This document shows, piece by piece, positions 1 to 42,651 of a stretch of 42,651 nucleotides of DNA (position 1 is the stretch's first letter; each line of letters begins with the position of its first letter). A program made the translations under genes and the position numbers. This stretch comes from Planctomycetota bacterium (GTDB lineage Bacteria > Planctomycetota > Planctomycetia > Pirellulales > Thermoguttaceae), in NCBI GenBank assembly GCA_029550925.1, contig JAKPGL010000067.1, forward strand, positions 1 through 42,651, read 5' to 3'. The notes under the pieces are model-generated. The model had not been told where the DNA came from and made no database searches. It saw only the letters and a list, made by a program, of their open reading frames with translations.

Positions 1-29
1 TACTGATCAAAAGAACGTTTGCCTTCCAT

Positions 30-106
30 GGCGATCCCTCTCCGTTACCATGGGCCAATTGGATTTGCTTTTTTTGCCCATATTCTGAGAGAGGGATCGC
101 CTTTTT
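30..106 (+). terminator. Terminator-like nested hairpin
   Basis: A 13-bp perfect inverted repeat (30-42 with 89-101) encloses a second 6-bp one (50-55 with 76-81). A run of five T follows on the plus strand at 102-106. This fits a rho-independent terminator for a plus-strand gene left of the window. On the minus strand no T run follows, so it is unlikely to serve the DUF1559 fragment. Confidence 0.45.
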
Positions 107-137
107 GACAAGACGAATTAGGTTTTCGGATAGGCTC

Positions 138-593
138 TTAGAACTGAGTTGCGTCGATGGGTTGTCCATCTTTGCGGTTACATACCCGTTTGAAAATATC
201 CAGCGAGATCGAGTAGCTGATCGGCCGTACAGAACCATCGCACAGGACCACGTTGAAGCCGCCGGGGTGCGAGGCGCCGAAGGCAAACCGCCGAGATGCA
301 TAGCCGGAGTGGCTGACGTTGGGATCAGGGTTGTTCCAGTCGGGGATTGGTTGAAAATAGCCCCATCGCATGATGTCCCAGTCCCAGCCGTCCACATAGC
401 CGCCGTCGTCGTCGCTCTGGTGTTGCCCCAGAAGACCGATGTTCAATGTTTTTTCGCCCACCAAGATGGTGTTCGATGTCCCGTCGCGGATATGGGCGAT
501 GGAGACCGAACCGGAGCATTTGTCGCCTTTGTTCGGATCGGGCCGGCGGGTGATGGGGGCGTCGCGTCCGTTGCCGGCGATGCCCCAGCCCAT
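138..593 (-). pseudogene. DUF1559 (H-X9-DG) protein, C-terminal remnant
   Basis: The reading frame encodes the last part of a DUF1559 protein, the planctomycete family of prepilin-like secreted proteins. Visible are the conserved GTSNTILVGEK segment and the C-terminal H-X9-DG signature (HPGGFNVVLCDG), about 40 residues before the stop. Members are normally about 300-370 residues and start with a type IV prepilin leader. Here the frame is closed by a stop at 615-617, just upstream of the first possible ATG at 593, so the N-terminal pilin helix and the middle of the protein are missing. The divergent sialidase-like gene starts at 690, which leaves no room for the rest. It is therefore most likely a truncated remnant, although expression of the fragment cannot be excluded. 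Confidence 0.7.
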
Positions 594-689
594 GTTGCCC
601 TCGGCAGATTTGATTTATGGCGCCAAGGTCAATGCAATCCAAATACAGCCTTTAGTTATGATTTTTCCGTTTTTTAAGGAGAGCGAACT

Positions 690-2576
690 ATGCGAGGCAT
701 TTTGAGTATGGTTTTTGGGGGGTGCGTTTTGTGGACTGCTTGGTGGGGCGTGGCGGCAGAGCGCGGTTCCGACGGCAATAGGCCTGGCCAATACTTCCCA
801 GGCGCATTGGATGCAGAGAGGATGGACGGTCGGATGCTGGCCAAGGCCGAAATCGCCGCAATTAGCCCGGACACGGCCCATCCACGAACCCGCGACTGGC
901 GAAATATCCGGACCGGCTACCCCATCCCTGATGAAAACTACTGCGACCAACCCTATGTGGTGGTTACCAAGCAGGGGCATTGGATCTGTGTGCTGACGAC
1001 CGGTCCGGGCAAGGAGTCGGAACCTGGTCAGCACGTTGTGGCCACCATCAGCACCGATCAGGGACGCACATGGTCCTCTCTGATCGACATCGAACCATCG
1101 GGAGAAATAGAATCTTCCTGGGTCGTGCCGCTGATGACCCCCTATGGGCGGATTTATGCGTTTTACAATTACAACGGTGATCGGATCCGAAAGTTGCCCC
1201 GGCCGCCTTATCAGGCGACCACCTTGGGATGGTACGTGTTCAAGTATTCCGATGACGGAGGCCGAACCTGGTCCACCCAGCGCTATCGGCTGCCGATCCG
1301 GCTGACCGCCTGCGATCGGGCCAACGATTGGCAAGGCAAAGTCCAGATGTTCTGGGGGATCGACAAGCCAAACATCGTCGGCGGCGACGTAGTATTCGCC
1401 TTTACCAAGTTGGGCCGCCACATGCTGGAACTGGGCGAAGGATGGCTGTTTCGGTCGCCAAACCTGTTGACCGAGCGAGACCCTTTGAAAATCCAGTGGC
1501 AGTTGCTGCCCGAAGGCGAGCATGGCATCCGGGCCGAGGAGTTCGGCTCCGTGCAGGAAGAGCATAACATTGTTCCGCTGAGCGACGGCTCGCTTTACTG
1601 CGTGTATCGGACCACACAAGGTTATCCCTGCCACTCCTACAGCCGGGACGGCGGGCGCACCTGGACCCGGCCCGAACCGATGACCTACAGCCCCGGCGGC
1701 CGACGCATCAAACATCCCCGAGCCTGTCCCATGGTGTGGCGAACCCAAGAAGGAAAATACCTCTTCTGGTTCCATAACCACGGCGGGCGAAGTTACGAGG
1801 GCCGAAACCCTGTCTGGATCGCAGGCGGCGTCGAACGGGCGGGACGCATCCACTGGAGCCAACCGGAAATCCTCCTCTACGATCCCGATCCCAACGCCCG
1901 CATCAGCTATCCCGACCTAATCGAACAGGATGGCCGCTATTGGGTCTCCGAAACCCAAAAATCGATCGCCCGCATCCATCCAATCGATAAGACTCTGCTG
2001 GAAGGACTTTGGACCCAAGGGCAGATCAAGGAAGTCAGTCGGAACGGCTTGCTCCTGGACGCCGACAGCCAACAGATTGCCGCCGGAGAAGCAGACCTGC
2101 CTGGACGCCCATTGGACTTAGGACGCACGGGCGGGCTTACCGTGGAAGTATGGGTACGGTTTACGCGGTTACAGGCCGGACAGGTACTCCTGGATTGCCG
2201 TCAGCGCAACGGCGGAGGAATACGCCTGACCACCACGGAACAAAAAACAGTTCGTCTGGAGCTAAGCGACGGGGTCCACTCGGCCAGTTGGGACACCGAC
2301 TCCGGCGTCCTACAGCCTGGAAAATTCCACCATATTGTCGCTATAGTCGATGATGGCCCGAAGGTGATCTGTTTTGTCGTGGATGGGATTCTATGCGACG
2401 GCGGCCAAGATCGGCAATTCGGTTGGGGCCGGTACAGCAGCGATCTGGGCGATGTGAGCGGGACGCAAAAACTTCTCCTAGCCCCTTCGCTCCAGGGAGA
2501 GCTGGTCCGAGTTCGCCTCTACGAGCGAGCTTTGCGAATCTCGGAAGCAGTGGCCCATCAGCAGGCCGGCCCATGA
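690..2576 (+). CDS. Secreted sialidase-like Asp-box protein with C-terminal LamG-like domain
   Basis: This 628-residue protein has an N-terminal signal peptide (about residues 1-23, hydrophobic, ending near VAA). Asp-box (BNR) motifs of the type S-x-D-x-G-x-T-W appear at about residues 121-128 (STDQGRTW), 187-194 (SDDGGRTW) and 318-325 (SRDGGRTW). This indicates a six-bladed sialidase-type propeller in the first 450 residues. The C-terminal 160 residues look like a concanavalin A/LamG jelly roll, ending in the typical VRLYERAL pattern. Such proteins in planctomycetes are predicted to be exported glycoside hydrolases or glycan-binding proteins. True sialidase activity is not shown, because the arginine triad cannot be assigned by eye. 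The start is supported by AAGGAG at 677-682. It is transcribed alone and converges on the lipase gene. Confidence 0.8.
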   Translation: MRGILSMVFGGCVLWTAWWGVAAERGSDGNRPGQYFPGALDAERMDGRMLAKAEIAAISPDTAHPRTRDWRNIRTGYPIPDENYCDQPYVVVTKQGHWICVLTTGPGKESEPGQHVVATISTDQGRTWSSLIDIEPSGEIESSWVVPLMTPYGRIYAFYNYNGDRIRKLPRPPYQATTLGWYVFKYSDDGGRTWSTQRYRLPIRLTACDRANDWQGKVQMFWGIDKPNIVGGDVVFAFTKLGRHMLELGEGWLFRSPNLLTERDPLKIQWQLLPEGEHGIRAEEFGSVQEEHNIVPLSDGSLYCVYRTTQGYPCHSYSRDGGRTWTRPEPMTYSPGGRRIKHPRACPMVWRTQEGKYLFWFHNHGGRSYEGRNPVWIAGGVERAGRIHWSQPEILLYDPDPNARISYPDLIEQDGRYWVSETQKSIARIHPIDKTLLEGLWTQGQIKEVSRNGLLLDADSQQIAAGEADLPGRPLDLGRTGGLTVEVWVRFTRLQAGQVLLDCRQRNGGGIRLTTTEQKTVRLELSDGVHSASWDTDSGVLQPGKFHHIVAIVDDGPKVICFVVDGILCDGGQDRQFGWGRYSSDLGDVSGTQKLLLAPSLQGELVRVRLYERALRISEAVAHQQAGP

Positions 2577-2610
2577 GCAAGCGGCAGACCAGAACAACTT
2601 CTCTAGCGTC

Positions 2611-2628
2611 AAAAAGGGAGCCCTTTTT
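2611..2628. terminator. Bidirectional terminator hairpin
   Basis: A perfect inverted repeat, five A plus GGG on one side and CCC plus five T on the other, lies between the convergent ends of the sialidase-like gene (2576) and the lipase gene (2643). The symmetric A and T tracts make it usable as an intrinsic terminator on both strands. Confidence 0.55.
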
Positions 2629-2642
2629 CGTAGGAATGAAAG

Positions 2643-3755
2643 CTACTTCATTTGGCTGTCCGATTCCGCAGAAGCTTCGGCATCCAAGGCAGTATGCACT
2701 CTTTCTCGATAGTTTTCTATGGCATGGTCGCGGAGCCAAGGGAGATTACCCTTTAGCGATGTTCCCCTAGAGATGCGATCTGCCTTGCGGAGGGCGGCTT
2801 TCAACTGTTCAAATTCCTCTGGAGACATTGGGACAAGAGCGTCTTCCTGAGGCAATCCCTTTAAGGGAGCGATGCGGGAGGGCGACCGGAGCGGTGCAAA
2901 ACGCTCGATCTGGCCGTCGTGAAACCAGATCCTCGCACCACAATGGACATAGGTTGGTGGAACCCGCGGCACAATGTCTTTGCCATTGACAAAATAGGTA
3001 TAACGACGCACCAACAATTGATCCAGATACTCACCAAGCTGCGGTTGAACCACCATCGGTTGGCCGAACGTGAGAACGCCGTTGACCGGAAACTTTTCGT
3101 TCTCGATCAAATCGTAGGCGCACACCAGGGCCAACGCTCCCCCCAAGCTATGGCCTGTGATCCATAGATATTTCGGCGCCCCTTCCTTCAAACGAGCCAG
3201 TATCTGCGATCGAAGCGACTGCTGCGGGTTAGGCGTGGCATGGTAGGCCTCGTAGAAACCTTTATGGATGGTCCCATGCGGGGTCTCAGCGGTCCGACAG
3301 TCCAAGTTGACCAGCCAATCGGCCTGGTCATCCGTACCGCGAAAAACCACCACGGCAACGTCCGCCGCCCAGACAACATAGCCGACCATGCTTTCCGCGG
3401 TCACAGGACGTACTTGTTCTAGTCCCAACGTATGGAAGGCTTTTTCTGCTTCTTCTGGAGCCAGATAGGCCTTCTCGCACAGGACGGCCAAAAGCTCGAC
3501 GATTGGCCACTCCGGCGCTTTTTCCGAATCCCAAGCCGATCGAAGCTTTTCCAATGAGCCGACAAGGGAGCTTTCTTTCCCCTCAGCGGGCACAGGTTCT
3601 TCCTTTCTCGAAGGGTTTTCTTCGCAACCTAAAACGCAGACCATACAGACGAAAACGCCTGCCGCCGACAATAACCGAACCAATCCACCAAGCAGCACCG
3701 ACGCCGCCGAAATCCATGTCTGGGCATTTTTCATGGGCGAATACTCCTTTTTCAC
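2643..3755 (-). CDS. Class 3 lipase (alpha/beta hydrolase) lipoprotein
   Basis: This is a 370-residue protein with a hydrophobic N-terminus and a lipobox (CVLGC, lipidated Cys about residue 44), so it is probably anchored to a membrane. The Lipase_3 core is clear: VFRG at about 137-140, the nucleophile elbow GHSLGG with Ser203, KDIVPRVPP with Asp260, and a likely catalytic His344 in DHAIENY near the C-terminus. The family hydrolyses acylglycerols or related esters; the substrate here is unknown. Between the lipobox and the hydrolase domain lies a charged, proline-rich linker. A second in-frame ATG eight codons downstream could be the real start. It follows the oxidoreductase gene by 9 bp on the same strand, so co-transcription is likely. 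Confidence 0.82.
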   Translation of the reverse strand: MKKEYSPMKNAQTWISAASVLLGGLVRLLSAAGVFVCMVCVLGCEENPSRKEEPVPAEGKESSLVGSLEKLRSAWDSEKAPEWPIVELLAVLCEKAYLAPEEAEKAFHTLGLEQVRPVTAESMVGYVVWAADVAVVVFRGTDDQADWLVNLDCRTAETPHGTIHKGFYEAYHATPNPQQSLRSQILARLKEGAPKYLWITGHSLGGALALVCAYDLIENEKFPVNGVLTFGQPMVVQPQLGEYLDQLLVRRYTYFVNGKDIVPRVPPTYVHCGARIWFHDGQIERFAPLRSPSRIAPLKGLPQEDALVPMSPEEFEQLKAALRKADRISRGTSLKGNLPWLRDHAIENYRERVHTALDAEASAESDSQMK

Positions 3756-3764
3756 CAGTCTGGC

Positions 3765-5012
3765 TTATTTACCTCGGCCGAGGCCGGGTAGGGCGCAGGG
3801 GTAGGTACCGTCGGGATTGGGCTGCACGGGCGGCGGGGTTTGCCAGGTGCATTCGCTCGGACCAAGCCGCTCCTGGGACCGGATGGCCTCCTCCCAGGTG
3901 ATCACCTGTCCGGTGTAGCTTGCCATTCGGCCCATGACGGCGGTCATACTGCTAGTGGCGCCGTAGTCGCCTTCGCAGCGGTAGGCCCCCTGGCCGCGAA
4001 TACTGGCCATCAGATCTTCATGCTCCCGTTGGTAAGGGTTGATCAGGCGCTTGGATCGCATATCCCGGGGCGTTAGTTTCCCATAACCCCACGGTCCGGT
4101 ACCCAGGGTCATCTGGCTCCGCTCGCCGTGGACGGTTTCGGAAACATGCGTCCATGTGCCGGGCTGTTGCCGGGCCTGACAGATCAGCCGAACCCCACCA
4201 GGATATTCAAACTCCAGAAAATGGTGGTCCCAGAGATCGCCGCAGCCGGGGCCGATCCGCACCTGCCGACCGCCGCTGCCCTGGACCCGTACCGGCGTGT
4301 GGCCGACGACCCAATTGGCCACGTCGATTTGATGGGTAGCCTGTTCGACCAGAAAATCGCCGCACAGCCAGACGAACACGCCCCAATGGCGGATTTGGTA
4401 TTCCAGTTCGGGCATGTTAGCGGGTTTGGTCCAGCCGGCCCGTCCGCCGCCCGGCATGTTGAAATAGGTGCGGATCAGATGCACCTGGCCGATGGTCCCC
4501 TGATGGATTTTTTCGACGGCTTCCAGGTAGCTGGGCTGATGGCGTCGCTGGAGGCCTACGACCACCGACAAGCCCCGGCGTCGGGCCTCCTGATTGGTCT
4601 GTAGGAGGCTTCGGTAACCAGGGGCGTCGATACAACAGGGTTTTTCCATGAATACATGTTTGCCGGCTCGAATGGCCGCCGCATAATGGGCCGGGCGAAA
4701 ATAGGGCGGGGTGGCCAATAGCACCAAATCCACGCCGGCAGCCAAAAGCCGATCCACCGCATCGAACCCCACAAATCGCCGCTCCGGCGGCACATCAATC
4801 TTTGGCCGAAGCTCCTCGTATTTGCTTAAGTTTTTCAGGGCGGTTTCGATGCGTTCTAGGAACAGGTCGGCCATGGCCACGAGCCGAACCGCCCCCGACG
4901 TGAGCAAACTCTCCCGGCAGGCCCCGGTCCCTCGGTTGCCGCAGCCGACCAGCCCAATGTGGATCGTCTCGTCGTTGGACATATGTACGTTTGGAATTGC
5001 CTCGGCTTGCAT
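3765..5012 (-). CDS. Gfo/Idh/MocA family NAD(P)-dependent oxidoreductase
   Basis: This 415-residue protein has the family's two-domain layout. The N-terminal Rossmann fold carries the dinucleotide-binding loop GCGNRG at about residues 23-28. The signature EKP, which positions the cofactor and active site, is at about 123-125. In the C-terminal alpha/beta domain an EQATHQID segment around residues 230-240 supplies the usual catalytic His/Asp region. Members oxidise or reduce sugars, inositols and related polyols; the substrate here is not predictable. The first ten residues are unlike the family and a second ATG at 4982 lies just before the typical start, so either start is possible. No twin-arginine leader is visible, unlike many planctomycete paralogues. 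Confidence 0.85.
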   Translation of the reverse strand: MQAEAIPNVHMSNDETIHIGLVGCGNRGTGACRESLLTSGAVRLVAMADLFLERIETALKNLSKYEELRPKIDVPPERRFVGFDAVDRLLAAGVDLVLLATPPYFRPAHYAAAIRAGKHVFMEKPCCIDAPGYRSLLQTNQEARRRGLSVVVGLQRRHQPSYLEAVEKIHQGTIGQVHLIRTYFNMPGGGRAGWTKPANMPELEYQIRHWGVFVWLCGDFLVEQATHQIDVANWVVGHTPVRVQGSGGRQVRIGPGCGDLWDHHFLEFEYPGGVRLICQARQQPGTWTHVSETVHGERSQMTLGTGPWGYGKLTPRDMRSKRLINPYQREHEDLMASIRGQGAYRCEGDYGATSSMTAVMGRMASYTGQVITWEEAIRSQERLGPSECTWQTPPPVQPNPDGTYPCALPGLGRGK

Positions 5013-5173
5013 AAAAGTTCTGCACTTGGAAAGTAATTTAGAAGCAGTTTCTAGGAGAATACCTCAACCAATGGCAATCTCTACGGAGTTTGGTCAATCC
5101 TAAGTTACAAGAAAATGGCGTGCTATGTTGTTAAATTGACATTCTCCTCTAAAGGACGTTATTCTTCTAGGCG

Positions 5174-5557
5174 TCATTGAGATTCCAAATCCCTATGGAG
5201 GGGTAAATTGCGAATACGAATAGTTGTCTCTTCGACGAGTACAATCACTCCCTCTACTAAAAGATTTTCTATTTTTGACAGACATTCTTGGAGTCGTCGC
5301 CATAGATTCTGAGGATGGGAATTGAAAAGCCGAAAGATGATCACCGAAGGGCTTTTCTCTCCCGCAAAGGCCAACAAATGTCCGTAGTCTAAATCATGGG
5401 TAATAATAATTTCGCCGTTCTTCCTTGCCTCTGTTAGAATGGTGGAATCCGAAGCACGGGCTAACCCTACTTCTCCCACATGCCGACATACGTGTCCTTG
5501 GAGCGTCAATCGGTACGCCAGTTCTCGGGGGACATTCATATTCAACAGGAATTTCAT
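5174..5557 (-). CDS. DUF5615 PIN-like protein, probable toxin
   Basis: The protein of about 127 residues starts [10 protein letters not shown] and carries the DUF5615 pattern: N-terminal beta strand, RASD motif, then ITHDLDYG (the conserved second acidic site) and [12 protein letters not shown]5615 proteins are PIN-like ribonuclease-fold toxins usually paired with DUF433 antitoxins. The start chosen (5557) gives an ATGA four-base overlap with the DUF433 gene, typical of translational coupling. The longer open frame upstream runs through the DUF433 gene and is not credible. The family's first acidic residue (usually LLDEN) is replaced by Asn6 (LLNMN), seen directly here. If the acid is essential, nuclease activity may be altered. 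Confidence 0.75.
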
Positions 5558-5805
5558 TTTCCCACCACCTCTTGCAAGGGGATGACTCTTTCCTCCATGG
5601 CCCAAGCGGCATATCCTAAGGCCTGGTAAATATCCTCCTGCTCCAATTCTGGCCACTGTCGAAGAATCTCTTCGATACTCATCCCAGAACTTAGATAACT
5701 CAGGATCGAAGCCACCGGGATTCTGAGACCTCGAACACAGGGCTTGCCGAAGCATTTTTCCGGGTCGATCGTAATCCGATCAAACTTGTAATGTCGAATC
5801 TCCAT
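5554..5805 (-). CDS. DUF433 antitoxin-like DNA-binding protein
   Basis: This small protein of 83 residues matches DUF433 throughout: [21 protein letters not shown], then a helical part with [16 protein letters not shown] and a tail of the kind that follows [10 protein letters not shown]. The family has a winged-helix-like fold and is normally the antitoxin and autorepressor of a DUF5615 partner, which follows directly here with a 4-bp overlap. AAGGAA about 8 bases upstream supports the start at 5805. The first 26 bases overlap the 3' end of miaB in another frame, so the pair appears to be read from the miaB transcript, from a promoter within miaB, or both. Confidence 0.8.
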
Positions 5806-7228
5806 AGGATATTCCTTTGCAAGAATAAGGAACGATCTGGGGCTGCTCCTCCAGTAAACCCAACAGCGTTGTCGGCGTAACGCCGGTGATCCGGACCCAG
5901 CAGAATTGCCCGGTCAGACGCCGATCGCCTGGAAAGACGACGATCCGGTCGCAGGGGGTTCGGCCAGTCAGTTGGAGGGTGGATTGGCTCTCCGGGGATT
6001 TTCGCCCGGTCTTGCTGGGGCCTTCGACCAGCACTTCCACCCGGCGGCCGATAAACTTCTGATTCTCCTCCAAACTGATCCGATTCTGAATCTGCAAGAG
6101 TTCGTTGTTTCGGCGGCGTTTGACCGCATCGGGTACATCATCGGGATAGGCCTGGGCGGCCTTTGTACCGGGCCGAGGACTGTACTTGAAAATATAGGCG
6201 TTCTTGAACCTGGCCTCTTCCACTAGGCGAACCGTTTGCTCGAAATCCTCCTCCGTCTCGCCGCAGAAGCCGACGATAAAATCGCTGGTCACGGCCGCCT
6301 CGGGAACCGTCTGGCGAATCCGGGCCAACATCTCCCGATAATAGGCCGGCGTATATCCCCGCTGCATCCGGCGCAGGATCGCATCGGCGCCGCTTTGCAC
6401 CGGCACATGGAAATAAGGACACACCTTCGACAGGTCCCGGACCGCCTGGAGCAACTGGTCGGTCATGTGCCGTGGATGGTTCGTAACAAACCGAATCCGT
6501 CGGATGCCTTCGATCGGTTGGAGCATGGCCAGCAGGTCGGCCAGACGCACCGTCTGCCCGCCGGAGCGATATTGGTAGCTATTGACCGTCTGTCCCAGCA
6601 GGGTAACTTCCAGGCAACCGGCGTCGGCCAATCGGCGGACTTCTTGGAGGATTTCCTCCGGCGGCCGACATTGCTCCGGCCCGCGCACCCTCGGCACCAC
6701 ACAGTAGGTACAAGCCTTGTTACAGCCGGACATAATCCGCACATAGGACTGAAACGGCGGCGGAACCGACTGGGGCCGACGCGGCGGATCGAACGGTTCA
6801 AAAGCTACTAGAAGCGACGACCGCTCCGCACTTTCAGACCAGGGACTGACGGCCAGCAGGGGGCCGTTGCCGGCAGCTACCCGTTCCAAGAGCTCCGGCA
6901 GATACCGCAACCGTCCCGGTCCGACCACCAAATCCACATGGGGCGCCCGGCGGAAAATCTCCTGCCCGTCTTTCTGGGCCATGCACCCCAAAACGCCGAT
7001 GATCTTCTGCGGATGGTATTGTTTGAGGTGTTTGAGTCGGCCCAGGGCGCTATAGATTTTGTCTTCGGCGTGTTGACGCACGCTGCACGTATTGAATAAA
7101 ATTACATCTGCCTTCCGGGCGCTAGGGACCATCTCGTAGCCGAGTTGCTGCAACAGCTCGGCCGCCAACTGGCTGTCCAACTCGTTCATCTGACAGCCGA
7201 CCGTGGAAATGTAAACTCGTTTTGGCAT
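5780..7228 (-). CDS. miaB: tRNA-2-methylthio-N6-dimethylallyladenosine synthase MiaB
   Basis: This 482-residue radical-SAM methylthiotransferase adds the methylthio group at A37 of tRNAs that read UNN codons, using two [4Fe-4S] clusters. The N-terminal UPF0004 domain has its three cluster cysteines at 12 (TVGCQMN), 48 (FNTCS) and 82 (VLGCMAQ). The radical-SAM C-x3-C-x2-C motif is Cys169, Cys173 and Cys176 (GCNKACTYC). A TRAM domain follows at the C-terminus (about 400-460). [14 protein letters not shown], also typical of the family, is present. Length is normal for MiaB. The last residues after LLGLLEEQP look non-homologous because the frame runs into the start of the DUF433 gene, which suggests the original stop was lost when that pair was joined. 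Confidence 0.93.
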
Positions 7229-7330
7229 AGATGGTTGACCGTCTGAGAATGCGTTTTTGGAGTGGATGGTGGGAGAAGAGCGGCGTTATGGGCTTTTGTT
7301 AGTCGGCCTGGGGCCTAGGAAGGGATAGGT

Positions 7331-7513
7331 TCAGAAGGTTTTCCTCTTCAGACTGGCTTCCAGTTCCGCTTTTTCTTTCTGTTTTCGCTGCTCGATCAGT
7401 TGTTTTTGCACTTCCTCATACATCTGGTTCCTGCGTCGAAGCATAAGCCGAACCAACGCCAACACACAAAATCCCGCCGCCGCCGCCCATAGCACCATAT
7501 CCCACCGATCCAT
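7331..7513 (-). CDS. Small single-span membrane protein of unknown function
   Basis: The predicted protein is 60 residues long: a short N-terminus, one membrane span (about residues 7-24, WAAAAGFCVLALVRLML), then a highly charged cytoplasmic tail with a Gln/Lys/Glu-rich helix that is probably a coiled coil. The start at 7513 is preferred to a longer frame because GGGAGAA lies about eight bases upstream and the longer N-terminus looks non-coding. It lies 102 bp upstream of miaB on the same strand and could share its transcript. No family was recognised. Confidence 0.55.
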   Translation of the reverse strand: MDRWDMVLWAAAAGFCVLALVRLMLRRRNQMYEEVQKQLIEQRKQKEKAELEASLKRKTF

Positions 7514-8015
7514 CGTAGGTTTCTCCCGAAAAAGGTTGCTCTTTCCATCTATCCCTCTGGGCCGACCTTTTGCTCTTCCTTGCACTTCTTTCGGAGTTCG
7601 GGGAAACAGAAGCAGGAATCCTCCGGACCAAATGCAGCCCTCAGGAAAGGGCGAAGACGCAACGAATTGCCCCGCCATATAGGCTGTTCATGCCATATCT
7701 TCCGTGGGGCCGTCCTCGCATAGTTTTTTCTCAACTTTCTGGTAAGGTTTATTTTACCGCCTGGTGAGCCGCCCGACTAGAAGAATTTAAGTCTAACAAA
7801 ACGGAGTCTCAAAAGATTCGACCTATTCTCCCTCCCTGAAGGAAGTGAGTAGGAAGGCCGTTTTGTTAGAGCTTCTAAGAAACCCGCCGTCTGGTTTTTG
7901 TTCTTCCTCGCCGGAAGGACCTGCAGGAGCACCGTCTGTCAGACGGTAAGTGGTTGGTTTCCCAGGGAACCAAGCCAGTCTTCCAGAATGGGTTTCCACA
8001 GCGTATGCTCCCCAC
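7514..8015. other. Intergenic stretch with one palindromic repeat
   Basis: No convincing coding sequence is seen in these 502 bases between nrfA and the small membrane protein gene. They contain the palindromic repeat at 7791-7872. The remainder probably holds the promoter of the small membrane protein/miaB unit, but no clear sigma-70 boxes could be chosen. Confidence 0.6.
7791..7872. repeat. Palindromic dispersed repeat, family A, copy 1
   Basis: The ends TCTAACAAAACGG (7792-7804) and CCGTTTTGTTAGA (7858-7870) are perfect inverted repeats of 13 bp. The interior (GACCTATTCT, then GAGTAGGAA) matches the reverse complement of the copy at 32583-32654. The size and self-complementary ends fit a REP-like element or a very small non-autonomous transposon. 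Confidence 0.75.
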
Positions 8016-9497
8016 TTACGGAGTCTTTGCAGAGGGACCGGGCTGTTTTTGTTCTGGCAGCAGGTTCGGAGGGGTCTTTTCCCGGAATGCCTTTACGACG
8101 GCTTGGGCCTTTTCTTTGGTGCTGATGTCCGGATACCGGATCGGTCCGAGGACGCCTTGGCGGGCCAGGATTTGGGCGCATTGGACTCGGCATTGGCCAG
8201 CCAGGTCGATGGTCTCAGCCAGCACCTGCACCGCAAACTGGGGCGAATGGAACCCCATCCCGTTGGATGCCGCCACGTAATCCCACCGAAGCTGGGCCTG
8301 CCGAACCAATCGGCGGACTTCCTGGAGTTGGTTTTCATCCGCCCCGGCCTGAACCGCAGCGGCGATGTCGAAATGGGCCTCCGCCAAGACCCGTTCGGCT
8401 CGGTCCCGGGCCGAGCGAACCCGATCCTGGATCCCTTCCACCCGATCCTGAATCTCCTTTTCGCTCCACCGATGGCACACCGCACAACTGTTGGCGATGT
8501 TCAGGAGCGGGCTTTGAACATGGTGGTCTGTGTACTTCTGACCGCCTTCGGTGCGGTACGGCATGTGGCAATCTGCACAGGAGACGTTCCGGTAAGCGTG
8601 GACGCCTGTCTGATAGAGTTCATAATCCGGATGCTGCATCTTGACCATTCGGGCGCCGCTGATCGCATGGGTCCAATCCGAAAATCCCTCCGGGCTGAGG
8701 CCGTCGTAGTAGGCTTCCATTTGGCCGGGTTCTAGGCCACGGTCCCAGGGGAAGGTCAGTTCATTCTCCGGCCCGAAATAATACTCTACATGGCATTGGG
8801 CGCAGACGAGGCTGCGCATCTGCTGATGGGAGATACTTTCCGGCTGGATGCCGCGTCGTTTTAAGGCTTGCAGAAGGGCAGGTCGGCTAATGCGAAGCTG
8901 CATGGTGGCCGGATCATGGCAGTCCAAGCAGCCGATCGGATGCACCATTTGCGGTTTGAGTTCGTGGAAGTTTTTAGCGTAGAAGGGCTTGGCGCCGGTC
9001 TCTAGATCGCCGCCGCCCAGCTCGGCCATCAGCCGGGGTACATCGGTACTTTTACACGTCCAACAGGTGGCCGGCGTTTTGGGCGTTATCCGCTGGGTGT
9101 GGAGAACATCCTCCACCGAATACACATGCCCCCGGGCCTGCTTGTAATCCAGACTAAAGGCCATCCCCGCAAATAGAATCACATTGGTCGGCGTTTCTTC
9201 CAAAAGGTCCCTGGGATAGCTGCCGCCGTAGCGGGTTCGGCTTTCCGTCTGGTGCATTTGCCGGTAGGCGTGGTATTGCCGGGGGTAATTGATCGCCCAT
9301 GCCTGGCTATCGCTCTGCCAGGCGGCAATGGGTTGAAGCTCTTGACGAACCTGCGCCTCCTGCCGACGCTCCAGGATCGACGCCGCCAATAGCCCAAGCA
9401 GAAACGTCCCAACGCCCAACAAAATCACCAATCCGCATCCGCACCACCGGGCCGACTTTCCTTCGCCAAACGGCCAACAACATTTCGGTTCACACAT
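8016..9497 (-). CDS. nrfA: Ammonia-forming cytochrome c nitrite reductase NrfA
   Basis: This 493-residue pentahaem enzyme reduces nitrite to ammonium in six electron steps outside the cytoplasmic membrane. The active-site haem is bound by the NrfA-specific CWTCK motif (145-149). The other four haem sites are CLDCH (190-194), CAQCH (232-236), CADCH (307-311) and CAVCH (338-342). Active-site Tyr (CHVEYY, 239/240) and His277 (DWTHAIS) are present, as is the KPQM calcium-site region. The start at 9497 is supported by GAGGAG eight bases upstream; a longer frame lacks this. Unusually, there is a membrane anchor (about residues 22-42) instead of a cleavable signal, preceded by a cysteine-rich segment (Cys 2, 6, 7, 19, 21). 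It follows nrfH by 74 bp, so the two form one unit. Confidence 0.93.
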   Translation of the reverse strand: MCEPKCCWPFGEGKSARWCGCGLVILLGVGTFLLGLLAASILERRQEAQVRQELQPIAAWQSDSQAWAINYPRQYHAYRQMHQTESRTRYGGSYPRDLLEETPTNVILFAGMAFSLDYKQARGHVYSVEDVLHTQRITPKTPATCWTCKSTDVPRLMAELGGGDLETGAKPFYAKNFHELKPQMVHPIGCLDCHDPATMQLRISRPALLQALKRRGIQPESISHQQMRSLVCAQCHVEYYFGPENELTFPWDRGLEPGQMEAYYDGLSPEGFSDWTHAISGARMVKMQHPDYELYQTGVHAYRNVSCADCHMPYRTEGGQKYTDHHVQSPLLNIANSCAVCHRWSEKEIQDRVEGIQDRVRSARDRAERVLAEAHFDIAAAVQAGADENQLQEVRRLVRQAQLRWDYVAASNGMGFHSPQFAVQVLAETIDLAGQCRVQCAQILARQGVLGPIRYPDISTKEKAQAVVKAFREKTPPNLLPEQKQPGPSAKTP

Positions 9498-9571
9498 CGG
9501 CGTAACTCCTCGAAACTCAATTCCCTGGACGATTCTTTCCGGACAGGTTTTGCAACGTCGATTTCCGGTAC

Positions 9572-10243
9572 TTACTGGGTTTGCGCAGGGGGAAGAACCT
9601 CTCCAGAACCGCCCCGGATAGGACGCTCGGAAGCGGTCGGCGTCTGGTTCCAACGGCGCAGCGGCGGCAGCCGGGGCCGAAACACATCCGGCGCAGCCGA
9701 CAAACTATGCACCCGTTCGTGCGGCGTATGCCGATGGCAATCCCAGCAAAAACGTTCTCCTTCCGCCGACGCCCGCAAAGACCCCGCTCCGCGTTCGGAA
9801 CAGGCAGCCCCGGAATACGACAAACAGAGTCCTTCCAGCAGGTTTTGATGGCACCGTCGGCAATTGGCCTGTACCACCGGTTTGGCGCGTTCGGAAAGGC
9901 GAATGACCTCCGGCTCCCACCGAAACGTAAAAATGCTGGCATGTCGCAGTCCGTCGGTCGCCTTGAACCAATAGCCTCGCAGCAAACTATCCTGCGGCAC
10001 ATGACAGTCGTTGCACCCGGCCAGGTGGGCGTGACTGCTATGTTGCCAGCTCAGATAGGCGTCGGTCATCACATGGCAGTTGATACAGGTCTCCGGGGCG
10101 TTGCTCAGATAGGAAGGGGCGCGGGAAAGGTGCATCACCAATCCACTCAAACCTAATAAGATTCCTCCGAACCCCAACACACCGAGGCATCTCGCCTTGG
10201 AAGAAGATACGATTTGCCCTAGAGACAGAAAAGCAGGGTGCAT
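9572..10243 (-). CDS. nrfH: Tetrahaem quinol dehydrogenase NrfH (NapC/NirT family)
   Basis: NrfH takes electrons from menaquinol and passes them to NrfA with which it forms a membrane complex. One N-terminal membrane span (about residues 19-38) precedes four c-type haem motifs: CINCH (53-57), CNDCH (77-81), CRRCH (128-132) and CWDCH (166-170). The order nrfH-nrfA is the usual one in bacteria that lack nrfB. The protein has about 223 residues and is longer than typical NrfH (roughly 150-180) because of a proline- and arginine-rich tail after the last haem. The ATG at 10243 has only a weak GGGCGGG upstream. A TTG at 10264 is the alternative start. Confidence 0.9.
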   Translation of the reverse strand: MHPAFLSLGQIVSSSKARCLGVLGFGGILLGLSGLVMHLSRAPSYLSNAPETCINCHVMTDAYLSWQHSSHAHLAGCNDCHVPQDSLLRGYWFKATDGLRHASIFTFRWEPEVIRLSERAKPVVQANCRRCHQNLLEGLCLSYSGAACSERGAGSLRASAEGERFCWDCHRHTPHERVHSLSAAPDVFRPRLPPLRRWNQTPTASERPIRGGSGEVLPPAQTQ

Positions 10244-10493
10244 AAGTATTTTTTGCCCGCCCAACTTAAGGAATCCCGTTTAGAAGAATTATAGCTTAAC
10301 TGGCCGGCTACTGGGAATCCCCATCTCAGGCCATGACGCCGATTGCGCGTTATCGCCTTCGACCTACAACCGGTTGCGATAGCATCAAGATGCCAACTTC
10401 AAGATATAGTGAGTCCCACAATGCAACCGGCTCCAGGTCATGTGTTGCCTTCCTCCAATCGTCGAGTAAGGCAACCCGGTTCGAGAGCAGAAA

Positions 10494-10526
10494 CAAAAAT
10501 AGCCTCTGCCATTCTGGAGAGGCTAT
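10494..10526 (-). terminator. Rho-independent terminator of the DUF1598 gene
   Basis: A 9-bp stem (10499-10507 with 10518-10526, ATAGCCTCT paired with AGAGGCTAT) is followed on the minus strand by TTTTTG. It lies about 260 bases after the DUF1598 stop with no gene between, so it probably ends that transcript. Confidence 0.45.
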
Positions 10527-10532
10527 GATGTG

Positions 10533-10663
10533 GTCATTCCCGCGAAAGCGGGAATCCAGAAAGGTCTCTCTTCCACCGCACCGGAGAAGCCGGCTAAGCC
10601 TCGCCCCCTAGGGGGGAAGAAGAGGCCAGGTGAGGAGTACCTGGATTCCTGCCGCAATGCCAA
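10533..10663. repeat. REP-like element with CATTCCCGCG hairpin
   Basis: An 8-bp stem with a GAAA loop (10536-10555) gives the well-known ATTCCCGC/GCGGGAAT hairpin. Its outer arm GCGGGAATCCAG (10548-10559) is matched in inverted form by CTGGATTCCTGC at 10641-10652, with one mismatch. The ends resemble those of the element at 13621-13731, but the interior is different, so it is at most a distant member of that family. Confidence 0.55.
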
Positions 10664-10782
10664 GAGACCTAACTAGGCCGGAATAACAAACGCTGGATTT
10701 GGTGGAGATATACTCCAACCTGAGAGCAAATGCTTGCGGGTCTTTGGAATTGCTCTTCGCGTCGGGAAGGAACCTCTGAGAG

Positions 10783-12177
10783 TTAATCCCACCACCATCG
10801 GCCTTGGGGGAGGCGGAGTTGGACTTCCTGGCGGGTCTTGGCGACTTCGCCCTTGTCGTCCGGGAGCAGATTGCGTTTTTCGAGGGCTTCCTGGGGTTCG
10901 ATGTGTACGCCGCCGCCGATGGGCGTCATGAGCCGGGCGCCTCGAACCACCGCCGAGACGGCAGGGGCCACTTTCTTAGGAGCAGGATACTTTTGGACGG
11001 CCAGCTTCGATTCATCGCCGAAGATTTCCATTTTCCAGCCCGCCTTCGTGTAGTAATCCTGCTGCTGGATGAAGGCGGCGGCCACGGTCATGTCGATCAG
11101 ATTGCGCAACTGGGCGAAGACCGGAGAACGTTCCGCCAGTTCGGGATATTTTTTGGTGAAGGTCGTGGTGAACATCTGACTTGCTCGACTGGCGGCCCCT
11201 GTCGTCTGCCGGGACCCTTCGGAGGTTACCAGTTCGTCTTCGCCGACCAGTTTGACGCCGTCGCCTTCCAGTTTCATAGCCAGGCCGTCTTCACTGACCC
11301 GGACGCACTGATAGTCCGGCACAAAGAACCACCGGAACAGGGCGTTGCGCGAAACCTGGCCCGGGTTGACCATCTGGACAAAACTGGCCATTTGCACGGG
11401 CGGCTCTTCCAGCCCGATGCCGATCAGCTTCATCCGATAGTCTGCCTCGACCAACACATGGGCGAAATGGGTCTCCGCCGGCACGCCGTTGATCGTAATG
11501 TCTTGCAGTCCCAGACTCTCTTGCAAGGAGGAAGCAATCTGATTGGCAATGGCCGGGGTGGGCGGACCGGGCAATTGACTGCCCATTTGCCGAAGCACCC
11601 GTTGCATGGCCGCCAAACCTTCCGGCGTCGGGTCAATCGAACAACTGATTACCGGATTCGATTTCTTTTTGTCCGGTCCGAACAGCCGCAGGGCCACCAC
11701 CAAATCTTCCAACTGGCACACGGGCCGCTGAGTGCTAATCCCTACGATCCGCCCCGCAGGGTCCTCCATCCAGCCTTCGGCCGGTCCGGCGATCACGATA
11801 TCCTTGGTCTCGGGATAGTAGAAAACATATTGGACTCGCAAAAGCCCAGCCAGATAGCGCATTTCGTCGGTGAGCACGCCTTGGCGGTCGGCCAATGCTT
11901 GCTCCAATCGGGTGAGCGAGATATATCGCCGTTTACTGAAGCGGGCAAGTTCGGCTGAAAGCGACGCCTTGGCCGCCGCTTGACGTTCACGCATTAACTG
12001 CCCCGTGGGATCAGAAACCACCTTTTTATGAAGCACTCCTTGGGCATCGACCACAACTCCGGCAGCCTGTTGGGCATATACCCAACTGGGATAGGTCCCT
12101 AAAACCGCCGCCAATCCCAACACGATTCCCCAACGCACTTTCACCAGTTGCGTTTGCATGAGCAAGTTCTCCGACAA
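10783..12177 (-). CDS. DUF1598 domain secreted protein, planctomycete-specific
   Basis: This protein of 464 residues has a signal peptide (hydrophobic stretch about 16-30, cleavage probably after VYAQ). It begins the mature part with GVVVDAQGVLHKK, and further on has YISLTRLEQAL and the segments typical of DUF1598, a family found almost only in planctomycetes and without known function. It is expected to be outside the cytoplasmic membrane. No enzyme motif is visible. A second ATG six codons in (MQTQL) may be the true start. It appears to be a single-gene transcript with a 405-bp upstream spacer and its own terminator. Confidence 0.72.
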   Translation of the reverse strand: MSENLLMQTQLVKVRWGIVLGLAAVLGTYPSWVYAQQAAGVVVDAQGVLHKKVVSDPTGQLMRERQAAAKASLSAELARFSKRRYISLTRLEQALADRQGVLTDEMRYLAGLLRVQYVFYYPETKDIVIAGPAEGWMEDPAGRIVGISTQRPVCQLEDLVVALRLFGPDKKKSNPVISCSIDPTPEGLAAMQRVLRQMGSQLPGPPTPAIANQIASSLQESLGLQDITINGVPAETHFAHVLVEADYRMKLIGIGLEEPPVQMASFVQMVNPGQVSRNALFRWFFVPDYQCVRVSEDGLAMKLEGDGVKLVGEDELVTSEGSRQTTGAASRASQMFTTTFTKKYPELAERSPVFAQLRNLIDMTVAAAFIQQQDYYTKAGWKMEIFGDESKLAVQKYPAPKKVAPAVSAVVRGARLMTPIGGGVHIEPQEALEKRNLLPDDKGEVAKTRQEVQLRLPQGRWWWD

Positions 12178-12582
12178 TGGAAACGAGTTTTTTTGAACAA
12201 GCTGATCGAGCCAGCCTAATCCCTACCGACTGGTCCTAAAAAACATCTCACGAAAAGAAACACGCCAACCACCCCTGAGCTGTGGGATGTCCTCCAATCA
12301 CGGGCAACACCACCCCAGCCCCTTATTTTTGATCATAATTAGGCAATTTAGGTAAAGCAAGCAGTTACGGTAAGATTTTCTTGGTTTCTTCGCGAACTTG
12401 GCCAATCGGATTCAGAATAGTCAATCCCCCATTTTTCCTAACCGATTTCTTTTCTCTATTTTTGCATTTTTCTGAGTACGTATCGGAAACGATTTTCAAA
12501 TAGGAGATTTTGCCTCTCCGGGGGTAATTTTATAATTCCTTCTGGGGGGCTGATATATACCAAATGGGTAGTTTAGGATTGT
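12178..12582. other. AT-rich intergenic region, likely DUF1598 promoter
   Basis: These 405 bases are clearly richer in A and T than the flanking genes and contain no credible reading frame. They must hold the promoter of the DUF1598 gene, which is read leftward, and the 3' end of the cdsA-like gene. No repeat or strong hairpin was seen. Confidence 0.5.
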
Positions 12583-13539
12583 CTATCCAGAAGTAAGCCA
12601 AGCGTAACTCAGATGGAAAAACACCGGGGCGGCAAAGCAGAGAGAATCGATCCGGTCCAGGACGCCCCCATGGCCTTCCACCAACGTACCATAGTCCTGG
12701 ACCCCTCGATCCCGTTTAATGGCCGACATCGTTAATCCCCCGGCAAAGCCTATCAGAGCAATCAGGCCGGACATTAGTCCTGCCAACCAATAGGGGAAAG
12801 GAGTGGCCCAGTAGAGGGCGGACCCCACTAAAGATGTGGAAAGCACCCCTCCCAAAAGGCCCTCCAAAGTCCGGCTGGGACTAATCGTCGGCGCCAGCAC
12901 ATGTTTCCAAGGCAATTGCGCCCAGGCATATTGGAGGACATCGCTCAGTTGGACCATCAGGACAAAGAAAAACAGCAACCGTTCCCGGAGGCTAGCTGCA
13001 CCGCTAGAGACTTTGTCCACTGGGAGACTCAAAAGGGCCGCCGCATAACTAAAACAATACACACATATTAAAAGCCCTATCTGGATTTTCGCTGTCCGTT
13101 CTAAGAAACGTTTTGGGTCGTCGGCCAAGGCGATTCGGGCCGAAATGAGTAAAAACGCATAGATCGGGATGAACGACACAAACCATGTGTACCATCCCAG
13201 CCCCACCAAAACAAACTGGACCGGAGTGGCTACAAAAAACACCCAGAATAACGCCCGATGGTCGCCGGGCCGGGTGGGCGTAAGCGTAATAAACTCTCGC
13301 AGCGCCCAAAATGAAATCAACCCGAACACCGCAATCGTAACCACCCGATGGATTAGGAAGGTGGCCGCCACAATCGATAGCAGCAGCCACCACGCCCGAA
13401 TCCGCCGCCAAAACGTCTCCAAAAGGGCCGGATTCAGTCCGGTCTCCGGGCGCCGTCGCAAGACGTGGGCTACCGCCGTGGCGGCGCCTAATACCACCAA
13501 AACGCCTAACACCAAAATCAACGTACGGGGGTCCGTCAC
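12583..13539 (-). CDS. cdsA: Phosphatidate cytidylyltransferase (CDP-diglyceride synthase)
   Basis: The protein makes CDP-diacylglycerol from CTP and phosphatidate, the branch point of phospholipid synthesis. It has about 318 residues with eight or so membrane spans. The CTP_transf_1 signature is complete near the C-terminus (SAIKRDRGVQDYG, then GHGGVLDRIDS), including the Asp residues that bind magnesium. I chose the GTG at 13539 because it puts DPRTLILVLGVLV at the N-terminus. The longer frame from the ATG at 13626 would encode a non-homologous Arg/Cys-rich segment that overlaps a dispersed repeat. No strong ribosome-binding site favours either. The acyltransferase gene upstream is functionally related (phosphatidate supply). 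A two-gene unit is plausible despite the 291-bp gap. Confidence 0.85.
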   Translation of the reverse strand: MTDPRTLILVLGVLVVLGAATAVAHVLRRRPETGLNPALLETFWRRIRAWWLLLSIVAATFLIHRVVTIAVFGLISFWALREFITLTPTRPGDHRALFWVFFVATPVQFVLVGLGWYTWFVSFIPIYAFLLISARIALADDPKRFLERTAKIQIGLLICVYCFSYAAALLSLPVDKVSSGAASLRERLLFFFVLMVQLSDVLQYAWAQLPWKHVLAPTISPSRTLEGLLGGVLSTSLVGSALYWATPFPYWLAGLMSGLIALIGFAGGLTMSAIKRDRGVQDYGTLVEGHGGVLDRIDSLCFAAPVFFHLSYAWLTSG

Positions 13540-13592
13540 GGTCGTTGTCCCATTTCTGAAGGGCGCTATATTTTGGGAGTTTTCTCCTCTGA

Positions 13593-13731
13593 GGTAACAT
13601 TTTAGCCGAATGCAGTACCTTGTCATTCCCGCGCAGGCGGGAATCTAGGCTTCTTGCAGCCGCTACTTGGGAGAAATAACAGCGTAGCCGCCTCATAGGA
13701 CCCTGGATTGAGAGCTTCCGCGGGAATGACA
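13593..13731 (-). repeat. Palindromic dispersed repeat, family B, copy 1
   Basis: A 139-bp unit matches, in reverse orientation, the unit at 28047-28185, which has the same length. Its 111-bp core (13621-13731) is bounded by 13-bp perfect inverted ends (TGTCATTCCCGCG and CGCGGGAATGACA). The adjoining 28 bp (GGTAACATTTTAGCCGAAT and on) are also shared with the other copy. An imperfect inverted copy of that flank occurs at 13772-13791. The unit lies in the spacer upstream of the cdsA-like gene. Confidence 0.75.
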
Positions 13732-13830
13732 ATTCCGGGCAATTTCCGCAATAAAATCAGCCTCCTCTCCATTTGGCTGAAATGTTACAGAACCAGAAAC
13801 CTACTTCGTTCGGCTGAAGTATTACCAGAA

Positions 13831-14445
13831 TTATAGGTCTTTCAGTCGCAATACGGCCTCCCGGGCGCGGCGGAGGAAATCGGCTTTGGGTTCGTCTTTT
13901 TCCAGCCAGATGGGCGGACCGAAAATGACCCGGCTTAACAGGGGCACGGGCAACACTTCGCCGCGGGGGAGAATCCGATTCATATTGTCGATATAGACAG
14001 GGACTGCTTCCAATTCGGGGCGTTTTTTCGCCAAATAGTATAATCCACTTTTGAACTCTTGCACTTCGCCGGTTGGGCTTCGGCCTCCTTCCGGAAACAC
14101 GATCAGAGAGTATTTATCCCCGATTTCCCGGATCATTACATCCACGGGGCTTTGGTGGACCTTGATTTCGGTCCGGTCGATCAGGATGGCGTTGAACACA
14201 TGACGGGCGAAATACTCCCGGATGCGGCCTGCGGTCCAATAGTCTTTGGCAGCCACCGGGCGGGTCATCGCCCGCACCTCCGGCGGCAGGGAGGCCCAAA
14301 TGACCAGGGCATCCAAATGGCTGGTATGATTGGCAAAGTAAATCCGCTGGCAAGTGTCCGGATGGCAATCGATCCAGCGGACACTCGCCCCGCTGAAAAA
14401 CTTCGCAAACAGGGCAAGTAGCGGCCCGGTAATCTTCAGAGCCAT
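13831..14445 (-). CDS. plsC: 1-acyl-sn-glycerol-3-phosphate acyltransferase (PlsC family)
   Basis: This 204-residue acyltransferase of the PlsC/LPLAT family transfers an acyl chain to lysophosphatidate, giving phosphatidate. The catalytic H-x4-D motif is NHTSHLD (His40, Asp45). The glycerol phosphate-binding block is FPEGGRSPTG (117-126). An N-terminal hydrophobic stretch probably attaches it to the membrane. The length is slightly short but all four conserved blocks are present. Its neighbour cdsA uses the product. Membership of the broader family, including ornithine-lipid or glycan acyltransferases, cannot be excluded because it also borders the polysaccharide locus. Confidence 0.85.
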   Translation of the reverse strand: MALKITGPLLALFAKFFSGASVRWIDCHPDTCQRIYFANHTSHLDALVIWASLPPEVRAMTRPVAAKDYWTAGRIREYFARHVFNAILIDRTEIKVHQSPVDVMIREIGDKYSLIVFPEGGRSPTGEVQEFKSGLYYLAKKRPELEAVPVYIDNMNRILPRGEVLPVPLLSRVIFGPPIWLEKDEPKADFLRRAREAVLRLKDL

Positions 14446-14590
14446 CCTCTCGGACGCCCTTTCCGCTTAAAATACTCCTGAAACTACAGATCCTGTTCCT
14501 ATAGAAACTTATCTTATCCCTCCACAGGCGGATGGAAAAGAGAGCGAACAGCCTCTCTTACCGAGATGGTTTTTTGTAGGGGGGGGCCTT

Positions 14591-15811
14591 TTACCGCAGC
14601 AGAGGTTGCCCAGGCGGAAGGGGGGCGTCTTGGGGTGGAAGGTCCATTCGACGTGCCTTTTGTTGGTAGAGGTCCCGCAAAAGGTTTTCGTAACCGGCTA
14701 CGGTTTGCTGAATGGAGCCGCGGCGGAGCACATGTTCTCGGGCCTTTTGGCCTATCTGGGCCGACTGTTCCGGCTGGGAGAGGAGCCAAAGGACCCTCTC
14801 GGCCATGCTCGCCGCATCCCCCGGGGGGACCAGAAAACCGGTCTGCCCCTCTTGGACGTTTTCCGGGATGCTGCCGACCTGGGTGGCAACCACCGGTTTG
14901 CCCGCGGCCATCGCCTCCAAAATGCTGATGGGATTGGCCTCCATGTGCGAACTGAGTACAAAGACATCGAGCAGAGAAAGCACCTCGGGCACATCGGGCC
15001 GATTGCCGGTGAAGATCACCCGGTCGGCCAGGCCCAGAGAGGCGGCCTGTTGTTCGAGCCACGCCCGACGCACTCCATCGCCGACGATCAAAAACACGGC
15101 GTCCGGCCTGGTTTGCCTTACCAGGCGGGCAGCCGATAGAAACAGTTCGTGGTTCTTCTCCGGTCGAAGGGCCGCCACAATGCCCACCACCGGTGCTCCG
15201 GAGGGGATTCCCAATTGCTCGGCCAGCGCCGCATTTTTGGGCTGAGGGCGGAATCGCTCCGTATCCACCCCATTGGGAATGACACAGATACGGTTCGGCG
15301 GGCAGCCTTCGTGCTCGGCTAGATATTGGGCATGGGAATGGGCTACTGCAATAAAGGCGTCGGTCAGCGGGGCCAATCGCCGATTGAGCCATTCCACCCG
15401 ATCCGGTAGGCCCGTCGAATGCAAGGCGGAGCAGATGACCGGCACACCGGCCAACCAGGCGGCCAGTCGGCCCCAAAACATCTTGTCCCCGCCGGTACCC
15501 ACGGTAACCACCGCATCGACCTGCCGACGGCGCATCAGACGCCGTAGTCGGGGCAGCACCCGCAGATCGTATTTATGGGCCAGCAACCCCGTAAAGGTAG
15601 GGATTTCCTTGGCCAGCACTTCGCCCAAAGGCCCCAGGTATTTCAGGCAGCACAGTTCTGGCCGGAATTGGCGGCGATTCATTCGTCGGACCAGTTCGAC
15701 CAGCAAGGTTTCCGCCCCGCCGACCGGCATACAGGTAATCACAAATAGGACCCGCAAAGGGTCCCGATCGTCCAGCGGCAACAGGGAACGTCGAAAAAAC
15801 GATCGTCTCAT
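14591..15811 (-). CDS. Family 4 type glycosyltransferase (GT-B fold)
   Basis: This 406-residue retaining glycosyltransferase has the GT-B fold with two Rossmann-like domains. The N-terminal domain has VLFVITCMPVGGAE (the GG acceptor loop, about 22-34). In the C-terminal domain are LRPEKN (215-220) and the E-x7-E nucleotide-sugar motif EANPISILE (Glu291 and Glu299), followed by GKPVVAT. It transfers a sugar from a nucleotide donor to a growing lipid-linked glycan on the cytoplasmic side of the membrane. Donor and acceptor are unknown. Its start overlaps the flippase stop by four bases (ATGA), so both are translated from one mRNA, and it is the last gene of the four-gene operon. Confidence 0.88.
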   Translation of the reverse strand: MRRSFFRRSLLPLDDRDPLRVLFVITCMPVGGAETLLVELVRRMNRRQFRPELCCLKYLGPLGEVLAKEIPTFTGLLAHKYDLRVLPRLRRLMRRRQVDAVVTVGTGGDKMFWGRLAAWLAGVPVICSALHSTGLPDRVEWLNRRLAPLTDAFIAVAHSHAQYLAEHEGCPPNRICVIPNGVDTERFRPQPKNAALAEQLGIPSGAPVVGIVAALRPEKNHELFLSAARLVRQTRPDAVFLIVGDGVRRAWLEQQAASLGLADRVIFTGNRPDVPEVLSLLDVFVLSSHMEANPISILEAMAAGKPVVATQVGSIPENVQEGQTGFLVPPGDAASMAERVLWLLSQPEQSAQIGQKAREHVLRRGSIQQTVAGYENLLRDLYQQKARRMDLPPQDAPLPPGQPLLR

Positions 15812-17472
15812 GGCAACGGCTCCGGTCTTCGAGGGTTCTTATAGACCGAAGAGGACCAGGGAAACCGAAGTCTCCTGCCGGTTAGGCCTTTTTGTAGAAG
15901 TTGTTTTTCTTCGCTTGACAGGAACAGGCCGACGGTCGCTCCGAGCAGCCCCACTATGCTCCAAACCGCTAGCGCCCAACCTGGCCCCAAGATCAAACAG
16001 GCTGGCAGCCCGAGCATGGCGATCAGGGCTTTGTCGGGTTGGAATCCCAGTCGGTAGGCCAAGACGAGCATGACGCTCAGGGCCGCCAAATGCGAAATCG
16101 ACGTACCTACCACCACCCCTTCCAAACCCCATCGGGGCAGGAGCCAGCAGTTCAGGGCCACATTGGCAGTCAGACCGGCGCTCAGCGCCGCCGTTGCCAG
16201 GAAAGCCTTTTCGGCGCACCATAAGTAATTCTGCGCCGTCAGGGCCAGGCCGAACCAGATGCAGTAGATCAGGGTCCCCGGCAGCACCTGTTGACCTGCC
16301 TGGAACTTGCCGGCCAGGGCGGTTTGAAATAGCAGGGGCGCCGCTGCTATGCAAATCGCTCCAAGGCCGGTCATGCAGAAGGCCAAAAGTTTCAAGGCCA
16401 GTCGGAGTCGGACGCCTGCTTTGACCTGTTGGCCCGATTCCCATTCCGCACTCATATAAGGCAAGATCATAGCGCCCAGCATTTGAATTACCGAAAGCAC
16501 TAGCAGCGGCAGCAACCGACTGGAATGATATTGTCCCACCAGGGCCAAAGCCGCCTCTCCATCGCCGGGAGCGAAATGAACCAGTAAGTATCGATCCACG
16601 ATACTGAAGAGGTTTGTAGCCAGGTTGATCGTCCAGACGCTCAAGGCAAACGGCGTTAAGAGTCGCCAAAGCCTTGCCTGATCCAACGGGCCTAACTCCG
16701 GGGGCAGCAAGACGCAATTTCGCCCAAGAATCCACAAGCCCACTGCCGCCGCCAATAGGTTCGACATTCCATACGCCGCGGTAACGCTCAGGGCGTCGTT
16801 CCGCCAGAAGGCCAATAGTCCCACGCCAAGAGCAGCAAACAGGACACTATTGAGAAAAAACAGCGCCGCCGAAATCCGCACGCCTCGCAGTGCGGTAAAC
16901 AACTCCGTCAGATAGTTGAGCAGGATGACGCTGGCCAGGGTACAGGGCAGCAGGCTCAAAAGTTCATAGGCGCCCACGCCGTCGAAGAGCAGCCGATCCA
17001 GCCAACCTTGCGTCCCCAGGATCGCCAACCCGGCGGCTAGGGTCAGACCCGCACACACCAGGGCGGTCTGACGCAAAAAGCTGCGGAGTTGGCCTTGGCG
17101 GCGGTACCGTTCTGCATAGCGTCCAAAGGTGCCCGGCAAAGAGAAGATGACCAACGGGGCGGCCAGATTGAGGAAGCTGAACAAAATCTCCCATTTTCCC
17201 AACTCTTCCGGCGCAAGATGTCGGCAAAACCAGACCGCCCGAATAAAACCGATCAGCCGTTGCACGCCGGTCAACACAAGCAGAATGGCGGCCCCACGGG
17301 CTACGCTGTCCGGCGCAAACGCCGTCAGACCAGAAAACGGCTCTTCCATTTCAGGCCCGGCAAAGGATTTCGCCTCGGCGGCGGCGCATACCGGCTGGGA
17401 GTTGGCCACCGCCAAATCGTCAGCCGGTTCTGCCAATAATGTTTCGGTCCATTCGGACGCTTTGCCGGTCAT
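15808..17472 (-). CDS. Oligosaccharide flippase (MATE/MOP superfamily, Wzx-like)
   Basis: A protein of 554 residues with 12-14 predicted membrane spans and a long non-membrane N-terminus of about 50 residues. The hydrophobic pattern, an early amphipathic segment (GVQRLIGFIRAVWFC) and KWEILFSFLNLAAP match polysaccharide biosynthesis/Wzx flippases, which move lipid-linked oligosaccharides across the cytoplasmic membrane. No single motif proves it; identification rests on the overall pattern and the operon. It lies between a polysaccharide deacetylase (7-bp gap) and a glycosyltransferase (4-bp overlap). The long hydrophilic N-terminal tail is unusual for the family. Confidence 0.8.
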   Translation of the reverse strand: MTGKASEWTETLLAEPADDLAVANSQPVCAAAEAKSFAGPEMEEPFSGLTAFAPDSVARGAAILLVLTGVQRLIGFIRAVWFCRHLAPEELGKWEILFSFLNLAAPLVIFSLPGTFGRYAERYRRQGQLRSFLRQTALVCAGLTLAAGLAILGTQGWLDRLLFDGVGAYELLSLLPCTLASVILLNYLTELFTALRGVRISAALFFLNSVLFAALGVGLLAFWRNDALSVTAAYGMSNLLAAAVGLWILGRNCVLLPPELGPLDQARLWRLLTPFALSVWTINLATNLFSIVDRYLLVHFAPGDGEAALALVGQYHSSRLLPLLVLSVIQMLGAMILPYMSAEWESGQQVKAGVRLRLALKLLAFCMTGLGAICIAAAPLLFQTALAGKFQAGQQVLPGTLIYCIWFGLALTAQNYLWCAEKAFLATAALSAGLTANVALNCWLLPRWGLEGVVVGTSISHLAALSVMLVLAYRLGFQPDKALIAMLGLPACLILGPGWALAVWSIVGLLGATVGLFLSSEEKQLLQKGLTGRRLRFPWSSSVYKNPRRPEPLP

Positions 17473-17479
17473 CGACGCC

Positions 17480-18340
17480 TCATCTTATCACTGGTTCAAG
17501 GATTGAAGACTGGCCGATCCAATCGGCCAAGGGGTCGGAAAACTTCCGAGGGTCGAACAGCACATGGTTTTTTAGTCGCAAAAGCCAACTGTCCACCGGA
17601 ATTCGACGGATGTGGAAGGGGTCCCGGCCTGGGAGGTTATAGCCCCCGTATGCGGAACAAGCCGCCTCGTAGCCTGCCCGATGGACCCACCGAAACGCCT
17701 CCCGGCTGATATTTTTCGGAACCCCAAAGGGAAAGGCAAAATACCGCACCGGCCGAGCAAGCAGGTCTTCCAATTCCCAGCGGGCCTGGACGATTTCTTT
17801 TTCCAATACCGATGGGTCTTTTACCGGGCCTAAGTCCCGATGGCTGTACGAATGACAGCCGATTTCCAGGCCCGCCTCGGCAAATTGCCGGAGTTCTTCC
17901 GATCGGTTGGGCGGCAGGGGACATCCGATCGCCAGATCATGGTCAAAGGGCTTGCCGGTACGGACCTGTTCGACGCTCACAAAATAGGTACAAGGAACCT
18001 TCTGCTCCAGCAACCAGGGCAGGGCGAACCGCGCATTGTCGGCATATCCATCGTCAAAGGTAATATGGACGGCGAGCCGACGGCTGGTTTGTTCGCAAAG
18101 CCGATCTTGCACCTCGGCCAGGCTAATGAGTTCAAATCGTCGCCGGAGCCAGTCGATTTGTTGGCGAAAAACGTCGGTGGGGCAGGTCCAGGGAGTGGCC
18201 TGATCGTCGGCCACTCGATGGAAAACCACCACGGCAATCGGACATCGGCCCCGACAGGCTGAAAGCCAGCCGTAGCCGGTCCGGATCGGCCAGGTGCCGT
18301 AGTAATAGATCGGCAGAAGCCACCGCTTCCAGAGGTTCAT
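17480..18340 (-). CDS. Polysaccharide deacetylase (NodB domain, carbohydrate esterase 4)
   Basis: The 286-residue protein carries the carbohydrate esterase family 4 fold. Motif 1 is TFDDGY with Asp96 (base) and Asp97 (metal). Motif 2 is CHSYSHRDL with metal ligands His163 and His167. Motif 3 is represented by AFPFGV. Such enzymes remove N- or O-acetyl groups from polysaccharides. A short N-terminal hydrophobic stretch (LLPIYYYGTW) may tether it to the membrane. Its ATG overlaps the stop of the acyltransferase upstream by four bases, and the flippase begins seven bases after its stop. A role in trimming the exported glycan is inferred from the operon. Confidence 0.88.
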   Translation of the reverse strand: MNLWKRWLLPIYYYGTWPIRTGYGWLSACRGRCPIAVVVFHRVADDQATPWTCPTDVFRQQIDWLRRRFELISLAEVQDRLCEQTSRRLAVHITFDDGYADNARFALPWLLEQKVPCTYFVSVEQVRTGKPFDHDLAIGCPLPPNRSEELRQFAEAGLEIGCHSYSHRDLGPVKDPSVLEKEIVQARWELEDLLARPVRYFAFPFGVPKNISREAFRWVHRAGYEAACSAYGGYNLPGRDPFHIRRIPVDSWLLRLKNHVLFDPRKFSDPLADWIGQSSILEPVIR

Positions 18341-19647
18341 AGGTTTTCCCCTCTTGCAGAAGAGGCCAATTCATAGGAGGGAAGGGCGTCTGTGGACCCG
18401 CTTTGCTCTTTGGAAGAGAGGGGCTGGGAACTGTTTTCTTGGCCGAGCCAGCGTCGGAGCCATTGTTTCACTCGTCGGCCGGTTCGATAGATTCCATACC
18501 GCCAGCCTGCCGACAGATGAGGCGCCGCTATCCAGAGGGTTTCCAGCCGCCGAGGCGTGGCCCGCCAATGGGCCTTGTAGGCTTCGTCGCCTCGAAGCAA
18601 GTCGAAATATCGACAACCGCGTTCAATGGCCCGACGCACCAGGGCCAAATAGATCCATTCCCCCGGGGAAGGACACTCGGCGGTGGGCGCAATACCGGAT
18701 TGATACACATAGATGGTCCCGTCGCCCAGCAGGTGATATTCGGCGGCCGTAGGCTGGCCGTCCACCTCGAGCCAGTGCAGCTCCAACAATCCGGCCGCCA
18801 GAAGCTCCGGGGCGATTTGGCGATGAAACGTCTCGAATCGGCTGGAGACAAAGCAGTCGGGCTGGCCCAGTTGCCGACGCCGCTGCCGATGCAACTGTAC
18901 CAAGAGGTCCATAGCCTTTGGAAGCTCTTCCGGACGCCGGACCGTATGGACCACCGCCCGGCCAGTGGTGAAAAACAGTCGGCCTACTTGCCGAAGCCGA
19001 CGACGCCGGTGGTTGGATAACCGCTGTAAAAACGCCTCCCATGTGTCCGGCAACTCGATCACCCAGCAATGCCCTACCGGCGCCCGCTCTATCCAGCAGC
19101 CTTGCCTCGCCATACACCTGAGGAATATCTCCAACGTCGGATCGTCCGCATCGACATAGGCCAGTTCGATCAAATCCCATGGGATCGGGCTCTTGTCGCC
19201 GCACACCGGAGAGACGTTTGCCTGCGTCCAGTCCGTCTCCTGACCGGCGTCCTCGGAAGGCGGGAACTCTCGCAGTATTCGATCGGGGCTTCCCTGGTTC
19301 AACCATTGGGCGAGTGCTTCGGCAACCTCGTCTTCTCGACCCGGCAGGCATAAAAGGTTCAGATGATCGGAGCAGACCTCGTCGCCTCCTAGAAAGCGAA
19401 GCACCCGGCCCCTGATCGCCGATCGTTCTATATACCAGGGCGCCAAGCCGATCGCCTCTCCGGCCGGATCTTTCACCACTCCAACCGCTAAACGCCGACG
19501 ACCTTGGTTCGGTTGCCCGTAGCACCGCCACCAACCGGCCAGCCACTCCCACCGACGAAACGGCACAGGCCCGGCCAGGCGATTCCAGATGTCGGCGATT
19601 TCTGCCAATTGTTCCCCGCGGGTCAGCCAATCGACCATGTATTTCAT
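18337..19647 (-). CDS. GNAT-fold acyltransferase (BioF2-like/FemAB type, CelD-related)
   Basis: This 436-residue protein has the Acetyltransf_6/BioF2-like pattern: an N-terminal half with RWEWLAGWWRCYG and GLAPWYIER, and a C-terminal GNAT half with AAEYHLLGDGTIYVYQSG and FDLLRGDEAYKAHW. Related proteins (CelD, BcsL) sit in cellulose and other exopolysaccharide clusters and are thought to acylate the polymer or its precursor. It is the first gene of the operon; AAGGAG about eight bases upstream of 19647 fixes the start. It pairs logically with the deacetylase that overlaps its 3' end. Confidence 0.82.
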   Translation of the reverse strand: MKYMVDWLTRGEQLAEIADIWNRLAGPVPFRRWEWLAGWWRCYGQPNQGRRRLAVGVVKDPAGEAIGLAPWYIERSAIRGRVLRFLGGDEVCSDHLNLLCLPGREDEVAEALAQWLNQGSPDRILREFPPSEDAGQETDWTQANVSPVCGDKSPIPWDLIELAYVDADDPTLEIFLRCMARQGCWIERAPVGHCWVIELPDTWEAFLQRLSNHRRRRLRQVGRLFFTTGRAVVHTVRRPEELPKAMDLLVQLHRQRRRQLGQPDCFVSSRFETFHRQIAPELLAAGLLELHWLEVDGQPTAAEYHLLGDGTIYVYQSGIAPTAECPSPGEWIYLALVRRAIERGCRYFDLLRGDEAYKAHWRATPRRLETLWIAAPHLSAGWRYGIYRTGRRVKQWLRRWLGQENSSQPLSSKEQSGSTDALPSYELASSARGENL

Positions 19648-20232
19648 ATTCCTTACTCCTTAGGCGGCAGGCACAAAGCCTCGCCCTCGACTCCGCACGC
19701 CCCTCCCATGCCGTCTCCAAAGCCGCTTCCTAACGGGCGAGGCTCGGAGAACCCTCGGACTTGCGTCCGAGGCTCTTTTCGGCCCTCTGCCCTCAGGCTT
19801 TCGCCGTCTGCCCTCGGATGTTCTTTCGCCAACCCCTCTTGAAAATCTCCTTTACCCCTAGAGGAAGGCAATTTTCTTATCGCGGCTTTTCTCCTTCCAT
19901 AAATCTTTTTCTTTCCGAAGAATCCTTTTTTTCGGAATATCCGGAAAGTTTCCAAGCAGGCAAACCAATCCCTGCCGGGAGTTACCTACTTCCGGTTCGC
20001 TTGGGCGTCTTCCGCCAAAGCGTCCTCTACGAGCCGGAGATAAAATGTACCCTATGTTTCTCAACCGGGCCGTATGGGATGGCCTATTTTTACTAGGGAC
20101 CAGAACGCACTACTTCCGACGGTCTTGGGACTGGCAATAGGTGCTACGTTCTTTGGCTGAGAAAAATTAAGGTCTTCCGGTCCCGGGGGCCTTCTTGCTG
20201 AATTCGCCGTTTCTGGGGAAAAGTCCCTTCTG
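19648..20232. other. Divergent promoter region between two polysaccharide operons
   Basis: These 585 bases separate the leftward acyltransferase operon from the rightward ligase gene and contain no credible gene. They should hold both promoters. A GC-rich hairpin lies at 19754-19773. A 16-bp piece (GCCCTCTGCCCTCAGG, 19783-19798) recurs in inverted form inside the coding region at 31421-31436. Confidence 0.5.
19754..19780 (+). other. Strong hairpin followed by T-rich tract
   Basis: CCTCGGAC (19754-19761), a TTGC loop and GTCCGAGG (19766-19773) form an 8-bp perfect stem, followed on the plus strand by CTCTTTT. It has the form of a terminator, but no plus-strand gene lies just upstream, so it may instead be a REP-like hairpin or an attenuator before the ligase gene. 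Confidence 0.4.
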
Positions 20233-21588
20233 ATGGAACTGATTATTGGAGTTGGTTTAGCAGCGGCCCTGGTTTGGGGGCTGGTCTGGTGCGTGCAAGG
20301 CGACCTGGTGCTAGGCGCTTTGGCGGTGGTGATCGTCGGCGCTTGCCTGGGGCATCCGTTTTGGAAGATAGAGCTGGGGCCTGTGCCGCTCACGTTGGAC
20401 CGGATACTTTTGGCCGGGCTGCTTACGACCTATGTGGTCCAATGGCGGTTAGGCCGAACGGATCCGAAGCCGATCGGAGCGGCAGACCGGTGGCTTCTGG
20501 GCTTGCTGGGTCTATTGACGGTGAGTTTCCTGCTAACGGGTTTTCCGCCGGAAAAGCTGGGCGAAGGATCGGCGCCGTGGCGGTTGGCCACCGGATATCT
20601 CATTCCTGGGTTGCTTTATTGGTCGGCTCGGCAGGCCCCGATGGAGCATCGGACGGTGCAGCGGGTGTGGGCGGTGCTGGGCTGTTTGGCGGTTTATCTG
20701 GCCCTGACGGGCGTTTTCGAACGGACAGGCCAATGGTGGGCGGTTTGGCCCAAGCATATCGCCGATCCCAAGGTGGGGATCCATTTCGGCCGGGCCAGGG
20801 GACCAATGGTCCACGCCGTGAGTTTCGGCCTATATTTGGCCGTCTGTTGGTTGGCGGCTGGGTTTTGGGCCTTTAGCCGGGGGCGATTGGCTCGACTGCT
20901 TTTTATAACAGGCACGCCTCTGTTTGGCGCTGCCTTGTTTTTTTGCTATACCCGAAGCGTCTGGATAGGCGCTGCCTTAGCGGGACTCGTGCTGATCGTG
21001 CTGGGTCTGCGCGGCCGAGTCCGCATTGTTGCCTTGGCCGCGGTGGTCTGTATGGGTGCTGCGGCCGCTTTCGGCAACCTGGATCGGCTGATCGCCTTCC
21101 AGCGAGAAGGCTCCGCCGAGGAAACCGCCCAGAGCGTCCACATGCGGGGGGCCTTTGCCTATGTATCGTGGCAGATGTTTTTGGATCACCCGCTGTTCGG
21201 CTTCGGGTTTGGCCGATTCCCAGAGGCAAAACTGCCGTATCTTGCCGATCGGCAGACCGACCTGCCGCTGGAGTCTATCCGAAAATATGTTCATCATAAC
21301 ACGTTTTTGTGCTTGCTTACGGAAACGGGCCTGGTGGGTTTGGGGCTTTTCTTAGGACTGTTGGCCTCTTGGGCGCAGGCTGCCTGGCGCTTGCTGCGAA
21401 CCCCCCAGGCCGCTCCCTGGGCCAAAGCACAAGGCCTGTTTCTCCTGGCCGTCTTGGCTGTCTATATCCCACAGGCCCTCTTCCACGAAATGAGCTACTT
21501 GCCCACCGACCAGGCTCTGGTGTTTTTCCTAGCTGGGCTAACCATCGGCCTCCAGCGGACCGTCGTACGCAGCTTCCCGCCAATATAG
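20233..21588 (+). CDS. O-antigen ligase/polymerase family membrane protein (Wzy-type)
   Basis: The protein has 451 residues and about 12 membrane spans, with a long periplasmic loop between about residues 290 and 355. In and near that loop are the family features YTRSVWIG, ending with HHNTFLCLLTETGLVGL around residue 352. The O-antigen ligase family joins glycans to lipid carriers or polymerises repeat units on the outer side of the cytoplasmic membrane. With the flippase, transferase and deacetylase genes of the divergent operon it completes a Wzx/Wzy-type pathway. Whether it is ligase or polymerase cannot be told from sequence. A GGGGAAAAG lies about 12 bases upstream of the start, a weak ribosome-binding site. 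Confidence 0.82.
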   Translation: MELIIGVGLAAALVWGLVWCVQGDLVLGALAVVIVGACLGHPFWKIELGPVPLTLDRILLAGLLTTYVVQWRLGRTDPKPIGAADRWLLGLLGLLTVSFLLTGFPPEKLGEGSAPWRLATGYLIPGLLYWSARQAPMEHRTVQRVWAVLGCLAVYLALTGVFERTGQWWAVWPKHIADPKVGIHFGRARGPMVHAVSFGLYLAVCWLAAGFWAFSRGRLARLLFITGTPLFGAALFFCYTRSVWIGAALAGLVLIVLGLRGRVRIVALAAVVCMGAAAAFGNLDRLIAFQREGSAEETAQSVHMRGAFAYVSWQMFLDHPLFGFGFGRFPEAKLPYLADRQTDLPLESIRKYVHHNTFLCLLTETGLVGLGLFLGLLASWAQAAWRLLRTPQAAPWAKAQGLFLLAVLAVYIPQALFHEMSYLPTDQALVFFLAGLTIGLQRTVVRSFPPI

Positions 21589-21758
21589 GCCCTTGGAACG
21601 GCGCCGTCGGAAGCAGGAACATTTCCGTCAAATGCCGGGGGGAATCTTTTTGTGCTCCTCGCAAAAGCAGCACATACGTTGTACCCCGTCTGTTAAACTG
21701 GCTTTGGGGGCCTAGCACGCCTAGAAATTATCGCCTAACAGGCGGCGTTGCGAGGGGG

Positions 21759-23408
21759 TCATTGTTGGTCGATCAGTTCGATCCGCAGACCTTGGCCCAG
21801 GACATTGAGCACCGGCAGAAAGGCCGAGAAAGCGTTCGCTCCGTGCAGATGGCTGTGAGCCAATTGGATGTGGGCGCCGCCGACGCCGCCGTCGGCCAAT
21901 GTGGCGTCGAAAGCGATCCATCGGTCTTCCACGTAGAGTTCGTTCCACATGTGGTAGTAGAATTTGCCGTCCTGATAGACCAAACCGATAGCCGTTCGGG
22001 CCGGGATTCCCACGGCCCTGGCCAGGGCGGCCAGCAGTACCGCATGTTCCGTGCAGTCGCCTTCTCGACTTTGAAGAACTTCTAGGGCGCTGGCAAATCC
22101 GGTAGAGAAGTTCTTGCTCCGCAAATACCCGTGGACAAACCGTTCCAGTTGGAGGGCTTGTTGACGGGGATTTTTCTCTTGGCCCACCGCCTGCCGGGCC
22201 AGGGCCGCAATCCGCGGATGGTCCGACTGGATGAAACTGTTCGGCTTTCGATCGTACTCGCCGGGTGGCTCGTAGCGGACGTTCGTTTTCGGCGGCGGCA
22301 ATGTGGGCCGAGACGCCCACACCACCAGCTCTGCCGTGTGCTCGTCCACCGACCGAACCTCTTGATAAGGAGTCTGCGGAAACACCTGAGCCGGGTTGCC
22401 CTGCTCCAAGTGCATCCGGTATCGCACCCGGGTCGTCTGATGCGGCCGAACCAGACGTGGTTCGACCGGGATTGCCTGGTCCAGGGCCAGGTCCAACTTT
22501 TCCAGTCCGGCGGGATCCTCGGCCAATTGTCGGCTCGTAACCGTTAGCTCGGCGTTCATGGCCTGGCTATGGACCTTTAACGCTGCTCCGGCGGAGTCGA
22601 TCCAATAGGTATCCCGGAACGTTTGTCCGCTGGGAAAGCGGGTGGTTGACTCAATCCGTAAGAGCCGAAACTCCCCGATCGGCAATCGGACCGTTTCCTC
22701 CTGGATCGCCCGAAGTTCCACCGTAGCCGTCTGATTCACCACGGCAACCAATGCTTGGAGGGTGCGGGTTTGGCCGGGTTTCATTGGGGCAGAGGCTAAA
22801 CTCAGCTCCACCGCATGAAAACCGCCGTACTCCGGTTTCCAAGGCAGGGTCAATTCCTGCGGTCGGCCTTGGGTGGCGATGGCGAGGACCAATTGGTCGC
22901 CTTGGACCCGGCCCTGCGTCTTCAGGGAAGCACCGCCCTGGATCACCTCGCTGCCCAACTCCACCAGGCGTCCTTCGGGAGTGGTAAGGTCGAAGAAACG
23001 GATTTCGGTTACTAACGGGGCGCCGCTGCGAAGGACCCGGAATCGGCTAAAAGTTTCGCAGCGGATGGCCGGACGTCCTTTGTGTTCCACCGGTTCGATC
23101 CAGGTATGCTGATAGCCCACCTTCGCTCCCAGGATCGACATGCTATACCAGGATTCCCGCTTCGAGAGGGCAGGAAGGACCTGCTCCGGGGCGGAATCCG
23201 ACGGCAAGACCGTGTGGGAAGAATCGGCCGGCTGCGAAGCCGTCTCACATCCCCCGGCAACCGCCCAAAGCACGCCGAGAATCAACCAACGGACGAACCG
23301 GGCCGACTTGCACCTCGTAACCCAAAAGAGAAGGCGTCCGCGTCCATCGGCGTATCTGGCAGACGTTTCCTGATAGAAAAATGAGAAAAACGGCGTCAAC
23401 ATTTCCAT
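21759..23408 (-). CDS. Transglutaminase-like domain lipoprotein
   Basis: The 549-residue protein has a lipobox (VAGGC, Cys about 54) after a hydrophobic span, so it is probably lipid-anchored outside the cytoplasmic membrane. A long beta-rich N-terminal half (about 80-380) precedes the transglutaminase-like fold. The catalytic triad is visible: Cys452 in REGDCTEHAVL, His486 in YYHMWNE and Asp501 in WIAFDAT. Bacterial members are mostly proteases or peptide amidases rather than cross-linking enzymes; the substrate is unknown. The first 40 residues before the hydrophobic span are unusually long for a lipoprotein leader, but no better start codon exists in the frame. It converges on the polysaccharide ligase gene. 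Confidence 0.82.
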   Translation of the reverse strand: MEMLTPFFSFFYQETSARYADGRGRLLFWVTRCKSARFVRWLILGVLWAVAGGCETASQPADSSHTVLPSDSAPEQVLPALSKRESWYSMSILGAKVGYQHTWIEPVEHKGRPAIRCETFSRFRVLRSGAPLVTEIRFFDLTTPEGRLVELGSEVIQGGASLKTQGRVQGDQLVLAIATQGRPQELTLPWKPEYGGFHAVELSLASAPMKPGQTRTLQALVAVVNQTATVELRAIQEETVRLPIGEFRLLRIESTTRFPSGQTFRDTYWIDSAGAALKVHSQAMNAELTVTSRQLAEDPAGLEKLDLALDQAIPVEPRLVRPHQTTRVRYRMHLEQGNPAQVFPQTPYQEVRSVDEHTAELVVWASRPTLPPPKTNVRYEPPGEYDRKPNSFIQSDHPRIAALARQAVGQEKNPRQQALQLERFVHGYLRSKNFSTGFASALEVLQSREGDCTEHAVLLAALARAVGIPARTAIGLVYQDGKFYYHMWNELYVEDRWIAFDATLADGGVGGAHIQLAHSHLHGANAFSAFLPVLNVLGQGLRIELIDQQ

Positions 23409-24084
23409 GCAACTCGAAGGCCTAAGAAAAAGGTAAACGGTACGGTTTGCGCACTTTCGCCAAACCAGGGGAAGATTTCCGTCATGGGTTTGGAATGGGA
23501 AAATCTGCCGGCAATTGCCGCTGAATAAAAGGTTTCCTCTATTCTTTTTTTCTTTGGGAAACTTCAGGCTTCCAGTTGGGACAAACCAACCGTCGAGTAT
23601 TCATCGTCGGCAGACCTTCTTCCAATATACCGGCAATCGTCCTTTAGGGGGATATGCAGCCCGAAATCATTCGCCGGAAGGTTTCTTTGGGGTCAATTAG
23701 CCAACCCTGCCTGGAGGAAAAGGATTCTTTTTGAGGAAAGGTTCCTGCGGCTGACATGTCCAGAACGGAGAGGAGAAAAAAGGCTGGCGGAAATTTCAAA
23801 AAACGGTCTCCTTTCGGCTGCCAAGTGCTAGATTTTCCAGAGTCCTTGGCCAACAGGGGCCGAGGAAAGTGTTTCTATAGGGAAAAAGGCGGTGTGGACA
23901 AGGACGTTCCAGAAGGATCGACGGTAAGGAAAGTACAGAATTTGCAGGTTATCGGGAGCAGCCGACCCGACCTCTGAGGGGGAATACACTAAGAGTTTCC
24001 CTTCCCGGATAGCTGTAACCTACAGTTGGATGGGAGCGGACGTTGGCCGCTGCCTCCTCCTTTGCGGAGTGGGATAAAACATCG
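23409..24084. other. Intergenic divergent region, no gene seen
   Basis: These 676 bases lie between divergent genes and should carry both promoters. Reading frames here lack ribosome-binding sites and protein-like composition. A 12-bp palindrome CGGCAATTGCCG occurs at 23509-23520, followed by a T-rich tract about 20 bases later. Its function is unknown. Confidence 0.5.
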
Positions 24085-24789
24085 ATGGGGTTTCTCAAGA
24101 AATTATTCCGCCGTATGCTTCGCGAGGGGACCATGCCTTCAGGTACAAGCAGCTTTGAACATTTGAGCGAAGAAGAACTCGAAGCCCACATGAGGGTGGC
24201 TCGGTACGGAGAGTTTACGCTCAGCGAAGCGGTGCGCCCTTCGTACGACCTGCAAGTGGTCCCCTGCCAGGGCTATCGCCACGATCGCTACCGGGATGAG
24301 CAGGCCCGCATTGATGTGCCGGTCTTGATGGCCTCCGTCTCTTGTGAGCGGATGTTTGATACGTTTCTGGACCTGCTCGACCCCCTAGGGATGACCGTTG
24401 ATGTGGTCCTGGAAAGCAGCCATAGCCAAAAACGTCCAGGCCATACCGATTTCTACCGGGAACATATCGACCTGCCGGTGCTCAAAAGCGTCTTCTACGA
24501 TTACGAAGAGCTTTTGATCAACGACGGCTGCGCCGGCGTAGCGGTGCTCAACCCCGCCATCCCGCTAGAAGTCCAATTCGACGAGCACAAACTGCTCATT
24601 GTCTATGGAGAGGACTTGACGCCGTTTGAAGAAATCCTCCTCTCGCACGGCGTTCCGCGAGACGAAACCGTTCGCTTCATCACCGAAGCGGAACATGTCC
24701 ATTCGTCCAGCGACGCCTACGCGGAACAGTTCGAAGAACTCAAATTCCGCCTCGGTATGGATAGTTACGACTACGCCGCTCGGTTCTGA
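24085..24789 (+). CDS. Conserved-looking cytoplasmic protein of unknown function
   Basis: The protein of about 234 residues was not assigned to a family. It begins with a basic amphipathic segment (MGFLKKLFRRMLREG), then an acidic soluble domain rich in Glu, Asp and His (for example DVVLESSHSQK, LLIVYGEDLTPFEEILL and TEAEHVHSSSDAYAEQFEEL). No signal peptide or membrane span is seen. Codon use and composition match the core genes, and the frame is long and regular, so it is very probably real. A TTG 42 bases upstream and an ATG at 24133, which is closely preceded by GAGGGGACC, are alternative starts. It is isolated between two leftward genes. Confidence 0.65.
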   Translation: MGFLKKLFRRMLREGTMPSGTSSFEHLSEEELEAHMRVARYGEFTLSEAVRPSYDLQVVPCQGYRHDRYRDEQARIDVPVLMASVSCERMFDTFLDLLDPLGMTVDVVLESSHSQKRPGHTDFYREHIDLPVLKSVFYDYEELLINDGCAGVAVLNPAIPLEVQFDEHKLLIVYGEDLTPFEEILLSHGVPRDETVRFITEAEHVHSSSDAYAEQFEELKFRLGMDSYDYAARF

Positions 24790-24963
24790 TTGCGGGCAGG
24801 ACTTCTTCGACGCCAAGGGGCCTTTTATCGACTTTGCCGAGTCGTCGATTTTGCTAACCCGGCGTATCAAGGATCGGCCTCGAACCTGCCTTGCCGGGCC
24901 AACGGCGGCCTTTCCAGGGGCCGGATAAAGTGTCTCTACCGTCCGCCGAGTGTTCCTATAGCT

Positions 24964-26259
24964 TTAGGGCGTCGGTTGTTTTACGTCGTAACACCATAGG
25001 TGTTCATGGTATCGGAGATACAGCCGACCGTGGCACAACACCGGATGCGCCCAGGCGTCCCGCACCTTTTCTTCCACCAGTCGGAATCGGCCCACGATCT
25101 CCAGCCGATCTCGGCCCGGTTTGATTAAACCCACCTGTCCTTGCTCGTCTAAAATATATAGCCGACCATCCGCATACACCGGAGCGCCGGTGGTAAACTC
25201 CCGCATTTCGGCCAATGTTTTGCCGGTCTCCCAATCGACGGCAAACCACCATTTCGGCTGGCGGTATCCGGCCGAATACAGCACCCCATCCACCCACACG
25301 CCGCTGCCGGTAACCGAATCCAGCGGATGGGTCCAGACGTGCTCGGCCCGCACTCCGTCGGCCGTAGGCTGAAGCCGATACAACCGTCCTAACTCGGTGT
25401 AGGGAGTTACATAATAGACCGCTCCCTTTGCAAAAATCGGCGTCGAGACGTTCGTCAGCCAACGATTCCGCAGCGGCACGGTCCAGAGCAGTTTTCCTGT
25501 GTCGGCGTCCACGCCGAATCCGTGAGCGGACGAACATTGAGCAATGATCCGCCGGCCAGCGTACCGGAACAAAATAGGCGAATTGTGCGAGGTCGGCTCG
25601 TCGCCCAAAGGCGGCGTGCTGAACAAGGTCTTGCCGCTCCCTTTATCCAAGGCGGCCATCAGGGCCTTCGGACCGCCCGGCGTTACCCATACCCGACTGC
25701 CCTCGACCAGCACGCATTCGCTCAGCGCCCAGGTGATATTCTGGGCCTGGAAGCGTTCGAGGATATCGACGGCCCAAACTTCCCGGCCTGTTTCGGCCTC
25801 CAAACAGACAAGCCGACCATGGGCGTTCAGATGATAAATCCGTCCTTCCGAATAGGTGCAGGCGGCCCGGCAGCCCGGATACGAGCCCTTCCATGATTGG
25901 CCATTTTTCGTCTTCCACCGCACCGAACCGTCCCGAACATCCAGGGCAAAGATCACCAGGTCCTCGTCGATGTCGCCGGTAATGTAAATGGTTTGGCCGA
26001 CTACGATCGGGCTAGACCACCCCCGGCCCAAACCGCTGATCTTCCAGACCAATTTTGGCCCACCATCCGGCCAGGATTGTAGCAGGCCCTTTTCATCCCA
26101 AACAGCGTCCCGGCGCGGCCCACGCCACTGGGGCCAATCCGGTTCCGGCGAAGCAATCAGCCCATCCGGTTCGCCGCCCAACGTAGCGCCGCCAACTGCT
26201 AACACTATCTGCCAAACTCCCAATCGAACCGCTCGGTAAAACCACCCCAGTTGCTTCAT
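24964..26259 (-). CDS. Secreted PQQ-like beta-propeller protein
   Basis: This 431-residue protein with a signal peptide (about residues 1-28) starts its mature part with WPQWRGPRRDAVWDEKGLLQSWP, shortened in this family to the WPxWRGP motif. That start is the hallmark of a very common planctomycete family of exported PQQ-like propellers. Repeated blade patterns (for example GSVRWKTKNGQSW and GKLLWTVPL) indicate a BamB/quinoprotein dehydrogenase-like fold. No catalytic Asp/Glu pair for PQQ or calcium was identified, so an enzyme role is uncertain; a structural or binding role is equally possible. The start at 26259 is supported by GAGGAG eight bases upstream, against a longer frame. It follows the M20 peptidase gene after 159 bp. 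Confidence 0.82.
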   Translation of the reverse strand: MKQLGWFYRAVRLGVWQIVLAVGGATLGGEPDGLIASPEPDWPQWRGPRRDAVWDEKGLLQSWPDGGPKLVWKISGLGRGWSSPIVVGQTIYITGDIDEDLVIFALDVRDGSVRWKTKNGQSWKGSYPGCRAACTYSEGRIYHLNAHGRLVCLEAETGREVWAVDILERFQAQNITWALSECVLVEGSRVWVTPGGPKALMAALDKGSGKTLFSTPPLGDEPTSHNSPILFRYAGRRIIAQCSSAHGFGVDADTGKLLWTVPLRNRWLTNVSTPIFAKGAVYYVTPYTELGRLYRLQPTADGVRAEHVWTHPLDSVTGSGVWVDGVLYSAGYRQPKWWFAVDWETGKTLAEMREFTTGAPVYADGRLYILDEQGQVGLIKPGRDRLEIVGRFRLVEEKVRDAWAHPVLCHGRLYLRYHEHLWCYDVKQPTP

Positions 26260-26418
26260 TACCTGGACTCCTCTCTTTCGACGAAAAACAGACCCTCTCT
26301 GCTCCAATCCACTCTATATTTCCTATTTCTATATTCTCTTCGATACGGTGAAAGCTCCAGGGTCCTTGCTGGGCAAACGAGGCCCTCGGCCCATCAAAGG
26401 CCGGAGCATCTGGCAGGA

Positions 26419-27711
26419 TTAAGGGGTTGTTTCCAAGGCGGGGACCGATTCGGCGGCGGTCGCCAACCGGAGGGCCGCTCGGCAGGCTTGTCGAAATTCG
26501 GGCAGGATCAAGTATTCCTGGCATGTATGCGGATTGACCTGCCCGCAGCCAAGGGTAACGGTGGGGATGCCTCGCTGGGTCATCCAATTGGCGTCCAGGC
26601 CGCCCTGGGAGATTGCTCGTTCTGGGCTGGCCCCTACGGATCGAAGGGCGGCCTCGGCGGCCAGCACGCACGGCTCATCGTCGGCCAGCCGAAACGCCTC
26701 GTAATCGCTCCGTTCCTCCCAGGTGATACGGGCCTGTTGGCCGTGGATATTCTGCACCTCTTGGGCCGCTCGCTCGAATGCTTCCCGGATTGTTTGGACG
26801 ATTTTCCGGCGGAAAGCCGGATCATGGCTTCGGGCTTCTGCTTGGATATCCACCTCGGGGGGAACTACGTTAGTGGCTTCGCCGCCGTGGATCACGCCGA
26901 TATTGGCGGTGCCTCGGCCTTCGGGCTTTTCCACCAGGCCGTGCCACCCCTCTTGCTGGAGCCGGGCAATCGCCAAACCTGCCACGGCAATCGCACTGAC
27001 GCCATCTTGGGGGGCTACACCGGCATGACTGGCCAGGCCGTGGATGCGGATCCGCATCCGTTGGCCCCCAGTGGCCCCGATGGTAACTTTCCGGCTGGCG
27101 CCGCCGTCGAAGTTGAAGGCCAACCGCGGCTTGCCCAAAAGCCCCAACTTGGCAAACCGGGCGCCCAGAAGGCCCACTTCTTCTTGGACCGTCCAGAGGA
27201 ACACCAACGGCGGATGTTCCAACCCTTGCCGGAGCAGTTCCAAGGCGGTCGAAAGGACCACCGTAGCGCCGGCCCGATTGTCGGCCCCCAGTGCGGTTGT
27301 CGAATCGGCCGGGACGATGAAATCTCCCCGCCGCACGGGCCGAGCACCCACACATAACGGTACTGTATCGACATGGGCCATCAGCAGCCGACGCCCGCCG
27401 CGCCGCGTTCCCGGAAGCCGGACGATCAGATTGCCGATCTCGCCGCCCAGAGGGGATCGCTCGTGGGCCTGGTCCCATTGGATGGCCGATCTCGGCAAAC
27501 CTGCCTGCCGGAGCTTATGCACGATAAACTCCAGGACCCGGCGTTCCTGGCCGCTTCGGCCTGGAATGGCCAACATTTGCATTAGCAGTTGTTCGGCCTG
27601 GTTGAGGTCTGGCTCCGGCGGCCCGACGGCCTCCGATCGGCCCAAAATCCGCCGGGAAAGCCTCTTCGACGGAGAAGACTTTGAAGATTTTTTGGCCGGG
27701 ATGCCTACCAT
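26419..27711 (-). CDS. M20 family metallopeptidase (peptidase T-like)
   Basis: This 430-residue cytoplasmic dizinc peptidase shows the full M20 set: MAHVDT with metal ligand His113 and Asp115, GADNRAG with bridging Asp144, QEEVGLLG with catalytic Glu177 and ligand Glu178, FDGG with Asp202, and the dimerisation domain around GQRMRIRIHG. The distal ligand region is probably near NPHTC close to the C-terminus. It most resembles tripeptidase T-like proteins; the peptide specificity is not predictable. The ATG at 27711 is preceded by AAGGA at proper distance. A TTG six codons upstream lacks support. An N-terminal Ser/Lys-rich extension of about 30 residues precedes the fold. Confidence 0.87.
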   Translation of the reverse strand: MVGIPAKKSSKSSPSKRLSRRILGRSEAVGPPEPDLNQAEQLLMQMLAIPGRSGQERRVLEFIVHKLRQAGLPRSAIQWDQAHERSPLGGEIGNLIVRLPGTRRGGRRLLMAHVDTVPLCVGARPVRRGDFIVPADSTTALGADNRAGATVVLSTALELLRQGLEHPPLVFLWTVQEEVGLLGARFAKLGLLGKPRLAFNFDGGASRKVTIGATGGQRMRIRIHGLASHAGVAPQDGVSAIAVAGLAIARLQQEGWHGLVEKPEGRGTANIGVIHGGEATNVVPPEVDIQAEARSHDPAFRRKIVQTIREAFERAAQEVQNIHGQQARITWEERSDYEAFRLADDEPCVLAAEAALRSVGASPERAISQGGLDANWMTQRGIPTVTLGCGQVNPHTCQEYLILPEFRQACRAALRLATAAESVPALETTP

Positions 27712-28046
27712 GAGAGAATTCCTTGGCAAAAAACCTTTAGACCTTTCTGGGGGCTTTTTGTCGAACAGTATCCCTTCGCTAGGGACCGCCGGCGAGACCG
27801 ACTCTTTCGAACACCTTCTTTTCCGAGGTTCTTTTCGTCCGTAGGCCGAATGTCCTTATCCTATCTGAGCCAATCCATGCAGGCAAGAAGGAAACCCTGT
27901 GGGAGTTTTTCTACGGGAAGCCCCGTAGCCGATCCTTGGGCCGTAATTATTCAGCCGAGTGCAGAAGTGCCGGGATTTTCGTATCAAAACCCGAGATTTT
28001 TCCGGCAGAAATGTCACTGCCGCTCTAGCGGTAGTCCACCGCAGAT

Positions 28047-28185
28047 TGTCACTGCCGCTCTAGTGGGAATCCAGGGGCCTGGGAGGCGGCTACATTGTTA
28101 TTCCTCCCAAATAGAGGTTGCAAGAAGCCCAGATTGGGCGATTGGGCGGCAGTGACAAGGTACTGGATTCGGCTAAAATGTTACC
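28047..28185 (+). repeat. Palindromic dispersed repeat, family B, copy 2
   Basis: This unit has the same 139-bp length as 13593-13731, in opposite orientation. The 111-bp core (28047-28157) has 12-bp perfect inverted ends TGTCACTGCCGC and GCGGCAGTGACA. These differ from the copy 1 ends at matching positions on both sides. Shared interior includes GAGGCGGCTAC, TGTTATT and GCAAGAAGCC. The shared flank ATTCGGCTAAAATGTTACC follows at 28167-28185. Confidence 0.75.
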
Positions 28186-28191
28186 TAATAC

Positions 28192-28315
28192 TGGAGTTTT
28201 GCAAAATGGGCTAGTTCAGGTGTTCGTACACTGAACAGGTCCCTCAAAAATCCTGTGATTTTTGAGGGTCGGTAGTGTACAAGTTGGTGGAAATCCCAAA
28301 TTTGCAAAACTCCAA
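28192..28315. mobile_element. Miniature palindromic element with target duplication (MITE-like)
   Basis: Perfect 14-bp inverted ends (TGGAGTTTTGCAAA at 28192-28205 and its complement at 28301-28314) enclose a central hairpin with a 12-bp stem and CTGT loop (28241-28268). A further pair, GTACAC/GTGTAC (28226-28231, 28275-28280), lies between. The element is flanked by a 7-bp direct repeat CTAATAC (28185-28191 and 28316-28322), as expected for a target-site duplication. It carries no reading frame, so it would have to be mobilised in trans. Confidence 0.65.
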
Positions 28316-28481
28316 CTAATACCTAAAAGCCTCTAAAAAAGCGTCATTCCCCATGAATGGGCAGTTAATAGAGAAAGATTCCTGGGCACTTGCCGGCGTA
28401 TTTTTCCCAAACTGTAAGTTGGCACTACACAAGCATTAGCCTCCAGCGGCCAACTGGTATAGGTATAATAACGCAGGGGTT

Positions 28482-28754
28482 GTGGTATCCGTCGAGCCTG
28501 GAACGGCAGGCGCTCACTTTATCTGGAATCCCACGTGGATTGCCGAACATACCTTCAACAACATTGCCCAGGTCAATCTCTCGGAGGAAGACATTGCCGC
28601 GATTAATACGGATGTCCATAACTATATTACCACAAAATATAAGATAGAATGCACGGTCAATATAAAATCCATTAAATTCGTCTACATGTATAAAGATGTG
28701 AAGTGCTCTCCCTCCGACGCTAGTATTAAGATCCTTGGAATTCCAGGCAATTAG
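28482..28754 (+). CDS. Short unidentified reading frame, possibly a gene remnant
   Basis: From a GTG at 28482 the frame encodes about 90 residues with protein-like composition (IWNPTWIAEHTFNNIAQV, then a Lys/Tyr-rich C-terminus), ending 29 bases before the ATG of the next gene. The frame stays open upstream only to a stop at 28437. The residues before the GTG (NWYRYNNAGVV) also look like protein, which suggests the 3' part of a longer, decayed gene. Base composition is AT-rich like the following gene. No family was recognised, and the ribosome-binding site is poor. Confidence 0.35.
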   Translation: MVSVEPGTAGAHFIWNPTWIAEHTFNNIAQVNLSEEDIAAINTDVHNYITTKYKIECTVNIKSIKFVYMYKDVKCSPSDASIKILGIPGN

Positions 28755-28783
28755 TAAAGTCGTAATCTATAGGAGCATTGTCC

Positions 28784-30253
28784 ATGATCTTAACAACATT
28801 TTTTCCTGCTGTTGTGGCGGTGGTTTTTCTGTGGCCTTTTCCGGCTCTCTTCTGGTTAGGCGGCGTAGAAAAGAAACCGCCGGTAAAAGTCGATCTAACT
28901 ATCTTGCCTGCAAAAGAAAAGTACTATGTGGGAGAGCCAATTCGGGTGGGAATGCGGGTTGAGAATCTCTTGGGTGAAGATATATATCTTCCTCCGTGGA
29001 CTAAAAGTAACCGAGAATCGGCGTGGAAGTGCTACGGTGAGATTGAAGATTATCCAGGAGCTATCTCTGGACTTATGTCTTTACTAGTAGAGGGGTGCTT
29101 CTGTGGCTACGGGATCGGAGTGGAACCCCTGGAAAAGAAGGAAAAAGTGCCACCTCAAAGGAAATCAACGCCTGTATGGGAAACATTTATTCCCCAGATC
29201 CCGGGCAAGCTTAGTATCTGCGTTGAATTACGCGGCGACGCCATTGGAGTGAAAATAGAACCACGTTTTGGGCAAGAAGAGTCTTTTCCTTACTGCTCAG
29301 AATACTTCTTCAACGACAGGACATTAACGATTGAACCGACGATGTCTCCCGAAATGGCCAAACAATATAGCGCCAGTGCGAAGATGATCTTATCGGGGGA
29401 GACTCCATTGGCGGATCGGCTTGCTGAACTGGATAAAGTAGCAAACCAACGACACTATTTTGCTGCTCGCTTTGTGCATGATATCTGGCAGAAAGGCGAA
29501 CCAGGACCTGTCAAGGAGGCTGCTCTAAACCATCTGGTTTCTTTGTTGGAATATGGCACGGCCTATGAATCGCTGCCTGATCTATTGAAGGTGCTGAAGG
29601 ATTCTCAGACTCCCCTACCGATTCGTTTGCGAATCTTGGATTTTATAGGGAAGATGGGACTTATGGAAGATGCGCCTGGGTTTCCCATTGCCGAGGGCCA
29701 GGCTTTTTATTGCCTGACCAAGTCCAAGGTAGTGGGTAAGGAAGTGCAATGTGAGAAAACAGAACTTTGGCGCGAGATCGTGGAGACGTTGAAATCTGTC
29801 TCTAAAGATTCCCATGTCCTTTTGCGGGAAAAAGCGACGGCAATTTTAGCAGGCAAAGATCCGGAAACGCCTCCAGAAAAGCCTGAAGTACAAACCGAAC
29901 CTCAAAAACCTTCCGCTCCGGAGCCAGACGGCCCGACCAGCGAGAAGGAGGCGCTTTTTGTCCTCCGGAGCGGTTGGTCGGCTAGCCATCTAATGGATGA
30001 TATGGCAAACGTCTTCCACCAGAAGTACTTTCCCGACAAACCCCAAATCGATGTGAGCGTTAACGATGGTGTGATAGTGGCATGTAAAATGCATGAAGAC
30101 TATGGAGCTGTCGGTGATCTAGCTGTGGTGCGAAATTTATCAGCACCTGAGGCCGCCAAAGACGTGGGACCGGGAGTGGATGGAGTCCCGTTGGCAAAAT
30201 TTGTGGTCGTAGTGATCGTCAACGCTAAGAATCCGCTGCGACACTTGACTTGA
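28784..30253 (+). CDS. N-terminal part of a tandem PstS-like binding protein, cut by TGA
   Basis: The 489 residues begin with a membrane span or signal anchor (about 1-25). There follow a beta-sandwich-like domain (VGEPIRVGMRVENLLG, resembling proteinase-inhibitor or bacterial Ig-like folds), a helical repeat region (about 200-330), a Pro/Glu-rich linker (about 360-395) and the first half of a PBP-like_2 (PstS) domain ending PLAKFVVVVIVNAKNPLRHLT. At that point a TGA (30251-30253) stops translation, and the next codons in the same frame continue the domain without a break. AGGAG eight bases upstream of 28784 supports the start; a TTG at 28778 is poorer. Function, probably ligand binding outside the cytoplasm, is inferred only. 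The gene has lower GC content than the core. Confidence 0.7.
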   Translation: MILTTFFPAVVAVVFLWPFPALFWLGGVEKKPPVKVDLTILPAKEKYYVGEPIRVGMRVENLLGEDIYLPPWTKSNRESAWKCYGEIEDYPGAISGLMSLLVEGCFCGYGIGVEPLEKKEKVPPQRKSTPVWETFIPQIPGKLSICVELRGDAIGVKIEPRFGQEESFPYCSEYFFNDRTLTIEPTMSPEMAKQYSASAKMILSGETPLADRLAELDKVANQRHYFAARFVHDIWQKGEPGPVKEAALNHLVSLLEYGTAYESLPDLLKVLKDSQTPLPIRLRILDFIGKMGLMEDAPGFPIAEGQAFYCLTKSKVVGKEVQCEKTELWREIVETLKSVSKDSHVLLREKATAILAGKDPETPPEKPEVQTEPQKPSAPEPDGPTSEKEALFVLRSGWSASHLMDDMANVFHQKYFPDKPQIDVSVNDGVIVACKMHEDYGAVGDLAVVRNLSAPEAAKDVGPGVDGVPLAKFVVVVIVNAKNPLRHLT

Positions 30254-30301
30254 GAGGAACTCGACAAGATATTTCGTTGCAAGATCGACACCTGGGAAGA
30301 G

Positions 30302-32332
30302 ATGCGGGGAGGGGCCGCCGGCAAAATTGAACATTTCTTCCCACTCTTCGCCGCAACGGAAACTCTCATCTTCCGGGAATTGGTACTTCGAGACACAAAT
30401 CTCCCTTTCGCCCGGGATGAAGGAAAATTCGGCGCAGACCGCCAAAAATTCTCTTCCGACCAAATCATCGGCGCCGTAGTTAAGGAACCGAGAGCAATCG
30501 GATTTTGCTTCTACTCCCCAAATGACGGACCTTTAGACAACCGTGTACGTATTCTTGCGATTGCTATGGACAACAAGGCCGCCCCAGTATCGCCTACATT
30601 AGAGACGATCGCGGACGGCTCCTACCCTCTGACAGATACTTTGACAATTTATCTCCGCCGATGTGCTCCTCGGCCAGCCCACGAGTTTTGGAAATTTGCT
30701 ACCGGGCCGGAGGGAGCCAAAATCATTCGAGAGCATGGGCTGTGGCCGGAGTATGAGTTGAACAAAGTGCGGGGCAAGGCAAGGCTTAAGGAGTTTCTGG
30801 CTGGTAAAGGGCCGTTGGTGAGGATGTGGGGTCTGCGGGGCGGAGGAGGCCAGAGCGGCCAAAAAGGTGGGGACGCACTGGCCAAGGCATTGGCCCAGGT
30901 GTATGTGCAGGAAAAAGCGTTGTTGCAACTGCGCTACGAGGCCCGGCCTACCCTACAAGAGGCGGCTCAGGAGTTTTTGCGTTCTGGCGAGCTTCTGCTT
31001 GCCGACGCTGACCCTGTCCTTTTGTCCCAGGCCGATCTGCCCCCGCCAGAAGGCAAAGAGGCAAGGCCAGAAGGCAATGAACCGAAGACCGAGACAGAGC
31101 CGCCGCCAGCGAGCGGCCTGAAGACTGAGGACCAACGGCAGAAGCCAGAAGCCGCGGTACCGAAGGCAGAAACTAACGAGACCACCGAGCCGCCAGCCCA
31201 AGGCAGCGGCCTTTCCCCAAAACATAGCGAGCCTGGGGCAGACCGTAGAGACGCCAAACCTGAGTGCCAGCGGATCTTACTCGGCTATCGGGCGGTTGGG
31301 GTGATTGTGCATCGGGATAGCCCGGTTACGGAAATCACCCTGCAAGAGCTGCAAGATATCTATTGGGGGCGGTTGGAACGCTGGCCGTGGGCCGACGACC
31401 GAGCTGCTGCTGCACAGCGGCCTGAGGGCAGAGGGCAGACAAAAGGGACTTCGGCTACGGGCGCTAGCTCTGGTGGAAAGATTCGGCTCTATGGCCTGCC
31501 GAGCGACAGCCCGACCATGCAAGTTTTGGCGCGTCGCATGGCCCACCCTCTCGGCTCCGTGGGAGAGGGGGGCTTGCCAAGCAAGCCGGCTGAGGGGGAA
31601 AACTCCCCTCGCCCCGCCGTGGGAGAGGGCCAGGCTGCGGGGGCAAAAGCACCAGGCAAAGCCTCCGAAGCAATCCCAGTGGCGAAGGGTTCCGGTGGGC
31701 AAACAACCGCGCAAAAACCGGCTCCTATCATGCGCAGACCGGATACGCTTGGGGTGGTCAGGGCGTTGGCCGGGGATCCGGCGGGGTTGGGGTTTGTGGA
31801 TCTGGCGGCCATGCCTACAGAAGAAAGCTCCGTTCGGCTGGTGGCCATTTTACCGCCATCCAGTAGCTCCCCCGCCCTCGAGGAATCGGTAAATGCACAT
31901 CCGCCCGCGTCGAACGCCGCATCCACCGAGGCGTCGGAAGCCTCGGCCAAGGGGGCCAGTAAGGAAAACTCAGGCCAGGAGGGTTCGGGCCAGGCTGCAT
32001 CGGTGGGCCAACGTCAGGAGGAAACCACTCCTTCGGCCAAGCTTCCGCATCTTGCCAAACGGCTTCAGCCGCCCCGGCCAGACTGGCTTCCGCCGGGGTA
32101 TCCGCTGGCCGAGCCAGTATGGCTTTATGTCCATCGGCAGGCTAGTCCGCTGGCCAAAGAGTTCGCCCTGTTTCTGGCCGGTGGGGGAGACTTTTGGGCT
32201 GCTTGGGAGAAGCGTTCCGGCCCGCTTCCGCCTACGGAGCAGGAGCAGCCCGGCCGATTTCGCACCGACGGCTCGGCGAGCGAAGAACTCCGCTCTGCCT
32301 TGCAGGCTAACGGCCTGGTTCCGGCCCGATAA
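30302..32332 (+). CDS. C-terminal part of the tandem PstS-like binding protein
   Basis: This part of 676 residues is in the same frame as the preceding one. Homology starts directly after the TGA at 30254 (EELDKIFRCKIDTWEE, the usual PstS pattern), so the ATG at 30302 is only the first possible restart. It completes the first PBP-like domain (to about residue 165 of this part). A long Pro/Glu/Lys-rich linker follows, then a second PBP-like domain that begins LGYRAVGVIVHRDSP and has LQELQDIYWGRLERWPW. That second domain is interrupted by a low-complexity insertion encoded by palindromic DNA (31548-31640) and by another Ser/Ala-rich linker. No ribosome-binding site is obvious at 30302. Either the full gene is a pseudogene by one nonsense change, or two polypeptides are made. 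Confidence 0.6.
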   Translation: MRGGAAGKIEHFFPLFAATETLIFRELVLRDTNLPFARDEGKFGADRQKFSSDQIIGAVVKEPRAIGFCFYSPNDGPLDNRVRILAIAMDNKAAPVSPTLETIADGSYPLTDTLTIYLRRCAPRPAHEFWKFATGPEGAKIIREHGLWPEYELNKVRGKARLKEFLAGKGPLVRMWGLRGGGGQSGQKGGDALAKALAQVYVQEKALLQLRYEARPTLQEAAQEFLRSGELLLADADPVLLSQADLPPPEGKEARPEGNEPKTETEPPPASGLKTEDQRQKPEAAVPKAETNETTEPPAQGSGLSPKHSEPGADRRDAKPECQRILLGYRAVGVIVHRDSPVTEITLQELQDIYWGRLERWPWADDRAAAAQRPEGRGQTKGTSATGASSGGKIRLYGLPSDSPTMQVLARRMAHPLGSVGEGGLPSKPAEGENSPRPAVGEGQAAGAKAPGKASEAIPVAKGSGGQTTAQKPAPIMRRPDTLGVVRALAGDPAGLGFVDLAAMPTEESSVRLVAILPPSSSSPALEESVNAHPPASNAASTEASEASAKGASKENSGQEGSGQAASVGQRQEETTPSAKLPHLAKRLQPPRPDWLPPGYPLAEPVWLYVHRQASPLAKEFALFLAGGGDFWAAWEKRSGPLPPTEQEQPGRFRTDGSASEELRSALQANGLVPAR

Positions 32333-33185
32333 CCCGGCCGCTTCGATCCGCCACCTTGCCCTCCGACCGACCACCAGCACGATAGGTGTAGGTTGAAGCG
32401 GTCCCGGGAGTTTACCCAGTGTCGGAGTAGCCGAGGGGGAAGATTTTGGGTTTTGGATGTACAATTCGGCCTATTTGCGTTGCCAGCCCGTTGAACAGGT
32501 ACATTACCTTTTGGCAATCCGCCAAGGATGGTTCATCAGGGGGGGAGATGTTCGTATCCTTGGTTCCCCCACAGGGTTAGAGGCTCTAACAAAACGGCCT
32601 TTCCTACTCAGTTCCTCCAGCGGGTAGAATAGGTCGGCTTCGTTTTGTTAGAGCTTCAGAGTTTCTTAGAGGAGTTAAGTGGACTGGAGTGGGCCTCTTT
32701 TCCTGTGTTCCTTGGTCTTTCAATAGGTACAGCTGGCGGGAAGGGACGGGAGATTCTTCCTCATTTCTTGAGTGGGGCTAAAAGATTTGCACTTGGTGAA
32801 GCCCAAACCATAGGAAGATACCCCAGCCCTTTGGGTGGACTTTGGGAAGTCTCGCCGTTCTTCAACTCCTGCCTGGTTTACTTCTTTGACCCTCAAGTTC
32901 TTTGGCCCGATTGGGTGGTCAGAAATTGTGCTGACGTATATCAGGAACCCGGTTGTAAGGGGACCGGACTTGTAGGCCGCCCTTCCCGGACTGCAAAATA
33001 GGTTAAGGTTCGGTTATACTTCCGTATCTTCTGCGAGGGCGAAAACGGCTAGGTGGTGGTTACACGGGGCGTCCGCATGGAGTATGGGGCGGGTATTCCA
33101 CCCCACCAACAAGTTCTACGATCAAAGTTCAGCTACTAGAGACGGTTTAGACAATCAATACCTAGTTGTGGTTTTAGGAGCAGAT
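32333..33185. other. Intergenic region upstream of the helicase operon
   Basis: No credible gene was found in 853 bases. A reading frame at 32645-33001 starts inside the repeat and has no protein-like features. The region contains the family A repeat copy 2 (32583-32654) and must hold the promoter of the helicase-methyltransferase operon, probably between 33000 and 33170; no boxes could be named with confidence. Confidence 0.5.
32583..32654. repeat. Palindromic dispersed repeat, family A, copy 2
   Basis: Perfect 14-bp inverted ends GCTCTAACAAAACG (32583-32596) and CGTTTTGTTAGAGC (32641-32654). The interior, read on the minus strand, matches copy 1 at 7791-7872 (GACCTATTCT, GAGTAGGAA, GGCCGTTTTGTTAGAGC). 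The copies are in opposite orientation and differ mainly by a short length change near one end. Confidence 0.75.
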
Positions 33186-36100
33186 ATGCCAACCATTTAC
33201 GACAACATCGAGAAGCATTTTTTGGAGGGGCTGGAGAAGGTGATGGAGGGGGCGGTATCGGTCTCCTTTTGTGTGGGGTATTTGCATTTATGGGGCTGGC
33301 GGTTGTTGGCCGAGGGGATTGAGCGGTTGCCGAATCAGCCTGGCAAGCCGCCTTGTCGGATTTTGGTGGGGATGCATCGGCCTCCCGAAACGATTATGCG
33401 GGAAGTCCAAGGCCTTAAAAATTCTTCCAATGGCGGGGAAGAAACGATCGGCGGCTCTTTGCGCACCCAACGAAAAAGAAAGATCGTGGAAGACTTTAAA
33501 CGTCAACTGGAGTTTGGCATTCCGACCAAAGATGCCGAGACCACGCTTCAGCGGTTAGCCGCCCAGTTACGCGCCAAAAAGGTTCAGATCAAATCCTTTT
33601 TACGTTATCCTCTTCATGCCAAGCTCTATTTAGTGGAACGTCGGGATCCGATGGCTTCTCTGGTTGGGTTTGTGGGCAGCAGCAATTTCACTCACCCGGG
33701 CTTAACTGGCCAAGGGGAGCTCAATGTCGATGTGTTGGACCAGGATGCAGCTCAGAAGTTGGCCGATTGGTTTGAACGCCTTTGGCAAGACAATCTCGCC
33801 GTGGATATATCCGCCGAGTTGGCGGAACTGATTGAGAGTAGTTGGGCCTGTCAGCAAAATATCCGACCCTATCTGGTGTATTTGAAGATTGCTTATCATC
33901 TTAGCGAGGAAGCGCGTCAGGCCCCCGGTGAGTTCAAAATGCCGGACATCTTCGCCCAGGAGGAGACGCCCCTATTGGATTTTCAAGAGAAGGCCGTCTT
34001 TCAGGCCGCCAAATATCTTCTCACCCGCGGCGGCGCCTTGCTGGGCGACGTAGTGGGCTTGGGCAAGACCCTTATGGCCATCGCCATTGCCCGTATTCTC
34101 CAGGAGGACGATGATCTCCACAGTACCTTGATTATTTGTCCGCCCAAGTTGAAACCGATGTGGGAGCAATATTGTGAACGGTATAAGCTCATAGGGAAAG
34201 TTTGTTCGCTGGGCCATGTCCAATCGGAATTACCAAGCCTCTCCCGCCATCGCCTGGTGATTATCGATGAAAGCCATAATCTCCGAAATCGCGAAGGGAA
34301 GCGGTATCAGGCCATTCTCGATTACATCGAGCGGAATGAATCCCGCGTGTTGCTTCTGACGGCCACTCCTTTTAACAAGCATTATGAAGACTTGGGTAAT
34401 CAGCTTCGTCTGTTTGTGGACGAGGACCAGGATTTAGGCGTCCGGCCTGAGCGGTTTTTCCAGCAGTGGGCGAAAGAGGGCAAAACCGACGCCGATTTTC
34501 GCGCTCAGTATCAGATTTCTCCCACCACGCTCCGGGCCTTCGAAAAAAGTGAGTATCCCGAAGACTGGCAAGACCTTTTGCGCATGTTTATGGTTCGTCG
34601 TACCCGATCTTACATCCAGCGAAACTACGCTATGTATGATCCAAAAAAAGGCCGTTACTATGTCCTGCTGGGGGGCCAGCCCTTTTATTTGCCTACTCGG
34701 GAGGTCAAGACGGTCGGGTTTTCCGTCCAGGACGATTCCCCCTCGGATCCGTATGCTCAGCTTCTTTCTCAGCAGGTGGTTTCTCTTTTGGAGCGTTTGT
34801 ACTTACCGCGGTATGGACTGATCCACTATCTTCGGCCTGGAGCGGCAGAGACGGCATCTGCGGAGGAAAAAAAGATCATTGCCAATTTGAACCGGGCTGG
34901 TAGGCGGTTGATCGGCGTTTGTCGAACCAACTTTTTCAAACGTCTAGAGTCCAGCGGCTACAGTTTTCTGCTTTCTATTCGTCGGCACATTTTGCGGAAT
35001 CTGGTTACGCTTTATGCTCTTCAGAATGGCTTGCCGATTCCCATCGGCGTGCAGGATGTAGCGGCGATGGACCCAACCCAGGAGGACCGGGATGTCGATG
35101 CATTACTCGAGACGGTCGATCCCGAGCAGGAGCCCGAAGAAGCTCCGGAGAGTGTCGATTCTTCGGTCGATTCCACGGTCTGCCTAGATCGCCTGAAGGA
35201 CCAGGCAAAAGAAATTTACCACAGCTTTCAGCAAAATGCCCGTCGTTTCCAATGGATCGATGGGCGCTTTTTCACTCAGGAACTGTCCAGCGATTTGGAG
35301 GCCGACGTTACGGCCCTGAAGACCATTCTTGATCTGGTGCCCGTTTGGCGTTCTGAGGACGATCAGAAGCTTTGCGAACTCCTCCAGTTGCTCACGGGCA
35401 GGGATCGGGAGGAAAAAGTCCTTATCTTTACTCAGTTTGCCGACACCGCCCACTATCTCGGTCGGCAGCTCAAGCAGCGTGGCGTTACTCAGCTCGAAGT
35501 GGTTACTGGTCAAAGTCCCGACCCCTTGGCGTTGGCCTGCCGGTTTAGTCCTCGAAGTAACAAAGTGGATTTGCGCGGCCAAAATGAACTTCGTGTCCTG
35601 GTGGCCACGGATGTATTGGCCGAGGGCCAAAACCTTCAGGACTGTTATATTGTGGTCAATTACGATTTGCCTTGGGCGATTATTCGGCTGAGTCAGCGGG
35701 TGGGGCGGGTGGATCGGATCGGCCAAACCCACGACACGATCTTCGTCTATTCGTTTCTGCCTGCCGACGGTGTGGAGAGGATCATTGGGCTGCGCCGCCG
35801 ACTTTGCGACCGGCTTCAGATGAACCAGGAAGTCATCGGCACCGACGAATCCTTTTTTGGCGAGGCCGCAGAGAAGGCCTTGCGCGATTTGTATGCCGAG
35901 AATCCTTCTGTATTGAATGGCGACGAAACCGACGAGGACATCGACCTGGCCAGCATGGCCCTTCAGGTCTGGAATAGTGCCTCGGAGGCGGATCGCCGGG
36001 CCGCCGAGGCGTTGCCTTCTTTGGTCAGTACCACTGCTCCGCTTCGAGACAATCCGCCTGCCGGCATGATCACCTATCTTCGTTTTCCCAACGGCCTGGA

Positions 36101-36641
36101 CAGTCTGATTCGCGTCGATTCCCAAGGCCGGGTGGTTTCGCAATCGCTTTCTGCCATTTTCCGGGCGGTGGCCTGCCAACCCGAGACGCCGCCTCTGCCT
36201 CAGGCCCCCAATCATTACGAACTGATCAACTGCTCCGTCCAGGCCGCTTGTGCGGAAAGAGACCAACAAAAAAACCAACCGGGTGGTCAGCTCGGTACCT
36301 ACCGCTCCACCGCCCGAAAAGTCTATGAACGCCTAAAGGCCTTTCGCGAAAAGCTCCTCACCGGGGCCGCCTCCGCCTCGGTACCACTGGAGGACCTGGA
36401 CAAGGTGCTGAGCCAAATGCATCGGTATCCTCTTAAGGAAGGCGCCCGGGACAGTTTCCGCCGTCAGCTCCGGCTCAACATCACCGACCAAGAGCTTGCC
36501 GAAATGGCCCTTCATCTGCTCCAGCAGGAAAAGCTCTGTCAAATCACCGAATCCTCCGCCGACAGCCAGGAACCGCAGATTCTTTGCGCCCTGGGTTTGC
36601 GTCATCCTCATGAGGTTTCCTATTCAGGAGGTAATGAATGA
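33186..36641 (+). CDS. PLD-domain SNF2-type helicase of a putative defence cassette
   Basis: This 1151-residue protein joins two enzymes. Residues 1 to about 215 form a phospholipase D-like domain with one HxK motif (HAKLYL, about 144-149) and the GSSNFT motif shortly after. From about 265 on comes a superfamily 2 SNF2-type motor: Walker A GDVVGLGKT (about 287-295), Walker B variant IIDESHN (about 359), motif III TATPF (about 392), and the C-terminal lobe with LVATDVLAEGQNLQDC and motif VI RVGRVDRIGQ (about 837). The remaining 270 residues are helical and without a recognised domain. AGGAG before the ATG at 33186 fixes the start; an upstream ATG at 33084 is not supported. It is translationally coupled to the methyltransferase. 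Function in nuclease-helicase based restriction is inferred. Confidence 0.88.
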   Translation: MPTIYDNIEKHFLEGLEKVMEGAVSVSFCVGYLHLWGWRLLAEGIERLPNQPGKPPCRILVGMHRPPETIMREVQGLKNSSNGGEETIGGSLRTQRKRKIVEDFKRQLEFGIPTKDAETTLQRLAAQLRAKKVQIKSFLRYPLHAKLYLVERRDPMASLVGFVGSSNFTHPGLTGQGELNVDVLDQDAAQKLADWFERLWQDNLAVDISAELAELIESSWACQQNIRPYLVYLKIAYHLSEEARQAPGEFKMPDIFAQEETPLLDFQEKAVFQAAKYLLTRGGALLGDVVGLGKTLMAIAIARILQEDDDLHSTLIICPPKLKPMWEQYCERYKLIGKVCSLGHVQSELPSLSRHRLVIIDESHNLRNREGKRYQAILDYIERNESRVLLLTATPFNKHYEDLGNQLRLFVDEDQDLGVRPERFFQQWAKEGKTDADFRAQYQISPTTLRAFEKSEYPEDWQDLLRMFMVRRTRSYIQRNYAMYDPKKGRYYVLLGGQPFYLPTREVKTVGFSVQDDSPSDPYAQLLSQQVVSLLERLYLPRYGLIHYLRPGAAETASAEEKKIIANLNRAGRRLIGVCRTNFFKRLESSGYSFLLSIRRHILRNLVTLYALQNGLPIPIGVQDVAAMDPTQEDRDVDALLETVDPEQEPEEAPESVDSSVDSTVCLDRLKDQAKEIYHSFQQNARRFQWIDGRFFTQELSSDLEADVTALKTILDLVPVWRSEDDQKLCELLQLLTGRDREEKVLIFTQFADTAHYLGRQLKQRGVTQLEVVTGQSPDPLALACRFSPRSNKVDLRGQNELRVLVATDVLAEGQNLQDCYIVVNYDLPWAIIRLSQRVGRVDRIGQTHDTIFVYSFLPADGVERIIGLRRRLCDRLQMNQEVIGTDESFFGEAAEKALRDLYAENPSVLNGDETDEDIDLASMALQVWNSASEADRRAAEALPSLVSTTAPLRDNPPAGMITYLRFPNGLDSLIRVDSQGRVVSQSLSAIFRAVACQPETPPLPQAPNHYELINCSVQAACAERDQQKNQPGGQLGTYRSTARKVYERLKAFREKLLTGAASASVPLEDLDKVLSQMHRYPLKEGARDSFRRQLRLNITDQELAEMALHLLQQEKLCQITESSADSQEPQILCALGLRHPHEVSYSGGNE

Positions 36642-39600
36642 GCACGATTTTCGCTTCGGCCAACGATATCAAAGACCAGCTTGATACGATCACCCAGTCC
36701 AATACCTGTTCCGTGTTGCGCAAAATTTTTGCCGAGGTTCTTTGGTGGGACAATTTCTCTGGTTCGCCCATGCCGTTATCGATCGGGGCGCCGGTCTCGT
36801 GTGAGGTTCGGTTGGAGCCGGTGGCTCAGGCCGCGGGGTTACCTGTCTTTTTAGTCCGCTGGCCGAATCCAACTCTTCCTGGGGTAACGGCTCGGCGGGC
36901 TGTCCAGCGGGCTTTGAGCCAACGTTATGTCGAGCATCTGCTTTGTTATTTGACTTCCCAGGCGGACCAATTGGCGTTTGTTTGGGCCCGGCGGCGTCCG
37001 GACGGCAAGGTCGAGCTTCGCACGTTACCCTATCAGGTCGGCGCCCCGGCCCGAACCACCCTGGAGCAATTAGCTCGCCTCCGACTCGCCGAAGGCGAAT
37101 CCACCAGCCTCGCCCCCATCCAACTTCTCGACCGCCTCAACGACGCCTTCAACGTCGAAGCCGTCACCAAAAAGTTCTTTGAAGATTACAAAAGGGTCTT
37201 TGCTGATCTGCAGGATCGGCTGACTCAAGCCACCTCCGACAAGGTTTGGGCGCACGATTACGCCCTGCAACTGCTCAACCGCCTGATGTTTCTCTACTTC
37301 ATCCAGCGCAAAGGTTGGCTCGGAAATAATCCGAACTTTATGGCCGACTTCTGGCAGGCTTACAAATCCTCTGGCCAGCCCGAAAACAGCTTTTTCGACC
37401 GTTGGCTCTCCGTCTTATTCTTCGAGGCGTTCAACAACAAATTCCACGGTGGTCGCCGCTACTTTCCAGAAAAAATCTTTTCCGCCCTTGCACAAGCACC
37501 GTTTCTTAACGGCGGTCTGTTCACCGAAAACGATTTGGACACAAAACACGACCCAAAACTCCCTGACGATTTCTTCAGCGTGCTTTTTGACAAGTTCAAT
37601 GGCGCCACTCCCGGGTTTCTCCAACGCTACAACTTCACCATTGCCGAATCTAACCCCCTGGACATTGAGGTAGCTGTTGACCCCGAAATGATCGGCAAAG
37701 TCTATGAATCCCTGGTCAACATTACCTTTGAAGGGGTCACCGAAGAGGATCTTCGCGGTTCCGCAGGCATTTTCTACACACCGCGCGTTGAGATTGACCT
37801 GATGTGCCGCCTCAGCCTGACCGACGCCCTTGCCAACCGGCTCGGCCAGGACAAAAAGCCGCTCCTCTACGACGCCATTTTCGCCTATGACCCCCCCGAC
37901 AAAGAAGCCGCCGACCACGCCATCGCCAACGAGAATCTCTGGCCGAATCTAAACCAAGTTCTCCGCGAACTCACCGTTTGCGACCCTGCCTGCGGCTCCG
38001 GTTCGTTCTTGGTCGGCATGTTACTGGTGCTCGACGATCTTCAGGCCCGGGCCAACACGCAACTCGGCATCGAAGAAACCCCCTACGAACGCCGCCGCCG
38101 CATCATCGGCGAACAACTCTATGGCGTGGATATCATGGACTGGGCCGTCCACGTCGCCGAACTTCGTCTCTGGCTCCAATTGGTCGTCGAAACCGAACTC
38201 AAACCCGCCGAACTCCATTTCCGACCCCTCCTGCCCAACCTTTCCTTCAAAATCCGCCACGGCGACAGCCTTGTCCAGGAAATCGCCGGGATCGATCTCG
38301 GCCTACATCGCAGTCAACTCGATGTTCCCAACTACCTCAAAGGCAAGATCACCCAACTGAAAAGTAAGAAACTCCGCTTCTACCAGGGCGAAAATGGCCT
38401 TCGGGAAGGGGATCTCAAAAAGGAGGAGCTTGACCTCTTTCGCCAGATTCTTGCCCACAAACAGCAGACCTTACAGGAACAAATCAAAAATCTCACCCAA
38501 CAAATCCAGTCCCCTCCCCAACAGGGCGAACTCGACGGCATCGGCAGTGGCAAGGCCAAAGCAGAAGCACGCAAGCTCGAAGACCAGTGGAAAACCGAAC
38601 GTGCCGAAAAACAGGCCGAACTCCACCGCCTCGAACAAGCTCTCCACGCATTGCAACGTACCCAGCAGGTCCCCTTCGTCTGGGACATCGCCTTTGTGGA
38701 AATCTTCGAAGCTGACAAACGGGGCTTCGACATCGTCATCGGCAATCCGCCTTACGTTCGGCAGGAGATGATCGCTCCGCCCACGCTCAACCCGGCCGAC
38801 TTCGGCGGCGAAACGTCCGACCGCTGGAAAGAGCAGAAGAAAGCCTATAAAGCCAAACTCCAGCAGTCCGTCGCCGCTGCTTGGCCGAAATTCTTCCGCT
38901 ACAATCCCGCCAAGGCCGACTTCCGCAAGCTCGACGGCAAAAGCGACCTCTACATCTACTTCTACCTGCACGGGCTGGCGCTACTGAACCCGCAGGGCAG
39001 CTTCTGCTTTATCACCTCCAACTCCTGGCTCGACGTCGGCTACGGCGCCGACTTGCAGGAGTTTTTGCTCAAGCACAGCCACATCAAATTCATCCTCGAC
39101 AATGAACGCAAGCGCTCCTTCGCTCAGGCCGACGTCAACACGATCATCGCGCTGCTGGGTGCGCCCGATGAGCGCCGCGAGAGCGGCCTGGAGAAAACCG
39201 CCCGCTTCGTCATGTTCAAAGTCCCCTTCGAGGAGGTGCTCGACGCCGAAACGTTTAAGACCCTGGAAGCCGCCACCGAACACCAAAGCACCGACCGCTG
39301 GCGCATCTCCGTCTTACCCCAATGCCAGCTATTTGAGGAAGGCCTCGTCCGCGAGGAGGGCGAGGAGGAAACGCAACGCAAACCCAAACCATCGCGCGGC
39401 CCGCTCATCAAGACCGCCCGCTACGAAGCCAACAAATGGGGCGGCAAATACCTGCGCGCCCCGGAAATCTTCTTCACCATTCTGGAAAAGGGCAAAGGCA
39501 AGCTCGTCCGCCTCGGCGACATCGCCGAAGTACGCTACGGTATCAAGACCGGCGCTGACGGCTGGTTCCACGTCAAAGTGCTACGGCAAGAGGGCAATTT

Positions 39601-40369
39601 GGCTCTAATTAGGTCTGGTGACGGTTCTGAACATTTAGTGGAACAGCAATTTTTACGCCCATTGCTACGTTCGGCGAAAGAGTGTCCTTTTTACGAATTG
39701 CGGATGGAGCATATTGGGCATTTCTTGGTTGTTATAGACGTTCCTTATGATCAGCTTAAAGGGTATAAAGTAAGCGATTACGTTAGGCACGGTGAAACCT
39801 GCTTTTATCCTTCGAGGATAGGGGGTGGTATTCCAGCTACTCGGCCGACTTGCATGGCCCGCGGACGAGAATGGTATCGTCTCGCAATAGACCGCGGGAT
39901 GCCAATAACAGGTTTTTTCTTTAAATTGAGACGCAATATCCATGTCGTTCCCCTAAATTCAATTAATGCCGTGGGTGACGATGCATTGTATGAAATACGC
40001 ACTAGTGTCAACGATTTGATTCCGCTACTCAACTCAACCTTGATGATGTTTTTTCTTGAATTGTATGGGCGAACCCCTGGCGGTGGGAGCGGCCCTCTTG
40101 CGGTTATGGTCGAAGAGGTAAAACAATTGCCTGTATTAACACCCTTGCAATTTTCCGCTAAAGAAATTGAGGTTTTAATTGCAGCCTTTAAATCCATGAA
40201 GGCGAGAGCGGCGCAGCCAGTGACTGACGAAATCCACCAACCCGACCGTCGCGCCCTCGACGACGTGGTGTTCGACGTGTTGGGCTTGACGGCTGGGGAG
40301 CGGGAGGCGGTCTATGAGGCGGTGATGGAGCTGGTCCGCGCCCGCCTTGAAAAAGCAAAAAGTTTGTGA
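36638..40369 (+). CDS. Large class I adenine-type DNA methyltransferase with own target-recognition domain
   Basis: The 1243-residue protein has an N-terminal helical/beta region of unknown role (1 to about 400), then an N6-adenine methylase core. Motif I is VCDPACGSGSFL (about 447-458). Catalytic motif IV is GNPPYVRQE (about 702-710). A long charged coiled-coil insertion (about 590-690) lies between them. The C-terminal part (about 880-1230) is of the TaqI/Eco57I specificity type, with a closing helix near LEKAKSL. The start overlaps the helicase stop by four bases, with AGGAGG upstream. The DNA encoding residues about 988-1186 (39600-40195) is much more AT-rich than the flanks, as expected for an exchanged recognition domain. 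No nuclease motif was found in this protein. It probably marks self DNA for the helicase partner. Confidence 0.9.
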   Translation: MSTIFASANDIKDQLDTITQSNTCSVLRKIFAEVLWWDNFSGSPMPLSIGAPVSCEVRLEPVAQAAGLPVFLVRWPNPTLPGVTARRAVQRALSQRYVEHLLCYLTSQADQLAFVWARRRPDGKVELRTLPYQVGAPARTTLEQLARLRLAEGESTSLAPIQLLDRLNDAFNVEAVTKKFFEDYKRVFADLQDRLTQATSDKVWAHDYALQLLNRLMFLYFIQRKGWLGNNPNFMADFWQAYKSSGQPENSFFDRWLSVLFFEAFNNKFHGGRRYFPEKIFSALAQAPFLNGGLFTENDLDTKHDPKLPDDFFSVLFDKFNGATPGFLQRYNFTIAESNPLDIEVAVDPEMIGKVYESLVNITFEGVTEEDLRGSAGIFYTPRVEIDLMCRLSLTDALANRLGQDKKPLLYDAIFAYDPPDKEAADHAIANENLWPNLNQVLRELTVCDPACGSGSFLVGMLLVLDDLQARANTQLGIEETPYERRRRIIGEQLYGVDIMDWAVHVAELRLWLQLVVETELKPAELHFRPLLPNLSFKIRHGDSLVQEIAGIDLGLHRSQLDVPNYLKGKITQLKSKKLRFYQGENGLREGDLKKEELDLFRQILAHKQQTLQEQIKNLTQQIQSPPQQGELDGIGSGKAKAEARKLEDQWKTERAEKQAELHRLEQALHALQRTQQVPFVWDIAFVEIFEADKRGFDIVIGNPPYVRQEMIAPPTLNPADFGGETSDRWKEQKKAYKAKLQQSVAAAWPKFFRYNPAKADFRKLDGKSDLYIYFYLHGLALLNPQGSFCFITSNSWLDVGYGADLQEFLLKHSHIKFILDNERKRSFAQADVNTIIALLGAPDERRESGLEKTARFVMFKVPFEEVLDAETFKTLEAATEHQSTDRWRISVLPQCQLFEEGLVREEGEEETQRKPKPSRGPLIKTARYEANKWGGKYLRAPEIFFTILEKGKGKLVRLGDIAEVRYGIKTGADGWFHVKVLRQEGNLALIRSGDGSEHLVEQQFLRPLLRSAKECPFYELRMEHIGHFLVVIDVPYDQLKGYKVSDYVRHGETCFYPSRIGGGIPATRPTCMARGREWYRLAIDRGMPITGFFFKLRRNIHVVPLNSINAVGDDALYEIRTSVNDLIPLLNSTLMMFFLELYGRTPGGGSGPLAVMVEEVKQLPVLTPLQFSAKEIEVLIAAFKSMKARAAQPVTDEIHQPDRRALDDVVFDVLGLTAGEREAVYEAVMELVRARLEKAKSL
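40315..40361 (+). repeat. Direct repeat R1, within the methyltransferase 3' end
   Basis: This 47-bp segment encodes part of the C-terminal helix (EAVMELVRARLEK). It recurs at 40724-40770 with two mismatches, offset by 409 bp. The copies flank the HNH gene. Confidence 0.85.
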
Positions 40370-40399
40370 ACACAGAAAGACAGAAAGGAGGTGAGAAAA

Positions 40400-40654
40400 A
40401 TGGCATTTCCAGATGACGTCGTGAAGCAGGCATGGGATCGCGCCGGGGGCCGGTGCGAATGCACCCGCAGAAACCACGGACATCGGGAACGATGCAATCG
40501 ACCGCTTATTTGGTTTTATCGCGGCCTCGAACTGCCGGGCGGATGGGAAGCCCACCATAAGACAGCGGGTAAGGCCGGTGGGGCGGACACGTTGAGTAAT
40601 TGCGAGATTCTTTGCCAAGCGTGCCACAAGGCCACCCAGACGTATGGTAGTTGA
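40400..40654 (+). CDS. Small HNH endonuclease
   Basis: The 84-residue protein is a compact HNH nuclease. It starts with AWDRAGGRCEC, typical of this family. The core beta-beta-alpha-metal motif is EAHHKTA (His52/His53), SNCEILC (Asn67) and CQACHK (His76). Four or more cysteines (19, 21 or 32, then 72 and 75) probably bind a structural zinc. HNH proteins of this size nick or cut double-stranded DNA. The ATG at 40400 is chosen because GGAGG lies eight bases upstream; a GTG at 40391 overlaps that site. It begins 31 bases after the methyltransferase stop and is bracketed by the direct repeats, so it appears to have been added to the operon by a recombination event. Its role as the restriction nuclease is inference. 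Confidence 0.85.
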   Translation: MAFPDDVVKQAWDRAGGRCECTRRNHGHRERCNRPLIWFYRGLELPGGWEAHHKTAGKAGGADTLSNCEILCQACHKATQTYGS

Positions 40655-40723
40655 CCGAACGAAAGCCAAAATTCGCGCGAGGCGTGGAGAGTTATTAACG
40701 CTCTCCATGCCTCAAGCACCGAC

Positions 40724-40770
40724 TGAGGCGGTGATGGAGCTAGTCCGCGCCCGCCTTGAAAAAACAAAAA
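40724..40770 (+). repeat. Direct repeat R2, vestigial methyltransferase 3' end
   Basis: This is the second copy of the 47-bp methyltransferase segment. It lies in a short open frame (ATG at 40644, stop at 40806-40808) that ends EAVMELVRARLEKTKSLL and a few more residues, overlapping the ATG of the next frame (40805). It probably represents the original 3' end of the methyltransferase before the HNH insertion. Confidence 0.8.
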
Positions 40771-40804
40771 GCCTCTTAAAAAAACCACCAATAGGAGGAC
40801 ATCG

Positions 40805-41080
40805 ATGAAACACTTAAATCACCCGAACGTGGTAGAAGCATTTAAGATGCTGCTCGAGGAACTGGACACCGCATTGAAAACCACCCGGCAGCAGCCGACC
40901 TGCCCGCCGAACCCTCGGCATCGGCAGGTCCATAAGACGCCCTATTCCGATCCACGCCTGAACGGGAGCGAACTTTTCGCCGTCCATCGCCTCCAAACCA
41001 CCCCGACCCGGCAGCCTCACACAAACACAATGCAGAGCCCCCTTGCTTTTCAAAAAGAAAACAACGCAACATGTTCATAG
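40805..41080 (+). CDS. Small frame with gene-like start, possibly truncated
   Basis: A good ribosome-binding site (AGGAGG seven bases upstream) and a helix-like beginning (KHLNHPNVVEAFKMLLEEL) suggest a real gene start, coupled to the vestigial methyltransferase end by an ATGA overlap. After about residue 30 the sequence becomes Pro/Thr/Arg-rich and coincides with a palindromic DNA element (40897-40930), so the rest looks like non-coding DNA read as protein. The likely picture is a small gene whose 3' part was lost. No family can be assigned. Confidence 0.35.
   Translation: MKHLNHPNVVEAFKMLLEELDTALKTTRQQPTCPPNPRHRQVHKTPYSDPRLNGSELFAVHRLQTTPTRQPHTNTMQSPLAFQKENNATCS
40897..40930. repeat. Nested hairpin
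   Basis: GACCTGCC (40897-40904) pairs with GGCAGGTC (40923-40930), and an inner GCCGA/TCGGC stem (40906-40910 with 40915-40919) continues it. It interrupts the small frame at 40805. No T run follows, so it is more like a palindromic repeat than a terminator. Confidence 0.5.
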
Positions 41081-41129
41081 TACAGTAGCAGAAGGCTTCG
41101 CGGAGATTGACCAGAGCGGGTGAGCGCGT

Positions 41130-41147
41130 CGGGCGGACAACCGCCCG
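41130..41147. other. GC-rich hairpin in the spacer before the coiled-coil gene
   Basis: CGGGCGG, an ACAA loop and CCGCCCG form a 7-bp perfect stem. It is followed by GC-rich sequence without a T run, so a classic terminator is unlikely. Confidence 0.4.
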
Positions 41148-41181
41148 CGCCAAGCGGCCCGGGTGCGTGAGGGTGGGTTCG

Positions 41182-41236
41182 GTTTCCTTTCGTGGCCGCC
41201 ACGCCCCGGACCGACCCGTTCCGAACGAAAGGAAAC
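41182..41236 (+). promoter_or_regulatory. Inverted repeat that can hide a Shine-Dalgarno site
   Basis: GTTTCCTTTCGT (41182-41193) is the exact complement of ACGAAAGGAAAC (41225-41236), which contains the AAGGAAA ribosome-binding site of the gene starting at 41240. A smaller stem, CGTGG/CCACG (41191-41203), is an alternative partner of part of the first arm. In mRNA the 12-bp pairing would block translation initiation, so a regulated leader is possible. Confidence 0.5.
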
Positions 41237-41239
41237 TTC

Positions 41240-42448
41240 ATGCCGGATAACCCACGAGTCGAGGCCGTCCGCACCCGACTGGCGGCTCTTCTGGACGCCC
41301 TGACCACCGAGTGGACCCCCATCGACCCCTCGGACCATGTGGCCATCTACCTGCTCTGCGGAGCGGGTCTGGTCGAACTACGATTCTCCGGGTGGGCTTG
41401 GACAAGCCAATCGGCCCTGGACTTTGAGGCTACGGCCTGCGGCGTCTGGATCGACGCAGAACGCAAAAGCATCCTGCCCGAAGAAATCCGCCATGCGGTG
41501 CCCGCATGGGCAGGCCAGGCCGTAGCCGTCCAACTGAGCCTGCCGATTCAAGCACGGCTGACAGCCCACGGCGAAACGTGCAGGCGAGAGCTGCGCGACC
41601 TCGGCCCCGATCTGTTGCTGGAATATATCTGTGGCAACCCGATACGTGGACGGGTGATTGTCCGGCTCCTTGGCCACGAAGCCCCAGCTCCGGGCGCGGT
41701 GAAGAAGGACACCGTGATGGAGGAGATCGCAGCCTCCTTGCGCGACATTGCCCAGTCTCAGAAGCAAATTGCGGCGGCTAGCAAGCAGTCGGAGGCCCCC
41801 TCGGCCAGCCCCCCGGAAACCCAAGCAGCCTCCGAGGCGGAACCGGAGTTTATTTTTCGCCAAGAGGGCGGCGTTTGGCATATTAGGGCCTTTGGGGAGG
41901 AAGGGCTTTTCCCTCTCCTTCGAGGCCTGCAATACATTGCCGACTTGATCAAGTCGGGGAGCAAGCGGATAACAGAACTTGTGGCCTCCAAAGACGCAAG
42001 CGAAACCATCCCGTCGAGCAAAAACTTGGCTTGGGAAGACCAAGAGGGGTTCTCAGCGCTTCAGTTTCGAGGGGAGGGAATCGACCGGGAGGCCCGACAG
42101 AACTACAAGCGGCGGCTCCAGGAAATTGACGAGGAACTGCAAGAGGCCAAAGCTAACCAAGATTTAGGCTGGATTGAGAAGCTACAAGAGGAACGAAGCC
42201 GGATTCTTCGGGAGCTACGGCAAAAACCCTCCGACCCTACCAGAAAGCAATTACTCAAAAAGATTGAAAAGAACTTCGCAACGGCCTATCGAACCCTTGA
42301 GCAATCCATGCCCCGGACGGCAATGCATTTCCGGGAAGCTATCAAGAGGGTAGGGGAACTTTTCCGTTATGCCCCTTCGAACCCTCCAGCCTGGAACCGT
42401 TTGGGGCAAACTTCTCTCAACCTACCTCAAAACCTACCTCAAAAGTAG
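41240..42448 (+). CDS. Unrecognised coiled-coil protein of the accessory region
   Basis: The protein has 402 residues. The first 150 form a mixed alpha/beta domain (FSGWAWTSQSALDFEA, AVPAWAGQAVAVQLSL). There follow a helical Gln/Ala-rich linker (SLRDIAQSQKQIAAA), a short domain with EFIFRQEGGVWHIRAFGEEG (about 205-240), and a strongly charged coiled coil (about 290-335). No signal peptide, membrane span or enzyme motif is visible. The ATG at 41240 has AAGGAAA at proper distance; a TTG-type start at 41192 is less likely. It ends in an Asn-Leu-Pro-Gln repeat that coincides with a tandem DNA repeat. It lies between the defence cassette and an excisionase-like gene, so it may belong to a mobile island. 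Confidence 0.65.
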   Translation: MPDNPRVEAVRTRLAALLDALTTEWTPIDPSDHVAIYLLCGAGLVELRFSGWAWTSQSALDFEATACGVWIDAERKSILPEEIRHAVPAWAGQAVAVQLSLPIQARLTAHGETCRRELRDLGPDLLLEYICGNPIRGRVIVRLLGHEAPAPGAVKKDTVMEEIAASLRDIAQSQKQIAAASKQSEAPSASPPETQAASEAEPEFIFRQEGGVWHIRAFGEEGLFPLLRGLQYIADLIKSGSKRITELVASKDASETIPSSKNLAWEDQEGFSALQFRGEGIDREARQNYKRRLQEIDEELQEAKANQDLGWIEKLQEERSRILRELRQKPSDPTRKQLLKKIEKNFATAYRTLEQSMPRTAMHFREAIKRVGELFRYAPSNPPAWNRLGQTSLNLPQNLPQK

Positions 42449-42465
42449 GTTAACCTACCTCAAAA
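42419..42465 (+). repeat. Triple direct repeat with central palindrome
   Basis: Three copies of AACCTACCTCAAAA occur at 42419-42432, 42431-42444 and 42452-42465. Between the second and third lies the perfect 14-bp palindrome GTAGGTTAACCTAC (42445-42458). The repeats span the stop codon of the coiled-coil gene and are placed as expected for binding sites of a DNA-binding protein, for instance the HTH protein encoded next. Confidence 0.6.
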
Positions 42466-42474
42466 GTGGACCAT

Positions 42475-42540
42475 TACCTCCTATAGAGGGCCTGCAATTG
42501 CAGGCAGGATAAGTTTGGTTCGTTTCCCCTATAGGAGGTA
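42475..42540 (+). promoter_or_regulatory. Leader hairpin covering the Shine-Dalgarno site of the HTH gene
   Basis: TACCTCCTATAG (42475-42486) is exactly complementary to CTATAGGAGGTA (42529-42540), which includes the AGGAGGT ribosome-binding site. A 16-bp perfect palindrome GCCTGCAATTGCAGGC (42490-42505) lies between. Pairing of the outer arms would hide the ribosome-binding site of the gene at 42547. The inner palindrome could be a protein-binding operator. Confidence 0.55.
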
Positions 42541-42546
42541 CCTGTA

Positions 42547-42651
42547 ATGACTGACTCTCGTCTTTTGCTTCCGCCCCGTGAAGCGGCTTGGAAACTGGGC
42601 GGCATTTCTTTGCGTCATCTTTGGAGCTTAACCGCCCCTAGAGGACCAGTC
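42547..42651 (+). CDS. Excisionase-like helix-turn-helix protein, 5' part only
   Basis: The 35 residues seen before the window ends include LPPREAAWKLGGISLRHLW and SLTAPRGPV, the beginning of the short MerR/excisionase-type HTH family (usually 60-90 residues) that reads the operator of integrative elements. In planctomycetes the sequence RTLWSLTAPRGPI at this place is very common. AGGAGGT seven bases upstream supports the start. An integrase or recombinase is expected beyond the window edge. Confidence 0.75.
   Translation, partial: MTDSRLLLPPREAAWKLGGISLRHLWSLTAPRGPV

Follow-up and report, generated by a model that had tools for sequence, protein, structure and literature searches.

A putative two-subunit ATP-dependent restriction-modification system composed of a PLD-SNF2 protein and an Eco57I-type methyltransferase in a planctomycete

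The stretch of DNA analysed here (42,651 nucleotides from a Planctomycetota bacterium, referred to as the window) contains two overlapping genes that probably encode a two-subunit ATP-dependent restriction-modification (RM) system, in which methylation and specificity reside in one chain and a PLD-SNF2 protein serves as its partner (estimated probability of about 0.7). The gene pair, its domains, its intact motifs, the conserved pairing, and the tail variability and partner swapping among relatives are directly supported by the data. The features of the locus are as follows.

33186 to 36641, forward strand: PLD-SNF2 helicase-nuclease, putative restriction/translocation subunit (1151 aa; Pfam, alignment and structure model)
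33543 to 33785, forward strand: PLD nuclease domain (PLDc_2, P0001 residues 154-234; invariant residues in the alignment)
34044 to 35723, forward strand: SNF2-type ATPase motor (Pfam, motifs, and structural similarity to SNF2 ATPases and SauUSI)
36638 to 40369, forward strand: Eco57I-type adenine methyltransferase (1243 aa; Pfam, motifs and structure model)
37982 to 38755, forward strand: methyltransferase motifs from DPACGSG (SAM binding) to NPPY (catalytic)
39275 to 40366, forward strand: presumed target recognition domain, methyltransferase residues 880-1243 approximately (judged from relatives, whose tails diverge rapidly)
40315 to 40362, forward strand: first copy of the 48-nt direct repeat, at the end of the methyltransferase gene
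40400 to 40654, forward strand: small HNH nuclease gene, probable local accessory (84 aa from ATG; Pfam)
40724 to 40771, forward strand: copy 2 of the 48-nt direct repeat, 96% identical, past the HNH gene

The PLD-SNF2 frame is open from 33084 to 36641, and P0001 denotes the residue numbering of this full open frame. Because relatives begin at the nearly invariant Met encoded at 33186 (P0001 residue 35) in the alignment, the 1151-aa start is judged to be right. The PLD, SNF2, Helicase_C, Eco57I and HNH matches all passed the Pfam cut-offs. A preceding sequence-only reading had described a 1151-aa protein with PLD and SNF2 domains that overlaps a 1243-aa adenine-type methyltransferase by 4 bp, and both statements were borne out by these matches, the conserved start and the overlap at 36638-36641. 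The small HNH gene that it placed after the methyltransferase is also present, with the gap corrected from 31 bp to 30 nt, as counted to the ATG at 40400.

The PLD domain (PLDc_2, E = 2.6e-11, plus a match to the RE_NgoFVII PLD family) has a single HxK motif formed by H178 and K180, together with GSSN (198-201) and E212 in P0001 numbering, which correspond to H144, K146, G164-N167 and E178 of the 1151-aa protein. These residues are invariant across 39 aligned sequences including that of the window, in support of PLD, one of the two nucleases proposed earlier, as the likely cutter. The window and SauUSI share a glutamate at +5 from the PLD lysine, but it is not conserved across the family. The motor was matched by SNF2-rel_dom (1.1e-14) and Helicase_C (1.5e-15, residues 762-880), and it contains the Walker A sequence GDVVGLGKT (321-329) and a DESH motif (395-398; P0001 numbering). 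The structure model resembles SNF2 ATPases with Z scores up to 19.4, which favors the predicted role of the helicase as a translocase. N-terminal fusion of a PLD nuclease to an SF2 motor, a SauUSI-like feature, is present according to both Pfam and structure. PLD plus motor superimposed on SauUSI (7clg) with a Z score of 17.3 for 436 residues within residues 1-918 of the model; the rmsd was as large as 27.2 Å, and the domains are therefore placed differently. The C-terminal part of the protein had no Pfam match, SRA-type families included, and was scarcely covered by the structure comparison. Structure searches were blank for this part and for the N-terminal domain of the methyltransferase, which is no sign of new folds. 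The NCBIfam model phospholipD_antiphage (NF042964) gave 142.6 bits, below its cut-off of 1100.

The methyltransferase was matched by Eco57I (1.6e-31) and MmeI_Mtase (4.8e-13), and its motif I (DPACGSG) and motif IV (NPPY) are intact, consistent with the predicted function of marking self DNA. In the structure search, its model matched BrxX (Z = 20.9) as well as DrdV and MmeI. The Type ISP enzymes LlaBIII (Z = 19.6, 390 residues, rmsd 4.9) and LlaGI (Z = 19.4, 382 residues, rmsd 5.3) were also matched, and several other methyltransferases score at least as high as these two. A sequence search of the PDB gave no match at E ≤ 1e-3. The tail of the model has no confident fold (pLDDT under 50).

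Among 31 close pairs of relatives, which come from 32 of 65 loci and partly share members, the mean identity was 79.6% for the helicase, 74.6% for the methyltransferase core and 31.5% for the tail. In 27 pairs, the tail trails the core by over 25 points; in L039-L046, for example, the helicase is 91% and the tail 33% identical. Four pairs are exceptions: the tail falls by 23 points in L043-L049, the entire methyltransferase is foreign in L044-L114 and L044-L108, and the tail is held in common (84%) in L042-L070. This evidence for tail swapping comes from A-type methyltransferases, and the window's own type has one full comparator, L034. Against L034, the identity is 45-76% in the core, 55-60% in residues 801-1000, and 32% and 20% in residues 1001-1200, where alone it falls sharply. 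A restriction subunit that stays constant under a changing specificity would have to obtain that specificity from its partner. The comparison of these sequences suggests that the methyltransferase is the probable seat of specificity and that the helicase-nuclease makes use of this specificity.

The pairing was surveyed in the best 80 matches to the window's family, of which 73 loci have at least 1 kb of sequence after the helicase. A methyltransferase lies within 2 kb in 72 of these 73, and the helicase precedes it on the same strand in all 72. Of these methyltransferases, 56 are full-length, 12 are truncated where the contig ends, 3 have broken frames and 1 is a remnant. L053 has no methyltransferase downstream of the helicase, and the remnant in L066 is only 43 aa long. 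This recurrence indicates that the pair is no chance arrangement, and the earlier proposal of a self-contained restriction-like system is supported. In the tree of methyltransferases, the A1 and A2 lineages each group into a single clade. When the lineages are mapped onto the helicase tree, A1 requires 10 changes (bootstrap 9-11), at least 4 of which are forced by the starred branches; the disagreement between the trees implies partner swaps. In a distant relative on the Lactococcus plasmid pJM1F, an inverted second specificity-domain gene lies beside an Mpi-family invertase. In 35 of 56 related loci, a DprA-like gene lies no more than 3 kb downstream, compared with 1 of 64 upstream. These pairs look like a widespread and largely unnamed restriction-like kind.

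We propose that the C-terminal domain of the methyltransferase would read a DNA target, where the enzyme would methylate adenine. The PLD-SNF2 protein, which would have no target recognition of its own, may dock on the methyltransferase at an unmethylated site and pump along DNA by ATP hydrolysis. A cut would occur when two PLD half-sites meet, as in SauUSI. The pair would amount to a Type ISP-like enzyme divided over two chains, with PLD as the nuclease. Complex formation, target-triggered translocation, PLD cleavage and phage defence are what we infer for this pair.

In a three-component system, the HNH protein would be the main or a required nuclease. The HNH frame (40391-40654; HNH match, E = 6e-8) is codirectional with the pair and has the HH...N...H residues; it encodes 87 aa from the GTG at 40391, and the best start is the ATG at 40400, which is directly preceded by an AGGAGG-like ribosome site of its own. 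In addition, L042 and its cluster mate L070 have a different protein directly after the methyltransferase (MTaX1-HNH_2 in L042). However, of the 392 phylum genomes searched, the other 391 gave no homolog of the HNH protein (E ≤ 1e-5), nor did plasmids and phages (E ≤ 1e-3). A pattern fitting this protein detected no small HNH-like frame following the helicase in 85 related loci, 57 of which continue for 4.7 kb or more beyond that gene. The HNH gene sits between the two copies of the methyltransferase tail, and copy 2, which has no methyltransferase sequence upstream, is on sequence grounds a rearrangement scar. A transposon target-site duplication was judged to be an unlikely source of this repeat because it is 48 nt long. 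A nuclease role for the HNH protein at the centre of the system is thus quite improbable, and the gene is probably a local accessory of one locus rather than a core component. Its earlier assignment as part of the system or as a stand-in for other nucleases was not upheld, and of the three genes, the pair recurs in other genomes and the adjacent HNH gene does not. It is also very improbable that the methyltransferase cuts alone, as a Type IIG enzyme beside an unrelated helicase. Its best PADLOC match is REase_MTase_IIG (1.9e-52), and a Lactococcus relative is typed as Type IIG by REBASE, as stated in PMC6098607. Nevertheless, the helicase adjoins the methyltransferase in 72 of 73 loci, and an alignment of residues 1-172 (27 rows) contains no conserved PD-(D/E)XK or (D/E)xK at the level of sequence motifs. 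The only charged positions conserved to at least 80% there are R86, E99, R119, R128, E154 and R166; the structure model of the N-terminal region exhibits a plausible alpha-beta-beta-beta-alpha-beta order.

A multi-layer device for abortive infection or methylation-sensitive sensing, instead of classical restriction, could be suggested by the DprA-like genes downstream and by the VapC-type (toxin-antitoxin) genes inserted between helicase and methyltransferase, which are annotated in L003 and L019 and were recognized by eye in a few other loci. The window has neither gene. Direct DNA attack is favored because the PLD and motor residues of the window are intact, and we consider such a device unlikely. 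The locus is most unlikely to be an incomplete or derived DISARM class 1 (DrmD and DrmMI) that works with drmA/drmB elsewhere, despite profile matches of the helicase to DrmD (142 bits) and of the methyltransferase to DrmMI (76 bits). The DrmD score falls far short of the 610 bits that NCBIfam sets as its cut-off, and a search of the own genome at E ≤ 1e-150 gave no DrmD match. On the helicase tree, eight DrmD rows, all from this phylum, group in a clade of their own. MZB (DUF1998) is the domain of DrmB. It occurs somewhere in 23 of 50 genomes that have the pair, but none of its 30 places is inside the related loci, which span at most 9 kb on each side. The own genome (97.5% complete) gave 0 MZB matches, with a positive control in 8 of 14 genomes, so that a drmB-like gene outside the window, as envisaged previously, was not found there. 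The earlier comparison with DISARM class 1 consequently stands for the shared SNF2 helicase and adenine methyltransferase and fails for membership, since the window differs in the PLD fused to the helicase, the separate helicase clade and the genome without an MZB match. The occurrence of drmD and drmMII without a complete DISARM has been reported (PMC9716671).

Several other identities were rejected. No specificity-subunit family of Type I RM was found among the 28 window proteins by Pfam, and the R-like protein is PLD-SNF2; no GHKL-type family, as in the MORC-type RM of PMC2292703, was found among the same 28. DUF499, which marks a BREX-related system, gave no match in the own genome (control positive in 1 of 14) or, at E ≤ 1e-50, in any of 199 phylum genomes. 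A Synechocystis pair on pSYSX was considered and dropped as the maker of bipartite GGAN7TTGG methylation because PMC6560206 assigns this motif to slr6095, which is annotated as Type I and is encoded on that plasmid too. The earlier statement that the locus does not follow a standard type I, II, III or BREX layout is supported, and the same holds for DISARM.

If the proposed two-subunit reading is true, many loci annotated as "helicase-related protein" and "DNA methyltransferase" would be ATP-dependent two-subunit restriction systems, as would loci that are classed as Type IIG solely by their methyltransferase. The natural tail exchanges would provide ready-made pairs for studying how interchangeable recognition domains steer a common cutting motor, and the recurrent DprA-like gene is a candidate extra component. 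We more tentatively entertain, at less than even odds, a separate and very widespread RM class with one target-blind PLD-SNF2 motor, at least three methyltransferase lineages, freely exchanged tails, and often a third, DprA-like subunit for handling or sensing cut DNA. The window would then represent a less common form, whose methyltransferase belongs to a distinct lineage and whose HNH gene takes the place often held by the DprA-like gene in relatives.

Nearer functional parallels than those in the sequence-only reading are Type ISP for the methyltransferase half, SauUSI for the PLD and SF2 motor, and a pair described in 2018. In Type ISP enzymes, the motor, nuclease, methyltransferase and target recognition domain cooperate in one polypeptide, and the nuclease is not known to be of the PLD type. 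The window shares the methyltransferase fold of LlaBIII and LlaGI, whereas its predicted functions are split over two genes with a PLD nuclease. SauUSI (Type IV) likewise has an N-terminal PLD, one HxK per chain and a translocating SF2 motor, but it is described as a single protein whose SRA-type domain reads 5-methylcytosine, with no methyltransferase (PMC7913695). An HKD/PLD-SNF2 protein is also paired with an N6-methyltransferase in the BREX-related Type-2 system (DUF499, N6-MTase, HKD-SNF2, DUF3780; PMC12839542) and in the COG1743-DUF499-SNF2-nuclease system (PMC7641849); as presented in these sources, both differ in having a DUF499 ATPase at the centre and another methyltransferase family. 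In the literature, one paper describes a related pair (PMC6098607), and names may exist in other papers, in REBASE or in DefenseFinder. In the paper on the related pair, orf33-orf35 of Lactococcus lactis FM03P pLd8 were described as a putative RM system, PLD was proposed as the cutter, and a likeness to DISARM class 1 was noted. Like the window, pLd8 is described as encoding a PLD, SNF2 and Helicase_C protein beside an N6-adenine methyltransferase that carries its own recognition domain, and a pair of this kind on pJM1F is 30% (helicase, best segment) and 28% (methyltransferase) identical to that of the window.

The plus strand of the window, which spans all of contig C38, encodes the following proteins:

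33186–36641, plus strand: PLD-SNF2 helicase-nuclease
36638–40369, plus strand: large Eco57I-type methyltransferase
from 40400 (most likely start), plus strand: small HNH protein

The helicase and methyltransferase genes overlap by 4 bp. The helicase ORF is open from 33084, and its relatives begin at the Met at 33186, which bears out the start proposed in the sequence-only reading. The ATG at 40400 of the HNH gene is located 30 nt past the methyltransferase stop and is preceded by an AGGAGG-like site. The PLD motif residues (H178, K180, GSSN, and E212) and the motor motifs (GDVVGLGKT and DESH) are intact, as are the DPACGSG and NPPY motifs of the methyltransferase. The remaining window proteins scanned against Pfam belong to metabolism and the cell envelope, plus some without assignment. 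Two proteins are encoded at 28778–32332, one without a Pfam match and the other phosphate-binding-like, 676 residues in length and containing long stretches of low complexity.

A 12-row helicase alignment run against 84,980 species genomes yielded at least 589 matching stretches, at least 577 of which were confirmed at E ≤ 1e-3. The locus counts rest on the best 80 of the at least 589 matches, which are the nearest relatives; five further loci from viral contigs brought the set to 85. A methyltransferase ORF, recognized by BLAST against reference sequences, lies within 2 kb downstream of the helicase in 75 of the best 80 loci, and the five loci without it have 8,994 nt (L053) or less than 1 kb each (L062, L069, L077, and L102) of downstream sequence. 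Among those of the best 80 with at least 1 kb downstream, the methyltransferase is present in 72/73, always on the same strand (56 full-length, 12 cut by a contig end, three with broken frames, and a 43-residue remnant in L066). The gap between the two genes is at most 30 nt in 44 of the 75 loci and exceeds 200 nt in 26. VapC-type toxin genes lie between them in L003 and L019 (annotated) and in L068 and L078 (by eye).

The same pair occurs on plasmids of Synechocystis, Anabaena, Pelobacter, and Rhodococcus. Counting the window's own genome, 16/392 genomes of the phylum match a 45-row helicase profile at E ≤ 1e-150, and 5/60 near relatives match the window helicase at E ≤ 1e-30; among these five, a close homolog (47% or more) is found only in the own genome, G002, G026, and G040, and that of G025 is distant. 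The best PADLOC model for the window helicase is C3a139 (HKD+Snf2), a type III CRISPR accessory. In a same-family genome (L016, 3072–6520), the genes upstream of the pair resemble type III CRISPR (Cmr) by eye.

The methyltransferase was divided after motif IV into a core and a tail, the latter presumably recognizing the target. Comparison of 65 loci with methyltransferases longer than 1000 residues gave 31 pairs with helicases at least 75% identical, which come from 32 loci and share members. Mean identities in these close pairs are 79.6% for the helicase, 74.6% for the core, and 31.5% for the tail. In 27/31 pairs the tail trails the core by more than 25 points, and in 30/31 it is less alike than the worst 200-residue helicase window. 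The exceptions are L044-L114 and L044-L108, in which the entire methyltransferase is foreign (core 42–45%), L042-L070, in which the tail is 84% alike and the core and helicase about 75%, and L043-L049, with a drop of 23 points. At the sequence level, this contrast has the pattern of specificity-domain exchange. In type B, to which the window belongs, identity with the one full comparator (L034) remains 55–60% over residues 801–1000 and decreases to 32% and 20% within 1001–1200. Because the helicase-nuclease stays unchanged while the specificity tail is exchanged, the most likely reading is that both proteins act in a single complex rather than as a separate nuclease and methylase. In a distant relative on the Lactococcus plasmid pJM1F (L150, 5359–10164), an inverted TaqI-like specificity-domain gene with an adjacent Mpi-family DNA invertase lies downstream of the methyltransferase gene, a probable arrangement for phase-variable targeting.

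Trees were built from 30 of the 85 loci with plasmid and near-relative sequences. In a quick methyltransferase tree (LG+G4), types A1 and A2, with 22 and 11 rows, each form a single clade, and the window's type B groups with four distant relatives and the own-genome paralog (support 99); type B itself is not recovered as a single clade there (2 changes), two of its four rows being fragments. On a careful helicase tree (mixture model, 39 rows), A1 requires 10 changes, at least 4 of which are forced by starred branches (9–11 in bootstraps); these trees therefore indicate that A1 and A2 partners were exchanged repeatedly. The four B rows (the window, same-genus L015, and Chloroflexota L034 and L035) form one helicase clade (100/100). 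The own genome has a second B-like methyltransferase (L119, contig C24, 144–3266) on a contig without a helicase; its gene extends past the contig end, and its identity with the window protein is 49% in one table and 44% by BLAST.

On the DrmD and MZB results, DISARM was rejected as an identity for the pair. The own genome has neither a DrmD match nor an MZB domain (the DrmB domain); MZB occurs somewhere in 23/50 genomes having the pair, and none of the 30 places, all of them fetched, falls inside a related locus (at most 9 kb per side). Eight DrmD proteins form a separate helicase clade in a quick 53-row tree, which gave long-branch warnings. A DUF499 system was likewise rejected, as no DUF499 was found in the own genome. 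Although the best PADLOC model for the window methyltransferase is Type IIG, the protein seems not to be a Type IIG enzyme that cuts on its own, because no PD-(D/E)XK residues are conserved in its N-terminal domain across 27 rows. Its model (residues 1–1200; pLDDT 58.7, pTM 0.55, most of 882–1200 below 50) matches CamA (Z 21.2), BrxX (Z 20.9, 463 residues), LlaBIII (Z 19.6, 390 residues), and MmeI (Z 17.9). Among the SNF2 ATPases that it matches, the helicase model (mean pLDDT 78.4, pTM 0.69) scores highest with 1z63 (Z 19.4). It matches the PLD and motor of SauUSI (7clg) together with Z 17.3 over 436 residues, the rmsd of 27.2 arising because the domains are placed differently.

No HNH homolog was found in 59 near relatives (E ≤ 1e-8), 391 other genomes of the phylum (E ≤ 1e-5), or plasmids or phages (E ≤ 1e-3). 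One sequence pattern that fits the window protein detected no small HNH-like ORF 3′ of the helicase in the 85 loci, 57 of which extend at least 4.7 kb past it. The HNH gene is flanked by two copies of the methyltransferase gene end (48 nt, 96% identical); after each copy come a ribosome site and an ORF. The second copy is not preceded by methyltransferase sequence, and we read the whole layout as the result of a rearrangement that introduced the HNH gene. The 91-residue ORF past that copy (40805–41080; good ribosome site, no family match) is possibly the remains of a former downstream gene.

The usual third gene of the relatives is DprA-like, being present in 35/56 loci whose sequence continues 1.5 kb or more past the methyltransferase and in 1/64 upstream controls, as detected by a profile built from 23 of the counted proteins themselves. 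These genes (L038–L118) encode about 150–225 residues within 3 kb downstream of the methyltransferase. One of two members scanned passes the PF02481 cut-off of 29.6 bits (54.8) and the other fails (24.8), and one member misses the NCBIfam dprA cut-off (45.9 vs 191); by these scores, the product is DprA-related rather than DprA itself. It is a candidate third component of the system. An MTaX1-HNH_2 protein directly follows the L042 methyltransferase, before the DprA-like gene, and has a cluster mate in L070. The A2-type methyltransferases of L044, L094, and L004 have a downstream ATP-binding protein and a small protein, whose annotation in L004 is DUF4276.

In the proposed mechanism, the methyltransferase would bind its own target site and, when the site is unmethylated, pass the DNA to a docked PLD-SNF2 motor, which would translocate until two PLD halves meet and cut. 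A SauUSI paper describes a PLD domain that dimerises and a motor that translocates (PMC7913695). Because each chain has only one conserved HxK, the window protein probably needs two chains per cut, by analogy with SauUSI. A 2018 paper describes a similar Lactococcus pair and proposes PLD as its cutter (PMC6098607); therefore, the basic idea is already in print. No description of the breadth, partner swaps, tail exchange, or DprA association was found in the literature searched. Working as one complex would be shared with Type I, III, and ISP systems, in contrast to ordinary Type II systems, in which the nuclease and methylase are independent.
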